From Leifsonia aquatica (GTDB lineage: Bacteria > Actinomycetota > Actinomycetes > Actinomycetales > Microbacteriaceae), in NCBI RefSeq assembly GCF_014190775.1, contig NZ_JACHVP010000004.1, positions 124,001 through 188,000 of the forward strand: DNA of 64,000 nucleotides, in the 5' to 3' direction. The notes beneath the pieces were generated by a model that had not been told where the DNA came from, made no database searches, and saw nothing but the letters and a program-made list of their open reading frames with translations. Position numbers and translations under genes: made by a program. This document shows, in pieces, positions 1-64,000 of the stretch (its first letter is position 1; each line of letters starts with the position of its first letter).

Positions 1-1
1 C

Positions 2-835
2 CGCAGCACGGACCAGCTGCGTCAGCTCGGCGACCTCACCATCCTCGGCTCCGTCGCCCAGGACCGGTCGATCACCGGCAACTTCGTCGCACTGGGGAGC
101 AGCGCGTACTCGCGGCGGGCGGAGGAGTTCCGTCAGCTGCGCACGAGCCTGCGGTTCCTGCAGACCGGCAAGGACCGCAAGGTGTTCGTGGTGACCTCGT
201 CCGTGCCCGGCGAGGGCAAGAGCGTGACCGCCGCCAACCTGGCCGCGGTACTGGCGGCCTCCGGTTCGTCGGTGTGCCTCGTCGAGGCGGACCTGCGGAG
301 GCCGTCGCTCGGCGCCTACCTCGACCTCGAGGACAGCGTGGGGCTGACCAGTGTGCTCGCGGGCGACGTCGGCGTCGACGACGCGATGCAGACCTGGGGG
401 TCCGACGGGCTGCGCGTGCTGCTCGCCGGCCAGATCCCGCCGAACCCGAGCGAGCTCCTCAGCTCGCTCGCGGCCGAAGAGCTCTTCGTCGTGCTGAGCG
501 ACCGCTTCGACACCGTGATCGTCGACTGCCCGCCACTGCTGCCCGTGACCGACGCCGCGATCATCGCCCGATACTTCGACGGCGCCATCATGGTCGTCGG
601 GTGCGGGACGGTCCAGGTGCGGGAGTTCCGCCGCTCGCTGGAGATGCTGGATGCGGCGGGCGTGCCGCTGCTCGGGGTCATCGCCAACCGCACGCCGGCG
701 GACGCCGAGTCGAAGTACCAGCGCGCCTACACCAGCACCGAGCGCTCGACGACTCCGGAGAGCGCACCGGAGCCCACCGGCGAGCCGGAGAGCCGCCTCC
801 GCCGGGAGCCCAGCGACGCCGATGCCCGACGCTGA
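2..835 (+). CDS. Exopolysaccharide tyrosine-protein kinase / chain-length determinant protein, C-terminal part (5' end outside window)
   Basis: The frame is open from the first bases of the window, so the gene starts upstream. What is present is the cytoplasmic BY-kinase (CpsD/Wzc) ATPase domain. It shows a Walker A motif (SSVPGEGKS), Walker A' (VEADLRRP) and Walker B (VIVDCPP), followed by a Ser/Thr/Glu/Pro-rich tail lacking the usual Tyr cluster (only one Tyr pair, in KYQRAYT). Proteins of this family autophosphorylate on tyrosine and control the export and length of exopolysaccharide at the membrane. The 3' end overlaps the phosphatase start by 14 nt, so the two are co-translated. The family call is firm; the polysaccharide is unknown. 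Confidence 0.88.
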   Translation, partial: RSTDQLRQLGDLTILGSVAQDRSITGNFVALGSSAYSRRAEEFRQLRTSLRFLQTGKDRKVFVVTSSVPGEGKSVTAANLAAVLAASGSSVCLVEADLRRPSLGAYLDLEDSVGLTSVLAGDVGVDDAMQTWGSDGLRVLLAGQIPPNPSELLSSLAAEELFVVLSDRFDTVIVDCPPLLPVTDAAIIARYFDGAIMVVGCGTVQVREFRRSLEMLDAAGVPLLGVIANRTPADAESKYQRAYTSTERSTTPESAPEPTGEPESRLRREPSDADARR

Positions 836-1430
836 CAGCGCGACGATCCTCGTCGTCTGCACCGGCAACATCTGCCGCTCCCCGTACCTGGAGTTCGTGC
901 TGCGCGAGGCGCTGGCGGAGGTCGGAGCAGACGACGTCGCCGTGCATTCGGCCGGGACCCGCGCCGTCGTCGGCAGCCCCATCGCCGACGAGATGGGCGA
1001 GCTGCTCGCCGGGGACGGCATCGATGCGGGCTCCTTCCGGGCCCGCCAGCTGACCCGCGACCTGATCGAGGGCGCCGACCTCGTCCTGACGGCCGACCGT
1101 GGTCACCGCAAGGACGTGCTGCAGCTCGATCCCCGTGCGCTGAACCGCACGTTCACCATCCGTCAGTTCGCCCGGCTCGTCCCGATCGCCGCCGGCCTCC
1201 CCGATCCGCGGCACCGAGCCGACGGCTCCGCCCGCGACCGTCTCGATCGCCTGATCGAGCGATGCAGCGCAGCCCGAGCGCACACCCCGCCGGTCGGGCA
1301 GGACGACGATGTGGCGGACCCGTGGGGTCTGACACAGGACGACTACGAGCGCGCCGCCGGGCAGCTCGGGCCGGCCGCCCGCGTGGTCGCCGACGCACTG
1401 AGGGCGCGCGCCGCCCGGCCTCAGCCGTAG
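822..1430 (+). CDS. Low-molecular-weight protein-tyrosine phosphatase
   Basis: 202 residues starting at an ATG inside the end of the kinase gene. The P-loop CTGNICRSP at residues 13-21 carries the catalytic Cys13 and Arg19 (CX5R). The general-acid Asp is probably in the DPWG motif near residue 166. It is longer than the usual 145-165 residues, with extra sequence between about 110 and 165. In EPS loci the LMW-PTP dephosphorylates the partner BY-kinase, and the 14-nt overlap with that gene supports the pairing (Wzb/Wzc-like). A GC-rich hairpin overlaps the stop codon. Confidence 0.9.
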   Translation: MPDADSATILVVCTGNICRSPYLEFVLREALAEVGADDVAVHSAGTRAVVGSPIADEMGELLAGDGIDAGSFRARQLTRDLIEGADLVLTADRGHRKDVLQLDPRALNRTFTIRQFARLVPIAAGLPDPRHRADGSARDRLDRLIERCSAARAHTPPVGQDDDVADPWGLTQDDYERAAGQLGPAARVVADALRARAARPQP

Positions 1431-1446
1431 CGACGCGCGCCCTCAG
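1398..1446. terminator. Bidirectional terminator hairpin at a convergent junction
   Basis: Perfect 13-bp inverted repeat, CTGAGGGCGCGCG (1398-1410) with CGCGCGCCCTCAG (1434-1446). The 23-nt loop contains the phosphatase stop codon. It lies between the phosphatase stop and the stop of the convergent GH71 gene at 1460. There is no clear T-run. Confidence 0.6.
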
Positions 1447-1459
1447 GTTCGCAGCGGGA

Positions 1460-3577
1460 CTACTTCTTCGTGAGCGTCACTCCGAAGTACTCCATGTCGT
1501 TCACGAGCGGCTTCGCCGTGACCGTGTAGGGCGAGGTACCGGCGAGCACCGTCTGGCCTCCCCGCACGATCGTCGCCGACACGGTCCCGGTGGTCAGCGG
1601 CACCGTGGTGGCGGTGACGCCGGCCGGCACGTCGACCGTCTTGACGGTGCTGCCGACGGTGATCTTGACCGTCGCCGGAGCGGTGAGCATCGTCAGCACC
1701 TCGACCGTGTTGCGCGGCGCGGTGCCCGTCCCGTCCAGGTTGGGCGTCTGCACCCGGCCGATCTGCGGCACCGCGGTGGTGAGCTGATCGCGATGCGTGA
1801 TGTACGCCGAGTCGGAGGTGATCTTCGGCGCGGACCCGGTCTTGAACTGCGCGAGGTAGTAGGCCGAGACATCCAGGAAGGTCACACCCTGGTTGTCCGA
1901 CGGCGCCACGTCCGTGTTCTCGCTGTAGTCGTTCCACGTGGCGATCTGGACGAAGTCCGCGCCGTCCGAGATGGCCTTGTTCCAGGAGGCCCGGAGGGTC
2001 TCGGTGTTGCCCGCTTCGGCGTACTTGCCACCGTTCGGGCGCGAGTCCTGGACCGCGACCGGCTGCATCCACTTGTCACCGAGCGCGTGCGCCCGGGCGG
2101 CGAGGTCCGGCGTGGCCTGGATGGTCGCCGCCGTTCGGGCGCCCCACTGGCTGAGGCCGTAGCTGATCGGCGAGAAGGCCGCCAGGTTGGCGTCGCTGGC
2201 GTTCTGCAGCACGGCGATGAACGCGACCGAGATGCCGTAGGTGTTCTTGAGATCACCGATGACGCTCGACCACCAGGCCGGCGACTTGTCCTCGGCGGCG
2301 AAGGAGCTCAGCACGTAGCGGCCGTCGCTCAGCTTGTAGGCCGACGAGTACGAGTACAGCTTGGCGAGGGAGGCGGCGATCGCCGCCGGCGACGCGTTGA
2401 CCGCGCCGGAGCTGGCGTCGACGTTCGGGACGACCGTGAAGCCGCGCTTCGCGTCGGCCGCGGCCTGCATGAGCCGGACGGTGGTGTCCCAGTTCTGGCC
2501 GGACCAGCTCATCACGTCGACCGTGAAGCCGTCGATGCCCGCGTCCGCGGCCTGGTCGACCTCGGTCCCGAGGTCGGTCGTGCGCCAGTCGCCCGAGAGC
2601 GGGGCGCGGCCGATGGGACGGTCGCGGAGCAGTCCGCCGTAGGCGGCGTGCTTGCCGCCCTCACCCTCGGGGTCGATGTAGTTGCGGGCGTAGTAGTCCG
2701 AGGCCGGCGATGCGTTGTCGATCGAGACCGGGTAGGGCGGGAAGTAGTGCGCGAAGACCTTCTTGGCGGAGCTGCCGGGAGCCGGGATGGCGAACGAGCC
2801 GCCGATGCCGGTGGCCGTGGGCGGGGTCACGACCGGGTCCTCGGTGGGGCTGGGCGCCGGGGTGGGCGTCGCGGTCGGCTTCGGCGCGCTGGTGGGCGTC
2901 TCGGTCGGCGTCGGCGTCGCGGTCGGCGTCGCCGTCGGAGTGGGGGCCGGTGTGGCCGCGTCCGCGTAGCGGATCGACAGCGTCGGCGAAGTGAAGGTCG
3001 TCCCGACGTAGCGCTGCGCGTAGCCGATCTCGAACGACGTCTCCGCCGCTCCGGCGACGATCGCCGACGGGTTCAGCGGGATGCTGACCGTCGTCCCGCG
3101 CACGGCCTTCGTGAGCGCCGTGTTCACGGGTGTGCTCCCGGAGGCCGGACGGTTCGCAGCCGTCAGCGTCGCCGCCTTCCAGGACGACGAGGTCGGGTAG
3201 ACCTGGAATCCGGCGGCGGTCGCGGCCGTCGACTGGACGCGCACGGTGAGGGTGGCGGAGCCGATCTTCTTCTTCGCGTCGAGGGTTCCGGTCGGGAAGG
3301 CCACGAACGCCCGGTCCGCGCTCGCGGTCGCGCTGAGGTACGGGTACTGGTTGTGCGGGGACGTCGGCTGCCGGGAGGTGATCCATGTCGACCGCGACGC
3401 GTTGAGCGACACGGACGGCGCGTCGGCGGCGGCGGTCGCCGCGCCGATCGGGATGGCCGCCGTGACCGCGAGGGCGGCGGCGGAGACCGCCACCACGGCG
3501 GTCATCAGCCGTCGCCGAAGGGTGGAAGAGGTCTGATGGCGGTTCTCGGAGAGGCGGTGCTTTCCGGGGAGGGTCAT
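1460..3577 (-). CDS. Secreted GH71 alpha-1,3-glucanase-like glycoside hydrolase
   Basis: 705 residues. A long twin-basic N-region and hydrophobic core (about residues 25-52) form an export signal. Residues about 55-200 form a beta-rich module resembling DNRLRE/CBM96-type domains. A low-complexity Thr-Pro linker follows (about 205-255). The catalytic part then starts at FAHYFPPYP and contains GIDGFTVDVMSW, VVPNVDASSG and ATWNDYSENTD, the pattern of GH71 mutanases. A C-terminal all-beta region of about 100 residues may be another binding module. The ATG at 3577 is chosen because upstream in-frame starts would bury the signal peptide. Its place beside EPS genes suggests trimming or turnover of an alpha-glucan-like polymer. 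The substrate is inferred. Confidence 0.8.
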   Translation of the reverse strand: MTLPGKHRLSENRHQTSSTLRRRLMTAVVAVSAAALAVTAAIPIGAATAAADAPSVSLNASRSTWITSRQPTSPHNQYPYLSATASADRAFVAFPTGTLDAKKKIGSATLTVRVQSTAATAAGFQVYPTSSSWKAATLTAANRPASGSTPVNTALTKAVRGTTVSIPLNPSAIVAGAAETSFEIGYAQRYVGTTFTSPTLSIRYADAATPAPTPTATPTATPTPTETPTSAPKPTATPTPAPSPTEDPVVTPPTATGIGGSFAIPAPGSSAKKVFAHYFPPYPVSIDNASPASDYYARNYIDPEGEGGKHAAYGGLLRDRPIGRAPLSGDWRTTDLGTEVDQAADAGIDGFTVDVMSWSGQNWDTTVRLMQAAADAKRGFTVVPNVDASSGAVNASPAAIAASLAKLYSYSSAYKLSDGRYVLSSFAAEDKSPAWWSSVIGDLKNTYGISVAFIAVLQNASDANLAAFSPISYGLSQWGARTAATIQATPDLAARAHALGDKWMQPVAVQDSRPNGGKYAEAGNTETLRASWNKAISDGADFVQIATWNDYSENTDVAPSDNQGVTFLDVSAYYLAQFKTGSAPKITSDSAYITHRDQLTTAVPQIGRVQTPNLDGTGTAPRNTVEVLTMLTAPATVKITVGSTVKTVDVPAGVTATTVPLTTGTVSATIVRGGQTVLAGTSPYTVTAKPLVNDMEYFGVTLTKK

Positions 3578-3711
3578 GTTCGGGTTCCAATGTGGGGTCG
3601 ATTGGCCGGTGCCCGCGCGGGGGACGCAGGCTCCGGGACCGGGTGCCTGGAGCATGGCAGGGGTGCTCACTGCTCGGCGACACCCAAAGGGGGGGTCTCG
3701 AATTGCAGACC

Positions 3712-3740
3712 AAGCTATGTCGGGAATCCGCCTGCGTCAA
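3712..3740 (-). promoter_or_regulatory. Promoter for the GH71 gene
   Basis: On the minus strand, a -35 TTGACG (complement of 3735-3740) and -10 TAGCTT (complement of 3712-3717) are separated by exactly 17 nt. The predicted leader to the ATG at 3577 is about 125-130 nt, long for this genome, and holds a GGGTG/CACCC stem. Confidence 0.55.
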
Positions 3741-3811
3741 ATCCCTGATCACGCCCCGATCCCCCGAACAGGGGTCGTGGCCAATGGCCCAGAGCTATCT
3801 ACACTCATTAC

Positions 3812-4210
3812 ATGAGATTTCTTCGACTTGCTTTCGCGGCGGCGCTGATCGCCGCGCTCGCGGGATGCACGTCGCAGCCCACGCCGAACGCGCAGGCGTG
3901 CCAAGGCTGGGAGAAGGCGAACAATGCCTGGGTCGCCGCCGAGGGATCCGACGCCACCTCCGCCGCCTCGATCGCCGCGCACCGCGCGTCCCTCCGCGAC
4001 AATCTCGCGAGCGCCGCGAGCACCGCATCGGGGGGCATCGCCACCGCGATGAAGCGGACACTGCAGGCCATGCCCGAGAACGCCCTCCACATCATCGAAC
4101 CCGGCTCGACCGCGCGACCCGAGTACACCGCCAACAGCACGCGCGTGGCAGAGGCCTGCGCGAAGGGCGGCGACCAGGTCGAGCTCCAGGCGCCTCCCGC
4201 CACTCCGTGA
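3812..4210 (+). CDS. Small secreted lipoprotein of unknown function
   Basis: 132 residues. Signal peptide with a lipobox LAGC (Cys19), so it is predicted to be lipid-anchored on the outer face of the membrane. The mature part is mostly helical, Ala-rich, with two further Cys (in QACQGW and AEACAKG) that could form a disulfide. No family was recognised. A -10-like TACACT (3800-3805) lies 6 nt before the ATG, which suggests a leaderless transcript. It lies between EPS-related genes; a role there is only positional inference. Confidence 0.8.
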   Translation: MRFLRLAFAAALIAALAGCTSQPTPNAQACQGWEKANNAWVAAEGSDATSAASIAAHRASLRDNLASAASTASGGIATAMKRTLQAMPENALHIIEPGSTARPEYTANSTRVAEACAKGGDQVELQAPPATP

Positions 4211-4453
4211 CGCAGGATGCCCCCCGAACGGGGTTCGCTCCGTTCTAAGAACTGATGTAACCTCATCTTTATGAACGGTTGAGGAACTCTCAGTTTATTC
4301 TCGGCCGTTCCGCACTCACTGCAACCCGAATGCACCCGTGCGAACGACGCGATCCTGTGCTGGCCGCATCGCGGTGCTCCCGCACGTTCGGGAACAGAAA
4401 CGACTGCACCGAGCGGCCCACGCACACGACACCGTCCGGGGGAGGACAAACCC
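4211..4453. other. Intergenic leader of the sugar-transferase operon
   Basis: 243 nt without a credible gene. Positions about 4240-4310 are distinctly AT-richer than the surroundings and are the likely promoter area; a TTGAGG and several TTTA/TAAC tracts are present but no pair fits well. The ribosome binding site GGAGGA at 4441-4446 sets the downstream ATG at 4454. Confidence 0.5.
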
Positions 4454-5974
4454 ATGACCGTCATCAAGCCCAGGATCGCGTTCGCCGATGCTCGACGGGC
4501 CCAGGTCCCGACAGCGTCGTCGGAGCGCACCTGGGCCCGCCGATACCGCCAGCACCTGATGCTCACCGACACGGCCATCGTCCTGGCCTCGACGATCGGT
4601 GCGATGTTCCTGCGCTTCGGCTTCGACGACACCGCGACCCCGGTGGCCGGCTTCCCCACCGACTACCTCACGCTCTCGCTCTTCATCGCCCTGACGTGGC
4701 TCGGGATGCTCTCCCTGTTCCACACCCGGGACCCGCGCGTCATCGGGGTCGGCCTCGGCGAGTACAAGCGGGTCGTCAACGCCACCGCACTCACGTTCGG
4801 GCTGCTCGCCATCCTGTTCCTCATCGCCAAGATCGACATCGCGCGCGGCTACTTCGTCGTGGCCCTCCCGGCCGGCATGGTGTGCGTGCTCACGTCGCGC
4901 TGGCTGTGGCGGCAATGGCTCACCCGCCAGCGGCTCCACGACCACTACCTGTCGCGCGCGCTCGTCGTCGGCGGCATCCGGGATGTCGACTACGTCGTGA
5001 AGCAGATCGACCAGGCGTCGGGCGCGGCCTACAAGGTCGTCGGCGTCTCCCTCGACACGGGCAAGCGCACCGGGGCCAAGAAAGAGGCGGCGCTCAGCGG
5101 CAGCATCGCCACCACGACGCGCGAGGTCCCCATCGTCTCGGACCTCGACGGCGTGGCCCAGGCGGCCTCCCGGCTCGGCGCGGACACGGTCATCGTCGCC
5201 GGGAGCGCCCTGGGCGGCGCCGAGTACGTACGCCGGCTCTCCTGGAAGCTGGAGGGCACCGCGACCGATCTCGTGCTCGCCTCGCCGCTCACCGACGTTG
5301 CCGGTCCGCGCATCCGGTTCCGCCCCGTCGAGGGGCTGCCGCTCATCCAGGTGGAGATCCCGCAGTTCGAGGGCGGCAAGCACCTGATGAAGCGTGCGTT
5401 CGACATCTGCTCGTCGGCATTCGGCCTCCTGCTGATCTCGCCCCTCCTTCTCATCATCGCCGCGCTCATCAAGCTGGACGACGGCGGCCCGGTCTTCTTC
5501 AGCCAGGAGCGCGTGGGGCGCCGCGGCGAGACGTTCCGGATGTACAAGTTCCGGTCGATGGTGGTGGATGCGGAGGCACGGCGGGCGGAGCTCGCCTCCC
5601 TCGACGAGGGCAACGGCGTGCTGTTCAAGATGAAGAACGACCCCCGCATCACCCGGCTCGGCGCGGTGCTGCGCAAGTTCTCGCTCGACGAGCTCCCGCA
5701 GCTGTTCAACGTGCTCCTCGGCGACATGAGCCTGGTCGGGCCTCGTCCGCCCCTGGAGTCGGAGGTCAAGGGGTACGCCAACCACGTGCACCGCCGCCTC
5801 TTCATCAAGCCCGGCCTGACCGGCATGTGGCAGGTCAACGGCCGCTCCGATCTCTCGTGGGACGAGAGCGTGCGCCTGGACCTCTACTACGTCGAGAACT
5901 GGTCGCTGCTCGGCGACCTCGTCATCATCTGGCGGACCATCCGCGTGATCGCCCACCCGGCGGGAGCGTACTGA
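4454..5974 (+). CDS. Polyprenyl-phosphate sugar-1-phosphate transferase (WbaP/WcaJ type)
   Basis: 506 residues. Four or five N-terminal membrane segments (about 30-160) precede a nucleotide-binding-like middle region starting at VVGGIRDVDYVV. The C-terminal bacterial sugar-transferase domain (about 310-506) has the typical hydrophobic hairpin, then GPVFFSQERVGR, MYKFRSM, LRKFSLDELPQLFNV and SLVGPRP. It should transfer a sugar-1-phosphate from a UDP-sugar to undecaprenyl phosphate, the first membrane step of exopolysaccharide or wall-polymer repeat-unit synthesis. A strong Shine-Dalgarno lies 7 nt before the ATG. The sugar cannot be told from sequence. Confidence 0.9.
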   Translation: MTVIKPRIAFADARRAQVPTASSERTWARRYRQHLMLTDTAIVLASTIGAMFLRFGFDDTATPVAGFPTDYLTLSLFIALTWLGMLSLFHTRDPRVIGVGLGEYKRVVNATALTFGLLAILFLIAKIDIARGYFVVALPAGMVCVLTSRWLWRQWLTRQRLHDHYLSRALVVGGIRDVDYVVKQIDQASGAAYKVVGVSLDTGKRTGAKKEAALSGSIATTTREVPIVSDLDGVAQAASRLGADTVIVAGSALGGAEYVRRLSWKLEGTATDLVLASPLTDVAGPRIRFRPVEGLPLIQVEIPQFEGGKHLMKRAFDICSSAFGLLLISPLLLIIAALIKLDDGGPVFFSQERVGRRGETFRMYKFRSMVVDAEARRAELASLDEGNGVLFKMKNDPRITRLGAVLRKFSLDELPQLFNVLLGDMSLVGPRPPLESEVKGYANHVHRRLFIKPGLTGMWQVNGRSDLSWDESVRLDLYYVENWSLLGDLVIIWRTIRVIAHPAGAY

Positions 5975-6012
5975 CCGTGGCCGCCGCAGCAGACCGGATG
6001 AACGGAGAGACC

Positions 6013-6435
6013 ATGCCACGACGAGTCGGGTACGCAGCGGGCGCCTTCGACCTGTTCCACATCGGGCACCTCAACATCCTGAAGCACGCCAAGAGCCAGT
6101 GCGATCATCTGATCGCGGGCGTGGTGTCCGACGAGATGCTGCGGCTGACGAAGGGCATCGACCCGGTCGTCCCGCTGGCGGAGCGGCTCGAGATCGTGCG
6201 GCACATCTCGTTCGTGGACGAGGTGCACGCCGAGACCGTCCCCGACAAGCTGGACACCTGGCGCGAACTCCACTTTGACGTGTTCTTCAAGGGCGACGAC
6301 TGGCGCGGGACCGCCAAGGGGCTCCGCCTCGAGCGCGAGTTCGCCGAGGTGGGGGTGGAGGTCGTCTACTTCCCGTATACCGTGTCGACGTCCTCGACCC
6401 AGCTGCGCGCCGCGCTCGCGGCCCTCACGGGCTGA
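6013..6435 (+). CDS. TagD-like cytidylyltransferase
   Basis: 140 residues with the nucleotidyltransferase signature FDLFHIGH near the N-terminus and a C-terminal STSSTQLR in place of the ISTTxI/R signature. The closest match by eye is glycerol-3-phosphate cytidylyltransferase, which makes CDP-glycerol for teichoic-acid-type polymers. The ATG at 6013 is preferred because GGAGAG (6004-6009) precedes it; in-frame GTG 5977 and ATG 5998 are alternatives. It lies 38 nt after the sugar transferase, presumably in one operon, tying that locus to a glycerol-phosphate-decorated wall polymer. Confidence 0.8.
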   Translation: MPRRVGYAAGAFDLFHIGHLNILKHAKSQCDHLIAGVVSDEMLRLTKGIDPVVPLAERLEIVRHISFVDEVHAETVPDKLDTWRELHFDVFFKGDDWRGTAKGLRLEREFAEVGVEVVYFPYTVSTSSTQLRAALAALTG

Positions 6436-6437
6436 GT

Positions 6438-6468
6438 CGCTCAGACCCGAACGCTCGGACCCGGACGC

Positions 6469-6475
<7 letters not shown>
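6438..6475. repeat. 14-bp tandem repeat at a convergent junction
   Basis: About 2.7 copies of the unit CGCTCRGACCCGRA begin at 6438, 6452 and 6466. They fill the gap between the cytidylyltransferase stop and the convergent amidohydrolase stop, whose stop codon is inside the third unit. Confidence 0.7.
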
Positions 6476-8636
<2,161 letters not shown>

Positions 8637-9521
8637 TCAGAGGCGCGACGCGGTCACCGCGAACGTGTCGCACGCCTGCGCGCCCTGCTGGTAGCCGGTG
8701 GTGAACCAGCGCTGCCGCTGCTCGGCCGAGCCGTGCGTCCAGCCCTCCGGGTCGACCCGGCCCGTGGAGGCCTCCTGGATGCGGTCGTCGCCGACCGCGG
8801 CCGCCGCGCTCAGCGCATCCTGGATCTGCGCCGTCGTGATCGGCTGCAGGAACGCGACGCCGTTCTCGTCGGTGGTCGTCGACGCGGCGGCCGCCCAGGA
8901 TCCCGCGAAGCAGTCGGCCTGTAGCTCGAGCCGGACACTGTCGGACGCCGCACCCGTCTGCCGGCTGGTGTGCTGCGCCATGATCCCGCCGATGTTCTGG
9001 ATGTGGTGCCCCCACTCGTGCGCCACGACGTACATCTCGGCGAGCGGTCCGCCGCTCGACCCGAACCGCGAGCGCAGCTCGTCGTAGAAGCCGGTGTCGA
9101 CGTAGATGGTCCGGTCGGAGGGGCAGTAGAACGGTCCCGTCGCGCTCGAGGCCGAACCGCATCCCGTGCTCGTCCCTCCGGTGAAGAGGATGAACTCGGG
9201 AGACGTGTACCGCCCGCCGAGCGCCGGCAGCTCCGTTGCCCAGTACGCCTCGAGCGACGCGGCCGCACCCTTCATCCGGCAGTCGACGCTGGCGTTGGCG
9301 TCCGCGCCGGTGGTGCACTCCTGCAAATCGGTGCCGGTGCCGATCTGCTCGGTGCCTGTGGTCCCGCCGCCCAGGAGGCCGCTGACATCCACCCCGAGCA
9401 GCTGCGCGATCAGGAAGATCGCGACCGCGCCGATCCCCACACCGCCCGCAGCGATCCCCGCGGTCCGCCCCCGGCGCTTGACCTTGCCCCCACTGATGTC
9501 CGCATCCGGATTGAACGTCAT
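8637..9521 (-). CDS. Neutral zinc metallopeptidase, YpfJ family
   Basis: 294 residues. A short cytoplasmic N-terminus is followed by one membrane segment (about 21-45), a Gly/Thr-rich spacer and an extracytoplasmic domain with HEWGHH (168-173). The nearby Glu in LELQADCFAG is the likely third zinc ligand. This order is that of the YpfJ/KPN_02809 metallopeptidase family, whose substrate is unknown. A -10-like TACCGT (complement of 9529-9534) is 7 nt before the ATG, suggesting leaderless transcription. Confidence 0.88.
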   Translation of the reverse strand: MTFNPDADISGGKVKRRGRTAGIAAGGVGIGAVAIFLIAQLLGVDVSGLLGGGTTGTEQIGTGTDLQECTTGADANASVDCRMKGAAASLEAYWATELPALGGRYTSPEFILFTGGTSTGCGSASSATGPFYCPSDRTIYVDTGFYDELRSRFGSSGGPLAEMYVVAHEWGHHIQNIGGIMAQHTSRQTGAASDSVRLELQADCFAGSWAAAASTTTDENGVAFLQPITTAQIQDALSAAAAVGDDRIQEASTGRVDPEGWTHGSAEQRQRWFTTGYQQGAQACDTFAVTASRL

Positions 9522-9611
9522 GCCGCACACGGTACCGCGGAGGGAGGCGGGCGGGTATCGGTCGATCCTTCGTCGCGCCGACCGCCTGCTCCTCCGCTCC
9601 GGGTGCAGACT

Positions 9612-9896
9612 GTGCGCGTGCAGTCGATCCGCGCCACCATCCGGCTCCTCCCCGGAGGCCGCCGCTCGCCCGTCAGCCTCGATCGCGGGTACCGCCCGCA
9701 TCTGGTGGTCGCGGACGGCGACCCTCTCGGTGTGGTGATTCGCGGCGTCAGCAGAGCTCGCCTGGAACCCGGCGGCGTCGAGGTCGAGGTTCTGGTCGAG
9801 CTCCCGTACGACATCGACTACGGCACGCTCGTGGCGGGCGCGACCTTCAGCCTCCTCGAGGGACCGAACGTGGTCGGGACGGGGATCGTCCTCTGA
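9612..9896 (+). CDS. Stand-alone EF-Tu domain-3-like small protein
   Basis: About 94 residues from GTG 9612 (or 92 from GTG 9618). The whole protein reads like the third, beta-barrel domain of EF-Tu: RATIRLLPGGRRSP near the start, then RGYRPHLVV (compare TGYRPQFY of EF-Tu), LPYDIDYGTLVAGATFSL and GTGIVL at the end (compare FAIREGGRTVGAG). There is no GTPase domain. It could be a small beta-barrel that borrowed the EF-Tu fold; function is unknown. It is divergent from the metallopeptidase gene. Confidence 0.65.
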   Translation: MRVQSIRATIRLLPGGRRSPVSLDRGYRPHLVVADGDPLGVVIRGVSRARLEPGGVEVEVLVELPYDIDYGTLVAGATFSLLEGPNVVGTGIVL

Positions 9897-9978
9897 CGTC
9901 GACCGTCGGAACGCTGACGATGCCCTCCCGTCAGGGCCCCTCGGATCCGGCATCCCCGCCGCACACCCCGCGGGCTAG

Positions 9979-11615
<1,637 letters not shown>

Positions 11616-11672
11616 CCGTTCACGGTATCCACGGGAGGCGGCGCGCGCACGGACCGACCCATCCAGATGACG

Positions 11673-11710
11673 CAACACGCCGCCTCTCCTGGTGGAGAGA
11701 CGGCGCGTTG
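11673..11710. terminator. Stem-loop terminator downstream of the acyl-CoA oxidase-like gene
   Basis: Inverted repeat of 17 positions per arm with two mismatches and a 4-nt loop (arms 11673-11689 and 11694-11710; core CCTCTCC/GGAGAGA). It begins 28 nt after the stop at 11738 (minus strand) and is also upstream of the DUF6226 gene. No T-run. Confidence 0.65.
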
Positions 11711-11737
11711 TGACGGCTCGTCGGCGCGGGGGCTGGG

Positions 11738-13822
11738 TCAGCGCTTCTTCTGGCTCTTCTCCTGCGCCGGGAGCGTGCCCGCGGCGCGGTGCTCGGCGAA
11801 GTAGGCGCGGGCCTCGGCCTGGCGCTCGCCCTCGGCGCCGGTCGCGATCTTCGCGCGTACCAGCTCCGGTCCGTAGCCGAACGCGTCGACCAGGTCGACG
11901 GCGTGCGGGCGGATGCGCGTGAGCAGCCGGTCGATGTAAGCGGTGACGGCCTGTGCGCGCTGGGGCGAGAGGCGGCCGTGGATGAGGTACCAGGCGAGGT
12001 GCTTCTCGATCAGCCCGAAGCCGAAGAGGTCGCGCAGCCACGTGAGCACCTGCTTTGTCCCGGCGTCGGGAGCCTGCTCCAGCGCCTCGGTGAACGCCTC
12101 CCACTGCAGCAGCTCGCCGTGGGCGCGGGCGGCCTCGATGAGCTCGTTCTGCTGCGCGTTGAACAGCTCGGCGGCGGCCTTCTTGTTCAGCTTGGAGGCG
12201 GGGCGCAGCCGGCCGGCGATCTCGCCGACCATCGTCTCGACCCGGTCGGTGAGCAGCTCGCGCTGCGTCTGCGACTCCTGCAGCCAGTTGACCGAGCGCG
12301 CGGTCGAGCCGAAGTCGCGCACGGTCTGGGCGACGGTCCGCAGGCCGCTGCCGTGGTACGCGCGGCCGGCGGCGTGGGTCACGACGTAGCGGGCGAGGGC
12401 GCCGGCGTCCGCCTTGGCGAACTTGCGGCTGTAATCGGTCAGCAGACGCTTCGCGACCAGCTGCAGCAGCACGTTGTTGTCGCCCTCGAAGGTGACCCAG
12501 ATGTCGAGGTCCTGGCGGAGGGAGGTGACGCGGTTCTCGGTGAGGAAGCCGGAGCCGCCGCACGCCTCCCGCGCCTCCTGCAGCGTGTCGAGCGCGTGCC
12601 AGGTGCTGAGCGGCTTGAGCGCCGCGGCGATGGTCTCGAGGTCCTGCCGGTCGTCGTCGGAGTCGGCCTTTCCGCTGAAGACGTCGTCGAACTTGTGCAG
12701 GAACACCTCGTGGGCGAAGCTCGCCGCGTACGTGGTCGCGAGCAGCGGGAGCAGCCGGCGCTGGTGCCGCTGGTAGTCGAGCAGCACCTCCTCGTCGGTG
12801 TCGCTGCCGGCCGTGAACTGACGGCGCTCGGCCGCGTAGGTCAGCGCGATCTTCAGGCCGATCTTCGACGCGATGGTCGCGGAGCCGTCGAGCGAGACCC
12901 GGCCCTGCACGAGCGTACCGAGCATCGTGAAGAAGCGGCGGCCGGGGCTCTGGATGGGGGAGGTGTAGGTGCCGTCCTCGGCGACGTCGCCGTAGCGGTT
13001 GAGCAGATCGGTGCGCGGGATGCGGACGCCGGTGAAGTGCAGACGGCCGTTGTCGATGCCGTTGAGGCCGCCCTTCTGGCCGTCGTCCTCGCCGCCGACG
13101 CCGGGCAGGAACGCACCGTCCGCATCCCGGATCGGGACGTAGAAGGCGTGCACGCCGTGGTTGACGTTCTTCGTGACGAGCTGCGCGAACACGACGGCCG
13201 CGGTCGCGTCGACCGCCGCGTTGCCGAGGTAGTCCTTCCATGCGCCGCGGAACGGGGTGTCGAGCACGAACTCCTGCGACTCGGGGTCGTAGGTCGCCGT
13301 GGTCGCGATGCTCGCGACATCGGAGCCGTGCCCGGTCTCGGTCATCGCGAAGGCACCGGGCACGTCGAGCGACATGATCGCCGGCAGGTACTTCTCGTGG
13401 TGCGGCGCGGTGCCGAGGTGCAGCACCGCCGCGCCGAAGAGGCCCCACTGCACGCCCGACTTGATCTGCAGCGACGGGTCGGCCGTCACCAGCTCCTCGA
13501 ACGCGGCGATGTTGCCGCCGTGGTCGTCCTCGCCGCCGACCGACTTCGGGAAGGCGCGGTGCACCTGGCCGTTCTCGACCAGCAGGCCGAGCTGCTCGAA
13601 GACACGCTTGCGGTGATCGGCGACCGAGAGGCCCTCGATCTTCTGCATCTCGGGCCGGCTGGACAGCTCCCGCGACGCCAGTCGCGCCTCGGCCCAGTCG
13701 CCGAGCAGCTGACGGCCCAGCGCCTCGACGTCGACGCGCGGCGAAGCGCCCGCGGCGGAAGCCGGAGTGGGGCGGGATGCGGCGGCAGGGGTGGCGGGGA
13801 CGCGCTCGGCGGTATCAACCAT
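11738..13822 (-). CDS. Acyl-CoA oxidase-like / acyl-CoA dehydrogenase family protein
   Basis: 694 residues, the length of acyl-CoA oxidases rather than of about 380-residue dehydrogenases. Visible are the FAD-binding middle domain (FAMTETGHGSDV), EACGGSGF, and the motif TFEGDNNVLLQLVA, in which the Glu matches the catalytic base position of the oxidase group (compare FEGDNTVL). A C-terminal helical extension of about 200 residues follows. Expected reaction: FAD-dependent alpha,beta-desaturation of acyl-CoA; whether electrons go to O2 or ETF is open. Start chosen for the Shine-Dalgarno AGAGGAA just upstream. The Ala/Pro-rich first 40 residues look unstructured. Confidence 0.85.
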   Translation of the reverse strand: MVDTAERVPATPAAASRPTPASAAGASPRVDVEALGRQLLGDWAEARLASRELSSRPEMQKIEGLSVADHRKRVFEQLGLLVENGQVHRAFPKSVGGEDDHGGNIAAFEELVTADPSLQIKSGVQWGLFGAAVLHLGTAPHHEKYLPAIMSLDVPGAFAMTETGHGSDVASIATTATYDPESQEFVLDTPFRGAWKDYLGNAAVDATAAVVFAQLVTKNVNHGVHAFYVPIRDADGAFLPGVGGEDDGQKGGLNGIDNGRLHFTGVRIPRTDLLNRYGDVAEDGTYTSPIQSPGRRFFTMLGTLVQGRVSLDGSATIASKIGLKIALTYAAERRQFTAGSDTDEEVLLDYQRHQRRLLPLLATTYAASFAHEVFLHKFDDVFSGKADSDDDRQDLETIAAALKPLSTWHALDTLQEAREACGGSGFLTENRVTSLRQDLDIWVTFEGDNNVLLQLVAKRLLTDYSRKFAKADAGALARYVVTHAAGRAYHGSGLRTVAQTVRDFGSTARSVNWLQESQTQRELLTDRVETMVGEIAGRLRPASKLNKKAAAELFNAQQNELIEAARAHGELLQWEAFTEALEQAPDAGTKQVLTWLRDLFGFGLIEKHLAWYLIHGRLSPQRAQAVTAYIDRLLTRIRPHAVDLVDAFGYGPELVRAKIATGAEGERQAEARAYFAEHRAAGTLPAQEKSQKKR

Positions 13823-13939
13823 GAGTTCCTCTTCGATTCTCTCGGGGTCTCTGCCACGGTACGACCGCATCTCACAGAGCGGAAACGCGCGGTGCGCCGC
13901 CTACAAAACGCGGCGGCGACGTCCGCGACGCGATTGGTG

Positions 13940-13977
13940 GGATCCTCCAAAACAGACTGCGCCGGCTTGGAGGATCC
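13940..13977 (-). terminator. Stem-loop terminator of the hexapeptide-repeat gene
   Basis: Perfect 11-bp inverted repeat GGATCCTCCAA / TTGGAGGATCC (13940-13950, 13967-13977) with a 16-nt loop. It begins 6 nt after the stop of the minus-strand gene at 13984. Confidence 0.6.
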
Positions 13978-13983
13978 GCAACC

Positions 13984-14427
13984 TCAGGCCGCTCGGCGAG
14001 CCTGCCGCGGGGCTGCGCGCAGAGCGTCGCGGGCGGGGGCGGCATCCCGGCCGGTGACCACGCTGCCGGGGTTCAGCTGGGCGTCGCGCTCGATGCGCGC
14101 GCCGTTGCCGATCATCGCGTCGGCCCCGATCTTGGCGTTGCTGCCGATCTTCACGTTGCTGCCGACCACACTGCCCGCCCCGATGTGGACGTTCGCACCC
14201 ACGAAGGTGCGGTCGCCGATCGTGGTGCCGCGGTCGATCCAGCTGCCGGCGCCGACGTAGGCGTCGAGCCCGACGCGTGCGTCAGCCTCCACATACGCTG
14301 TCGGCTCGATGTACGCCGACTCGGCCACCCGCGCGGTGGGAGCGACCAGCCCCCGGCCGTTGGCGTGCCGCCGATACCTGATCACTGCGCCGGTCTCGTC
14401 CTCGAGCTCTTCGATCATCCGTGCCAT
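13984..14427 (-). CDS. Left-handed beta-helix (hexapeptide-repeat) protein
   Basis: 147 residues. A short N-terminal helix is followed by about 90 residues of regular hexapeptide repeats (VGLDAYVGAGSWI, VGANVHIGAGSVVG, IGSNAKIGADAMIG), the parallel beta-helix of acyltransferases and gamma-carbonic-anhydrase-like proteins. No catalytic His triad or CoA-site loop is evident, so enzymatic activity is uncertain. A near-ideal Shine-Dalgarno, AAGGAGGAG, precedes the ATG. It is transcribed alone, with its own terminator. Confidence 0.75.
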   Translation of the reverse strand: MARMIEELEDETGAVIRYRRHANGRGLVAPTARVAESAYIEPTAYVEADARVGLDAYVGAGSWIDRGTTIGDRTFVGANVHIGAGSVVGSNVKIGSNAKIGADAMIGNGARIERDAQLNPGSVVTGRDAAPARDALRAAPRQARRAA

Positions 14428-14609
14428 CGTTCTCCTCCTTCGAGATCGTCGCGTATCCGAACATCTGTACAACACCGGAGGACGCACGAAGATTCCCTGA
14501 TCGCCCCGGAGAACGGCCACCGTACGCCCGGGAGCGCTCGGAGACCAGGGGTTCGGATGGGAGAGGGCTGAGGAGTCGGTGGAAGTCGGCCGAGGAGCGG
14601 CCCGCGAGG

Positions 14610-16616
<2,007 letters not shown>

Positions 16617-16712
16617 CCCTCGATCGTAACGAGGACGGCTGACCGTCGGCCCCGCCCTCCGCGGATCTGTGGATGCTCGCCGCACTCCACAGCCCTCCGA
16701 TACGATCACGGC

Positions 16713-17288
16713 ATGCGTCGGCTCATCGTCACCGAGTTCATGTCGCTCGACGGCGTCGTCGAGGCACCCGGCGGCGAGCGCAGCCACCGTCACGGGGGCT
16801 GGACCTTCCCCTATGCGACGGATGCGCTGCAGGCCGCGAAGCTGCAGGAGATCCAGGAGGCCGGCTCCCTTCTGCTGGGTCGTCACACGTACGAGCAGTT
16901 CGCCGAGGCCTGGCCGCCGCGCGAGGGCGAGTTCGCCGACCGGATGAACGACCTCCCGAAGACCGTGGTCGCCTCCGGTCACGAGCCGCTCGACTGGAAC
17001 GCGTCCCGGCTGGACACGGCGGCCTCCGGCACCGTGCGCGCTGCCGTCGCCGCACTCAAGGAGGGCGAGGGCGGCCCGATCCTCGTCGCGGGCAGCGCGA
17101 CCCTGGTCCGTTCCCTCGTCGTCTGGGGTCTCGTCGACGAGCTCCGGCTCCTCGTCTACCCCGTGCTGCTCGGCGGCGGTCGGCGGATCTTCCCCGACGA
17201 CCGGGAGAAGTGGACCTTCGAGCTCGCCGAGCTCGAGCGCTACGACAGCGGCGCCGTGCTCCACGTCTACCGCTTGGCCGGGAGCTGA
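16713..17288 (+). CDS. Dihydrofolate-reductase-like (RibD C-terminal family) protein
   Basis: 191 residues beginning with the family hallmark [33 protein letters not shown] and [14 protein letters not shown] (pyridine-nucleotide loop) and [15 protein letters not shown] follow in order. These proteins bind NADPH in a DHFR fold but usually do not reduce folate in vivo; the substrate is unknown. A -10-like TACGAT (16701-16706) lies 6 nt before the ATG. The stop overlaps the next start by 1 nt (TGATG), so it is co-transcribed with the EamA transporter. Confidence 0.85.
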
Positions 17289-18148
17289 TGCCGGCCGTCG
17301 CGCTCGGCCTCCTCAGCGCCATCGTCTACGGTTCCGCCGATTTCGTCGGCGGCGTGGCGGCGAGGCGCATCGGGGCCCTCCGGGTGACCGCGGTCGGGGC
17401 GGTCAGCGGGCTGGTTCTGCTGTTCCTCTCCCTCCCCCTGGTCGGCGGAGCGTGGACGCCCGCCGCCATCGGCTGGGGTGCGCTCTCCGGCGTGATCGGC
17501 TCCGTCGCGGTGTTCCTCCTCTATGCCTGCCTCGCGATCGGGCCGATGAGCATCCTCTCGCCGCTCACCGCGGTGATCTCGGCGATCGTCCCGCTGACCT
17601 GGGGACTGATCGGCGGCGACCGCTTCGCCCCGATCGGCTACGTCGCCCTCGGCGTCGCGCTGATCGCGGTCGTGCTCGTGGGCTTCGTGCCGGAGCGCGG
17701 CGCCGTGCGTCCCAGCGGCCGCGCGCTGCTCATGGCCGTCGGGGCGGGCGTCTTCATCGGCGCCTTCCTCATCCTGCTCGACCAGACCCCGGCCGACTCC
17801 GGTGTCGTGCCGTTGATCGCGAACCGCGCCGTCAACGGGGCGATCATGTGGACGGTTGTCGGCCTCGTGCTGCTGCGTGCGCGCACCCGGGCGCCGGGCG
17901 GAGACCGGTTCACCGCTCCCGGCGCCGGGCTCGCCGCCGCGAGCGGGGTGCTCGACGCCTCGGCCAACGTCCTCATCCTGATCGGGCTGCGCGCCGGCGA
18001 CCTGTCGACGATGTCGGTGCTGGTCGCGCTGTACCCGGCCGGCACCATCCTGCTCGCGGCGATCGTGCTGCGGGAGCGCATCGCCCCTGTCCAGTGGATC
18101 GGGCTGGCGCTCGCGATCGGCGCCGCGGGGATGCTCGCCGCGGCCTGA
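17288..18148 (+). CDS. EamA/DMT-family transporter
   Basis: 286 residues with ten predicted membrane segments and the internal two-fold repeat of EamA transporters. The first half starts with [14 protein letters not shown]; the second has [15 protein letters not shown] and ends [13 protein letters not shown]. Family members export or import metabolites such as amino acids and nucleosides; the substrate is not predictable. Translationally coupled to the upstream reductase. Confidence 0.85.
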
Positions 18149-18159
18149 GGCGCGCACGC

Positions 18160-18212
18160 ATTCGGCACGAATGCGCACTTTGGCGGCGCCAAAGCCGCGA
18201 TTCGTGCCGAAT
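18160..18212. repeat. Intergenic palindrome, family B copy 1
   Basis: Outer arms ATTCGGCACGAAT (18160-18172) and ATTCGTGCCGAAT (18200-18212) are perfect reverse complements and enclose a second stem CTTTGGC/GCCAAAG (18178-18184, 18188-18194). It lies directly after the EamA stop. The same 13-mer arms recur at 55412-55466. Confidence 0.8.
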
Positions 18213-18309
18213 GTGCGTCGCCGCAGCCGCGGGACCCGCCCGCGGGTATCGTGGGTCGCCGAGCAGCCGCGGAGCCGACTAGCCGCGCAGCCGAGCAGGG
18301 AGGGCCCCG

Positions 18310-19863
18310 ATGAGCACACCGCACGATCCGGCGGACGAGCTGGAGAACGGCCGCGAGCACCTCGGCGACGTCAGCCAGGCGGTCCAGGACTTCGCGAGCG
18401 AGCAGGAGGGCTACCACAAGGGCCTCTCGGCACGGCAGCTGCAGATGATCGCCATCGGCGGCGCGATCGGCACCGGCCTCTTCCTCGGCGCCGGCGGACG
18501 GCTCGAGCAGGGCGGCCCGCTCCTGGTGTTCGTGTACGCGATCTGCGGCTTCTTCGCGTTCTTGGTGCTGCGGGCACTCGGCGAGCTGGTGCTGCACCGG
18601 CCGTCGTCGGGCTCGTTCGTGTCGTACGCGCGCGAGTTCTACGGCGAGAAGATGGCGTACGTCGCCGGATGGATGTACTTCCTCAACTGGGCCATGACCG
18701 CGATCGTCGACTCCACGGCGATCGCCCTCTACGTGAAGTACTGGACGCTCTTCACCTCCGTGCCGCAGTGGCTGCTCGCCCTGATCGCGCTCGTGGTGGT
18801 CGTCAGCCTGAACCTGATCTCGGTGAAGGTCTTCGGCGAGATGGAGTTCTGGTTCGCGCTGATCAAGGTCGGCGCGCTCGTGGCGTTCCTGGTCGTGGGC
18901 ATCGTGGTGCTGGCGGCGGGATGGCCGACCGACCTGGGCCCGACGGGCGTCGCGATGCTCGCCGAGAACGGCGGGTTCCTGCCGCACGGCGTCGCCACTA
19001 TCGCGATGGCGATCGTGCTCGTGCAGGGCGTGGTGTTCGCCTACGCCGGGGTGGAGCTGGTCGGCATCGCAGCGGGCGAGACGGCGAACCCCGAGAAGAT
19101 CATGCCGCGCGCGATCAACAGCGTAGTGTTCCGGATCGCGGTGTTCTACTGCGGCTCGGTGCTGCTGCTGGCGCTACTCCTCCCGTCCAGCGCGTACAGC
19201 GCGAGCGAGAGCCCGTTCGTGACGTTCTTCAGCCACCTCGGCGGCCCGCAGCTCAGCGCCATCGTGGGCTCGGTGATGAACTTCGTCGTGCTGACCGCCG
19301 CCCTCTCCAGCCTGAACGCGGGGATGTACTCCACCGGCCGCATCCTGCACTCGATGGCGCAGACCGGCGCCGCCCCCGCCTTCACCGGCCGCATGAACAC
19401 CCGCGGCGTGCCGTACGGCGGCATCCTGCTCACGGCTGCGATCGGCGTGCTCGGCGTGTTCCTCAACCTGGTGGTGCCCAAGCAGGCGTTCGACATCGTC
19501 CTGAATGTCGCGGCGCTGGGCATCATCACGAGCTGGGCGATGATCATCCTCTGCCAGATGCAGCTGCGGCGCTGGTCGTTGCAGGGGCGGATGGCGCGCC
19601 CGTCGTTCCGCCTCTTCGGAGCGCCGTTCACCGCGTATCTGACGCTCGCGTTCCTCGTGCTCGTGCTGGTGCTGATGGCGTTCGACTATCCGACGGGGAC
19701 GTGGACGGTCGCCTCGCTCGTGGTCATCATCCCGCTGCTGATCATCGGCTGGTACGCGCAGCGCGGCCGCATCCTCGAGATCGCGCAGAAGCGCGAGGGG
19801 TACACGGGCGCCCACCCGGTCGTCGCGTCGCGGCGGCGCCCGCGCCCGCCGCGCCGTCCCTGA
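18310..19863 (+). CDS. Amino-acid permease (APC superfamily)
   Basis: 517 residues, twelve membrane segments, with a soluble acidic N-terminus of about 40 residues. Landmarks of the AAT branch: [18 protein letters not shown] in segment 1, a conserved Glu in [15 protein letters not shown], and [12 protein letters not shown] in the loop before the last third. The closest match by impression is the L-asparagine/GABA permease group (AnsP/GabP). A proton-coupled importer at the membrane; exact substrate uncertain. Preceded by GAGGG as ribosome binding site. Confidence 0.9.
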
Positions 19864-19892
19864 GCCGAGGGCCGGGAGACGCTCCCGCCAGG

Positions 19893-19921
19893 TTGTAAGG
19901 CTAGCCTTGCCTCTCTAGGCT
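19893..19921 (+). promoter_or_regulatory. Promoter with overlapping iron-box-like operator for the ECF transporter operon
   Basis: -35 TTGTAA (19893-19898) and -10 TAGGCT (19916-19921) are spaced 17 nt. The perfect 12-bp palindrome AAGGCTAGCCTT (19897-19908) covers the end of the -35 and the spacer, a position that would block RNA polymerase. The site matches 10 of 14 positions of the core TTAGGCTAACCTAA of DtxR/IdeR-type boxes. Confidence 0.5.
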
Positions 19922-19930
19922 GAGGGCGAC

Positions 19931-20524
19931 ATGAAGAACATCAGCACGCGACTGCTCCTGACCTGCGCCGCCATCGGCGTGGCCGGCGGCATCGTCTTCT
20001 CGATCTCCGCCTACATCTCGGGCACCGTCGCCGCGGCGGCCCCGATGTTCTACGGCGCGGTGATCGGCGTGTATTTCCTGCCGGGCGTGATCGCCCAGGC
20101 GCTCCTGCGCCGCGGCGGGGTCGCCCTGATCACGTCGGTGATCGCGGGGCTGGTCTCCGTGCCGTTCCAGCCGATCGGGTTCGCGGCCGTCATGGCGGCC
20201 GGCTCGATCGGGCTGCTGCAGGAGGTGCCGTTCGCGATCACGCTGTACCGCTACTGGAGGGCGTGGCTGTTCTACGTGGCCGTCACCATCGCGGGGCTGA
20301 TCTTCGGGTTCGGCGTCTTCATCGCGCAGGGCGCCGACCTGGCGGAGCCGTGGGTGCAGGTCGTCCACATCGGGCTGTTCGTGGTCAGCCCCATCCTCTT
20401 CACCTGGCTCGGGCGCGTCGTCGCCGCCGGGCTCGACCGCACCGGAGCCGGTCGCGGGCTGCAGCTGCCGATCGTGCGCCCGCGCCGCCGCGACTCCGAG
20501 CCGCTGCCGATGATGGCCGCCTGA
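19931..20524 (+). CDS. ykoE: ECF transporter substrate-binding membrane subunit, YkoE family
   Basis: 197 residues, about five or six membrane segments, followed by an Arg-rich cytoplasmic tail. Sequence style and context match YkoE, the S component that in Firmicutes imports the thiamine precursor hydroxymethylpyrimidine. The next two genes encode the duplicated ATPase and EcfT, completing a YkoEDC-type transporter. No TPP riboswitch fits in the 67-nt upstream gap; instead there is an iron-box-like palindrome. The substrate here is therefore open. Confidence 0.75.
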   Translation: MKNISTRLLLTCAAIGVAGGIVFSISAYISGTVAAAAPMFYGAVIGVYFLPGVIAQALLRRGGVALITSVIAGLVSVPFQPIGFAAVMAAGSIGLLQEVPFAITLYRYWRAWLFYVAVTIAGLIFGFGVFIAQGADLAEPWVQVVHIGLFVVSPILFTWLGRVVAAGLDRTGAGRGLQLPIVRPRRRDSEPLPMMAA

Positions 20525-20529
20525 CCGCC

Positions 20530-22317
20530 GTGGCGGCGGGACCCGCTCCCCTGCGGGTGCAGGGCGTGCGCATCCGGCACGAGGGCGCCGCGTCGTGGAC
20601 GCCGGACGGGGTGGAGGTCGCGGTCGCGCCGAGCGAGGTGCTGCTGGTCCTCGGGCCGAGCGGCTGCGGCAAGTCGACGCTCGCGCTCGCCCTGAACGGG
20701 CTCGTGCCGCACGCGGTCCCGGCGACGATGGAGGGCACGGTCGTCGTCGGCGGTGTGGACACGGCGGCCGCCCGCGTCGCCGATCTCAGCGAGCACGTAG
20801 GGATGGTGTTCCAGGATCCGGACGCGCAGCTGGTGACCGCGACCGTGCTGGACGAGGTGTGCTTCGGCCCCGAGAACCGGCTGGTGCCCGCCGCCGAGGT
20901 GCTCGCGCGCGCTGAAGGTGCATTGCGCGCGGTCGGGCTCTGGGAGCGCCGGGCCGACGACCCGGACACCCTCTCGGGCGGCGGCAAGCAGCGGCTGGCG
21001 ATCGCGTGCGCCCTGGCGCTGGACGCCCCGCTCCTAGTGCTGGACGAGCCGACCGCCAACCTCGATCCCGCGGGTGCGGAGGAGGTGTACCGGCTGCTCG
21101 GCGACCTGGTCGCGGACGGCTCCGGGCGCGCGGTCGTATTGGTCGAGCACAATCTCGACGCCGCGATGGGCATCGTGGACACGGTGCTGGTGCTGGATGC
21201 CGACGGTCGGCCGGTCGTGCATGGCCCGGCATCGACGGTCCTCCGTGAGCGCGCGGAGGAGCTGGCCGCCCTGGGCGTCTGGCTGCCGACCGCGACGCTC
21301 GCCGGGCTGCGGCTGCGCCGGGCGGGGCTCGCGATCGACCCGCTGCCGCTGACACCCCAGGAGCTCACGGCCGGTCTGGCGCTGCTGCCCGAACCGCTCG
21401 ACGCGGCGGTCTCCGGCCGGCCCGACGACGCATCCGCCACCGGCCCGACGCCCGCGCCCGCTGCCACCTCCGCGCCCGCTGCCATCGCCGTCTCCCACCT
21501 CACCCTCCGCCGCGGACGCCGGGAGGTGCTGCACGACGTCTCCCTCCGGGTCGCGCAGGGCGACTTCGTCGCGGTGGTCGGTCCCAACGGCGCAGGCAAG
21601 AGCACGCTCGTCCAGGCGATCGCGGGCGTGCTGCGGCCTCCCCGCGGCACGGTCGCGCTCGGCCGTCCCGATGGCTCAGGCGACCCCGCCGCCCTCGATC
21701 CCGCCCTCGATCCCGCGCGCGCTTCCGCGGCCGACCTCGCCGCCACCGTCGGCTTCGTCTTCCAGAACCCCGAGCATCAGTTCGTGGTGCACACCGTCGT
21801 CGACGAGCTCGCCTACGGCTTCCGCCAGCAGCACCTCCCCGCCGCGGAGGTCGACGAGCGCGTCGAGCGGATGCTCGCGACCCTCGGCCTCGGCGCCCAG
21901 CGCGACGCGCATCCCTTCCTCCTCTCCGGCGGCCAGAAGCGGCGGCTCTCGGTCGGCACGGCGCTGATCGCGGGCGCCCCGCTGCTCGTGCTCGACGAAC
22001 CGACGTTCGGGCAGGACCGGGCGCGCGCCGCCGAACTGCTGGAGCTGCTGGCCGCTCTCAACGCCGCGGGCACGACGGTCGTCATCGTGACGCATGACCT
22101 GGGGCTCGCGGCCGAATACGCCTCGCACGTCGCCGTGGTCGATGGCGGTCGCGTCGCCGCCTTCGGTGCCACGGCGGACATCCTGCGCGACACCGAGCTG
22201 CTGGAGGGCGCGGGCCTGCGCCGGCCTCCCCTGGTGCGCGCCCTGGCCGATCCGCGGGTGCCGGCACCGTTGCGCGGGCTCACCCGACTGCGCGATCTGC
22301 CGGGAGGCGCACCGTGA
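20530..22317 (+). CDS. ECF transporter ATPase, two fused nucleotide-binding domains (YkoD type)
   Basis: 595 residues from GTG 20530. Domain 1 has GPSGCGKST, an unusual signature loop LSGGGKQRL and LLVLDEPT. Domain 2 (from about 320) has GPNGAGKST, LSGGQKRRL and LLVLDEPTFGQD. An Ala/Pro/Thr linker joins them. The two domains should form the intramolecular ATPase dimer that powers the ECF importer with the flanking S and T subunits. The start lies 5 nt after the YkoE stop; no clear Shine-Dalgarno, so translation is probably coupled. Confidence 0.9.
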   Translation: MAAGPAPLRVQGVRIRHEGAASWTPDGVEVAVAPSEVLLVLGPSGCGKSTLALALNGLVPHAVPATMEGTVVVGGVDTAAARVADLSEHVGMVFQDPDAQLVTATVLDEVCFGPENRLVPAAEVLARAEGALRAVGLWERRADDPDTLSGGGKQRLAIACALALDAPLLVLDEPTANLDPAGAEEVYRLLGDLVADGSGRAVVLVEHNLDAAMGIVDTVLVLDADGRPVVHGPASTVLRERAEELAALGVWLPTATLAGLRLRRAGLAIDPLPLTPQELTAGLALLPEPLDAAVSGRPDDASATGPTPAPAATSAPAAIAVSHLTLRRGRREVLHDVSLRVAQGDFVAVVGPNGAGKSTLVQAIAGVLRPPRGTVALGRPDGSGDPAALDPALDPARASAADLAATVGFVFQNPEHQFVVHTVVDELAYGFRQQHLPAAEVDERVERMLATLGLGAQRDAHPFLLSGGQKRRLSVGTALIAGAPLLVLDEPTFGQDRARAAELLELLAALNAAGTTVVIVTHDLGLAAEYASHVAVVDGGRVAAFGATADILRDTELLEGAGLRRPPLVRALADPRVPAPLRGLTRLRDLPGGAP

Positions 22318-23117
22318 GCTTCCTCTCCGCCGACCCCTACGGCACCGGCACCCCGGTCACCGGCCGGTTCCTGCACCACCTCAACCCGCTCGCCAAGGTC
22401 GCCGCCGTCGTGCCGGCCTGGGTCGCGCTGCTGTTCACGCGGGACGTGCTCACGCCGCTCGTGCTCCTGCTGCTCGGGATGCTGCTCCTGCTCGTCGGCG
22501 CGCGACTGCGGCCGACACTGCTGGTCGCACTGCTCGTCGGGGTGCCGGTCGTGGTGCTCGTGATGGCGGTGAGCTTCGGCTTCTGGACGGACGCGTCGCG
22601 CGTCGCCGACCGCACGGTGCTCTTCTCCATCGGCGCGTTCGGCTACACGGCCGGCGCCCTCGCCGTCGGCTTCGCGACCTCCCTGCGCCTGACCGCTCTG
22701 GTCGTGCTCGCCCTGGTCGGCGGCCTCACGACGACGGGACCGGATCTCGCGCGCGCCCTCGTGGCGCAGCTGCGCATCCCGTACCGGATCGGCTACACGG
22801 CCGTCGCCGCGTACCGGTTCGTGCCGCGCTTCGGTGCCGAGCTGACGCTGATCCGACAGGCGCAGCGGGTGCGCGGCGTGGCTCCCGGGCGCGGGCCGAT
22901 CGCCGCGTTCCGCCGCGCGTTCGCGGCCGTCGTGCCGCTGCTGGCGTCGAGCATCCGGCACGCCGACCGGATGGCGCTGGCGATGGAGTCGCGCGCGTTC
23001 GGCGCGCACGCCACCCGCACCGAGCGGACGCCGTCGCGCTGGCGGGTGCGCGACACGGTGTTCACGCTCGCCGGCTGGGCTGCGACCGCAGCGGTCTACG
23101 TGCTCGTCCCCCGCTGA
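22314..23117 (+). CDS. ECF transporter transmembrane subunit EcfT
   Basis: 267 residues, about five or six membrane segments. The Ala-Arg-Gly-type coupling helix motifs of EcfT appear as AQRVRG and MESRAFGA, which contact the ATPase. The GTG start overlaps the ATPase stop by 4 nt. It completes the three-gene ECF transporter. Confidence 0.88.
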   Translation: MSFLSADPYGTGTPVTGRFLHHLNPLAKVAAVVPAWVALLFTRDVLTPLVLLLLGMLLLLVGARLRPTLLVALLVGVPVVVLVMAVSFGFWTDASRVADRTVLFSIGAFGYTAGALAVGFATSLRLTALVVLALVGGLTTTGPDLARALVAQLRIPYRIGYTAVAAYRFVPRFGAELTLIRQAQRVRGVAPGRGPIAAFRRAFAAVVPLLASSIRHADRMALAMESRAFGAHATRTERTPSRWRVRDTVFTLAGWAATAAVYVLVPR

Positions 23118-23150
23118 CGCCCGATCAGCGGCATCGGCTCGCGGCGGCGG

Positions 23151-23468
23151 TCAGGAGCCGGAGGGGCCCTCGTTGCCGGCCGACTCGTCCGTGATGACGA
23201 GCCCGGAGGCGCGGCCGGCCGCGACGATCATCGACTCGATCCAGTCGCGGTTGATGCTGATGGCGCGGGAGCCGCTGTAGTAGATGTGGATCGGCACGCC
23301 GTTGTCCACCCAGATGGCGTGGCGTCCGCTGCCGCGCTCGACCGGGAGCGGCCAGGAGAGGAAGAAGTTCTCCCCGCGCCGGAGCTTCGTGCTGATCACG
23401 ATCTGCAGGTGCGTCAGCACCCGGTCGTCGATCTCGAAGCTCTCACCGTTGTACGCGAGTGTTCCCAC
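23151..23468 (-). CDS. DUF7882-like small protein
   Basis: 105 residues starting at GTG 23468, chosen because family members begin MGxLxY and because AAAGG lies at good spacing; an in-frame TTG is 6 nt further upstream. The core DRVLTHLQIVISTKLRRGE and a later SRAISINRDWIES are characteristic of a small family abundant in Microbacteriaceae (DUF7882). It is cytoplasmic, of unknown function, and divergent from another small gene. Confidence 0.8.
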   Translation of the reverse strand: MGTLAYNGESFEIDDRVLTHLQIVISTKLRRGENFFLSWPLPVERGSGRHAIWVDNGVPIHIYYSGSRAISINRDWIESMIVAAGRASGLVITDESAGNEGPSGS

Positions 23469-23602
23469 AGCCAAGCCTTTCAGCGGCGCCGGGACGGGTG
23501 AGGCGCCTCCTGGCAGGATACCTGCACCGGGCGACGCTCGGCACGAGGCGCGGTACAGTCGGAGGTGCTAACCGTACTCAGGCCCCGGAGGTTCTCCCGC
23601 AC

Positions 23603-23860
23603 ATGATCGTCAACCGGCTCACCGTGGATGGAAAAGACTACTTCCTGCCGGAGCCGGTGACGGAGTTGCGCACGAAGATCCTCGAGGCGGTCAAGGCCGG
23701 CGGCGGCTACGTCAACATCCCGCCGCTGCGCGGGGGCCCGGGCGTCGACATCCTCTTCTCCCCGGGCATGCCGGTGGTGTGGACCCAGATCGACGTGGGC
23801 GGCGACGGGTCGGTCGACTCCGGCATCGTCGAGCCCGACGCGGACCTCGACAGCCTCTAG
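23603..23860 (+). CDS. Small hypothetical protein
   Basis: 85 residues, acidic, no signal or membrane segment. The ATG has a Shine-Dalgarno GGAGG about 9 nt upstream, and a -10-like TACAGT lies further up. The mixed alpha/beta pattern (DYFLPEP, helix, GGYVNIPPLRGGPG, VDILFSPG) looks like a folded small domain. No family recognised. The divergent DUF7882 gene on the other side of a 134-bp gap may share its control. Confidence 0.7.
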   Translation: MIVNRLTVDGKDYFLPEPVTELRTKILEAVKAGGGYVNIPPLRGGPGVDILFSPGMPVVWTQIDVGGDGSVDSGIVEPDADLDSL

Positions 23861-23888
23861 TCGGGCCGAGCCCCGTGAAAGCGTGGGC

Positions 23889-24674
23889 CTAGGCCCGGGC
23901 GTACTCGCGCAGCCACTCGCCGAACTGCTGCTCGCCGGCGGGCTTGGCGATGAGGTAGCCCTGCGCGCGGTCGCAGCCGAGGACGCGCAGACGTTCGAGC
24001 TGGGCCCGCGTCTCCACGCCTTCGCCGACCGTGCGGATACCGCGCTCGTGCGCGAAGTCGATGACGGTGGCGATGGAGCGCTCGGCGTCGTCCGGCGCGA
24101 CCAGGCGGCGGTCCAGCTTCAACTCGGAGGCACGCAGGTCGATCACCCGGCTCTGCGACGAGTGTCCGGCGCCGAAGTCGTCGATGGAGACGACCACCCC
24201 GATGTCGCGCAGCCGGTCGAGTCGTTCTGCGACGAGCGCGGGATCGGCGATCACCGTCTCCTCCGTCACCTCCAGGGTGAGGCGGGTCGGGTCGATCCCC
24301 GAGCTGTCGAGCTCCTCGCGGACGCTCACATAGAACTCCTCGGTCGCCAGCTGCGACGGCGCCACGTTCACGGCGACGTCGAGCGGGCGCCCCTTGCGCT
24401 GCCACGACACGGCGGCACGGCAGCCGGCTCGGAGCATCTGACGGCCGAGCTGGTGGATGGCGCGGGTGCTCTCGGCGATCGGGATGAAGACGGCGGGGGG
24501 AACGAAGCCCAACTCGGGATGCCGCCAGCGGCCGAGCAGCTCGGCCGCGACGACGCGTCCGGTGGGCACCGAGATCTGGGGCTGGAAGAACGGGACGATC
24601 TGCTCGTCCTCCACCGCGGCGGGCAGCTCGGCGACGAGGCGCTCGATGCTGCTCGACTCACGGATCAACGACAT
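23889..24674 (-). CDS. EAL-domain c-di-GMP phosphodiesterase
   Basis: 261 residues, an EAL domain with no attached sensor. The signature is ELLGR (45-49) instead of EALxR. The other active-site elements are intact: NVAPSQL, EVTEET, DDFGAGHSS, LKLDRR, EGVET and AQGYLIAKP. So it is probably an active enzyme hydrolysing c-di-GMP to pGpG. It is divergent from the RsbQ/diguanylate cyclase operon, giving synthesis and degradation side by side. A -35 TTGACT and -10 AACGAT sit 7 nt before the ATG, implying a leaderless mRNA. Confidence 0.88.
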   Translation of the reverse strand: MSLIRESSSIERLVAELPAAVEDEQIVPFFQPQISVPTGRVVAAELLGRWRHPELGFVPPAVFIPIAESTRAIHQLGRQMLRAGCRAAVSWQRKGRPLDVAVNVAPSQLATEEFYVSVREELDSSGIDPTRLTLEVTEETVIADPALVAERLDRLRDIGVVVSIDDFGAGHSSQSRVIDLRASELKLDRRLVAPDDAERSIATVIDFAHERGIRTVGEGVETRAQLERLRVLGCDRAQGYLIAKPAGEQQFGEWLREYARA

Positions 24675-24681
24675 ATATGCG

Positions 24682-24710
24682 ATCGTTCCTGATCTGCATC
24701 CGAGAGTCAA
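24682..24710 (-). promoter_or_regulatory. Promoter for the EAL gene
   Basis: On the minus strand, TTGACT (complement of 24705-24710) and AACGAT (complement of 24682-24687) are separated by 17 nt. The ATG at 24674 follows the -10 by 7 nt, so transcription should begin at or next to the start codon. Confidence 0.5.
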
Positions 24711-24734
24711 CGGGGGTTGCAATCGGCTTAAAGG

Positions 24735-24746
24735 GGTGTATACACC
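24735..24746. promoter_or_regulatory. Palindromic operator candidate GGTGTATACACC
   Basis: A perfect 12-bp palindrome in the 180-bp divergent region between the EAL gene and the RsbQ/cyclase operon, about 25 bp upstream of the EAL -35. Placed to let one regulator act on both sides. No regulator gene is adjacent. Confidence 0.45.
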
Positions 24747-24854
24747 GATCCTGCTTTCGTCTCTATCCCTCCCGCCCGCGGATTCCCCACCGGATAATAG
24801 AGATCGTCCGACCCGAATCGCCCCGTAGTGCCGGGCCGCCCACCGAGGAGCTGC

Positions 24855-25697
24855 ATGACCTTCGTCGCCTCCGACGAGATCGACGCCACACCCGTTCTGC
24901 GTCGCAACAACGTCCGCGTGAGCGGTGCCGCGACCGGCCGGCCGCTGATGTTCGCGCACGGCTTCGGCTGCAGCCAAGAGATGTGGCGCCTCGTCGCGCC
25001 CGCCTTCGAGGCCGACCACCCGGTCGTGCTGTTCGACCTCGTCGGCTCGGGCGGATCGGACCTCGCCGCCTACGACGCGGGCAAATACGACTCCCTCCAC
25101 GGCTATGCCGACGACGCGATCGAGATCGCGGAGGAGCTCGGCCTGACCGACGTCGTCTTCGTCGGGCACTCGGTCAGCTCGATGATCGGCGTGCTGGCAG
25201 CCATCCGCCGTCCGGACCTCTTCGGCGCACTCGCGCTGGTCTCCCCGTCGCCGCGCTACGTCGATGACGAGGGCTATCGTGGCGGCTTCAGCCAGGAGGA
25301 CATCGACGGACTGCTCGACGCCCTGGACCGCAACTACCTCAACTGGTCGGCGACGCTCGCGCCGCAGATCATGGGCAACCCCGGCTTCCCGGAGCTCGGC
25401 GACGAGCTCACCGAGAGCTTCTGCCGCACCGACCCGGAGATCGCCCGGCAGTTCGCCCAGGTGACCTTCCTGTCGGACAACCGGCGCGACCTCCCGAAGG
25501 TGACCGTGCCGACGCTGGTCCTCCAGTGCGCCGAGGACATCATCGCGCCTGTCGCGGTGGGGCGGCACGTGCACGAGAACATCGCGGGCAGCACCTTCGT
25601 GCAGCTCGACGCCACGGGACATTGCCCGCACCTGTCCGCGCCGCAGGAGGTCGTCTCCGCCCTCCGGGAGTTCGTCGAGGACACCGCGACACGATGA
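24855..25697 (+). CDS. RsbQ-type alpha/beta hydrolase
   Basis: 280 residues. Nucleophile elbow GHSVSS, Asp in CAEDIIAP and His in TGHCPH complete a Ser-Asp-His triad; the oxyanion region is AHGFGCSQEMW. This is the RsbQ/DAD2/KAI2-like group: in Bacillus, RsbQ works with the PAS phosphatase RsbP in energy-stress sensing, and plant relatives are strigolactone and karrikin receptors. The next gene begins inside its stop codon (ATGA) and encodes an RsbP-like PAS domain fused to a diguanylate cyclase, so it probably makes or presents a PAS ligand. Confidence 0.87.
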   Translation: MTFVASDEIDATPVLRRNNVRVSGAATGRPLMFAHGFGCSQEMWRLVAPAFEADHPVVLFDLVGSGGSDLAAYDAGKYDSLHGYADDAIEIAEELGLTDVVFVGHSVSSMIGVLAAIRRPDLFGALALVSPSPRYVDDEGYRGGFSQEDIDGLLDALDRNYLNWSATLAPQIMGNPGFPELGDELTESFCRTDPEIARQFAQVTFLSDNRRDLPKVTVPTLVLQCAEDIIAPVAVGRHVHENIAGSTFVQLDATGHCPHLSAPQEVVSALREFVEDTATR

Positions 25698-27067
25698 CGA
25701 CCGACGACCTGGCCGCGCTCTACGACGCGGCGCCCTGCGGCCTGCTCACCACCGACCCCGAGGGGCGCATCACCCGCGCGAACGCGGCGTTCGCCGCCTG
25801 GACGGGGTACGCGCGCGACGCCCTCGCGGGCCGCACCTTCGCCGACCTCCTGGACCCGGGGAGCCGCATCTTCTACGAGACGCGGCAGCTGCCGGTGCTC
25901 CTGCTCGACGGCGAGGTGCACGAGGTCTCGGTGAACGTGATCGCCGCCGACGGCACGCGGCTGCCTGCGCTGATGAACTCCACGACCGTGACGGATGCCG
26001 ACGGCGCCCTCGAGCGGATCGACGTCGCCGTCTTCGACGCCAGCCGGCGGGAGGACTGGGAGCGGCAGCTGCTCGCCGCCCGCCGCGCCGCCGAGGAGTC
26101 GGAGGCACGCACGCGCGCGCTGCAGGAGGCGTCGGCCGCCTTCGCCGGCTGCGACACCGAGGACGAGCTCGCCGTGATGCTCGCGGCGGGTGCCCGGCAC
26201 GCGTTCTCGGCGGCGGACTCCGCGGTCCATTTCGCGACCGCGGGCGGCTTCGTCCTGGCGGGAGGCACGGAGCCCGTCGACCTGCACGCCCTGCTCGGCG
26301 ACCGCGAGCTCGACGAGCACATCCTCGTGCTGCGCACGCACGAGGAGGAGGACGAGCAGCTCGTCGCGACCCTCGAAGACGCGCGCGTGGCCGAGATCAC
26401 CGTGACGCCGCTGCTCGACGGTGAACAGGTGATCGGCGCGATCACCTGCTTCTTCGGCCGGGCGCGGGGCATCGACGACCTGCAGACCGATCTGCACTAC
26501 GCGCTCGCGCGTCAGGCGGCGCAGGTGCTCCGCCGCATCCGGCTCCAAGCGCAGCTCGAGGCGTACGCCCTGCACGACCCGCTGACCGGTCTGGCGAACC
26601 GCACCGCGCTGCGCAGCAGCCTCAGCGACGCGCTCGCGACGGCCACCGAGGCCCGGACTCCCATCGCCCTGATCTTCGTGGACCTCGACGGCTTCAAGGA
26701 GATCAACGACGTCTTCGATCACGGTGTCGGCGACACGGTGCTCCGGGAGGTGGCGAGCCGGCTCAACGGCAACATCCGGCAGGGCGACCTGGTCGGCCGG
26801 TTCGGCGGCGACGAGTTCCTGATCGTGTGCGAGGGCGCGGACGAGCCGGCGGCCGAGGCCATCGCCGAACGCATCCGCGTGGCGATCCGCGCTCCCCTGC
26901 TCGGCATCGCCGACGAGCGCGCGATCAGCGCGAGCATCGGTGTGGCCGTCTACCGTCCGGCCGGGCGCGATCCGCTCTCGACGGCCGACATCTTCCGCTT
27001 CGCCGATAAGGCGATGTACGCGTCGAAGGACGCCGGCAAGGACCGCGTCAGCGTCACGACGATCTGA
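25694..27067 (+). CDS. PAS-GAF-GGDEF diguanylate cyclase
   Basis: 457 residues. The PAS domain (about 8-125) contains the RIFYETRQLPVLL motif seen in RsbP-type PAS domains. A helical linker is followed by a GAF-like domain (about 150-285) and a GGDEF domain (about 293-457) with RFGGDEF intact (motif 371-375). The allosteric I-site RQGD lies five residues before the motif, so product inhibition is expected. It makes c-di-GMP from GTP. In Bacillus the same PAS is joined to a PP2C phosphatase; here the output is c-di-GMP. The last 14 nt overlap the convergent HAD gene. Confidence 0.92.
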   Translation: MTTDDLAALYDAAPCGLLTTDPEGRITRANAAFAAWTGYARDALAGRTFADLLDPGSRIFYETRQLPVLLLDGEVHEVSVNVIAADGTRLPALMNSTTVTDADGALERIDVAVFDASRREDWERQLLAARRAAEESEARTRALQEASAAFAGCDTEDELAVMLAAGARHAFSAADSAVHFATAGGFVLAGGTEPVDLHALLGDRELDEHILVLRTHEEEDEQLVATLEDARVAEITVTPLLDGEQVIGAITCFFGRARGIDDLQTDLHYALARQAAQVLRRIRLQAQLEAYALHDPLTGLANRTALRSSLSDALATATEARTPIALIFVDLDGFKEINDVFDHGVGDTVLREVASRLNGNIRQGDLVGRFGGDEFLIVCEGADEPAAEAIAERIRVAIRAPLLGIADERAISASIGVAVYRPAGRDPLSTADIFRFADKAMYASKDAGKDRVSVTTI

Positions 27068-27713
27068 GCCACTCGTCCCGGCGACGCAGGAGGTCTGCGG
27101 CATCGTCGAAGACGAGCGACGCGCCCGCCGCGGTCAGCTCCTCGGCCCCGCTCCCGCCGGAGCGCACTCCGATCGAGCGCACGCCCGCCCGCTGGGCCGC
27201 GCGCGCATCCCACACCGCATCCCCGATCATCAGCGCCTCGTCGGCGGTCGCGCCGACCCGGTCGAGGGCGACCTGCAGGATCCCCGGGTCGGGCTTGGCG
27301 TCGTCCACGTCGTCGGACGAGGTCGTGGCGGTCACCGCGTCGCCGGCGTCGAGCGCCTCCAGCAGCAGGTCGAGCTCGTCCTCGGGGGCCGAGGTGGCCA
27401 GCACCGTCCGGACGCCGGCATCACGCAGCGCCCGCAGCAGATCGGCGGCTCCTTCGAATGCGGCGAGACGGGAGGCCATGTCGCGGTAGTTGCGGGAGTG
27501 CAGCTCCTTCGCGCGGTCGACCCAGTCGTCATCCCGCTCGCCCACCAGCGAGTGGAGCAGCCGAGCGGAGTCCTGGCCGATCGCACGGTGGATGCGCCAG
27601 GCGTTCACGTGCACGCCGCATTCGTCGAAGGCGCGCTGCCAGGCGTCCACGTGCAGGTAGTTGGAGTCGACCAGCGTGCCGTCGACGTCGAAGAGAACCG
27701 CGGAAACCGTCAT
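27054..27713 (-). CDS. HAD-superfamily phosphatase
   Basis: 219 residues. HAD motif I DVDGTLVDSN, a helical cap, motif II VLATSA, motif III Lys in DDAKPDP and motif IV MIGDAVWDA are all present, the pattern of beta-phosphoglucomutase/phosphoglycolate-phosphatase-like enzymes. A small-molecule phosphatase in the cytoplasm; substrate unknown. Its 3' end overlaps the cyclase gene. Two palindromes lie 20-60 bp upstream of the start. Confidence 0.88.
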   Translation of the reverse strand: MTVSAVLFDVDGTLVDSNYLHVDAWQRAFDECGVHVNAWRIHRAIGQDSARLLHSLVGERDDDWVDRAKELHSRNYRDMASRLAAFEGAADLLRALRDAGVRTVLATSAPEDELDLLLEALDAGDAVTATTSSDDVDDAKPDPGILQVALDRVGATADEALMIGDAVWDARAAQRAGVRSIGVRSGGSGAEELTAAGASLVFDDAADLLRRRDEWLRSS

Positions 27714-27732
27714 ACCCCTGCTTACACCCCTT

Positions 27733-27774
27733 GACAGATCTGTCCACTCCCGTACGTTGGTTAGCGCACTAACC
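27733..27774. promoter_or_regulatory. Two operator-like palindromes upstream of the HAD gene
   Basis: GACAGATCTGTC (27733-27744, perfect 12 bp) and GGTTAG-CGCA-CTAACC (27759-27774, 6-bp arms, 4-nt spacer). They sit 20-61 bp before the HAD ATG, where a repressor would act. A plus-strand TTGACA overlaps the first but leads to no plus-strand gene. Confidence 0.45.
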
Positions 27775-27851
27775 GGATGGCAGGCCGGACCGGATGAGCC
27801 GGGCGGCAGTACTGCATCCCCGGTTACGGCGGCGGCCCGAAGACGGGGGTC

Positions 27852-28283
27852 TCAGCGGGCCGCCGCCGCGCCTCCCCGGTGTGGTCGCGGGCGTTCGACG
27901 CCCCTCTCGTCGCGGATGAGCGCGTGGGACGAGGTGCTGCCGACGGGCGCGCCGCGCTCGGGACGCGAGGCGCGCATCCCGAGCAGCCGGAGGAGGTCGT
28001 GCTCGACTCCGCGGGGCACCGGCACGAAGCACAGGCGCTCCGCATCGAGGCCGGTGAGCGCGACGACGGTGAGCCGCCAGTCCGAACCGCCGCCCCGGCC
28101 CGGTCGGGCCAGGGGCGCGTCCGTGATCCGCACGGCGACGAATCCCCCCGGTCGACGGCCGAGAGCGAGGAGCTCCGTCGCCGTCGTGAGAGATGACGGC
28201 GTCTCCACCGGCCGGTGCAGCACGGCGCGGAGCCGGTCGAGCTGCGCGCGGAGGCGCGCGTCGTCAGGCAGGTCGGTACCCAT
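27852..28283 (-). CDS. Hypothetical protein downstream of marR
   Basis: 143 residues. The ATG has a good Shine-Dalgarno (AGGAG, 5-nt spacing), the main support for the call. The N-terminal half is helical (RLRAQLDRLRAVL), the middle is beta-like (GGFVAVRITDAPLA, DWRLTVVALTGLDAERLCFVPVP) and the C-terminal 40 residues are Arg/Gly/Pro-rich and probably disordered. No family recognised. It lies 112 nt after marR on the same strand. Confidence 0.6.
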   Translation of the reverse strand: MGTDLPDDARLRAQLDRLRAVLHRPVETPSSLTTATELLALGRRPGGFVAVRITDAPLARPGRGGGSDWRLTVVALTGLDAERLCFVPVPRGVEHDLLRLLGMRASRPERGAPVGSTSSHALIRDERGVERPRPHRGGAAAAR

Positions 28284-28395
28284 GGCGTCTCCTGGGGTCG
28301 GCGGCGAGACGCTGCGCGGGACGGGGATGCGGCGCCTCACTCCAGAGACGGGGGAACCGTCGCAGCGTGACGGGAAAAGGGCCGGATCGGTCGGG

Positions 28396-28866
28396 TCAGC
28401 GCGCCGACGGGGCGTCCGGGCGCGCGATGCTCGCCGCCTCCTCCAGGGCGGGAAGAGCGGCGCGCAGAGCGGCCACCTGAGCCGGGTCGAGCCCGTCCAG
28501 GATCCGCGTGACGGCGCGCGCCCGGTCGGAGCGCGCCTCCAGCAGCAGCTCGATGCCGGCGTCGGTGCCCGAGACGAAGAAGGAGCGGCCGTCGTCGGGA
28601 TCGGGCGTGCGCTCGACCAGCCCGCGCGCCTCCAACTCGGTGACCAGCCGGGTGACGGTGGGCGCGGCGACCTGCTCGATGGCAGCGACCTCGCTGGGGC
28701 GCAGCGGTCCCGTGCGGACGATCGTCGAGAGGGCGGAGAGCTGGCCATGGCTCAGCCCGCCGGTCCCCGAGCGGATGCGGCGGTTCAGCCGCCCCACGGC
28801 GAGCGCGAGCCGTCCGGCCACGTCGTCGCGGTCGGGGCCGTTCGTCTCGTCATGCTCGGGCTGCAC
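28396..28866 (-). CDS. MarR-family transcriptional regulator
   Basis: About 156 residues from GTG 28866. GTG codons further upstream in frame are possible but would lengthen the overlap with the exporter gene. The winged-helix core is clear: [24 protein letters not shown], the recognition helix [16 protein letters not shown], and a wing with DPDDGRS. MarR proteins usually repress a neighbouring drug or aromatic-compound exporter and respond to its substrate. The overlap with the exporter gene points to autoregulated control of that operon. Confidence 0.88.
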
Positions 28867-30592
28867 CCACGTCCTCACCTTCGTCGCTGGTGGACCGCTC
28901 GGGTGCGGCCCCCTCACCATGAACATACTTGGCTCCGCCCGCGAAGGAGGCGATGGCGCCGATGATGCTCATGATCGCCGCGGCGAGGAAGACGATCACG
29001 AGGCCGTCGTGGAACGGCCCGGAGATCAGCTGGGGGAAGAACTCCTTGCCCGTCAGCGTGGCCGCATCCACCTTGGCGCTGGAGAGCAGACCGGTCGGCG
29101 CGAGCAGGCTCTGGATGGGGTTGTAGCCGAGGAAGGCGGCGAACAGGCTGCCGACCGGTGGGGTGTTGCCGATCTGCGAGGCCACCGTCTGTGGCACGCC
29201 GTGAGACGTGAGCCCCTGCGTGAGGGCGGTCGGCAGCGCGACCGACAGGCCCGCGATCATCAGCGAGAAGAAGATGCCGATGGAGAGCGAGCTGCCCGCG
29301 TTGAGGGCGACGCCCGCCATGCCCGACGCGGCACCGCGCTCGTTCGGCGGCACGCTGTTCATGATCGCCGTGCGGTTGGGCGACGAGAAGAGGCCGGAGC
29401 CGATGCCGTTGAGGCCGGTGAGGAGGGCGAACTGCCAGTACTCGAAGTTCACCGGGATGAGCAGGAGGCCGATAAAGGTGGCGGCGACCAGCACGAGCCC
29501 GACCGTGGCGAAGCCGCGCGAGCCGAAGCGGTCGGAGAGCGCTCCGGAGATCGGGCCGGCGATGAGGAAGCCGATCGTGATCGGGAGCATGTAGATGCCG
29601 GCCCACAGCGGGGTCGACTCGTAGCTGTAGCCGTGCAGCGGCAGCCAGATGCCCTGCAGCCAGATGATCAGCATGAACTGGAGGCCGCCTCGCCCGATCG
29701 CGGCGAGGAACCCGGCGAAGATGCCGGCCGAGAACGGTCTGATCCGGAACAGCCGCATGTCGAACATCGGCGACGGCACCTTCAGCTCGACGAACACGAA
29801 GGCCACGAGCAGCAGGATGCCGCCGATGATCGAGCCGAGCACCCACGGGTTGCCCCAGCCCTGACTGCTGTCGCCGTAGGGCTGGATGCCGTAGGTGATG
29901 CCCGTCAGCAGGGCGACCAGCCCGATCCCGAACGTCAGGTTGCCGAGCCAGTCGATGCGGCCCGGGTTCTTCTGGCCGACCTCGTGCAGCGACTTGATCG
30001 ACCAGATCGTGCCGATCACGCCGAACGGCACCGACACGAAGAACACCATGCGCCAGTCGATCTCGGCCAGCACGCCGCCGAGGATGAGGCCGATGAACGA
30101 TCCCGCGATCGCCGCCACCTGGTTGAGGCCCAGCGCGAAGCCGCGCTTGTTGGCCGGGAAGGCGTCCGTCAGGATCGCCGTCGAGTTCGCGAACAGCATC
30201 GCGCCGCCCACGCCCTGCACGAATCGCCAGCCGATCAGCCACATCGCCGCCGGTCCGCCGGTGAACGGGTCGAGGCAGAGCAGGATGGCCGCGATCGTGA
30301 AGATCACGAAGCCCAGGTTGTAGATGCGCACGCGCCCGTACTGGTCACCCATCCGCCCGAACATCACGACGAGGACCGCGGTGACGAGCATGTAGCCCAT
30401 CAGCATCCAGAGCAGGTACGAGACGTTGCCCGGCTCCAGCGGGTTCAGCTTGATGCCGGTGAAGATCGCGGGCAGCGAGATGATGACGATCGACGAGTTG
30501 ATCGTCGCCATGAGCATGCCGAGCGTGGTGTTCGAGAGCGCCACCCAGCGGTAGTGCGGGTGGTCTTTGGTGAAGATGCCGGTGCGGGCCAC
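28850..30592 (-). CDS. DHA2-family (14-TM) MFS multidrug exporter
   Basis: 580 residues, about fourteen membrane segments. Motif A appears as [11 protein letters not shown] after segment 2 and again, weaker, as [11 protein letters not shown]. The antiporter motif C region [21 protein letters not shown] is visible in segment 5. EmrB/QacA-like drug:proton antiporters have this design. A loop of about 70 residues lies before the last segment. First gene of an operon with marR, divergent from an Old Yellow Enzyme gene, suggesting a joint response to electrophiles. Confidence 0.9.
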
Positions 30593-30637
30593 GGGAGTTT
30601 CCTGACTTGGGACGTGCGGGTACGTGGAGTCGTTGAT

Positions 30638-30650
30638 TTATATGCATTAA
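30638..30650. promoter_or_regulatory. AT-rich divergent promoter/operator region with an imperfect palindrome
   Basis: An imperfect palindrome centred on ATGCAT (30642-30647) within the only AT-rich stretch (about 30632-30657) of the divergent gap between the exporter and the Old Yellow Enzyme gene. A plus-strand TTGATT and a minus-strand TATAAA overlap it. A natural MarR site, by position. Confidence 0.4.
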
Positions 30651-30697
30651 CTATATAGCCGGGAAATACGATCGGGCATCGTCCGGTTGTCTTCGGG

Positions 30698-31786
30698 GTG
30701 AACATCTTCAGCCCCGCCGACCTCGGCTCCCTCAGCCTCCGCAACCGTCTCGTCATGGCGCCGCTCACGCGCATCCGGGCGGGCGAGGACGGCACCCCGG
30801 GCGATCTGCTCGTCACCTATTACGAGCAGCGCGCCTCCTTCGGCCTGATCCTCACCGAGGGGACCTGGCCGGTGCAGGAGGGCCGCACGTGGATCGGGCA
30901 GCCCGGGCTGGAGACCGAGGAGCATGTCGCCGGGTGGAAGCGCGTGACTGACGCGGTGCACGCGGCCGGCGGGACGATCGTGACGCAGCTCATGCACGGC
31001 GGCCGCATCTCACACGCGGCGATCACCGGGACGGGTCGCGTCGTCTCGGCGAGCGCCCTCGCGGCCCCCGGGACCATCCGCATCCCCGACGGGAAGACCC
31101 ACCTCCCGGTCGCGCACGCGCTCACGGAGGCGGAGGTGCAGGAGGCCGTCGCCGGCTTCGTCGCCGCCGCCCGCAACGCGATCCGCGCGGGCTTCGACGG
31201 CATCGAGGTGCACGGGGCCAACGGCTACCTCGTCCACCAGTTCCTGTCGCCGGCGAGCAACCAGCGCACGGACGGCTACGGCGGCACCGCCGAGAACCGC
31301 GCCCGGTTCGCGATCGAGGTCGTGTCGGCGGTGGCCGACGCGATCGGGGCCGACCGGGTCGGCATCCGCCTCTCCCCCGAGCACAACATCCAGGGCGCCC
31401 TCGAGGAGGACGCCGTCGAGACGGCCGCGACCTACGCCGCCGTCGCCCGCGGTCTCGCGCCGCTCGGCATCGCGTTCGTCGACATCCTGCACGCCGACCC
31501 GGCCGGCGGGCTCGTCCAGGGCATCCGCCGCGAGCTCGGCGCCCCCCTGATCGCCAACACCGGCTTCGGCACGGTCACGACCCGCGAGGAGGCCGTCCAC
31601 CTGGTGGAGTCGGGCGTCGCGGATGCGGTCGCCGTCGGCCGCGCGGCCATCGCCAACCCCGACCTCGCCGAGCGGTGGGCCGCGAGCCACGACCTCAACG
31701 ACCACGACGCCTCCACGTTCTACGTCGGCGGGCCGCGCGGCTACATCGACTACCCGACCGTCGCGGAGGCGGCCGGCGCGCGGTAG
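30698..31786 (+). CDS. Old Yellow Enzyme-family NADH:flavin oxidoreductase (NemA-like)
   Basis: 362 residues from GTG. The FMN barrel begins LGSLSLRNRLVMAPLTRIRA. The substrate-binding HGAN motif (His/Asn), QLMHGGRISH, FLSPASNQRTDGYGG and ANTGFGTV phosphate loop follow in order. OYEs reduce activated C=C bonds and nitro groups with NAD(P)H. It is divergent from the MarR-controlled exporter, typical for electrophile or quinone stress genes. Confidence 0.92.
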   Translation: MNIFSPADLGSLSLRNRLVMAPLTRIRAGEDGTPGDLLVTYYEQRASFGLILTEGTWPVQEGRTWIGQPGLETEEHVAGWKRVTDAVHAAGGTIVTQLMHGGRISHAAITGTGRVVSASALAAPGTIRIPDGKTHLPVAHALTEAEVQEAVAGFVAAARNAIRAGFDGIEVHGANGYLVHQFLSPASNQRTDGYGGTAENRARFAIEVVSAVADAIGADRVGIRLSPEHNIQGALEEDAVETAATYAAVARGLAPLGIAFVDILHADPAGGLVQGIRRELGAPLIANTGFGTVTTREEAVHLVESGVADAVAVGRAAIANPDLAERWAASHDLNDHDASTFYVGGPRGYIDYPTVAEAAGAR

Positions 31787-31790
31787 CCCC

Positions 31791-31852
31791 GCCGAGGTTC
31801 ACGTTGTGGTCCCCATTCCGCCCGGAATGAGCGCAACGTCGTGAACCTCGGC
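31791..31852. repeat. Intergenic palindrome, family A copy 1
   Basis: 62 nt. Arms GCCGAGGTTCACG (31791-31803) and CGTGAACCTCGGC (31840-31852) are perfect; an inner stem CATTCCG/CGGAATG forms the tip. It lies 4 nt after the Old Yellow Enzyme stop and 17 nt before the convergent amidohydrolase stop, a likely two-way terminator. Confidence 0.85.
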
Positions 31853-31869
31853 AGAGGGGCGGCCGCTCC

Positions 31870-33120
31870 TCAGCTCGGGAGGAGTGCGCTGCCCCGGCGC
31901 CAGACCTGACGGATGCCGAGGGTGTCCGAGATCCGCGTCGTGGGGTCGCCGTCGACGAGCACGAGATCGGCCCGGAGCGACTCGCGGATCCGCCCCCGAT
32001 CGTCGAGACCGAACCGGCGTGAAGGGGTCGCGGTCGCGGCACGCAGCGCCTCGGTGGGCGTCAGACCGGCGCGGACGAGGAGCTGCAGCTCGTGGTGGAC
32101 GCTCGCCCCGTGCGCCATGCCGCCCAGCGCCGGCAGCGGGAACGACACGTCGGTGCCGACGAGGATGTCGACCCCGGCCGCGTGAAGGGCGCGGACCGAT
32201 GCGAGCACGTCATCCAGATCGCCCTGCGGGTACCGGTCGTAGCTGCTCTCCAGGGTCGCGATCCAGGCGTCGTCGAGCTTGGAGCGGACACGCGGATCAG
32301 CGGCGAACGCGGTGGCGGGGATCCCCATCATCGAGGCGTTCAGCACGACGCAGGGCACGACGAACGCGCCGGACGCGGCGACGGCCTCGATGATCTGCGG
32401 GGTGTGGGGCCGGTCCATGAAGAGGTGCACGAGCCCGTCGATGCCTCCGGCGATCGCCGAGGCCGTCGCGTCGACGGTGAGCGTGTGCGCGACGGTCAGA
32501 AGTCCGCGGCGATGCGCCTCCGCGACGCCCGCCGCGATCGTCGCGTCGTCGAGGAGAGGGAGGCCGGGCGCTCCCTCCACGGTCCCGTCGTCGATCATGA
32601 ACTTGATGTAGTCCGACCCGGTCGCCTCGAGCCGGGGGATGAACGCGACCGCCTCCTCCGGGGTGGTCGCGAACGGCATCACGATGTCGGCCCACTGGTC
32701 GGCGGCCGCGCCCTCCGCTTTCCAGGGGGCCTCGTCGCCGTCGTCGTGCCCGCCATCGCCCATCAACTCGCTCGGGTGGCCGCCGGGCGGCGTGATCCCG
32801 AAACCCGCGGAGCGGACGTCGGCGACACGATCGTTCTCGGTCACCTGGGTGCGTGCGACGCGCGTGAACATCCCCTGCATCTCCAGCTCGGTGGTCACTC
32901 CGAACGTGAGCGCCAATTCGAGCCCCTCGAGGGACGTGTGGACGTGCGCGTCGATCAGCCCGGGCATCAGCGTCCCGCCACGACCGTCCACGACGACCGC
33001 TCCGTCGGGGACCTCACCCCCGATCGACACGATCCGGGTTCCCTCGATCACCACCGACGTCTCGGGGATGACCTCCTCGCCGTCGAAAATCCGTGCGCCG
33101 ACGATCGCCGTCCTGGTCAT
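31870..33120 (-). CDS. Amidohydrolase, imidazolonepropionase/prolidase-like
   Basis: 416 residues. Metal motif DAHVHTS after the N-terminal beta domain, YIKFMIDDG (metal-bridging Lys), HTLTVDATASAI, HLFMD and GTDVSFPLP are the landmarks of the amidohydrolase subgroup that includes imidazolonepropionases and Xaa-Pro or organophosphate-acid hydrolases. The substrate is unknown. The ATG at 33120 has AAGGAGAA upstream. It is divergent from a TetR gene with two inverted repeats between them, so it is probably induced when TetR is released. Confidence 0.87.
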   Translation of the reverse strand: MTRTAIVGARIFDGEEVIPETSVVIEGTRIVSIGGEVPDGAVVVDGRGGTLMPGLIDAHVHTSLEGLELALTFGVTTELEMQGMFTRVARTQVTENDRVADVRSAGFGITPPGGHPSELMGDGGHDDGDEAPWKAEGAAADQWADIVMPFATTPEEAVAFIPRLEATGSDYIKFMIDDGTVEGAPGLPLLDDATIAAGVAEAHRRGLLTVAHTLTVDATASAIAGGIDGLVHLFMDRPHTPQIIEAVAASGAFVVPCVVLNASMMGIPATAFAADPRVRSKLDDAWIATLESSYDRYPQGDLDDVLASVRALHAAGVDILVGTDVSFPLPALGGMAHGASVHHELQLLVRAGLTPTEALRAATATPSRRFGLDDRGRIRESLRADLVLVDGDPTTRISDTLGIRQVWRRGSALLPS

Positions 33121-33152
33121 CCGCTTCTCCTTGCGTCCGTGTCGAAATCTAA

Positions 33153-33171
33153 TTCTGTAGCGACTACAGAA
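33153..33171. promoter_or_regulatory. TetR operator candidate 1
   Basis: Perfect inverted repeat TTCTGTAG-CGA-CTACAGAA, 8-bp arms with a 3-nt centre, in the 104-bp gap between the divergent amidohydrolase and tetR genes, 33 bp from the amidohydrolase ATG. Confidence 0.65.
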
Positions 33172-33187
33172 AACTAGTAATACCATA

Positions 33188-33205
33188 ATTGCATCCACTT
33201 GCAAT
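33188..33205. promoter_or_regulatory. TetR operator candidate 2 overlapping the tetR promoter
   Basis: Perfect inverted repeat ATTGCA-TCCACT-TGCAAT. A -35 TTGCAT (33189-33194) overlaps it, and a -10 TAGGAT (33213-33218) follows after 18 nt, 6 nt before the tetR ATG. Confidence 0.5.
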
Positions 33206-33224
33206 GATCTTCTAGGATGGCTGA

Positions 33225-33803
33225 ATGGCAGCAGGTACCGGACTCCGCGAGCGCAAGAGGGTGCAGACCCGCCGCGCGCTCCACCAGGCCGCCGTCCGGA
33301 TGTTCCTGGAGCGCGGGTTCGACGAGGTGACGGTCGCCGAGATCGCCGACGAGGCCAATGTCGCGCTGACCACGCTCTTCACGTACTACCCCGCCGGGAA
33401 GGTCGGGCTGGTCTTCGAGCAGGAGGAGGACCGCGCGACGGCACTCGTCCACGCGATCCGCGAGCGCGCGCCCGGGACCGACCCCCTGAGCGCCATCGAG
33501 AGCTTCATGGGCAGCCGGCTCCCGTTCGACGGTGACGACCGACGCTCGCGGGAGCTCCTCGACCTCATCTTCTCCACGCCGCAACTGCGCGCCTACGTGC
33601 GGACGAAATGGACCGACTGCGAAGACGCACTGGTCTCGGCGCTCGCCGACGAGTGGCAGACGGGTGACGGCGTCGGCCTCCGCTCACTCGCTCGGTTCAT
33701 CCTCGAAACGCCCGACCTCGCGGCGCGCGAACCCTCCCCTGCCGATGCACTGCGGATCGTGTTCGAGAACGTGCGGCGGGGCTGGAGGCTCGATCGCGCG
33801 TGA
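33225..33803 (+). CDS. TetR-family transcriptional regulator
   Basis: 192 residues. N-terminal helix-turn-helix QTRRALHQAAVRMFLERGFDEVTV... with recognition helix NVALTTLFTYYP. The C-terminal ligand domain is of undefined type. Divergent from the amidohydrolase, which it probably represses through the two inverted repeats. The -10 TAGGAT lies 6 nt before the ATG, implying a leaderless message and autorepression. Confidence 0.92.
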   Translation: MAAGTGLRERKRVQTRRALHQAAVRMFLERGFDEVTVAEIADEANVALTTLFTYYPAGKVGLVFEQEEDRATALVHAIRERAPGTDPLSAIESFMGSRLPFDGDDRRSRELLDLIFSTPQLRAYVRTKWTDCEDALVSALADEWQTGDGVGLRSLARFILETPDLAAREPSPADALRIVFENVRRGWRLDRA

Positions 33804-33809
33804 ACGCAC

Positions 33810-33871
33810 GCCGAGGTTCACCTTGTGGCCCCCATCCCGCCCGGAATGAGCGCCACGTCGTGAACTTCGGC
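33810..33871. repeat. Intergenic palindrome, family A copy 2
   Basis: 62 nt, the same length and layout as the copy at 31791, with outer arms GCCGAGGTTCAC / GTGAACTTCGGC (one mismatch) and the shared core CGGAATGAGCGCCAC. It lies between the tetR stop and the convergent gene ending at 33882. Confidence 0.8.
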
Positions 33872-33881
33872 GGCGGAGGGC

Positions 33882-34202
33882 TCAGGAGTCGCGGCCGACC
33901 GCGGGCTCTCCGACGAACTGGTGCGCCTCGGAGGCGAGCTCCGGCCAGTCGTCCTCCGCGGTGATCGCGGTCCAGGCGCCGGTCGCGGCGGTGCTGCCGG
34001 TGGCCGGCTGTGCGACGCCGCGCTCGATCAGATCCGCCGACCGCGGTGCCGGGAGGTCGACGACCAGCGCCGATCCGTCGAGGTAGGCGAACAGCCTCCC
34101 CTTGACCAGGAGCCGGTCGCCGTCGAGCGTCACGTCGTCGTCCGGGTCGCTCTGGAGTGCGAACGCCACGTCGGCGAACGCCTGGTTGAATCCCTCTGCC
34201 AT
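33882..34202 (-). CDS. Small hypothetical protein
   Basis: 106 residues, acidic, soluble, one domain by appearance (helix GFNQAFADVAFALQS, then beta strands DDVTLDGDRLLVKGRLFAYLDG). It vaguely resembles MmcQ/TfoX-N-like small proteins in its strand pattern (KGRLFAYL, LIERGVAQP), but no family is claimed. ATG 34202 is chosen because a -10-like TAGGCT (complement of 34209-34214) lies 6 nt upstream, the spacing seen for many genes here; GTG 34208 is the alternative. Confidence 0.65.
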   Translation of the reverse strand: MAEGFNQAFADVAFALQSDPDDDVTLDGDRLLVKGRLFAYLDGSALVVDLPAPRSADLIERGVAQPATGSTAATGAWTAITAEDDWPELASEAHQFVGEPAVGRDS

Positions 34203-34272
34203 GGGCACAGCCTAGGGGCGGGGGCCCCGGGCGCGACAGGGCTTGACGCCGTGACACGTCGTGACGGAGCGA

Positions 34273-34307
34273 CCGGGGCGGCGTCGCGTTCGGCGACGCA
34301 GCCCCGG
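34273..34307 (-). terminator. Terminator hairpin of the DUF4832 gene
   Basis: CCGGGGC and GCCCCGG (34273-34279, 34301-34307) enclose an inner CGTCGC/GCGACG stem; very stable and 10 nt after the stop at 34317 on the minus strand. Confidence 0.65.
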
Positions 34308-34316
34308 CCTCCCTCA

Positions 34317-35879
34317 TCACGCGGCGCGGAACCCGCCGCGCGCGCAGCCTCCGCCGTGACCGCCAGCGGGCGTGCCGTGGCCGGGATGCGCGCCGACCGG
34401 CGTCCCGCCATGGCCGCCCGCACCGCCGTGCCCGTGCCCGGCCGACGTGCTCCCGCTCACGACGGTGGTCGTGCCGAGCGTGAGCCAGCCGGACTTCGTC
34501 GTGTCCTGCGCGGCGTTGGCGAACCGGATCGGGAGGCCGCCCGCGAGCGGGTTGGTGACCTGCGCGACGAGCGTGTACGTCCCGGGCGCGACGCCGGTCA
34601 GGTCGATGCTGCCCGTGAACTGTGTGCTCGCTCCGCTGGCGATGTCGCTGACGTGCCAGGAGGTCGTGACCGTCTTGACGGCCGCTCCGGAGGGGTTCAC
34701 GTAGCTCAGCGTGATCGGCCAGTCGTAATAGAAGGGAGCACGACCGACGTTCGCGACGGACAGCCCGACGGAGACGGTGGTCGGCGCCGTCGACGACGGC
34801 ACGAGCGCCTGGGTGGCGCGGAACGAATAGCCGAGCGACTTCGACGCGGCGAGAGCGGCCGGCTTGTCCGCGGCCGAGTAGCCGGTCTCGAAGGCGTAGT
34901 GGTCCATGAGCCAGCTGGCGTGGGTCTGGTCGGCGCTGCCCGCGAAGTCGTTGTCGCCTCCGTCCTCCAGCACCGGGCATCCGGCCGCCGAGAAGAGGCA
35001 CGGCTGCAGCTCGGGGCGCAGCTCGCCGGCGATCGGCTCGGTCTTCCACTTGTCGGTGGCGCCGGCCGCGACCATGTTGTCCATGAAGTGCCAGCCGAGC
35101 GAGCTCGTCTTGGTCTCGAGGGCGAACGAGTCGTCGTGATAGCCGATCGGCAGGCCCGCGTTCATGGTGGAGGGGTTGCGCACCATGAGCTTCGTGGTGT
35201 GGAAGGCGTCGGTGAAGTCGGTCAGCACCTCCAGCTGGGTGGCGTCGGAGGGCATCCAGTTCGGCTGACCGCCGTCGCCGTTGTACGGGTAGGTGTGCCA
35301 TTCGCCCCAGAAGCCGATCAGCCCGGCCTGCACGAACCCGACGCGGGCGTCGCCGTCGTAGCGCTGCCCGAGCGCGGCGACGAAGTGGTCGATCGCGGTG
35401 CGCAGGTTCGGGTCGTCGTAATCCGGCGAGACGCTGACGCCGTTGTTGCCGTAGTCGCTGTAGGAGTGGGTGGCCAAGCCGCCGTCGAGCAGATACTGCG
35501 GCACGCCGCTGGGCTGACCGGGATAGTCGAGGTAGAAGCGGAAGGCGGTCTGGTGGCCGCGCGCCGCGATCGTGTCCAGGGCGGTGTCGAGCGTCGACCA
35601 GTCGAAGGTGTCGGGCCCGGTCATCACGGCATTCACCGGGAAGTACGCCCACTCCATCGAGTAGGGGAACGCGGTGTACGAGCCGGCGAAGGGGATGAAG
35701 CCCTTCAGCGGATTGACGTCCGGTTCGCCGGCGGCGGCGAGGGAGGTCCAGGAGGCCTGCCCGGACGTGCCGGTCGGGTGGTTCGTGCCCGCCGTGGCCG
35801 GGGCCGCGAACAGGGCGGGTATCGCGAGTGCGGCCGCGGCGGCCACCCCCACGATCGTGTTCCGTACGGTTCTGCGCAT
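34317..35879 (-). CDS. Secreted DUF4832-like (TIM-barrel glycosidase-like) protein with His/Gly-rich tail
   Basis: 520 residues. Signal peptide of about 30 residues ending ATAG. The main domain (about 45-330) has GFIPFAGSY, FRFYLDYPGQPSG, QAGLIGFWGEWHTYP (a Glu-bearing strand end as in retaining glycosidases) and GWHFMDNMVA, the pattern of DUF4832 proteins. The DUF4832 assignment is from memory of the family. A beta-sandwich module (about 355-475) follows. The last 45 residues are Gly/His-rich with about eight His and one Cys, a possible metal-binding tail. Last gene of the alpha-galactoside operon, so a glycan-active enzyme or binder is likely. Confidence 0.75.
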   Translation of the reverse strand: MRRTVRNTIVGVAAAAALAIPALFAAPATAGTNHPTGTSGQASWTSLAAAGEPDVNPLKGFIPFAGSYTAFPYSMEWAYFPVNAVMTGPDTFDWSTLDTALDTIAARGHQTAFRFYLDYPGQPSGVPQYLLDGGLATHSYSDYGNNGVSVSPDYDDPNLRTAIDHFVAALGQRYDGDARVGFVQAGLIGFWGEWHTYPYNGDGGQPNWMPSDATQLEVLTDFTDAFHTTKLMVRNPSTMNAGLPIGYHDDSFALETKTSSLGWHFMDNMVAAGATDKWKTEPIAGELRPELQPCLFSAAGCPVLEDGGDNDFAGSADQTHASWLMDHYAFETGYSAADKPAALAASKSLGYSFRATQALVPSSTAPTTVSVGLSVANVGRAPFYYDWPITLSYVNPSGAAVKTVTTSWHVSDIASGASTQFTGSIDLTGVAPGTYTLVAQVTNPLAGGLPIRFANAAQDTTKSGWLTLGTTTVVSGSTSAGHGHGGAGGHGGTPVGAHPGHGTPAGGHGGGCARGGFRAA

Positions 35880-35964
35880 TCTGGTGCACCTTTCTGACGG
35901 CGTCGTCGCCGTCTGGTCGTCGAGCGGTGAATGTGCGTACTGCGGTCGGATTCGGGTTCCGGGA

Positions 35965-36003
35965 GCGTGGGGCGCGACCTCGGGCGGACGCCGCGCCCCA
36001 CGC
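35965..36003 (-). terminator. Hairpin immediately after the GH36 gene
   Basis: Perfect 12-bp inverted repeat GCGTGGGGCGCG / CGCGCCCCACGC (35965-35976, 35992-36003) starting 2 nt after the GH36 stop on the minus strand. It may reduce read-through into the DUF4832 gene or protect the upstream mRNA. Confidence 0.55.
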
Positions 36004-36005
36004 GT

Positions 36006-37508
36006 CTAGCCGACGACGGAGGCAGCCTCGACGGCGGCCTCCCCCGTCACGATGGGGGTGAAGTCGACCTCGCGCCCGCTGATGCGGAAGGCGTAGCGGC
36101 CGGTCTGCTCGATCAGCGCGGTCTCCTCCATGTAGTCCCGCAGCTCCCCCCGCTCCGCCGGCGTGAGCCAGGCGAGCGGGTCGGAGGTGGAGCGGAACTC
36201 GAGCACGGCGGCGGTGTCGCGCAGCGCCTGCCGCTCGCCGTCGGAGAGCAGGCTGCGGGCGCTGCGGAAGTAGATCGCATCGGGGTCGACCTCGTAGAGC
36301 CGCTTCATCCAGGCGCGGTTGATGGAGGAGACGATGGAGTTGCGCGCGCCGACTCCCGACGGGTCGCCGACGCGCTCCGCGTTGTCCCAGAAGGCCGCGA
36401 CGTCCGGTCCGACCCGCGCGCCGTCGAACACGCCGACGGACGGGATCATCGGGACGCCGCACCCGAGCAGGTACACGTCGTCGCCGACGACCGAGCGGAT
36501 GTGCTCCACGGCCTCCCGGTACGCGGTCTCCCGGTGCACGCCCGTGCTGCGGTTGCCGGTGATGGCGCCCGCGTACATGAAGTCGAGCTTGAGGTAGCGG
36601 TATCCCCAGCCGGTCACACGCTCGAAGACCTCGCGCAGGTGGTCCTTCACCTCGGCCTGCGTCGTGTCGAGCGAGTAGTAGTGGGAGTCCCAGTTGTACC
36701 CGCTGACCAGGGGCCGGCCGTCGTCGTCCTGCACGAGCAGGTCGGGGCGGGTGCGGGCGATGTCGGAGTCGGGCAGGGCGATCATCGGCGCGAGCCACAG
36801 CCCGGGCCGGAACCCGGCGTCGGCGATCGTGCGCGCCGTCGCGGCCATGCCTGAGGGGAACTTCGCGTTGGCCGTCCAGTCGCCGACGATCGGCTCCCAG
36901 CCGTCGTCGAGCTGGAAGACGTCGAACGGGTAGCCGGCGAGATCGCGCACCGTCCGCGCGATGGTGTCCTCGTCGATGTCCTCGAAGAAGGAGTACCAGC
37001 TGCTCCACACCGCGCCCGCCCGCAGCGAGCGCCTCCCGAGCCGCGCGGCGACGAGGTCGGCGTAGGCGGCGAACACCTCGACCTCGGGGCCGTAGCCGAC
37101 GAACCACTCGGCCGAGGCCTCCTCCGCACGGCCCCAGAGCACGTTGCCGTCGGCGCCCACCCGGGGCGTCCCGAGGCCGAGGGCGCCGAGCAGGAGGACG
37201 TTGCCGTCCTCCCCGACGACGGCACCGACCGCGCTGCCCGAGTGGAGGTGCGGCGTCTCGTTCGCGGCATCGTCGGCGGTGAGGAGGCGCCGGGGGCTGT
37301 CCTTGATGCCGATGGTCTCACCGTCGGTGCGCGCCCAGCCGGACGGGCTCCACGAGTTCCAGCCGTGCCGGTAGAACTCGGTGTCGCCGAAGGGGTGCAG
37401 GAGGGCGACGGGCCCGGCGGGCACGATGTGGCCTCCCGGCACCGCGATCGGCGCTCCGGTGACGTTGGCGGGGATCCGCACGGATCCGAAGTCGAAGGTG
37501 TGCAGCAT
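36006..37508 (-). CDS. GH36-type alpha-galactosidase
   Basis: 500 residues, shorter than the usual about 700-residue GH36 enzymes because the N-terminal beta-sandwich is reduced. The barrel has FQLDDGWE, YRYLKLDFMYAG (nucleophile Asp309) and DGARVGPD (acid/base Asp369), and WNSWSPSG binds substrate. No signal peptide, so it hydrolyses imported alpha-galactosides in the cytoplasm. It follows the ABC transporter genes and lies upstream of the DUF4832 gene. A GH27/31/36-clan enzyme of other specificity is possible. Confidence 0.87.
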   Translation of the reverse strand: MLHTFDFGSVRIPANVTGAPIAVPGGHIVPAGPVALLHPFGDTEFYRHGWNSWSPSGWARTDGETIGIKDSPRRLLTADDAANETPHLHSGSAVGAVVGEDGNVLLLGALGLGTPRVGADGNVLWGRAEEASAEWFVGYGPEVEVFAAYADLVAARLGRRSLRAGAVWSSWYSFFEDIDEDTIARTVRDLAGYPFDVFQLDDGWEPIVGDWTANAKFPSGMAATARTIADAGFRPGLWLAPMIALPDSDIARTRPDLLVQDDDGRPLVSGYNWDSHYYSLDTTQAEVKDHLREVFERVTGWGYRYLKLDFMYAGAITGNRSTGVHRETAYREAVEHIRSVVGDDVYLLGCGVPMIPSVGVFDGARVGPDVAAFWDNAERVGDPSGVGARNSIVSSINRAWMKRLYEVDPDAIYFRSARSLLSDGERQALRDTAAVLEFRSTSDPLAWLTPAERGELRDYMEETALIEQTGRYAFRISGREVDFTPIVTGEAAVEAASVVG

Positions 37509-37529
37509 GGTGGGCTTTCTGTGTGGTGC

Positions 37530-37556
37530 GCGGGGGCGGCCGGTCGCCGCCCCCGC
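37530..37556 (-). terminator. Intra-operon stem-loop after the substrate-binding protein gene
   Basis: Perfect 11-bp stem GCGGGGGCGGC / GCCGCCCCCGC with a 5-nt loop, in the 56-nt gap between the binding-protein stop and the GH36 start. Hairpins at this place commonly stabilise binding-protein mRNA and lower downstream expression. Confidence 0.65.
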
Positions 37557-37564
37557 GGTTGTCG

Positions 37565-38911
37565 CTACTTGAAGAGGGCGTTGACCTGTTTGTTCGCCTC
37601 GGTCAGCGACGCCTTCGCGTCCTTCTGGCCGAGCGCGACGCTCTGGATGGCGTCCTGCACGATCTGGCTGATCTCGGTGCCGTGGTAGCTGATCGGGAGG
37701 ATGAACGTGCCGTCCTTCGCCTGCTGCTCGTCGAGGAACACCTGGGCGTTCAGGCCCTCCTGCTCCCGCACCTGGGCGGACTTCTCCGAGGCCTCCTTGA
37801 TGGCCGGGAAGACGATGCCGGTCGCGGCCACGGTGTTCTGGCAGTCGGCGGAGGCCAGGTACTTGACCCACTCCCATGCCTGGTCCTTGTGCTTGGAGCC
37901 GGCGTAGATCGCGTCCGACAGGCCGTTGATCGCGGTCTTGCGTCCCTCGGGTCCGATGGGCAGCGGGGCGAATCCGAACTGGTCGGTCTTGCCCTTGTAG
38001 GAGGCGAGGTTGAACGAGCCGAGCGTGGTCAGCGCTCCGCCGCCGTTGTCGAGCACCTCGGAGCGGGCGAGCGTCGACTGCACGTCGAGCTTGGGCGCGT
38101 AGCCCTTCTGCGAGAGGTCGGCGAGCCACTGGACGGTGTCGGTGAGCTTCGACTGGTCGTAGTTGAATTTCGTGCCGAACGGGTTCTTGTCGGCGTAGTA
38201 CCAGCCGTTGGAGACGGCGAGGTTGCCCCAACCGTTCTGACCCTGCGAGCCGTCGGCCCACTCCGGGAGGAAGCCGTAGGTCTTCACGTTGTTCTTGTCG
38301 AACGCGGGGTCGAGGCCGTTGTGGCCGTTCTTGTCGACCGTCAGCTTCGCGATCAGCTGCTCGAACGTCCCGCCGTCCTTCGCGTTCCAGGTCAGGTCCG
38401 AGAGCGACTTCTCGTCGACGCCGGCGGCGGCGAGGTCGGCCTTGTTGTAGACCAGGCCCATGGTGTCCCAGTCCTTCGGGAGGCCGTAGCGCGCGTCGTC
38501 GACCTTCCACAGGTCGGCGAGGCCGTCGACGTACTGCGAGAGGTCGACCTTGTCCTTCTTCACGTACGGCTCGATGTCGACGATCTGCTTGTCCTGCACG
38601 AACTGCGGGTAGTACGACACCTGGTCGACCCAGACGTCGGGCGCGCTGCCCGCGGCGATCTGCGTGGAGAGGTTGGTCCAGTACTGGCCCCAGGCGCTCT
38701 GGCTGATCTTGATCGTGATGTTCGGGTTGGCCTTCTCGAAGTCGGCGGCGCACTGCTGGTAGGCGGGCACCTGGGTGTCGTCCCACATCCAGTAGTTCAG
38801 GGTCACCTTCTCGTCGGATCCCGATCCCGAGCCCGAGGACGAGCAGGCCGAGACGCCGACCAGGAGTGCGGCGGCGGCGGCGATGGCGGCGACGCGACGT
38901 ACCTTTGTCAT
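37565..38911 (-). CDS. Sugar ABC transporter substrate-binding lipoprotein (family 1)
   Basis: 448 residues. Signal peptide with lipobox VSAC (Cys23) and a Ser/Gly linker; anchored on the outer membrane face. Extracellular solute-binding family 1 features: NYWMWDD at the start of the mature protein, FEKANPNITIKI, YGLPKDWDTMGLVYNK and QAWEWVKYLAS. Aromatic residues (QNGWGNLAVSNGWYYA) suit oligosaccharide stacking. Third gene of the operon, after the two permeases. With GH36 it probably brings in raffinose/melibiose-like alpha-galactosides. Confidence 0.92.
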   Translation of the reverse strand: MTKVRRVAAIAAAAALLVGVSACSSSGSGSGSDEKVTLNYWMWDDTQVPAYQQCAADFEKANPNITIKISQSAWGQYWTNLSTQIAAGSAPDVWVDQVSYYPQFVQDKQIVDIEPYVKKDKVDLSQYVDGLADLWKVDDARYGLPKDWDTMGLVYNKADLAAAGVDEKSLSDLTWNAKDGGTFEQLIAKLTVDKNGHNGLDPAFDKNNVKTYGFLPEWADGSQGQNGWGNLAVSNGWYYADKNPFGTKFNYDQSKLTDTVQWLADLSQKGYAPKLDVQSTLARSEVLDNGGGALTTLGSFNLASYKGKTDQFGFAPLPIGPEGRKTAINGLSDAIYAGSKHKDQAWEWVKYLASADCQNTVAATGIVFPAIKEASEKSAQVREQEGLNAQVFLDEQQAKDGTFILPISYHGTEISQIVQDAIQSVALGQKDAKASLTEANKQVNALFK

Positions 38912-38957
38912 TGTTTTCTCTCTCTGTGTTGGGTGGTGCATTGGGGGAGGTGCCTGG

Positions 38958-39923
38958 TCACTTGATGCCGGTGAAGTTGAGGGACTCCACGATCCGGCGG
39001 CCCAGGAAGATCAGCAGGATGAGCACGGGGATGACCGACAGGGTCGATCCGGCCATCAGGCCGGTCCAGTCGGGCTGGGTGTTCGGCGACTGCTGGAGGT
39101 AGACGCCGAGGGCGACGGTCATGGTGCGGACGCTCTCGTCGCGGCCGATGAGCAGCGGCCAGAGGTAGTCCTTCCACGCCCAGACCACCGTGATGAGGCC
39201 GATCGTGATCAGCGGCCCACGGCTCATCGGCAGGGCGATCCGCCAGAACACGCGAGCCTTGCCCGCCCCGTCGAGCATCGCGGCCTCCTCCACGTCCACC
39301 GGGATGTTGAGGAAGAACTGGCGCAGGAAGAACAGCGCGAACGGGGTCATCAGCAGGCTCGGCGCGACCATGCCCCACACCGTGTTCAGGAGGCCGAGGT
39401 CGCGGACGAGCACGAAGTTGGGCAGCAGCGTGAAGATGCCGGGGACCATCAGGGCGGCGATCAGGATCGAGAAGAGCACGTTGCGCCCCGGGAAGCGCAG
39501 ACGGGCGAACGCATAGCCCGCCATCGCGCAGAACACGGTCTGGAAGAAGCCGATCAGAGCGCAGTACACGATCGAGTTCCACAGGTAGAGCAGGAAGTTG
39601 ATCGAGGCGCCGGACCCGCCGGCGGCCTGGTCCTCGGCGGGGCTGAGGAAGCCGAGCACCCGGGCGAAGTTGATCAGGGTCGGGCTGCCCGGGAAGAGCG
39701 AGCCGGAGTCCTTGATCACGTCCGCGGCGGGCGTCAGCGCGGTCTTCAGCATCCAGTAGAAGGGGAAGAGCGTCAGGATCAGGGAGACGATCAGGACGAT
39801 CCAGCCCAGGGTGCGCCCGATCGAGAACGGGCGGCGTTCGCGGCGGGCGGCGATGGCGCGGGCGGGTGCGGGAGGCTCGGCCGCCGGGTTCACGGTCGGC
39901 ACGGTCGGCTGCGTTGTCGTCAT
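38958..39923 (-). CDS. Sugar ABC transporter permease (MalG type)
   Basis: 321 residues with six membrane segments after a cytoplasmic N-terminus of about 40 residues. The ATPase-contacting EAA loop reads EEAAMLDGAGKARVFWRIALP, and the protein ends in the IVESLNFTGIK typical of MalG-type subunits. Pairs with the upstream MalF-type gene (9-nt gap). No ATPase gene is in the operon, so a shared MsiK-type ATPase elsewhere is expected, as is common in actinobacteria. Confidence 0.92.
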   Translation of the reverse strand: MTTTQPTVPTVNPAAEPPAPARAIAARRERRPFSIGRTLGWIVLIVSLILTLFPFYWMLKTALTPAADVIKDSGSLFPGSPTLINFARVLGFLSPAEDQAAGGSGASINFLLYLWNSIVYCALIGFFQTVFCAMAGYAFARLRFPGRNVLFSILIAALMVPGIFTLLPNFVLVRDLGLLNTVWGMVAPSLLMTPFALFFLRQFFLNIPVDVEEAAMLDGAGKARVFWRIALPMSRGPLITIGLITVVWAWKDYLWPLLIGRDESVRTMTVALGVYLQQSPNTQPDWTGLMAGSTLSVIPVLILLIFLGRRIVESLNFTGIK

Positions 39924-39932
39924 GGCGGTGTC

Positions 39933-40862
39933 CTAGGCGAGCTGGGATTCGGAGGCGCGGAGGAGGCGGAGCTGCACGGCCGTCAGCACGCCGAGGATGA
40001 TCACGAGGACGATGGCCATCGTGGCCGCGTAGCCCATGTGGAAGAAGGTGAACGCCTGTTGGTAGATGTAGTAGTAGATGACCCTCGTTGCGTTGACCGG
40101 ACCTCCCTTGGTCGTCACCGCGACCGTGTCGAAGATCTGGAACGAGCCGATCAGCGACACCACGAGCACCAGCGCCATCACCGGCTTCAGCAGCGGGAGG
40201 GTGATGCGGGTGAACAGCCTCCACTCCCCCGCCCCGTCGAGCGACGCGCTCTCGTAGAGGTCGCCCGGGATCTGCAGCATCCCCGCATAGAAGAGGAGCG
40301 CCGTGTATCCGGTGAAGGCCCAGGTGTTGACGACCGAGATGGTCGGGATCGCGAGGGCCGGGCTGGTGAAGAAGCCGACCGCGGGGAGTCCCATCGCCGT
40401 GATGAGGTGGTTCACGAAGCCGAGGTTGGTGTCGAGCAGCCACAGCCAGATCAGCCCGACCGTCACGTTCGGGACGAGCCAGGGCAGCAGGAGCGTCGTC
40501 CGCAGCACGACCGACCGGGTGAGGCGGTGCATCAGCGCGGCGAGGAGGAGCGCCAGCGCCGTCTGCGTGGTGACGTTGACGACCACGTAGTAGAGCGTGA
40601 CGCCCATGGAGTTCCAGAACTCCTTGTCCTGCAGCACGGCCACGTAGTTGTCGACACCGACGAACGACGGGTCGCCCAGGAGGCTGTAGTCGGTGAACGA
40701 CCACCAGAACCCGCGGATCGTCGGGTACAGGTAGAAGACTGCGAAGCCGATGAGCACGGGGGCGATGAAGAGCCAGGCGACGCGGCGGTCGTCCCGCAGC
40801 CGGCGCCGCGGGGGTCGCGGGGCGCGGCCGCGGGTCGCGGCTCTCGGGAGGAGGGCTGTCAT
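39933..40862 (-). CDS. Sugar ABC transporter permease (MalF type)
   Basis: 309 residues with six membrane segments. EAA loop: YESASLDGAGEWRLFTRITLP. The ATG at 40862 is chosen for the GAGAGGT upstream; earlier in-frame codons would add an Arg-rich leader without a binding site. First gene of the five-gene alpha-galactoside operon and divergent from the ROK regulator. Confidence 0.9.
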   Translation of the reverse strand: MTALLPRAATRGRAPRPPRRRLRDDRRVAWLFIAPVLIGFAVFYLYPTIRGFWWSFTDYSLLGDPSFVGVDNYVAVLQDKEFWNSMGVTLYYVVVNVTTQTALALLLAALMHRLTRSVVLRTTLLLPWLVPNVTVGLIWLWLLDTNLGFVNHLITAMGLPAVGFFTSPALAIPTISVVNTWAFTGYTALLFYAGMLQIPGDLYESASLDGAGEWRLFTRITLPLLKPVMALVLVVSLIGSFQIFDTVAVTTKGGPVNATRVIYYYIYQQAFTFFHMGYAATMAIVLVIILGVLTAVQLRLLRASESQLA

Positions 40863-40981
40863 AGGTACCTCTCCGCGACCGGGACGAGCTGCTCGCCGTC
40901 GGCGCAGGGTCGAATTCGTCGGATCCACGAGCGATTCGCCGATCCGGAGGGCGCTCATCCGCGGTAAAGTCGGGTGAGCGA

Positions 40982-41009
40982 GTTAATTATGCAACTTGGC
41001 GTTAATAAT
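40982..41009. promoter_or_regulatory. Direct repeats in the ROK/ABC divergent promoter region
   Basis: GTTAATTAT (40982-40990) and GTTAATAAT (41001-41009), spaced 19 bp start to start (about two helical turns), lie in the only AT-rich part of the 166-bp divergent gap. Candidate binding site for the adjacent ROK repressor. Confidence 0.45.
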
Positions 41010-41028
41010 GGCAAGGGCAAGGAGCGAG

Positions 41029-42237
41029 ATGGCACGAGAGGCCGTGGTGCAGAGCGTCGAAGGGTCCGTCGGGAGCCGGTCGTTGCTGCGCCGGATGAAC
41101 TCCTGGGGCATCCTGCGCGCCGTCATGGAGCGCCCGCAGACCATGCGCGACCTCGCCGCCGAGTCGGGCCTCTCGCGCACCGCCGTCGACGCGATCGTCA
41201 CCGACCTGGTCGACCTCGGCTGGCTCGTGCCGTGGGACGGCTCCCCCGCCGGGCGGCTCGGCCGGCCCGCCGCCTCCTACCGCCTGGCGCCGGGGCTCGG
41301 CACGTTCCTCTCCCTCGACATCGGCGCCAACCACATCTACGCCGTCGTCACGGACCTCACCGGGCAGGTGCGCGGGCATCTCACCGTCCCGACCGAGGAG
41401 GAGGTGCCCGCAGAAGAGCGCGTCATCGCCGCCCTCGCCGTCGCCGACGACCTGCTCGGGAGCCTCGGCCTCGACCGCAGCGCGGCCTGGGCCATCGCCA
41501 TCGGCTCGCCCGGTGCGATCAGCACCGCCGGCGAGGTCCTCCACTTCGGCGGCACCGGCATGCCCGGCTGGATCGGCCTCGACCTGCGCGAGCGTTTCCG
41601 CCGCGAGTTCGAGGCGGCGGTGCTGGTGGAGGGCGACGTCGCCCTCGGCGCGCACGCCGAGCTCGCGATCGGTGCGGCCCGCGACCGCAGCGACGTCGTC
41701 TACATCCTCTGCGGCGCCCGCACGAGCGGCGCCTCCATCGTCGGCGGCAAGGTGCACCGCGGCGTGCACGGCGCCGCGGGCATCGTCGGCGAGATGCGCG
41801 AGCTGCGCTGGCAGGAGCTCAACGAGCAGTACGGCAGCTCGGTGCTCGCCACTCCGCGCCCCAGCCGCCAGGAGATCTTCGAGGCCGCCCGCACCGGCGA
41901 TCCCGCGGCCGTCGCCGCCGTCGACGAGTTCGCCGACGACCTCGCCACCGGCGCCGCCGCGCTCACGCTCGCCATCGATCCCGAGCTGCTCGTCATCGGC
42001 GGCGGCAGCTCCCCCAGCGCCGACGTCTTCCTCCCCCGCTTCGAGGAGACGCTGCGCGGGATCGTTCCGCTGCCGCCCGCGGTCATCGCCTCCACGCTCG
42101 GCTCGGAGGCCGTCGCCATGGGCGGCATCAGCCTCGCCGGCAACCACCTCCACTCGGTGCTCGAGGGAGCCGTCGTGGCGCGGGATGCGTTCCCCAGCCC
42201 GGCGGAGTCGGTGGAGCTGCTGCGCGCGGCGGGGTGA
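41029..42237 (+). CDS. ROK-family transcriptional repressor
   Basis: 402 residues. N-terminal winged helix (about 22-75: LRRMNSWGILRAVMERP, LSRTAVDAIVTDLVDLGWL) followed by a ROK sugar-binding domain starting at LSLDIGANHIYAVV. The conserved Cys-rich zinc motif of ROK glucokinases is missing (GAAGIVGEMRELRWQELNEQ instead), so it is a regulator, not a kinase. The ATG at 41029 has AAGGAGCG upstream. Divergent from the alpha-galactoside operon, which it should repress until the sugar binds. Confidence 0.9.
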   Translation: MAREAVVQSVEGSVGSRSLLRRMNSWGILRAVMERPQTMRDLAAESGLSRTAVDAIVTDLVDLGWLVPWDGSPAGRLGRPAASYRLAPGLGTFLSLDIGANHIYAVVTDLTGQVRGHLTVPTEEEVPAEERVIAALAVADDLLGSLGLDRSAAWAIAIGSPGAISTAGEVLHFGGTGMPGWIGLDLRERFRREFEAAVLVEGDVALGAHAELAIGAARDRSDVVYILCGARTSGASIVGGKVHRGVHGAAGIVGEMRELRWQELNEQYGSSVLATPRPSRQEIFEAARTGDPAAVAAVDEFADDLATGAAALTLAIDPELLVIGGGSSPSADVFLPRFEETLRGIVPLPPAVIASTLGSEAVAMGGISLAGNHLHSVLEGAVVARDAFPSPAESVELLRAAG

Positions 42238-42241
42238 CCGC

Positions 42242-43513
42242 CTACCGGCACTGCCCCGCGACGGCGATCTGCTCGTCGCTGGGACGCCCGTAAGCCTCGA
42301 TGCCAGAGCCGCCGGTGTCGAAGCCCATGGCGATCGCCCAGGCTGTCGCCCACATCTCATCGTCCTCATTGAAGGTGGAGCTCCGGAAGAGCGCGTCGCA
42401 CTCGGGTCGCACGACCTGAGCGTGGCCGACCTCGTGGGTGACGAGCGCTCGCGCGTCGACGTCGCCGCTCGACCAGCCGTCCTGCAGGGGGAAGTTGAGG
42501 TCGATGGTCGCCCAGCCGCCGTCCTCCCTGTGGTAACTCGTCGTGCCCGAATACCATCCCTCGCCGAGCCCGCTGACCTGGGCGTGCCACTCGAAGTCGA
42601 GGGTGACGCCGTGCGCGATGGACCGCGCGTATTCCTCGATCTGCGCTCGCACGGGGTAGGCCGGGTCCTGCCTTGCCGCCAGCCCCGCGGTGTTCGCGGC
42701 ATCCACTCCATCGATCGCCGCGATGACCTGCACGAGGCCGGCGCCGCCGAACGTCGAGGTCGTCACCCCGGCCCCGCCGGCATCGATCGCGTGCCGCAGC
42801 CCGATCTTGCTGGCGTAGGTGGCGGCGTCGTCGGCGGTCATGACCTGCTCGCCGTGGGCCTTCAGCTCCGCGTAGACCGCGTCCGCGCTCGCGTTCAGAG
42901 CCTTCTGCGCCGCGTCGAGCGATGCCAGGTCGGCGGCGCGTGTGCGGCGGTCGGCATTCTCGTCCCGTGTCAGCGTCCGTTTGGCCGCGACGTCGGCGAT
43001 GACCGTCCAGGGCATCAGATCGGCGCTCGGCGACGACACCGTCGGCGGATCGAACCGCACGGGATCGAGTCCGGCGGTCGCCGCCTCCAGCTTCGTCCGG
43101 GCATCGGCGAGTGCGGCCGCCGTCGCCTCTCCGAGGTAGGCCGGCCGGGCGTGGTCGGTGAACTCCTTCATCGAGGTGACCGAGTACTTCGCCTTGCTCA
43201 GCGCGGTCCCGCGCGCATCGGTCACCTCCGCCAGCGCCTTCGAAGCGGCCGTGGCCTCCTGATAGGCGACGGCCGTCCGGGAGGTCGCATACGCGTGCCA
43301 CCCCCACCCGACTCCGGCGATCGCTCCGGCCGAGAGCAGTACCGACGCGACGATCCCGAGCACGAGGCCGTGCCGACGACGCTTCGCAGGTACCGCAGAA
43401 GGATCGCCCGGACCGTCGCTGTCGCTCTCGCTCGCGACCACGGCCTCGGGTATCGGCGTCTCCTCGTCGATCCCGTCGATCGCCGCGCGGCCGCCCGCGT
43501 CCACCTCGTCCAT
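42242..43513 (-). CDS. Membrane-anchored protein with HExxH zinc-peptidase motif
   Basis: 423 residues. An acidic cytoplasmic N-terminus (about 1-45) ends in KRRRH, followed by one membrane segment (about 50-72) and a long helical extracytoplasmic region. A C-terminal domain has THEVGH (HExxH at 360-364); EMWATAWAIAMGF about 30 residues later may supply the third ligand. This looks like a gluzincin-type peptidase, but no named family is claimed. GGGGGAG precedes ATG 43513; ATG 43564 lacks a site. Divergent from the racemase/ligase operon, so it may act on the cell wall. It is not a VanX/VanY-type peptidase. Confidence 0.7.
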   Translation of the reverse strand: MDEVDAGGRAAIDGIDEETPIPEAVVASESDSDGPGDPSAVPAKRRRHGLVLGIVASVLLSAGAIAGVGWGWHAYATSRTAVAYQEATAASKALAEVTDARGTALSKAKYSVTSMKEFTDHARPAYLGEATAAALADARTKLEAATAGLDPVRFDPPTVSSPSADLMPWTVIADVAAKRTLTRDENADRRTRAADLASLDAAQKALNASADAVYAELKAHGEQVMTADDAATYASKIGLRHAIDAGGAGVTTSTFGGAGLVQVIAAIDGVDAANTAGLAARQDPAYPVRAQIEEYARSIAHGVTLDFEWHAQVSGLGEGWYSGTTSYHREDGGWATIDLNFPLQDGWSSGDVDARALVTHEVGHAQVVRPECDALFRSSTFNEDDEMWATAWAIAMGFDTGGSGIEAYGRPSDEQIAVAGQCR

Positions 43514-43530
43514 GTGCTCCCCCGTCACGC

Positions 43531-43551
43531 GCACCGCCTCCTCGGCGGTGC
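43531..43551 (-). promoter_or_regulatory. Leader hairpin in front of the HExxH gene
   Basis: Perfect 8-bp stem GCACCGCC / GGCGGTGC with a 5-nt loop, just upstream of the ribosome binding site of the minus-strand gene. It could limit ribosome access. The rest of the 271-bp divergent gap up to 43784 shows no clear promoter pair. Confidence 0.4.
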
Positions 43552-43784
43552 GGCATACCGTCATCAAAGATAGGACACCGTTGCGCTCCCACCCCGCCGC
43601 GGCTCCACCCCTTTCCGAGGGTCCGCCGCACGCGGTGATCGCCCGCGGTACGCAGATGGATCTCGCCCTCGCGGATGAAGCACGTCAACCGCTCGGATGA
43701 CGATCCCGGCCCCGAAACCCGGAACGCTGAAGCCATGGGAAACGGGATGGTGCGACGGGGCGTCGATCGTGAGCGGGTCGGTTG

Positions 43785-44960
43785 ATGGCCTGGACATCGG
43801 AGCTGGTCGTGCACGACGAGGCGATCCGGGCGAACACGGCGTACTTCGCGTCCGCCACGGGCGGTCGGCTGATGGCGGTGCTGAAGGCCGACGCGTTCGG
43901 GCACGGGGCGATCGCGCACTCGGTCCTGGAGGCCGGCGCCACCTCCATCGGCGTCACCTCCATCGACGAGGCGCTCGCCCTGCGTGCCGACGGGGTGAGC
44001 GCGCCCATCCTGAGCTGGCTCAACCCGGTCGACGCCGACTTCGCCGCCGCGGTGCTCGCGGATGTCGACCTCGCGGTGTCGAGCCCCGTGCTGCTGCACG
44101 CGGTCGCGCAGACGGCGGCACGGCTCGGGCGGCGCGCTCGCGTGCACCTGAACATCGATGTCGGCATGGCCAGGGAGGGCGCGCCCGTCGAAGCGTGGCC
44201 GGCGCTGTGCGCGATGGCCCGCGAGCTGGAGCACCTGGGCTCGCTCCACGTGGTCGGGGTCATGGCGCACATGTCGTGCGCAGACCGGCCCGGCCATCCC
44301 CAGAACCGACGCGAACGACTGCTCTTCGAAAACGCCGTCCGAACGGCGCGGCGTCGCGGGCTCGCGCCGTCGGTCACGCACCTCGCCGCGACCGCCGCCA
44401 CGCTGACCGGAGTCGCGGAGGGCTTCGAGTTGCACCGCATCGGGGCGGGGCTGTTCGGAATCGACCCGTCGGGCACCTCCCGCGAGCTCCTGCCGGCGCT
44501 CTCCCTGACCACGCACGTCGTCACGTCGCGGGAGGTCGGGCCGGGGACCGGCATCGGCTACGGGCTCGACCATGTCGCCGAGCGGCGCACGCACCTCGCT
44601 CTGCTCCCGCTCGGATACGGCGATGGACTGCCCCGTGCGGCGTCCGAGCGCGCCGACGTGCTCGTGCGCGGCCGCCGCAGGCCCCTGGTCGGCCGGTTCT
44701 CGATGGACATGGTCGTCGTGGACACCGGGGAGGAGGAGGTCGCACCCGGCGAACCGGTCACGGTGTTCGGTCCCGGCGCGCACGGCGAGCCCACGGTCGC
44801 CGAGTGGGCCGGCTGGGCGGACACGATCGAGCACGAGATCGTCACGCGAGTGGGGAGCCGGGTGGCGCGCGTCCATCGCACCTCGACCACCGAGACGACA
44901 GAGACGGGCCGGACGACCCAGACGCCCGCGTCGACCCGTCAGGAGGCGGTCGATGCGTGA
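43785..44960 (+). CDS. Alanine racemase-family enzyme (possible VanT-type racemase)
   Basis: 391 residues. PLP lysine in AVLKADAFGHG (Lys34), GYGDGLPR and the catalytic Tyr in GIGYGLD (Tyr259) are conserved, so a PLP amino-acid racemase is secure. Substrate is not: it sits in an operon with a D-Ala-D-X ligase and an acyltransferase-3 membrane protein. VanT serine racemases join exactly such a membrane domain to a racemase domain. L-Ala and L-Ser are both plausible. The C-terminal 25 residues are Thr-rich. No clear Shine-Dalgarno before ATG 43785. Confidence 0.85.
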   Translation: MAWTSELVVHDEAIRANTAYFASATGGRLMAVLKADAFGHGAIAHSVLEAGATSIGVTSIDEALALRADGVSAPILSWLNPVDADFAAAVLADVDLAVSSPVLLHAVAQTAARLGRRARVHLNIDVGMAREGAPVEAWPALCAMARELEHLGSLHVVGVMAHMSCADRPGHPQNRRERLLFENAVRTARRRGLAPSVTHLAATAATLTGVAEGFELHRIGAGLFGIDPSGTSRELLPALSLTTHVVTSREVGPGTGIGYGLDHVAERRTHLALLPLGYGDGLPRAASERADVLVRGRRRPLVGRFSMDMVVVDTGEEEVAPGEPVTVFGPGAHGEPTVAEWAGWADTIEHEIVTRVGSRVARVHRTSTTETTETGRTTQTPASTRQEAVDA

Positions 44961-45942
44961 GCGGGAGGCGCTGCGGGTGGCGGTCATCGGCGGCGGGGCG
45001 AACGACGAGCACGACGTCTCGCTGGCATCGGCCGCGGCCGTCACGCGGGCCCTGCGCGCGCTCGGCCACGACGCGGTCCCGGTGACCATCGACCGATTCG
45101 GAGCATGGCTCGATCCCGACGGCGTCACCACGTCGGCGGTGGAGGCCATCGCGCTCCTCACCGCCTGCGATGTCGCCTTCCCGGTGCTGCACGGGGAGAA
45201 CGGGGAGGACGGCTCGATCGCCGGCCTCCTGAGCATGACCGGCGTGCCGTTCGCCGGCTCGCCGGTGGGCGCCGGGGCGGTCGCCATGGACAAGTGGGTC
45301 ACGAAGCTTGTCGCGGAGGCGATCGGGGTGCGCACCGCTCCCGCGGTTCTCGTCCGAGGGTCGGGCGATACCGCGCCCCTCACGCTGGACCCGCCGCTCG
45401 TGGTCAAGCCGACGACGGGTGGGTCGAGCAACGGGGTCGCGGTGGTCCGGGAGGCCGCTGATCTGGGCGCGGCGGTCGGTCTGGCCCTCGCGGCGGGTCG
45501 TGCCGCCCTGGTCGAGACCTTCGTCGTGGGCCGTGAGATCGACATCGCCCTCTTCCGCGACGCCGGCGGAATCCTCCGCGCCGGCGCCACGCTCGAGATC
45601 GGCGTCGCCGACGGCGCTGTGTTCGACCGCGAGCAGAAGTACGACGGCACCGCCTCCTTCACCCTGCCCGCGCGGATCACGGCGGACGAGCACGCCGAGA
45701 TCGAGAGGGCCGCACGCGCCCTCTACGACACCCTCGGCTGCGCCGGAGTCGCCCGGTTCGACTTCTTCGTGACCGCGACGGGCGTGGTGCTCAACGAGGT
45801 GAACACGACGCCCGGATTCACCGAGGCATCGCAGGTGCCGCGGATGTACGCCGCCCTCGGACTCGGCTACGAACAGCTGGTCGAGGCGCTGCTCGACGCG
45901 GCCCTCACCGAGAGCCCCACGTCGGTGGAGATCGCTCGATGA
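44953..45942 (+). CDS. D-alanine--D-alanine ligase family protein (D-Ala-D-X ligase)
   Basis: 329 residues, ATP-grasp fold. HGENGEDG (80-87), KPTTGGSSNGV, RFDFF and NEVNTTPGFTEAS are diagnostic. The omega-loop region reads EQKYDGTASFTLPARI (about 228-242). It keeps the Lys-Tyr pair but lacks the second downstream Tyr usual in housekeeping Ddl, more like VanC/VanG D-Ala-D-Ser ligases. The second substrate could thus be D-Ser or another D-amino acid. AGGAGG precedes the ATG; the start overlaps the racemase stop by 8 nt. Confidence 0.87.
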   Translation: MREREALRVAVIGGGANDEHDVSLASAAAVTRALRALGHDAVPVTIDRFGAWLDPDGVTTSAVEAIALLTACDVAFPVLHGENGEDGSIAGLLSMTGVPFAGSPVGAGAVAMDKWVTKLVAEAIGVRTAPAVLVRGSGDTAPLTLDPPLVVKPTTGGSSNGVAVVREAADLGAAVGLALAAGRAALVETFVVGREIDIALFRDAGGILRAGATLEIGVADGAVFDREQKYDGTASFTLPARITADEHAEIERAARALYDTLGCAGVARFDFFVTATGVVLNEVNTTPGFTEASQVPRMYAALGLGYEQLVEALLDAALTESPTSVEIAR

Positions 45943-48092
45943 CGGATGCCACGTCGACCCCGGCCGCACGCGAGGGCTGGGGCGACGCGCTCAAGGGAGT
46001 GCTCATCGCGCTCGTCGTGCTGTGGCACGTGATCATGAAGAGCTATCTGAACATCGATTGGCAGCTCGGGGTGCCGGTCCCCGGCGGGTGGGGACTGTTC
46101 GGCGACCTGATCTGGCCGTTCCTGATGCCCCTCTTCCTGCTCGTCTCGGGATACTTCGCCGCGAACGCCTTCACCCGCCCGTGGGCGGTCGTCGCCCGCA
46201 CGCGCGTCGTCCGGTTCCTCTACCTCTACCTGCTGTGGTCGCTCATCCACATGGCGGCGATGTGGGCATTCCCCGACTTCCCCACACTGGTCCCCCGCGG
46301 CGTCGCGGAGTTCGTCGAGTCCGTCACGATCAGCCCGCCGAACACCTGGTACCTCTACGCACTCGCGCTGTACTTCCTGGTCGCCAAGGCTCTCTCGCGT
46401 CTCCCCGCGTGGATACCCATCGCCGCAGCCGGCATCCTGTCGATCGTCGTCGCGGCCGGTTACGTGGAGGTCGTCAGCAATCGCGGTTCCCTGCTCTACA
46501 ACTTCACGTTCTTCCTGCTCGGGCTGCACCTCGCGCCGCAGATCCGCCGGCTGGTCGACCGCCTGCGGCTCTCGATCGCCCTTCTGCTCGTCGCCGCCTA
46601 CCTGGCCGTCTTCGCCGCGATGCGGCTCACCGGCACCGAGACCGTGCCCGGGGTGTGGCCGCTCGTCTCGGTCGTCGGCGTGACGGCCGGGCTCGCCGTC
46701 GCGCCGATCATCGCGCGGATGCGGCTCGTCGGGCCGGGGCTGGCCTGGCTGGGGCGCCGCAGCCTCCCGATCTACCTGATCCACATGCCGCTGCTCGCCC
46801 TGGCCGACTTCCTGCTGGCGGGCTGGCTGTCGGACTCCCGGGTCGCCGTGCAGCTGGTGGCGGCCGTGGTGCTGCCCGTGATCCTCACGGCCGTCCTGAT
46901 CGCCGGGAGCCTCCTGCTGTACCGCCTGCTGCTGCGGGATGGGGCGACCTGGCTGTTCGACCTCCCGCGCTGGGCGACGAGGACCGCTCCGGGCGCCGGC
47001 CGGAGGTGGCGCGCGCCGTGGCGGACCGCGATGGCCGTCGTCCTGCTCGTGGCGTGCGGTCTCGTGACCGCCGGAGCGACGGCGATCCCCGGCTGCGGGC
47101 CGACCCCGCCCACGCAAGCCGCCGCGCGCCCGGGAGAGGTCACCATCGGCGCCACCGGGGATCTGCTCATCCACGACATCGGTCACGGGGTGCCGGAGGA
47201 CGGCGGGGCGCACCACTTCGACGCGGTCCGCCCCTGGTTCACCGGCGACCTCGTGACGGGGAACCTGGAGCAGGTGATCTCCGACGACACCGGATACGAC
47301 AAGTGCGGCACCGACGCGGACTGTCTCGCCTTCCGCAGCGACCCCGCGACCGCACAGTACTTCGCCGGGTTCGATCTCCTGAACATGGCGAACAACCACA
47401 CCAAGGACTTCGGCGACGAGGGCTACGCGAACACCCGGGAGAACCTCGCCGCGAACGGCATCCGCGCCGTGGGCGACCGCGACGAGATCGTGTGCACCCG
47501 GATCGGCGACACCACCGTCGCCATGATCGGCTTCGCCCCGTACCAGGGCTTCAACCGGGTGACCGATCTGCGGCACGTCCGGAAGGTGGTGGCCGCGGCC
47601 GCGGCATCGGCGGATGTGGTGGTGGTGCAGGCGCACATGGGCGCCGAGGGTCCGAACGCGAACGCCGTCACCCCCGGCGTCGAGCGGATGTACGGCGAGA
47701 ATCGGGGCGACCCCGTCGCGTTCGCCCACGCCGCGGTCGACGCGGGAGCGGACCTCGTGCTCGGGCACGGGCCGCACACGCTGCGCGGCGCGGAGTTCTA
47801 CAAGGGACGGCTGATCGCGTACAGCCTCGGCAACTTCGGGGGCGGCGGCGTCTTCGGCGCCGAGCAGGCGACCCGCTACGGGGTCTACCTCGATGTGAGC
47901 CTCCACCCCGACGGCACCTTCGCGCGCGGCCGGATGCGCTCCATCCACTTCGCTTTCGAGGGCGGCGCACCCCTCCCGGACCCGGACGGCCGGGCCGCCG
48001 CGCTGGTGGACGACTTCAGCCGCCGCGACTTCCCTATGACGGCACCCCGCATCGGCGAGGACGGCACGCTCTCGCCACCGGGCCCGCGCTGA
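45939..48092 (+). CDS. Fusion of acyltransferase-3 membrane domain and CapA-like metallophosphatase-fold domain
   Basis: 717 residues. Residues about 14-335 form an acyltransferase-3 domain with roughly ten membrane segments (conserved His in VVLWH, residue 30). After a further membrane segment (about 363-385) comes a CapA/PgsA-like domain (about 401-690): IGATGDLL, TGNLEQVIS, NMANNHTKDFGDEGY, QAHMGAEGPN and LGHGPHTLRGAEFYKGRLIAYSLGNF. Acyltransferase-3 proteins modify or carry wall and sugar substrates; CapA proteins act in poly-gamma-glutamate or capsule formation outside the cell. The start overlaps the ligase stop (ATGA), so one operon makes D-amino acid, D-dipeptide and this membrane protein. 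Joint function unknown. Confidence 0.85.
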   Translation: MTDATSTPAAREGWGDALKGVLIALVVLWHVIMKSYLNIDWQLGVPVPGGWGLFGDLIWPFLMPLFLLVSGYFAANAFTRPWAVVARTRVVRFLYLYLLWSLIHMAAMWAFPDFPTLVPRGVAEFVESVTISPPNTWYLYALALYFLVAKALSRLPAWIPIAAAGILSIVVAAGYVEVVSNRGSLLYNFTFFLLGLHLAPQIRRLVDRLRLSIALLLVAAYLAVFAAMRLTGTETVPGVWPLVSVVGVTAGLAVAPIIARMRLVGPGLAWLGRRSLPIYLIHMPLLALADFLLAGWLSDSRVAVQLVAAVVLPVILTAVLIAGSLLLYRLLLRDGATWLFDLPRWATRTAPGAGRRWRAPWRTAMAVVLLVACGLVTAGATAIPGCGPTPPTQAAARPGEVTIGATGDLLIHDIGHGVPEDGGAHHFDAVRPWFTGDLVTGNLEQVISDDTGYDKCGTDADCLAFRSDPATAQYFAGFDLLNMANNHTKDFGDEGYANTRENLAANGIRAVGDRDEIVCTRIGDTTVAMIGFAPYQGFNRVTDLRHVRKVVAAAAASADVVVVQAHMGAEGPNANAVTPGVERMYGENRGDPVAFAHAAVDAGADLVLGHGPHTLRGAEFYKGRLIAYSLGNFGGGGVFGAEQATRYGVYLDVSLHPDGTFARGRMRSIHFAFEGGAPLPDPDGRAAALVDDFSRRDFPMTAPRIGEDGTLSPPGPR

Positions 48093-48098
48093 TCAGCC

Positions 48099-48161
48099 GC
48101 CGAGGTTCACGTTGTGGCGCTCATTCCGGGCGGAATGAGCGCCACAACGTGAACGTCAGGC
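48099..48161. repeat. Intergenic palindrome, family A copy 3 (best preserved)
   Basis: A perfect 48-nt palindrome core (48106-48153; 23-bp arms, GG centre) within the family A repeat. It runs into the end of the convergent kinase gene: that gene's stop codon (48156-48158) lies inside the repeat. Strong two-way terminator candidate. Confidence 0.88.
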
Positions 48162-49043
48162 GAAGAGCACGGGCGCGTCGAAGACCGCGGCGCCCGGCAC
48201 CTGCGCGTTGGCCGCACCGATCTCGGCTGCGACGGTGAGCGCGCGCCCGAGGTCGGCGCCGGCGTCGAGCGACCCGACCAGGCCGGCGAGGTAGCAGTCC
48301 CCGCTCCCCACGGCGAAGAGCCCGGGGCGGTCGACGGGCGGCACCGCGATGAACTCCCCGGCAGCGGTCGCGGCGACAGAGCCCGCCTCCCCGTCGGTGA
48401 CGACGGCGATCCCCGCGCCGCGCTCGACGAGCTGGCGGGCGGAGAGTTCCCGATCGGAGGCGCCGGTCAGGTCGGCCGCCTCGTGGCGGTTCACCTTGAC
48501 GAGCCGCGGGCGGGCCCGGTCGATGATCTCGCCCAGCGCGGGGCCGTGCACGTCGATCGCGAGCAGCACGCCGCGGTCGGCCTCGGCGGCCAGGATGGCG
48601 GCGAACTCGGCCGCATCCGTGCCGACGGGCATGGCGCCCGAGACGGTGAGCCACTCCCCGGGCGCAACGGCTCCCAGCCGCTCCGCGACGGCCTCGAGCG
48701 GCACGTCGAACTCGGTGACCGGCTCGTAGAACTCCGTCAGGCGCCGCGCACCGGTGTCGCACGCGGTGATGCACAGCCGCGTCTCGACGGCGGTCGGGAT
48801 GCGGTCGACCTCCACATCGCTGCCGGTCAGCAGGTCGGCGACCAGGTCGCCGATCCGCCCGCCGAGCGGTGCGACGGCGCGGGTCCGCGCCCCGAGCAGA
48901 GCGAGCGCCCGGGCGACGTTGAGCGATTTGCCTCCGGCCGAGCGGATGACGACGGGAGGGCGGTGGATGCCGCCGAGCTGCACCTCGTCGAGCACGTAGA
49001 CGACGTCGAGGGCCGGGGTCAGCCCGAACGTGTGGATGGTCAT
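48156..49043 (-). CDS. 1-phosphofructokinase/tagatose-6-phosphate kinase-family sugar kinase
   Basis: 295 residues of the FruK/LacC branch of PfkB kinases: TPALDVVYVLDE at the N-terminus, GGKSLNVARALALLG and a C-terminal AVGSGDCYLAG, in which the catalytic Asp is kept though the usual Ala-Gly-Asp is Ser-Gly-Asp. It phosphorylates a sugar phosphate, giving the bisphosphate that a class II aldolase can cleave; such an aldolase gene is at 55474. The start overlaps the preceding kinase gene (ATGA). Tagatose-6-P and fructose-1-P are the leading substrates. Confidence 0.85.
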   Translation of the reverse strand: MTIHTFGLTPALDVVYVLDEVQLGGIHRPPVVIRSAGGKSLNVARALALLGARTRAVAPLGGRIGDLVADLLTGSDVEVDRIPTAVETRLCITACDTGARRLTEFYEPVTEFDVPLEAVAERLGAVAPGEWLTVSGAMPVGTDAAEFAAILAAEADRGVLLAIDVHGPALGEIIDRARPRLVKVNRHEAADLTGASDRELSARQLVERGAGIAVVTDGEAGSVAATAAGEFIAVPPVDRPGLFAVGSGDCYLAGLVGSLDAGADLGRALTVAAEIGAANAQVPGAAVFDAPVLFA

Positions 49044-49999
49044 ACTCTCGCCTCCGCGAGCTCGTCGCGGGTGGCCTGCGCGCCGGTCCCGCCGGTCCCG
49101 CGCACGGAGAGGGATCCTGCGACCGCGGCCCAGCGCAGCCGGTCGGCCTCCTCCTCCACGCCCTCCAGGACGGCCGCGAGATAGCCCGCGTCGAAGCTGT
49201 CGCCCGCGCCGGTCGTGTCGACCACGTCGAGCACCAGCCCGGGAGCCTCGCCGCTGCGCCGGCCGCCCTCGAAGGCGACGCCGCCGTCGGCACCCGCCTT
49301 GACGACGACACGGCAGCCCAGAGCGGAGAGCGCGGCGGCGGCCTCGTCGAGGTCGTCGTGGGCTCGCCCGTCGACCGCCGTGGCGATGGCCAGCGCCTCC
49401 TCACGGTTGGGCAGGAACACATCCACGCGCGGCAGCACCTCGTGCAGGCCCGCCCAGCGTTCGGCCGGATCCCAGTTGGTGTCCAGGCTGATCGTGGCCC
49501 CCGTCGCTGAGATCTCGTCGAGCAGCGCGGGCAGCTCGGCGGCGAGGCCCGGGAGCAGGAAGTACGAGGCGACGTGCACGTGCCGCGGCCGCAACCGGGC
49601 GAGCGTCGCGCGCACCGCCTCCGCCGTCAGCACGGGGATGGTGCCGGGCAGCGTCAGGATGGCGCGGTCGCCCGGCTCGGAGAGCACGACCGAGAGCCCG
49701 GTGGGCCGCTCCGCGTCGATCTCCACGGCCGACACATCCACGCCGCCGTCGCGCAGGCGGTCCAGCACGACCGAGCCGAACTGGTCCGCACCGACGACCG
49801 CCGCGAGCGCCGTGCGCACGCCCAGCCGGGCCAGACCGCACGCGACGATCGCGGCGCTGCCGCCGAGCAGCAGCTCCGCCGAGTCGAGCAGCTGCTCCGC
49901 CTGGCCGAACCGCGGCACCGTGTCGCCGGTGAGCAGGAGGTCGGGGTTGGCGTCGCCGACGACCAGCACGTCCACAGCAGCATCCGTCACGCCGGTCAT
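49040..49999 (-). CDS. Ribokinase-type PfkB carbohydrate kinase
   Basis: 319 residues. GDANPDLLLTGD near the start, LLGGSAAIVACGLARLG (substrate-side glycine pair), DTNWDPAERW and the ATP/anion-hole motif DTTGAGDSFDAGYL are complete. It probably phosphorylates the free sugar delivered by the ABC transporter. ATGA overlaps at both ends tie it to the permease and to the second kinase. Confidence 0.9.
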   Translation of the reverse strand: MTGVTDAAVDVLVVGDANPDLLLTGDTVPRFGQAEQLLDSAELLLGGSAAIVACGLARLGVRTALAAVVGADQFGSVVLDRLRDGGVDVSAVEIDAERPTGLSVVLSEPGDRAILTLPGTIPVLTAEAVRATLARLRPRHVHVASYFLLPGLAAELPALLDEISATGATISLDTNWDPAERWAGLHEVLPRVDVFLPNREEALAIATAVDGRAHDDLDEAAAALSALGCRVVVKAGADGGVAFEGGRRSGEAPGLVLDVVDTTGAGDSFDAGYLAAVLEGVEEEADRLRWAAVAGSLSVRGTGGTGAQATRDELAEARV

Positions 50000-50880
50000 C
50001 CCTTGAGTCCCGAGAAGGTCATCGTCGCGATGAACTGCCGCTGCGCGAACAGGAAGAACAGGATGAGGGGAAGCGTGGCGATCACGTTGCCCGCCATGAT
50101 GAGGCTCCAATCGGTCTGGTGCGCGCCCTGGAAGTTCGCGATGCCCAGCTGCAGCGTGAACGACGACGGGTCGTTGATCGCGATCAGGGGCCAGACGAGG
50201 TCGTTCCACGCGCCGAGCAGCGTGAAGATCGCGAGCGTGGCGAGCGCGGGCCGGGCGAGCGGCAGCACGATGCGGAAGAACACCTGCCAGCGGTTGCAGC
50301 CGTCGATCGCACCGGCCTCCTCCAGCTCCGCGGGGAGGGAGAGGAAGAATTGGCGCATCAGGAAGATCCCGAAGGCTGTGGCCAGCCAGGGCACGATCGC
50401 CGCGCCGAGCCCGTTCAGCAGGCCGAGCTTGGCGAACAGGATGTAGGTCGGGATCATCAGCAGCTGGGTCGGGATCATGATCGTCGCGAGGATCATGAGG
50501 AACCCGAAGTTGCGCCCGGCGAACCGCAACCGGGCGAACCCGTAGCCGGCCAGCGAGCACAGGATGATGTTCGACACGATCGCGGTCGCCGACACGACGA
50601 CGGTGTTGCCGAGCCAGAGCAGGATGTCCGTCTGACCGAACAGCTTCGCGTAGCCGTCCAGCGTGAAGTGCGACGGGATGAACGGCGGCGGGAACGCCAC
50701 CAGTTCCTTCGCCGGCGAGAACGACGCCAGCGCCATCTGCGCGAACGGCACCAGGAACAGGATCGCGATCGGGAACAGCACGAAGTGCCACCCGCTGAGC
50801 TTGCGCTTCCGCGAGCGCGGCTGCGGCTCGTCCGCGACCTGGCGGGCGGCCTGCGAGACCTCGTCGAGAACCGTCGTCAT
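49996..50880 (-). CDS. Sugar ABC transporter permease (MalG type), second sugar island
   Basis: 294 residues with six membrane segments. EAA loop: EEAGAIDGCNRWQVFFRIVLP; the C-terminus FIATMTFSGLKG is typical. Overlaps its MalF-type partner by 1 nt and the kinase by 4 nt. No ATPase gene nearby; a shared ATPase is expected. Confidence 0.92.
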   Translation of the reverse strand: MTTVLDEVSQAARQVADEPQPRSRKRKLSGWHFVLFPIAILFLVPFAQMALASFSPAKELVAFPPPFIPSHFTLDGYAKLFGQTDILLWLGNTVVVSATAIVSNIILCSLAGYGFARLRFAGRNFGFLMILATIMIPTQLLMIPTYILFAKLGLLNGLGAAIVPWLATAFGIFLMRQFFLSLPAELEEAGAIDGCNRWQVFFRIVLPLARPALATLAIFTLLGAWNDLVWPLIAINDPSSFTLQLGIANFQGAHQTDWSLIMAGNVIATLPLILFFLFAQRQFIATMTFSGLKG

Positions 50881-51833
50881 CAGAACGCCTCCGAACCGCG
50901 GCGACGCTGGACGACCACGACGCCGATGGTGATGAGCAGCGTCACCGCGAAGAGCACGTAGGCCGCGGCCGAGCCGTAGCCGAACTCCAGCGCGTGGAAC
51001 GCCTTGTCGTACAGGAAGTAGACGATCGTCTTCGTCGCGTCGAGGGGCCCGCCGCGGGTCGTCGTGTAGACGAGGTCGAAGAGCTGGATCGCCTGGATGG
51101 TCTGCCAGACCGCCACGAACGCGGTCACCGGAGCGAGCTGCGGCCAGACGATCCTCCAGAACGTCTGCCACCGGTTCGCGCCGTCGATGCGGGCGGCCTC
51201 GATCAGGTCGCCGGGCACATCCTGCAGCGCCGCCAGGTAGATGACGGTCGTGAAGGCCGCGGACCCCCAGAGCGACATGATCGCGATGACGAGCATGGCC
51301 TGCTTCGGGTCGTCGAGCCAGCCCTGCTGCGGCAGGTGCAGCACGCGCAGCACGTTGTTCACGAGACCGAACTGCGGGCTGAACAGGTAGGTCGAGAGGA
51401 TGCCGGTGGAGGCCGCCGACGCGACGAACGGGACGAAGATCGCGGTGCGGTAGAAGCCCATCCACCGGATGCGCCGGTTGAGCGCGACGGCGAGGAAGAG
51501 GCCAAGCAGCACCGACGCCGGCACGAACAGGAGGGTGAAGCCCACGGTGTTGAGCACGGCGTTGCCGAACTCCGCGTCGCCGATCAGCTGCGCGTAGTTG
51601 TCGCCGCCGACCCAGGTCGCCTCACTGAACCCGTCCCAGTCCTGGAACGAGAGCACGAACGCCCAGACCGCGGGGAAGATCGAGAGGCCGAGGATGATGA
51701 TGGTCGCCGGGGCGACGAAGCCCCAGCCGGTGAGCGCCGAGGTGAGCCCGCGGCGCCGACGCGCCTTCCGCGCCCCGGCGGCGTCCGAAGACGCGCCGGG
51801 CCGCGGGAGCGCATGGGCGGTGGTGTCTGCCAT
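50880..51833 (-). CDS. Sugar ABC transporter permease (MalF type), second sugar island
   Basis: 317 residues. An Arg/Ala-rich cytoplasmic N-terminus of about 35 residues is followed by six membrane segments. EAA loop: IEAARIDGANRWQTFWRIVWP. The ATG at 51833 lies 19 nt after the binding-protein stop; the in-frame codons upstream of it would overlap that gene. Confidence 0.92.
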   Translation of the reverse strand: MADTTAHALPRPGASSDAAGARKARRRRGLTSALTGWGFVAPATIIILGLSIFPAVWAFVLSFQDWDGFSEATWVGGDNYAQLIGDAEFGNAVLNTVGFTLLFVPASVLLGLFLAVALNRRIRWMGFYRTAIFVPFVASAASTGILSTYLFSPQFGLVNNVLRVLHLPQQGWLDDPKQAMLVIAIMSLWGSAAFTTVIYLAALQDVPGDLIEAARIDGANRWQTFWRIVWPQLAPVTAFVAVWQTIQAIQLFDLVYTTTRGGPLDATKTIVYFLYDKAFHALEFGYGSAAAYVLFAVTLLITIGVVVVQRRRGSEAF

Positions 51834-51852
51834 TCGCGTGTCCCCGCCGCTC

Positions 51853-53175
51853 CTACTTGTCCTTGGCCAGGGCCGCGTCCGCCGTCTTCGCGGCCTGTTC
51901 GAGGGCCGCCTTCGGCTCACCCTCGCCCTGGAGCACCTGCGAGATCGACTTGCCGACGGCGACAGACAGGGCCGCGTATCCCTTCGTCGTCGGGCGGGTC
52001 TGCTTCACGTTCGCCGAGTTGGCGACGAACACCTCGTAGCCGGGGTACTCCGCGGCCTCCTTGGCGACCGCCTCGGACGACGCCTCCGACGAGCGCAGCG
52101 GGAGGTTGCCGATCGCGACGTTGAAGCGCTCGTCCTGCTCGGCCGAGGTCAGCCACTGGGCGAACTGGGTGGCCCAGTACGCGCGGTTCTTGTCGTGGTG
52201 ATCGAAGAGCGCCCAGATGTCGGGGCCCGACACGGTCTGGTGGTCGCCGTTCGTGCCCGGGAGCGGGACGACGCCGTACTTCGTGCCGCCGGTCTTGAGG
52301 TCCGAGAGCTGCCACGGACCGGAGGTGATCATCCCGATGCGGTCGTTGACGAACAGCTGTCCGAACTTCACATCCGTCTGGTCGAGGTAGACGCTTTTGT
52401 CGTCGACGGCCATCGAGCGGAGGAACGACAGGGCGTCGTCACCGGCCGGGGAGGCGAACTCCGCCTTGGTGGCGTCGTCGTTCAGGATGGCGCCGCCGTT
52501 CTGCCAGAGGTGCGGCCAGTACTGCCAGGTGGTCTCCTCGCTGCCCGACACGGAGTAGCCGTAGCCGTAGATGTGGTTGGCCTCGTCGGTCAGCTTCTTC
52601 GCCGCCGTGCGGAAGTCGTCCCACGTCCAGTCGGCCGTCGGGTACGCCAGGCCGGCCTTGTCGAAGAGGGTCTTGTTGTAGAGCAGGCCGATGTTGTCGA
52701 CGACCGCGGGGAAGCCGATGACCTTCTTGCCCGTCGGCTGCGCGGTGCCGCGGGCGGCCGCGGTGAACTCGTCCCACTTCACCTCCGGCTTCTTCACGTC
52801 GGCCGAGATGTCGAGCGTGCGTCCCGAGTCCTCCAGCTGCCCGGCCCACGAGCCGAACGCGTAGGACATGTCGGGGTACTGGTCGCCTGCGAAGCCGGCG
52901 GACAGCTTCTGCAGCAGCTGGTCGGTCGAGGAGGCTCCCGGGGAGAGGTTGATCGTGACGTTCGGGTGCTCCTTCTCGAACTCCTTCGCGAGCCCCACGA
53001 TGACCTTCTGAGCGGCGTCGGCCTGTCCCGACCACACCTCGATCTCGACCTTGGCCTTCGTGTCGAGCGTGGTCGCGCCCTGCGAGCCGCTGCACCCGGC
53101 GAGTGCGGCGACGCCCACGGTGGCGGCGAGGACGGCGGTGGCGCGGAGCGCCCTCCGGCGGAATGGGGTCAGCAT
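51853..53175 (-). CDS. Sugar ABC transporter substrate-binding lipoprotein, second sugar island
   Basis: 440 residues. Signal peptide with lipobox LAGC (Cys28). Family 1 solute-binding features: VEIEVWSGQADAAQ, FEKEHPNVTINLSPG, NIGLLYNKTLFDKAG and ITSGPWQLSDLK. Gly-Gly and Trp-rich stretch WQYWPHLWQNGG is a likely sugar contact. It is followed by the permeases and the two kinases, and preceded by the SIS isomerase gene with an 88-nt gap. AAGGGAGA lies upstream of the ATG. Confidence 0.92.
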   Translation of the reverse strand: MLTPFRRRALRATAVLAATVGVAALAGCSGSQGATTLDTKAKVEIEVWSGQADAAQKVIVGLAKEFEKEHPNVTINLSPGASSTDQLLQKLSAGFAGDQYPDMSYAFGSWAGQLEDSGRTLDISADVKKPEVKWDEFTAAARGTAQPTGKKVIGFPAVVDNIGLLYNKTLFDKAGLAYPTADWTWDDFRTAAKKLTDEANHIYGYGYSVSGSEETTWQYWPHLWQNGGAILNDDATKAEFASPAGDDALSFLRSMAVDDKSVYLDQTDVKFGQLFVNDRIGMITSGPWQLSDLKTGGTKYGVVPLPGTNGDHQTVSGPDIWALFDHHDKNRAYWATQFAQWLTSAEQDERFNVAIGNLPLRSSEASSEAVAKEAAEYPGYEVFVANSANVKQTRPTTKGYAALSVAVGKSISQVLQGEGEPKAALEQAAKTADAALAKDK

Positions 53176-53263
53176 CTTCGGTTCTCCCTTGTGATTCTGC
53201 TGGTGTCGGATTCTGTCCTGCCCGGCTGCGGGTCAGTCGGGCACGACGGAGCGGGCTGCGGGG

Positions 53264-54145
53264 TCAGCCCAGCACGATGGAACGGGTCAGGTGGCGCGGA
53301 GCATCGGGGTTCAGGCCGGCGCGCTCGGCGACGGCGACGGCGAGACGCTGCGCCTGGGCGAGCTCGATCAGCGGGTCGGAGGCGCTCACGCGGACCGTGG
53401 CGCCGGTGCGCTCGATGTCGGCGACGAGGCTCTGCTCGGAGGGTCCGATGATCCAGACGAGCGAGCGCTCGTCGGCCACGGCGAGCGGGCCGTGCCGGTA
53501 GTCGAGCGCCGGGTACGACTCGGCCCAGGCCTGCGCGGCCTCGCGGATCTTGAGGGCGGCCTCCTGGGCCAGGCCGTAGGTCCAGCCGCTGCCGAGGTAG
53601 ACGAAGTGCGTGCGGCCGTCGAGGTCGACGTCGAGCGGACGGCCGAGCACGGCGGCGGCCTCGTCGGGGAGAGCGCTGACGTCCTGACCCACGGCGTGGC
53701 GGGCGAGGAGGAGGAAGGTGGTCGGGAAGCGGGTCTGCACGACCGACTCCTCGTCGGCGAAGTCGAGCAGCAGCACGTCGTCGGCGCGCTGGGCGACCGG
53801 CGAGTCCGCCACACCCGTGACGGCGATGGTGCGCACGCCGGCCGGGATGACGTCGAGCGCATCCAGGACCTCGGTCGTGGTGCCCGAGCGGCTGAGCAGG
53901 AGCACGGCGTCGTAGTCGCGCCACGTCCAGGGCTCCGACGCGTAGGCCGCATCGGTGATGCCGAGGCCGGCGCCCTCGCGGAGGTAGGCGAACGACTCGG
54001 CGACGAATGCGGAGGTGCCGCAGCCGAGCACGAGCATGCTCTCGCCGGGACGAGCGAGCAGCGCGGTCGCGATGTCGGCGCGGGTGGTGAGCGCTTCGCG
54101 CCAGATGTCCGGCTGGCTGGCGATTTCGCTGGAGGTGAGTGTCAC
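53264..54145 (-). CDS. SIS-domain sugar-phosphate isomerase/deaminase (AgaS/GlmS-like)
   Basis: 293 residues in two SIS domains. GCGTSAFVAES and LLSRSGTTTEVLDAL form the phosphosugar site of the first; YLGSGWTYGLAQEAALKIREA and ALDYRHGPLA belong to the second, the arrangement of GlmS C-termini and AgaS. Expected to isomerise (and perhaps deaminate) a hexose- or hexosamine-6-phosphate. The GTG start at 54145 has AGGAG upstream. First gene of the minus-strand operon, divergent from an amidohydrolase gene. Confidence 0.85.
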   Translation of the reverse strand: MTLTSSEIASQPDIWREALTTRADIATALLARPGESMLVLGCGTSAFVAESFAYLREGAGLGITDAAYASEPWTWRDYDAVLLLSRSGTTTEVLDALDVIPAGVRTIAVTGVADSPVAQRADDVLLLDFADEESVVQTRFPTTFLLLARHAVGQDVSALPDEAAAVLGRPLDVDLDGRTHFVYLGSGWTYGLAQEAALKIREAAQAWAESYPALDYRHGPLAVADERSLVWIIGPSEQSLVADIERTGATVRVSASDPLIELAQAQRLAVAVAERAGLNPDAPRHLTRSIVLG

Positions 54146-54216
54146 GAGGTGCTCCTGTGGGTCGGTGGCGGTGCTGCGCACTCCGTTGCGCGTTGGACTT
54201 ATCATTGGCGGACATT

Positions 54217-54267
54217 GAGCGTTTGACAACGAAACTGTGCAGATCGCTCACTATGCCTGATCGTTTG
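54217..54267. promoter_or_regulatory. Repeated half-sites in the SIS/amidohydrolase divergent region
   Basis: GAGCGTTTG (54217-54225) and GATCGTTTG (54259-54267), 42 bp apart (four helical turns). Closely related GAGCGATTC and GATCGATTC flank the deoR promoter at 57687 and 57720. A plus-strand TTGACA and a minus-strand TTGTCA overlap the first. Candidate binding sites of the island's DeoR protein. Confidence 0.45.
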
Positions 54268-54284
54268 TTACAGAGAGGTTTCGC

Positions 54285-55367
54285 ATGCCCCACAACGACC
54301 CGCTCGAGGCCGGCCGCGCGCCGCTCGCCGACCTGCGACTCGCCGACTGGGCGCCCCGCAGCCAGTTGCGTGCCCGGGCGACCGCCGTGCCCCGGCCCGC
54401 GCATCCCGTGGTCGACATCCACAACCACCTCGGCCGGTGGCTGACCGACGGCGGATGGATGATCGACGACGTGCCCGCGCTGGTCGCGCTCATGGACGAA
54501 TGCGGCGTCGAGACGATCGTCAACCTCGACGGGCTCTGGGGCGAGGAGGTCACGGCGAACGTCGAGCGGTACGACCGGGCGTACGACGGCCGGTTCGTCA
54601 CGTTCTGCCAGCTGGAGTGGGAGCTCCTCGCCGAGCCCGGCGGGGTGGCGCGACTGATCGCGTCGCTCGACGACAGCGCGGCTCGCGGCGCCCGGGGCGT
54701 CAAGGTGTGGAAGAGCCTCGGCCTGACCGTGCGCGACGCCGACGGCTCGCTGATCCTCCCGGACGACCCGCGCGTGATCGAGGTGCCGGCGCACGCGGGC
54801 GGGCTCGGCCTCCCGGTGCTCATTCACACGGCCGACCCGATCGCCTTCTTCGAGCCGCTCGACCGGCACAACGAGCGGCTCGACGAGCTCGCCGGCGTCC
54901 CGGAATGGTGGTTCGGCGATGCGTCGCTGCACCCGACGTTCGACCGCCTGCTGGCGGCGCATGCCGCGCTCGTGCTGGCCTGCCCGGGGACGACCTTCAT
55001 CGGTGCGCACGCCGGCTGCGCCGCCGAGGATCTCGACCGCGTCGAGCGCCTCCTCGTCGCCGCGCCGAACTACACGATCGACACCGCCGGGCGCATGGCG
55101 GAGCTCGGGCGGCAGCCGCGGCGCTTCGCGCGGCTCGTCGCCGACCATCCCGACCGCGTGCTCTTCGGCACCGACATCTACCCGGTGACGGCGGACCAGT
55201 ACCGCCTGCACTACCGGTTCTTCGAGAGCGCCGACGAGGGCTTCGGCTACGACCCCGACAGCGAGGTGCCGGGCCAGGGCCGCTGGGACGTCTCCGCCCT
55301 CGCGCTCGACCCGAGCCTCCTGGAGGCGGTGTACCGCGGCAACGCGCGCCGCGTCCTCGGCCTCTGA
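54285..55367 (+). CDS. Amidohydrolase-2-type TIM-barrel hydrolase
   Basis: 360 residues. Metal motif VDIHNHLGRW, GVKVWKSLGL (Lys), LIHTADP, GAHAGC and FGTDIYP are the landmarks of the amidohydrolase-2 (ACMSD/LigW/lactonase) group. In a sugar island it may hydrolyse a sugar lactone or deacylate a sugar; which one cannot be told. Divergent from the SIS operon. It ends at a convergent junction marked by a large palindrome. Confidence 0.82.
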   Translation: MPHNDPLEAGRAPLADLRLADWAPRSQLRARATAVPRPAHPVVDIHNHLGRWLTDGGWMIDDVPALVALMDECGVETIVNLDGLWGEEVTANVERYDRAYDGRFVTFCQLEWELLAEPGGVARLIASLDDSAARGARGVKVWKSLGLTVRDADGSLILPDDPRVIEVPAHAGGLGLPVLIHTADPIAFFEPLDRHNERLDELAGVPEWWFGDASLHPTFDRLLAAHAALVLACPGTTFIGAHAGCAAEDLDRVERLLVAAPNYTIDTAGRMAELGRQPRRFARLVADHPDRVLFGTDIYPVTADQYRLHYRFFESADEGFGYDPDSEVPGQGRWDVSALALDPSLLEAVYRGNARRVLGL

Positions 55368-55411
55368 CCCCGCGCTCTAACCCCCGCGAGATTTGTGCTC
55401 GCCGCGTTGCG

Positions 55412-55466
55412 CATTCGTGCCGAATCGCGGGAAAGCGCATCGCTTTCCCGCGATTCGGCACGAATG
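55412..55466. repeat. Intergenic palindrome, family B copy 2 (perfect)
   Basis: A perfect 26-bp stem (55412-55437 with 55441-55466) and a 3-nt loop, between the convergent amidohydrolase and aldolase stops. The outer 13 bases of each arm are those of the family B copy at 18160. Very stable; two-way terminator candidate. Confidence 0.9.
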
Positions 55467-55473
55467 TCGCGCG

Positions 55474-56334
55474 CTAAGAGGCGGGGAGGCGGGAGTCGAC
55501 GACGCGGCAGAAGCGCGCGACGAGGTCCGCCATGGCGGCGCGCGCGTCGCGCGTGTACTTGCGTGGGTCCACGGCGTCGGGCTGCGCAGCCAGCGCCTCC
55601 CGCAGCGATGCCGTGAAGGCGATGTTGAGCGCCGTTCCGACGTTGACCTTGCGGATGCCGGCGGCGACCGCATCCGCGATGATCGCGTCGGCGACGCCCG
55701 ACGAGCCGTGCAGCACGAGCGGCACCGGGACGGCCACGGCGAGCCGCGCGATCAGCTCGAGGTCGAGCTGCGCCGAGCGGTCGCGCATGGCGTGCGAGCT
55801 GCCGACCGCGACGGCCAGGCCGTCCACGCCGGTGGCGGCGACGAAGGCCGCCGCCTCGTCCGGGTCGGTGCGCACTCCGGGCGCGTGCGCGCCGTCCTTG
55901 CCGCCGATCTCGCCGAGCTCGGCCTCCACCCAGACCCCCACGTCATGGGCGCGCGCCACGACCTCGCGCGTCGCCGCCACGTTGTCGGCGTAGGGGAGGC
56001 GGGAGGCGTCGAACATGATCGACCCGACGCCGAACTCCTGCGCGCGGTCGAGCACGCGCGCGACGAGAGCGCGATCCTCGATGTGGTCGAGGTGGATGCC
56101 GAGCGGCGACCCGGAGGCCTCCGCGGCCTCCCGGCACGCGGCCAGCAGCGGCTCCGGAGCACCGCGGAACGCGATGGCGTTCTCGCTGAGCTGCAGGAGC
56201 GCGGCCGAGCCGGCCTCCGCCGCCCCGGCCGCCACGGCCTCCACGTGATCGAGCGAGAGCACGTTGAACGCCGCTACGGCGCTGCCGCTGGCACCCGCCG
56301 CCGCGACGAGCTCTCGCGTCGGCGCGAGCGTCAC
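55474..56334 (-). CDS. Class II fructose/tagatose-bisphosphate aldolase (GatY/KbaY type)
   Basis: 286 residues from GTG 56334. Zinc ligands and active site: HLDH (81-84), AELGEIGG, VLHGSSG and NVGTALN. Cleaves a ketose-1,6-bisphosphate to dihydroxyacetone phosphate and an aldehyde phosphate. With the SIS isomerase and the 1-PFK-like kinase it completes a lower pathway of tagatose-6-P type. The start overlaps the GH4 stop by 4 nt. Confidence 0.88.
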   Translation of the reverse strand: MTLAPTRELVAAAGASGSAVAAFNVLSLDHVEAVAAGAAEAGSAALLQLSENAIAFRGAPEPLLAACREAAEASGSPLGIHLDHIEDRALVARVLDRAQEFGVGSIMFDASRLPYADNVAATREVVARAHDVGVWVEAELGEIGGKDGAHAPGVRTDPDEAAAFVAATGVDGLAVAVGSSHAMRDRSAQLDLELIARLAVAVPVPLVLHGSSGVADAIIADAVAAGIRKVNVGTALNIAFTASLREALAAQPDAVDPRKYTRDARAAMADLVARFCRVVDSRLPAS

Positions 56335-57644
56335 CGGGCCGCCTCGAGCGTGCCGCCGAGGGCGACCGGCAGGAGCGCCGCGTGGCGAGCGGTCAGCTCG
56401 TCACACAGCGCCCAGATCTGCTCCGGGGTGAGGGACGACGACGCGTTCGGGTCGGTCAGCACGGCGCGGCGCACGAGCTCGGGGTCGCCCGTGCGGGCGG
56501 CCTCGATCGCGAGCTCGGCGACCGACAGGTAGGTGCGGTTGAGCGCAGCGCCCTGCACCGGGATGGAGCCGAACGGCAGCGGGTGCACGCCGCTCGCGTC
56601 GACCCGGCTGGGCACCTCGACGACCGCCCCCTGCGGGAGGTTGTCGATCAGCCCGTCGTTGACCACGTTGGCGTGGATGATCCGCTCGGTGCCGGTGAGG
56701 ATCGAGTGGATGACCTGGGGCGCGTACTCGGCGGCGCCCTCCTCCAGCTCCAGCGGCTCCCCCGCGGCGAGTGCGGCCCGGGCGTGCTCGAACTCGGCGA
56801 CGTTCTCCTCCGAGATGCCGATGTACTCGAGCGGTCGCAGGCGGAACCGCTCGATCTGCTCGGGCGAGCGCAGGAACCAGTCCAGGTACTCGGACGAGTG
56901 CTCGCTGGTCTCGGTCGGGTAGTAGCCGATGCGCGTGAAGATCTCGACGCGCACGCGGCGGCGCAGCTCGGGATCGCGCTCGATGGCCTCCCGGAGGCGG
57001 GGGTAGAGGTCCTCGCCGTCGCGCGACCACTCGACGAGCCACGCCTGGTGGTTGACGCCCGCGGCGCGGTAGTGGGTCCCCTCCATCGGCACGCCGATCA
57101 GCGCGCAGAGGTCGTGGACCGTCCAGTAGACGCTGTGGCAGAGGCCGACAGTCTTGATGGAGGGCGCCACGACCGACATCCACCACACGTTCATCGCCAT
57201 CGGGTTCGTGTAGTTGAGGAACCAGGCGTCGGGGCAGAGGTCGAGCATGTCGGCGGCGATGCCGGAGAGCACGGGGAAGGTGCGCAGTGCGCGGAACACG
57301 CCGCCGACACCGGTCGTGTCGCCGATCGTCTGCAGCAGGCCGGCCGCGGCCGGGACCTCCAGGTCGACCCGGGTGGCGTCGATGCCGCCGACCTGGATCA
57401 TGTTGACCACGAAGTCCGCGCCCGTCAGGGCCTCCCGGCGGTCGAGCGTCGCCACGATCTCCGCGGTGCGCCCGAAGCGCGCGGCCACCTGCTCGGCGGT
57501 GCCCTGGGCGACGTGGAGGCGCTCGGCGTCGATGTCGTGCAGCACGATGCGCAGCGGCGGCAGGTCGTCGAAACGGAACAGGTCGGCGAGGAGCTGGCGG
57601 GTGAAGACGACGCTCCCGGCTCCGAGGAAGACAATCTGAGGCAT
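56331..57644 (-). CDS. GH4-family glycosidase, alpha-galactosidase-like (MelA type)
   Basis: 437 residues. NAD-binding GAGSVVFTRQ at the N-terminus, NYTNPMAMNVW, then LCHSVYW (metal-binding Cys169 and His170) and GVNHQAW. GH4 enzymes use NAD+ and Mn2+ in an oxidation-elimination mechanism. CHSV is the metal motif of alpha-galactosidase/glucuronidase-type members. Cytoplasmic; acts on imported glycosides. ATG 57644 is chosen, with AGGA upstream. Operon with the aldolase and divergent from deoR. Confidence 0.9.
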   Translation of the reverse strand: MPQIVFLGAGSVVFTRQLLADLFRFDDLPPLRIVLHDIDAERLHVAQGTAEQVAARFGRTAEIVATLDRREALTGADFVVNMIQVGGIDATRVDLEVPAAAGLLQTIGDTTGVGGVFRALRTFPVLSGIAADMLDLCPDAWFLNYTNPMAMNVWWMSVVAPSIKTVGLCHSVYWTVHDLCALIGVPMEGTHYRAAGVNHQAWLVEWSRDGEDLYPRLREAIERDPELRRRVRVEIFTRIGYYPTETSEHSSEYLDWFLRSPEQIERFRLRPLEYIGISEENVAEFEHARAALAAGEPLELEEGAAEYAPQVIHSILTGTERIIHANVVNDGLIDNLPQGAVVEVPSRVDASGVHPLPFGSIPVQGAALNRTYLSVAELAIEAARTGDPELVRRAVLTDPNASSSLTPEQIWALCDELTARHAALLPVALGGTLEAAR

Positions 57645-57686
57645 GCTGCGATCCTGCGATAGTGTGTCTACTCCGCGCAACAGATT

Positions 57687-57728
57687 GAGCGATTCGCAGG
57701 TAAAGTGATCATATCGAGTGATCGATTC
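57687..57728. promoter_or_regulatory. Repeated half-sites in the GH4/deoR divergent region
   Basis: GAGCGATTC (57687-57695) and GATCGATTC (57720-57728), 33 bp apart (three helical turns), related to the pair at 54217 and 54259. The consensus GAKCGWTTS occurs in both divergent promoters of this island. Confidence 0.45.
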
Positions 57729-57785
57729 GCTCCCTCGGTGCCGGACCGACTCTCCGCACCACCCACTCCTCGAAAGGACGGGCCC

Positions 57786-58601
57786 ATGGTCGCACCCGCC
57801 GCCGAATCACTGATCGCCCGCGTCACCTCCGGCCGGCGCGCCCAGCGGATGGTCGCCATCCTCGATCTGATCTCCGAGCGCGGCACGATCAGCCTCGCCG
57901 AGCTCTCCGAGACCCTCGACATCTCCGCGGCCACCGCGCGCCGCGACCTCTCCGACCTCGCCGATCAGAACCTCATCCTGCGCACCCACGGCGGGGCCTC
58001 CGCCCTGGAGCGCGGCCGCGAGATCCCCGTCGCCCTGCGCGACACCCGGTTCCAGGATGCGAAGCGCGCGATCGCTAAGGCGATGGTCAGGAGGCTGCCC
58101 GCCGAGCGCCACGTCGTCGCACTGAGCGGCGGCACCACCACCGCGGGTGTCGCCCGCGCGCTCGCCAACCACCGCGACATCGCGGTCGTGACCAACTCCC
58201 TCAGCATCGCGGGACTGCTCTCCGGCTATCCCGGGGTGCGCGTCGTGATGACCGGCGGCTTCCTGCGGCCGCAGTCGCTGGAGCTGGTGGGGGCACTCGC
58301 CGAGAGCACGTTCAACGCGGTCAACGTCGGCACCGCCATCCTCGGCGCCGACGGCATCAGCGCGACCAGCGGCGTGACGACGCACGACGAGACCGAGGCG
58401 CGGACCAACCGCGCGATGGTCGCGAAGGCGCAGCGCACCGTGGTCGTCGCCGACGGCTCGAAGATCGGCGGCGTCGCGCTCGCGCAGATGGCCGACATCG
58501 AGCAGGTCGAGATGCTCATCACGGACAGCTCGGCCGACCCCGACGAGCTCGAGCGGCTGCGCGCCGCGGGCGTGCAGGTCGTCCTCGCCGACGAGGAGTG
58601 A
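57786..58601 (+). CDS. DeoR-family transcriptional regulator
   Basis: 271 residues. N-terminal DeoR helix-turn-helix (RMVAILDLISERGTISLAELSETL, SAATARRDLSDLADQNLILRTHGG) and a C-terminal phosphosugar-binding sensor domain with LSGGTTTAGVAR, TNSLSIAG, LGADGIS and VVADGSKIG. DeoR repressors release DNA when a sugar phosphate binds. Divergent from GH4/aldolase and in the middle of the sugar island, so it is the likely local repressor. AAAGGACGG precedes the ATG. Confidence 0.93.
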   Translation: MVAPAAESLIARVTSGRRAQRMVAILDLISERGTISLAELSETLDISAATARRDLSDLADQNLILRTHGGASALERGREIPVALRDTRFQDAKRAIAKAMVRRLPAERHVVALSGGTTTAGVARALANHRDIAVVTNSLSIAGLLSGYPGVRVVMTGGFLRPQSLELVGALAESTFNAVNVGTAILGADGISATSGVTTHDETEARTNRAMVAKAQRTVVVADGSKIGGVALAQMADIEQVEMLITDSSADPDELERLRAAGVQVVLADEE

Positions 58602-58602
58602 C

Positions 58603-58672
58603 GCGACTGCTGCGTCGCGGTACGTCTGCGGTCGCTCGCGCCGCCGCCGATGTCCCCGGGAGCAGCAGTCGC
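58603..58672. terminator. Long-loop inverted repeat at the deoR 3' junction
   Basis: GCGACTGCTGC (58603-58613) and GCAGCAGTCGC (58662-58672), perfect 11-bp arms with a 48-nt loop, filling the gap between convergent genes. Weaker evidence than the compact palindromes. Confidence 0.4.
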
Positions 58673-58686
58673 TCCTCGGTCAGCGC

Positions 58687-59157
58687 TCAGGCGGTGGCGA
58701 GGCGGGTGTTGATCACGTCCGAGTACGAGTCGATGTAGGAGTGCACGCTCTCGTGGATGTGGAACTGCGTGTGCGCGAGCCGCGCCTCCTGCGACCGGAG
58801 CAGCGCACGGGCCGCCGCGCGACGGGAGCGCACCCGCGCGAGCGAGATCGCCGCGCCGGTGAGCACACCTGCTGCAGCGACTCCTGCAGCGATGCCGACC
58901 ACGAGCGACCACGGCTCGGTGAGCGACGCGGCCGCCGCGGCCCACAGGCCCGCGCCGATCGCGACCAGCAGCACGACATCCACCACGATCGCCGTGCGGA
59001 CGAGCGCGAACCGGCTCGTCGCGAGCAGGGCCCTCGCCTCGGCGATCTCGCGCTCCTGCTGGCGGCGGCGCTCCTTCGCCCAGTGGAGGTCGCGCTCGTG
59101 GCGGCGGTTGAGACGCTGAGCGGCGTCGTGGGCGCGGTCGTAGGCATGCGTGTGCAC
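58687..59157 (-). CDS. Small membrane protein of unknown function
   Basis: 156 residues from GTG 59157 (AGGA upstream). A basic, coiled-coil-like N-terminus (RRHERDLHWAKERRRQQEREIAEARA) is followed by two membrane segments (about 60-83 and 88-110) and a C-terminal helical region with paired Arg. The topology is probably both ends in the cytoplasm. No family recognised. It stands alone between the sugar island and another small membrane gene. Confidence 0.65.
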   Translation of the reverse strand: MHTHAYDRAHDAAQRLNRRHERDLHWAKERRRQQEREIAEARALLATSRFALVRTAIVVDVVLLVAIGAGLWAAAAASLTEPWSLVVGIAAGVAAAGVLTGAAISLARVRSRRAAARALLRSQEARLAHTQFHIHESVHSYIDSYSDVINTRLATA

Positions 59158-59511
59158 AGTGTGTCCTTCGGGTAGACGTGACTGCTGTCGGGTATCGGGT
59201 GTCGCCGGTGGTGCCGTGGTGCCTGTGGTGCCGTGGTGCCTGGTGCGTGTGCCGGGTGAAGCGGGGGCGTGCGCGGATCGGGTACCGCGCACGATGGCGG
59301 CGGGCTCGGCCGGGTTTCGGGTCCGGCGTCGCTCGCGCCAGACCGAGCATAGCTAGACGGACAGGTCTGTGGGCTGTTTGGAGGACACGAATTTGTACCC
59401 CAAATCGGGCGACACGCGTGCGGCGCATCATCCTCTGGGCTGACCTCCCCCACCGAGGGTTCGTCCCACCGGGCGACGCGGCGCGACCCGTCCGCGCGAT
59501 GGACTGGGACC
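59158..59511. other. 354-bp intergenic region with a 17-bp tandem duplication
   Basis: No credible gene. The unit GTGGTGCCGTGGTGCCT is exactly duplicated at 59208-59224 and 59225-59241, within a GTG/GCC-rich tract. An AT-richer patch at about 59365-59400 may hold promoter elements for the plus-strand gene at 59512, but no pair is convincing. Confidence 0.6.
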
Positions 59512-59943
59512 ATGAAGACAGCCACCTCTCCCGGCCAGGTCGCCCGCATCATCGCACTCGCCCTTCCGCTCGCCGCTCTCGCCGCCCTCACCGCGTCGAA
59601 CAGCGGCAGCGTCGTCGCCGTCGTGGTCGCCGTCACCGCAGCCGTCGTCACCCCGATCGCCCTGCATCTGCTGACCCGGGTCGCCACACGGCGGATCGGC
59701 TCGGCCTCCCTCCCGCGTGGCGTGTGGATCGCCGTGACCGCCGCGCTGTGGTTCGGGATCGCCGGGGCGCTCGCGATGGGCCAGCACTTCCTGAGCGTGG
59801 AGGCCGGCCCCGGCGAGCTGCTGTTCCTCCGGCTCGCGGGTGCGGCCTGGCTCGGCGCGACCGTCGCGCTGCTGCTCTCGCTGGTCTTCGCCGTGGCGAT
59901 GACCGTGCGCCTGATCGCCGGGCCGCGTCCGGCGCTCGCCTAG
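59512..59943 (+). CDS. Small membrane protein of unknown function
   Basis: 143 residues with four predicted membrane segments (about 10-28, 32-54, 69-88, 104-132) and short loops. No catalytic or binding motif is visible and no family is recognised. GTG/ATG codons slightly upstream exist but ATG 59512 gives a compact protein. It converges on the DUF302 gene across a degenerate family A palindrome. Confidence 0.65.
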   Translation: MKTATSPGQVARIIALALPLAALAALTASNSGSVVAVVVAVTAAVVTPIALHLLTRVATRRIGSASLPRGVWIAVTAALWFGIAGALAMGQHFLSVEAGPGELLFLRLAGAAWLGATVALLLSLVFAVAMTVRLIAGPRPALA

Positions 59944-59963
59944 CCGCCCTCCTTCCCCACCTC

Positions 59964-60022
59964 CCGAGGTTGCCGTCGTTGCGGTCATTCCGGCCGGTTT
60001 GACCGCCACATCGTGAACTTCG
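59964..60022. repeat. Intergenic palindrome, family A copy 4 (degenerate)
   Basis: CCGAGGTTGCCG ... TCGTGAACTTCG with the core GGTCATTCCGGCCGGTTTGACC, matching the other family A copies in order and spacing but with several mismatches. It again occupies a convergent junction (stops at 59943 and 60027). Confidence 0.65.
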
Positions 60023-60026
60023 ATGG

Positions 60027-60548
60027 TCAGAGGCGGAGGATCGAGGGACGCGGGAGACCGAGGTCCTCCAGCAGGTCGCCCAGCAGCCGGTCGAGCTCGA
60101 AGCCGGCCTGCGTGATCTTGTTGTTGCCGAAGGCCTTCAGCGCCGAGCTGGGCTGGTCGAACGCCACGACGGTGCGCGAACCGCGGGCGTGCAGCTCCAG
60201 CCGCACGGGCGTGTACAGCGTGGTGCCGGGATCGTGACGGAACATCCGCGCGGCCGTCACGTAGTCGCCGAGCAGGTACCCGGCGGCCGCCAGGTCGGCA
60301 CCGCCGACGCGCATCACCGGCGTGGGGTCGTACGTCCAGAACCGCACGAGCGCGCCGGGGCCCGAGACCTCCCGGGTCAGCTGGGCCCAGGAGGCTCCCG
60401 ACCGCAGCAGCGTGGCCAGCCGCCGCTCGTCGAGGGGCGGGACCTCCCGCTCCAGCGCGGCACGCAGCGCGACGAACGGCGTCTCCGCCTCGAGCTCGAC
60501 GCGGTTCACGGTCACGGGGACGATGCGCTCGGTCGAGGGAGTGGTCAC
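60027..60548 (-). CDS. DUF302-like protein
   Basis: 173 residues, soluble. The middle and end match the DUF302 pattern: FRHDPGTTLYTPVRLELHA, VVAFDQPSSALKAFGNNKI and a C-terminal helix LDRLLGDLLEDLGL. DUF302 is a small alpha/beta domain of unknown role. It lies just downstream of the MFS gene on the same strand, separated by a family C repeat. Confidence 0.75.
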   Translation of the reverse strand: MTTPSTERIVPVTVNRVELEAETPFVALRAALEREVPPLDERRLATLLRSGASWAQLTREVSGPGALVRFWTYDPTPVMRVGGADLAAAGYLLGDYVTAARMFRHDPGTTLYTPVRLELHARGSRTVVAFDQPSSALKAFGNNKITQAGFELDRLLGDLLEDLGLPRPSILRL

Positions 60549-60572
60549 CCCTCCATCCTCGTCCCCACCTCC

Positions 60573-60629
60573 CGAGTACGCGAAAAGTGCGCCGAGAACC
60601 GCCGAGTACGCAGAGAATTCGCGTACTCG
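60573..60629. repeat. Intergenic repeat, family C copy 1
   Basis: CGAGTACGC occurs at 60573 and 60603 (30 bp apart), and its reverse complement GCGTACTCG at 60621-60629. The outer pair extends to a 12-bp perfect inverted repeat (60573-60584 with 60618-60629). It lies 17 nt after the MFS stop on the minus strand. Same spacing as the copy at 63387. Confidence 0.8.
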
Positions 60630-60645
60630 ACGGCGTGCGGGCCGC

Positions 60646-62271
60646 CTACCGCTTCACGTTCGCGGGCTCGGGGATCTCGCCCGGGCGGTACTTCGGCAAC
60701 CGCGCGGCGGGCACGATCGCGAGCGCCGAGATGCCGGCCAGGATGAGCAGCCCGAGCTTGAGCGCGCTCAGCCGGGCGTCCTCGTTCACCGCGACCGCCG
60801 CATCCACCTGGGCCGGCGTCGCGTCCGTGCGCGAGAGCGCCTCGCGCAGGTCGTCGTTGCTGATGAAGTTGACGTTGTCGAGGTCGACCTGCGCGACGAT
60901 CGAGGGCGGCAGCTCGGAGTGGTCGGCGACGGCCTGCCCGACGTTCAGGCCCAGGATGGTGACGAGCATCGCCCCGGCAAGCGCCGTCCCGACCGCGGAG
61001 GCGAGGTTCTGCGTGGTCCCGCGCACCGAGCCGACGTCGCCCGCGAGCTTCTTCGGCGCGGCCGTGACGAGCACGTTGAAGACGAGCGTGACGAGGGCGC
61101 CCTGCCCGACGCCGAAGACGATCAGGCCCAGGATGGTCGGCAGCGTCTCCCAGTTGTTGGTCACGACGAACGCGAGCCAGGCGAGGGCGACCGTCGTGAG
61201 CAGGAAGCCGAAGACACCGATCGTGCGCGGGGCGAACCTCCCGTAGAAGCGGACGATGAGCGTCGCGACGACGAACACGGTCAGGTTGAACGGCATCATC
61301 GCGAGGGAGGTGTCGAGCGGGGTGCGCCCCTGCACGATCTGGATGTAGAGCGGCACGGAGAAGTTGAGCGCGGCCTCCAGCGCCACCACGATGAACATCG
61401 CGTAGACCGCCGCGCGCTCACGGGACGAGCCGAGCACCGACAGGCTCACGAGCGGAACCTTGCCGAGCCGGGTGCGCCGGCGCGTCCAGAAGAAGAACGC
61501 CTGCCCGAGGATCAACCCGACCACGATGAACACCGGCGCCGGGGACAGGCCCAGGATGTCGAACGGCGCGCTCTCCCGCGCCACCAGCACGCCCCAGGCG
61601 TTGAGGTTGTTGAAGCCGAGGGTGAGCAGCACGATCGCCGCGCCGATGAAGAGGGCGGCGACGACGTCGATCTTCACCGCGCGGTCGGCTCCGTCGCTGC
61701 GCAGCCGGACGCTGAAGATCAGCACGAGGACGGCGAGGATCAGCACGATGCCGAAGACCGGCCGCCAGCCGACGAACGTGCCGAGCGCGCCGCCGATAAG
61801 GAAGGCGCTCACGCCCGAGAGCGCCCGCGCCGACCCGAGCGAGCCGACCGCGGTGGCCTGCTGGGTGCCGTGGTAGTTCTCGGCGATCAGGGCGACGAGG
61901 GAGGGGACGATGATCGCCGCGGACGCCCCGGCGAGCGCCTGCGCCGCGATCGCCCAGCCGACCGTCGGCGACAGGATCATCATGAGCGCCGAGACGGCGA
62001 AGATGCCGACGACGATGCGGAAGATGAGCACCCAGCCGACCCGCTGGCCGAGCTTCGCGCCGACCATCACCAGCGCCGCGACCGAGAGGCCGTAGGTCAC
62101 GATCGCCGTGCTGACCGAGGTGGGCGGCACGCCGAAGTCCTGCACCATCCCGCCCAGCGAGACGGGCAGCGCGGCGACGTTGAACGACATCAGCACCTGC
62201 GCGAGGAAGAGCCCGACCATCGGCGCCCAGGAGGCGCGGGCGACGGGCTGCTCGGTGGTGGTCGCGGTCAT
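60646..62271 (-). CDS. MFS transporter, DHA2-like
   Basis: 541 residues, about fourteen membrane segments, with an extracytoplasmic loop of about 75 residues before the last one. GAKLGQRVGWVL stands where motif A is expected, but is weakened. AAQALAGASAAIIVPSLVALI and LGSARALSGVSAFLIGGALG match motif B/C regions of drug exporters. Substrate unknown. Its ATG overlaps the glutaminase stop (ATGA) and has AGGAG upstream. The pairing with glutaminase suggests amino-acid or acid-stress-linked transport, but a drug-exporter role is equally possible. Confidence 0.85.
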   Translation of the reverse strand: MTATTTEQPVARASWAPMVGLFLAQVLMSFNVAALPVSLGGMVQDFGVPPTSVSTAIVTYGLSVAALVMVGAKLGQRVGWVLIFRIVVGIFAVSALMMILSPTVGWAIAAQALAGASAAIIVPSLVALIAENYHGTQQATAVGSLGSARALSGVSAFLIGGALGTFVGWRPVFGIVLILAVLVLIFSVRLRSDGADRAVKIDVVAALFIGAAIVLLTLGFNNLNAWGVLVARESAPFDILGLSPAPVFIVVGLILGQAFFFWTRRRTRLGKVPLVSLSVLGSSRERAAVYAMFIVVALEAALNFSVPLYIQIVQGRTPLDTSLAMMPFNLTVFVVATLIVRFYGRFAPRTIGVFGFLLTTVALAWLAFVVTNNWETLPTILGLIVFGVGQGALVTLVFNVLVTAAPKKLAGDVGSVRGTTQNLASAVGTALAGAMLVTILGLNVGQAVADHSELPPSIVAQVDLDNVNFISNDDLREALSRTDATPAQVDAAVAVNEDARLSALKLGLLILAGISALAIVPAARLPKYRPGEIPEPANVKR

Positions 62272-63326
62272 GGTGTGCTCCTGGCGTCGAGGGGGGTGGA
62301 GGTGCGGGAGGTCGAGCCAGGCCCGGAGGGGCCGGGCTCGGGCGACGCGAACAGGTTGAGGCCGAGCGTGAGCGACAGGTACGCGGTCGCCCGCTCGCCC
62401 CGCACGCTGTTGCCGGCCGCATCGAGGGGTGGCGAGAACGTCCCGATCGCCCCCTTGCCCGGCGCGATCGCGACGATGCCGCCGGAGACGCCGGACTTCG
62501 CCGGCAGTCCGATCTGGAACAGCCACTCCCCCGACCGCTCGTAGAGGCCGTTCGCGGCGAGCACGGCGAGGGTGTCGCGGCTGACGTCGGCCGACACGAC
62601 CCGATCGCCGGTGACCGGGTTCACGCCGCCGTCGGCGAGGGTCGCGCCCATCACCGCGAGGTCGTGGGCGGTGACCAGCAGGGAGCACTGGCGCGTGTAC
62701 ACGTCGACGATCTCGCCGGGGTCGGCGTCGAGCCTCCCGTAGCTCTGCAGCAGGCGGGCGATGGCCTGGTTGCGGGAGTTCGTCTCCGACTCCGACGTGT
62801 AGACCCGCTCGTCGACCGCGAGCTCGCGCCCGGCGAACCGTGAGAGGCCGTCGTGCACCGCCCGCCATTTCTCGGCAGCGGTGTCGCCCGCCATCAGCGC
62901 CGTGGAGGCGATCGCCCCCGCGTTGACCATCGGGTTCATCGGGTGGCCGCCGTTCAGCTCCAGCGCGATCACCGAGTTGAACGGGAGGCCGGTGTTGTCC
63001 ACCCCGACCAGCTCACCGATCCGCTCGTGCCCGAACTCCTCGCACACCAGCGCGTAGACGAAGGCCTTCGAGATGGACTGGATGGAGAACGGCACGGCCG
63101 CATCGCCCACGTCGTGCAGTCCCCCGGCCGTGTCGGCGACGCAGATCCCGAACCAGTCGGGGTCCGCCTCGGCGAGCGCCGGGATGTAGTCGGCCACCGT
63201 GCCGTCGTCGGTGTCGCGGTAGCGGTCGTGGGCGGCCTGCACCAGCTGCTCCACCCGCTCCCATCCGGGGAGCGCGCCGGTGGCCGCCTCCTGGTGGATC
63301 CCGTCGGTGTCGGTCTCGAACATCAT
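62268..63326 (-). CDS. glsA: Glutaminase
   Basis: 352 residues. Serine-dependent glutaminase signature QSISK (Ser84 and Lys87), NPMVNAGAI, SESETNSRNQA, and KSGVSGGIVA near the end. It hydrolyses glutamine to glutamate and ammonia, which can buffer acid. The C-terminal 25 residues are Ser/Pro/Thr-rich and extra. Two ATGs in tandem begin the gene; the second (63323) has better spacing to GGGAGG. Operon with the MFS gene. Confidence 0.93.
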   Translation of the reverse strand: MMFETDTDGIHQEAATGALPGWERVEQLVQAAHDRYRDTDDGTVADYIPALAEADPDWFGICVADTAGGLHDVGDAAVPFSIQSISKAFVYALVCEEFGHERIGELVGVDNTGLPFNSVIALELNGGHPMNPMVNAGAIASTALMAGDTAAEKWRAVHDGLSRFAGRELAVDERVYTSESETNSRNQAIARLLQSYGRLDADPGEIVDVYTRQCSLLVTAHDLAVMGATLADGGVNPVTGDRVVSADVSRDTLAVLAANGLYERSGEWLFQIGLPAKSGVSGGIVAIAPGKGAIGTFSPPLDAAGNSVRGERATAYLSLTLGLNLFASPEPGPSGPGSTSRTSTPLDARSTP

Positions 63327-63386
63327 GCGCCTCCCGGCCCGACGCTAGTGACCCGCGGGCCTCCTCCGCCAGACCCGGCAACAGCC

Positions 63387-63443
63387 GAGTACGCAGAAAA
63401 TGGGGGCGGATCCGTCGAGTACGCGGACAATTCGCGTACTCGG
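63387..63443. repeat. Intergenic repeat, family C copy 2
   Basis: CGAGTACGC at 63387 and 63417, and GCGTACTCG at 63435-63443, with the same 30- and 18-bp offsets as the copy at 60573. It lies between the sigma-factor stop (63467) and the glutaminase start. Confidence 0.8.
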
Positions 63444-63466
63444 GCGCCTCAGGAGGCGGGGGCGGC

Positions 63467-64000
63467 TCAGGAGGCTGCGGCGGCCTTGGCCTCGAGCACG
63501 GCCCGCTCGGCGGCGTTCGCGCAGAGGGAGGCCGCGAGGCGGTACTGCCCGGCAGCCTCGGCTCCGCGCCCCATCCGCGCGAGCAGCTCGGCCCGCACCG
63601 CCGGAACGAGGTGGGAGCCCGGCAGCTCGCCGCGCCCGATCAGCTCGTCGACGACGGCGAGCCCGTCCGCCGGCCCGGTCGCCATCGCGACGGCGACGGC
63701 CCGGTTGAGGTCGACCACCGGCGACGGCGCCAGCCGCCCGAGCGCCTCGTAGAGCAGCACGATGCGGTCCCAGTCCGTCTCCGCCACGGACGGCGCGACC
63801 GCGTGGCACTCGGCGATCGCCGCCTGCAGGCCGTAGGACCCGAGCCCGCGGCCGGCCGTGGCGGACATCGCCAGCGCCGCGCGCCCGCGCCGGATCGCGG
63901 AGTGGTCCCAGCGGTGCCGGTCCTGATCCTCCAGCAGCACCGGCCGGCCCTCGGCGTCGAGTCGGGCCGGGAACCGCGCAGAGGTCAGCTCCAGCAGCGC
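63467..64000 (-). CDS. RNA polymerase sigma factor (ECF, DUF6596-type), C-terminal part (5' end outside window)
   Basis: The frame is open to the right edge, giving 177 residues of a longer protein. Visible is the helical C-terminal extension with ARLDAEGRPVLLEDQDRHRWD, GSYGLQAAIAECHA, TDWDRIVLLYEAL and VDLNRAVAVAMATG, typical of the large ECF sigma factors with a TPR-like DUF6596 region (ECF42 type). The sigma2 and sigma4 domains lie outside. Such genes usually stand next to a DGPF/YCII-domain protein gene, which would be beyond the window edge. Confidence 0.85.
   Translation of the reverse strand, partial: ALLELTSARFPARLDAEGRPVLLEDQDRHRWDHSAIRRGRAALAMSATAGRGLGSYGLQAAIAECHAVAPSVAETDWDRIVLLYEALGRLAPSPVVDLNRAVAVAMATGPADGLAVVDELIGRGELPGSHLVPAVRAELLARMGRGAEAAGQYRLAASLCANAAERAVLEAKAAAAS

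Follow-up and report, generated by a model that had tools for sequence, protein, structure and literature searches.

VanT of the VanC, VanE and VanG operons is an acyltransferase-3 (AT3) domain fused to a serine racemase. The locus described here is like these systems in that a racemase, a Ddl-family ligase and an AT3 membrane domain form one unit, and two relatives of the trio (L030 and L109) also carry VanRS- and VanY-type genes. It is unlike them in that the racemase is a separate protein and AT3 is fused to CapA, that the ligase falls outside the D-Ala-D-Ser families, and that neither VanRS nor a linked D,D-peptidase lies near the trio, with no VanXY in the window, by which we mean the whole 64,000-nucleotide stretch of Leifsonia aquatica DNA that was analysed.

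MslH, a second point of comparison, is a stand-alone cytoplasmic enzyme. This lasso-peptide C-terminal Trp epimerase (PDB 8gq9, 8itg) shares 28% identity with the CapA domain over the aligned part. The AT3-SGNH O-acyltransferases OatA and OafB have an AT3 domain, an extra transmembrane helix and an extracytoplasmic C-terminal domain, a plan also predicted here; unlike in OatA and OafB, the C-terminal domain of the present protein is CapA/MslH-like and Lys replaces the Arg of R-x10-H.

The accessible excerpts of PMC8698665 describe a pdx operon in Micromonosporales, in which PALP, Ddl and VanX occur together with VanRS. This operon likewise combines a racemase-type enzyme and a ligase beside van-like regulators, and its PALP was found to adjoin, or to be fused with, an AT3 from the subfamily seen here; the searched text of that paper does not mention this AT3. 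The operon differs from the trio in having PALP in place of alr and in its ligase, which retains Met where the trio has Gln294 and branches as a separate clade. The same excerpts report rare clusters of vanRSY, alanine racemase and Ddl in Allonocardiopsis, Murinocardiopsis and Geodermatophilales, which resemble the vanY-alr-ddl loci with VanRS-type genes found here (L030, L109, L129, L144, L152 and L156). An AT3 or CapA partner of those clusters goes unmentioned in the searched text, and neither Microbacterium nor Leifsonia is named in the paper's main text.

We lean towards the view that the trio is an apparently reduced member of a set of actinobacterial van-like cassettes, making an altered D-Ala-D-X terminus (X likely D-Ser) for peptidoglycan precursors, with AT3-CapA likely acting on the product at the membrane.

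Gene layout and copies in the source genome

A preliminary description of this DNA had claimed three overlapping genes for a racemase, a ligase and AT3-CapA. The coordinates (Table 1) and the overlaps of 8 nt (alr/ddl) and 4 nt (ddl/AT3-CapA, ATGA) proved exact, and Pfam agrees, with Ala_racemase_N/C, Dala_Dala_lig_N/C, and Acyl_transf_3 plus PGA_cap in the respective products.

Table 1. Features of the trio and its downstream flank (positions in the window)
Feature	Position	Strand	Remarks
alr-type racemase, 391 aa	43785..44960	+	extra copy beside housekeeping alr of the source genome; Pfam, TIGR00492
ddl, Ddl-family ATP-grasp ligase, 329 aa	44953..45942	+	alr-linked clade
Omega-loop Lys229-Tyr230 of ligase	45637..45642	+	KY kept; short loop without second Tyr
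Gln294 of ligase	45832..45834	+	alignment column comparison
AT3-CapA fusion protein, 717 aa	45939..48092	+	Pfam
AT3 membrane domain, residues 9-342	45963..46964	+	Lys19-x10-His30 in first helix, Arg89xxArg92
Extra transmembrane helix (predicted), residues 361-380	47019..47078	+	prediction; analogy to AT3-SGNH proteins (PMC9833829, excerpts)
CapA/MslH-like domain, residues 398-715	47130..48083	+	
Inverted repeat, 27 nt, 2-nt loop	48102..48157	.	directly past operon, between convergent genes; terminator-like

The source genome (G000) contains three alr and three ddl genes scoring >140 bits, and the translations place two of these copies in the usual housekeeping settings, acpS-alr and gpsA-ddl-thiL. 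The trio as sole housekeeping Alr and Ddl was rejected on account of these copies and the separate clade of its ligase. Because of the extra copies, the separate ligase grouping and a recurring three-gene order, the earlier view of the trio as something other than the housekeeping pair survives. The flanks of the trio that were read gave no match to vanX, vanY or vanRS. PF01427 had no match anywhere in the genome; PF02557 had three unlinked matches, one of them of the same VanY subfamily and ~27 kb from the trio.

The ligase and the racemase

Against TIGR00492, the alanine racemase equivalog, the racemase scored 234.4 bits (cut-off 168), and the ligase passed the cut-off of TIGR01205, the D-Ala-D-Ala subfamily. 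The alignment shows equivalents of DdlB Ser150 and Tyr216 in the ligase, residues that are tied to D-Ala-D-Ala-only enzymes in the accessible part of PMC7691350. Assignment to a D-Ala-D-Ser family was rejected, with scores of 216 bits for NF000207 (cut-off 520), 215.7 for VanG (495) and 182.1 for VanC (650); no residue of the ligase indicates D-Ser as substrate. The D-Ala-D-Lac type of VanHAX was rejected as well: KY is kept where VanA/VanB rows differ, and none of the operon's three genes encodes a dehydrogenase for the VanH role.

The omega loop (REQKYDGTASFTLPA) bears out the claim that Lys-Tyr is retained and the second Tyr is missing, Phe standing at the site expected for the second aromatic. 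The spacing from KY to PA is 8 residues, versus 10 in the housekeeping ligase of the source genome. At the 294 column, Gln is present in 45/45 alr-linked ligase rows versus 0/37 other rows; PALP-linked and most housekeeping rows have Met there, and VanA/VanB-type rows have Arg. In the ligase tree, the window ligase groups apart from the housekeeping ligases, within a clade (100/100) whose seven rows are AT3-CapA-linked ligases and which is nested in 39 alr-linked rows (100/99); the two alr-linked groups join at 74/90 only. We call alr-linked van-like cassettes those in which the ligase belongs to the alr-linked clade, has Gln as residue 294 of the alignment column and is immediately preceded by alr; the window ligase has all of these features.

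Ligase loci in other genomes

Among 394 genomes searched, 29 others had a ligase match of >265 bits, and alr lay directly upstream in all 29. All sampled members of this ligase clade sit beside alr, and most also have a gene of the vanX or vanY type nearby: a vanX-type gene lay in the same gene run at 21 loci, five loci had vanY with a regulator and a kinase, and three (L141, L146, L154) had neither. The vanX-type and vanY proteins tested on NCBIfam scored far under the curated cut-offs, the vanX-type protein being nearer to DdpX than to VanX; Pfam was run on one of the 21 vanX-type genes. At 27 of the 29 loci there was no AT3 match.

These neighbours bear on whether racemase and ligase might simply be a back-up supply of D-alanine and D-Ala-D-Ala, protecting the cell, for instance, when D-cycloserine or some other compound inhibits the housekeeping enzymes, with AT3-CapA as a loosely associated envelope protein. 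A dipeptidase-type gene in the same gene run, as at the 21 loci, would undo a D-Ala-D-Ala product of the ligase. VanR-O/VanS-O-like regulators adjoin two trio loci, and every sampled member of the clade carries Gln294, which no housekeeping row has. A back-up function would nevertheless suit the Alr and Ddl scores, the Ser150/Tyr216 equivalents and the absence of vanX and vanY from the window, and the excerpts of PMC7691350 describe D-cycloserine resistance as possible from extra Ddl copies of unaltered specificity. We regard this explanation as rather unlikely, though one to be taken seriously.

AT3-CapA loci and other AT3 clusters

The AT3-CapA survey comprised at least 14 distinct loci among the matches listed; the counts given here are out of 14 of these at least 14 loci, with neighbours judged from the flanks read. 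Nine had alr upstream in the same gene run, and seven had the full order alr-ddl-AT3CapA, so that the neighbourhood search proposed in the preliminary description did recover the three-gene order. The 4-nt ddl/AT3-CapA overlap is conserved in 6/7 full trios. Agromyces soli has alr-AT3CapA with ddl divergent alongside, G310 has alr-AT3CapA without ddl, and five loci lacked alr and ddl in the flanks read.

In trio loci L030 and L109, a kinase and a response regulator are divergent from vanY-alr-ddl-AT3CapA; a locus of the L030 type belongs to Frigoribacterium PhB116. Their best NCBIfam models were VanR-O for the regulators (414 and 421 bits; next 169 and 181) and VanS-O for the kinases (362 and 389 bits; next 144 and 161), and VanY passes PF02557. 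The flanks read of the nearest kin (L113, L114, L115) gave no match to vanX, vanY or vanRS.

Members of this AT3 subfamily turn up repeatedly in such van-like clusters, either next to racemase-type enzymes or as fusions with them. Twelve Micromonosporaceae loci, chosen for AT3 and PALP lying together, all had a response regulator, a kinase, AT3, PALP and a vanX-type gene, 11 had ddl, and in six AT3 and PALP shared a single reading frame. The nearest solved relatives of PALP include serine racemases; its best NCBIfam model is an ammonia-lyase, with a score under the cut-off. Further orders were AT3-alr-ddl (L179, L180) and alr-ddl-AT3 (L258). Some Micromonosporaceae loci also combine CapA with these three genes, as ddl-AT3-alr with a CapA behind an AT3-like half (L182, L251-L253). 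Neither alr nor ddl lies near six AT3 relatives that belong to family f24.

Of the VanT/VanC-like pathway suggested earlier, the van-like context gains support from the VanR-O/VanS-O-like genes with VanY, or the VanX-type genes, of relatives and from the fusion of AT3 to a serine-racemase-like PALP; the VanC/E/G type of ligase is not supported.

The AT3-CapA protein

Domain and fold identify the first half as an AT3 acyltransferase (PF01757), a family whose motifs are R-x10-H and RxxR (PMC9833829, excerpts). By eye, a 16-row alignment has Lys in 14 rows, Arg in one and Thr in one at the first position of R-x10-H, His in 15/16, and a mostly conserved RxxR-type site. The predicted extra helix follows an Arg-rich loop (residues 334-360) and would, by analogy to AT3-SGNH proteins, place CapA outside the membrane. 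The CapA domain has the fold of MslH together with counterparts of its Asp11 and His295, and scored 69.5 bits against the lasso-peptide MslH model (cut-off 700).

With AT3, extra helix and extracytoplasmic domain arranged as in OafB and OatA (PMC9833829, excerpts), the protein could be an independent surface-modifying acyltransferase in which CapA replaces SGNH and with which alr and ddl share only a transcript, as the five loci without alr or ddl might suggest. The nine genes behind alr, the conserved overlap, the fusion of this AT3 subfamily to PALP in van-like operons and the Micromonosporaceae loci that again combine CapA with alr, ddl and AT3 argue otherwise, and make such independence improbable.

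The preliminary description had also offered an exported peptide polymer. A D-amino-acid-containing product of this kind, for which CapA would have a role like that in the pathways for poly-gamma-glutamate or lasso peptides, appears very unlikely to us: no precursor or synthetase gene was found beside the trio among the listed reading frames, and relatives have VanY/VanX-type genes and Van-type regulators instead. Its sole positive point is CapA itself, a member of the MslH/PgsA family, in which MslH epimerizes a peptide C terminus and which is tied to poly-gamma-glutamate (PMC9266682, excerpts).

A possible pathway and its significance

In the van-like cassette that we favour, the racemase would provide a D-amino acid, and the ligase, with Gln294 presumably in its second-substrate pocket, would couple D-Ala to it. 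Housekeeping MurF and later enzymes could then carry the dipeptide into lipid II. The AT3 domain may have the same role as the AT3 half of VanT, in acyl transfer or amino-acid supply, and CapA might edit the peptide end outside the membrane.

Several observations run against a van-like reading. These are the Alr/Ddl scores, the kept Ser150/Tyr216 equivalents and the lack of vanX, vanY and vanRS matches in the flanks read of the trio and its nearest kin, as well as the AT3-CapA genes without alr or ddl, the ligase loci without AT3, the f24 relatives, the low vanX-type and vanY scores, the 74/90 join and the ammonia-lyase model of PALP.

A bolder and unlikely extension is that AT3 is a membrane platform for the stereochemical editing of precursor ends. 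Its fusion partner would be an Alr-type serine racemase in VanT, a serine-racemase-like enzyme of the PALP type in Micromonosporaceae and, at the present locus, a peptide epimerase of the MslH type. The latter would act outside, on the terminal residue of the D-Ala-D-X stem peptide, in a new glycopeptide-target remodelling at the cell surface.

High-level-resistance mutations fall in the AT3 half of VanT, whose function 'has not been considered' according to the accessible part of PMC12423673 (2025). The partners of AT3 here include racemase-type enzymes that are not homologous to each other as well as racemases encoded by separate genes, so that the function of AT3 can be studied independently of racemization. 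Should the cassette produce D-Ala-D-Ser or a different terminus, then environmental actinobacteria possess a wide and little-explored range of van-like cassettes for target remodelling, and the CapA fusion would represent an envelope enzyme of a new type.

The three genes and their home genome

The preliminary description of three genes overlapping by 8 nt (alr/ddl) and 4 nt (ddl/AT3-CapA) agrees with the coordinates in the table. The closest named relative of the AT3-CapA fusion (95%) comes from Leifsonia sp. 71-9, and the fusion itself is the one PGA_cap match in the L. aquatica genome. With three alr and three ddl genes in this genome, the window pair is not its sole racemase and ligase. 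One alr, behind acpS, and one ddl, flanked by gpsA and thiL, were read from their translations as the usual housekeeping copies. The very divergent third Ddl-like protein, a long branch in the ligase tree, is encoded beside genes read as aminotransferase, trx and murJ, and a short racemase-like frame directly precedes the second alr, between genes read as parE and murT.

The 441-aa neighbour, divergent from alr, gave no match in Pfam; it contains a HEVGH motif and a hydrophobic segment. Of the trio-context loci compared, L113 is the only one besides the window in which it adjoins the trio (75% identity). An inverted repeat separates the convergent AT3-CapA and pfkB-type genes.

Features of the window and of compared loci (AT3, acyltransferase-3 membrane domain; CapA, PGA_cap domain)
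Feature	Locus	Position	Strand	Remarks
alr	window	43785-44960	+	alanine racemase family (Pfam, NCBIfam, PDB sequence searches)
ddl	window	44953-45942	+	D-Ala-D-Ala ligase family (same searches)
AT3-CapA fusion gene	window	45939-48092	+	Acyl_transf_3 and PGA_cap families (same searches)
441-aa neighbour	window	42242-43567	-	
Inverted repeat	window	48102-48157		27 nt, 96% complementary, 2-nt loop
Racemase-like frame	L021 (L. aquatica)	6691-7404		237 aa
Third Ddl-like protein	L019 (L. aquatica)	7712-8806		
NTPase-like gene (predicted)	L251	7467-8888	-	
alr-ddl single frame with the different AT3 that follows	L119; L160	7876-11162; 3884-7311		single frame 728 aa; up to 779 aa; L119 on mobilizable Streptomyces plasmid

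Ligase relatives have van-like neighbours

The window ligase was searched against 394 genomes of the class, and 29 other genomes had matches above 265 bits. All 29 loci, selected by ligase similarity and not by neighbours, were read, and alr lay directly upstream of the ligase gene in every one. A vanX-type gene, so labelled by tblastn similarity to the L126 M15 protein (the only one run on Pfam), preceded alr in 21/29. The chief rival explanation, that racemase and ligase are a back-up supply of D-Ala-D-Ala, is hard to square with such a gene at 21 of the related ligase loci; we consider it the less likely reading, though it may apply to the window locus itself. Five loci carried vanY, response regulator and sensor kinase (for L144 and L158 the query was taken from the locus itself). 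The remaining three had neither set; one, L154, shows a vanY-like match ~2 kb away on the other strand.

The complete set occurs at two AT3-CapA loci, in Frigoribacterium sp. PhB116 (L030, the same as L108) and G141 (L109), where kinase and regulator diverge from vanY-alr-ddl-AT3CapA; L129 has the same set, but with a stand-alone AT3. The L030 and L109 regulators scored 414 and 421 bits against VanR-O (curated NCBIfam cut-off 505) and the kinases 362 and 389 bits against VanS-O (cut-off 720), far above other NCBIfam models among the matches listed; VanY passes the Pfam cut-off. At the window locus regulators and peptidase are absent, either lost or never present. The genome has three PF02557 matches; one of them, an unlinked VanY ~27 kb downstream and beyond the window, belongs to the same subfamily (47%, 124 bits).

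Genome G583 (L136, L214), which has a VanA-type ligase (SRYP, VanA-like omega loop) in addition to a vanX-alr-ddl run, shows that the two kinds can occur together.

The window ligase belongs to an alr-linked clade

In a maximum-likelihood tree of 82 rows, with long branches flagged (e.g. L019, L028, HKL209), the window ligase grouped with other AT3-CapA-linked ligases in a clade of 7 rows (100/100), nested within 39 rows encoded beside alr (100/99). The grouping of all 45 alr-linked rows was recovered in 78% of bootstrap trees (74/90). PALP-linked rows (PALP being the racemase-type enzyme of Micromonosporaceae van-like operons) and VanA/B rows formed separate clades.

The alignment column of window Gln294, which we take to correspond to DdlB Leu282 and VanC2 Arg322, held Gln in 45/45 alr-linked rows, Met in 15/15 PALP-linked rows and Arg in 3/3 VanA/B-type rows; 19 other rows had Met (16), Ile, Ala or Leu. 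The window ligase retains the equivalents of DdlB Ser150 and Tyr216, and this counts against altered specificity. Its structure model (mean pLDDT 86.9) resembles Ddl, VanA and VanG structures to about the same degree, a match that does not discriminate between them.

AT3 and CapA partners

Full-length AT3-CapA was present in 4/28 genomes of the genus, L. aquatica included, with a weak match in a fifth; of the genomes drawn from the family, 8/398 matched both domains, either as one piece or split in two. Together with a genome-contig scan, these searches gave at least 14 distinct AT3-CapA loci. Among the matches listed, alr was upstream in 9/14 and the order alr-ddl-AT3CapA occurred in 7/14; the arrangement recurs outside the window. 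Agromyces soli has alr-AT3CapA with ddl divergent beside it, and G310 has alr without ddl, with a separate alr-ddl pair elsewhere. Five of the 14 (L110-L112 of genus g18, Microbacterium oxydans and Microbacterium sp. LCT-H2) had neither gene near, among the matches listed. In an AT3-CapA relative from Leucobacter luti (P0083), the AT3 half lacks the first-helix His and the CapA half is still conserved.

From 220 Micromonosporaceae genomes, 30 loci were picked from the match list and read. Twelve of these were chosen for having AT3 next to PALP; all had regulator, kinase, AT3, PALP and vanX-type gene, 11/12 had ddl, and in 6/12 AT3 and PALP shared one reading frame. Eight more comprised three PALP-ddl-vanX loci with regulators and without AT3, one with PALP and vanX only, two AT3-alr-ddl (L179, L180), one in which AT3 stands without the other genes (L181) and L182, in which ddl-AT3-alr is followed by a CapA gene. 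Ten further AT3 matches gave ddl-AT3-alr with CapA (L251-L253), AT3 with CapA (L254), AT3 with ddl on the opposite strand (L255), the window's order alr-ddl-AT3 (L258) and AT3 only (L256, cut by a contig end, L257, L259 and L260). G733 and a Streptomyces plasmid each have alr and ddl joined as a single frame, with a different AT3 following.

In L182, CapA (PGA_cap, 233 bits) forms the C-terminal portion of a 625-aa frame; the N-terminal half of that frame is weakly AT3-like (29% to P0094) without a Pfam match. In L251 the AT3-like frame is separate from CapA, which has a lipoprotein-like start. In L251-L253, ddl-AT3 and alr-CapA are separated by an oppositely oriented gene predicted to be NTPase-like; a similar one follows AT3 in L258.

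PALP-ddl-vanX-vanRS corresponds to the pdx operon described in PMC8698665. In the main text of that paper, no AT3 gene, Microbacterium or Leifsonia is mentioned, and 'acyltransferase' appears once, within a reference; vanRSY with racemase and Ddl is called rare there, with D-Ala-D-Ser suggested. In the open-access listings and passages searched, neither AT3 in an actinobacterial van-like cassette nor the AT3-CapA fusion is described.

The nearest solved chains to the PALP part are 1v71, a threonine deaminase and serine racemases, and its best NCBIfam model, sub-threshold, is an ammonia-lyase; PALP is therefore a likely serine racemase.

Proposed pathway

Together with the window trio, the L182 and L251-type loci place racemase and ligase genes in the company of AT3 and of a CapA that looks extracytoplasmic, in two families. 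Most likely, the racemase would supply a D-amino acid from which the ligase makes D-Ala-D-X, changing the termini of lipid II, and AT3-CapA would work at the membrane. The parallel with VanT and the PALP partner, rather than the window enzymes, suggest that X may be D-Ser.
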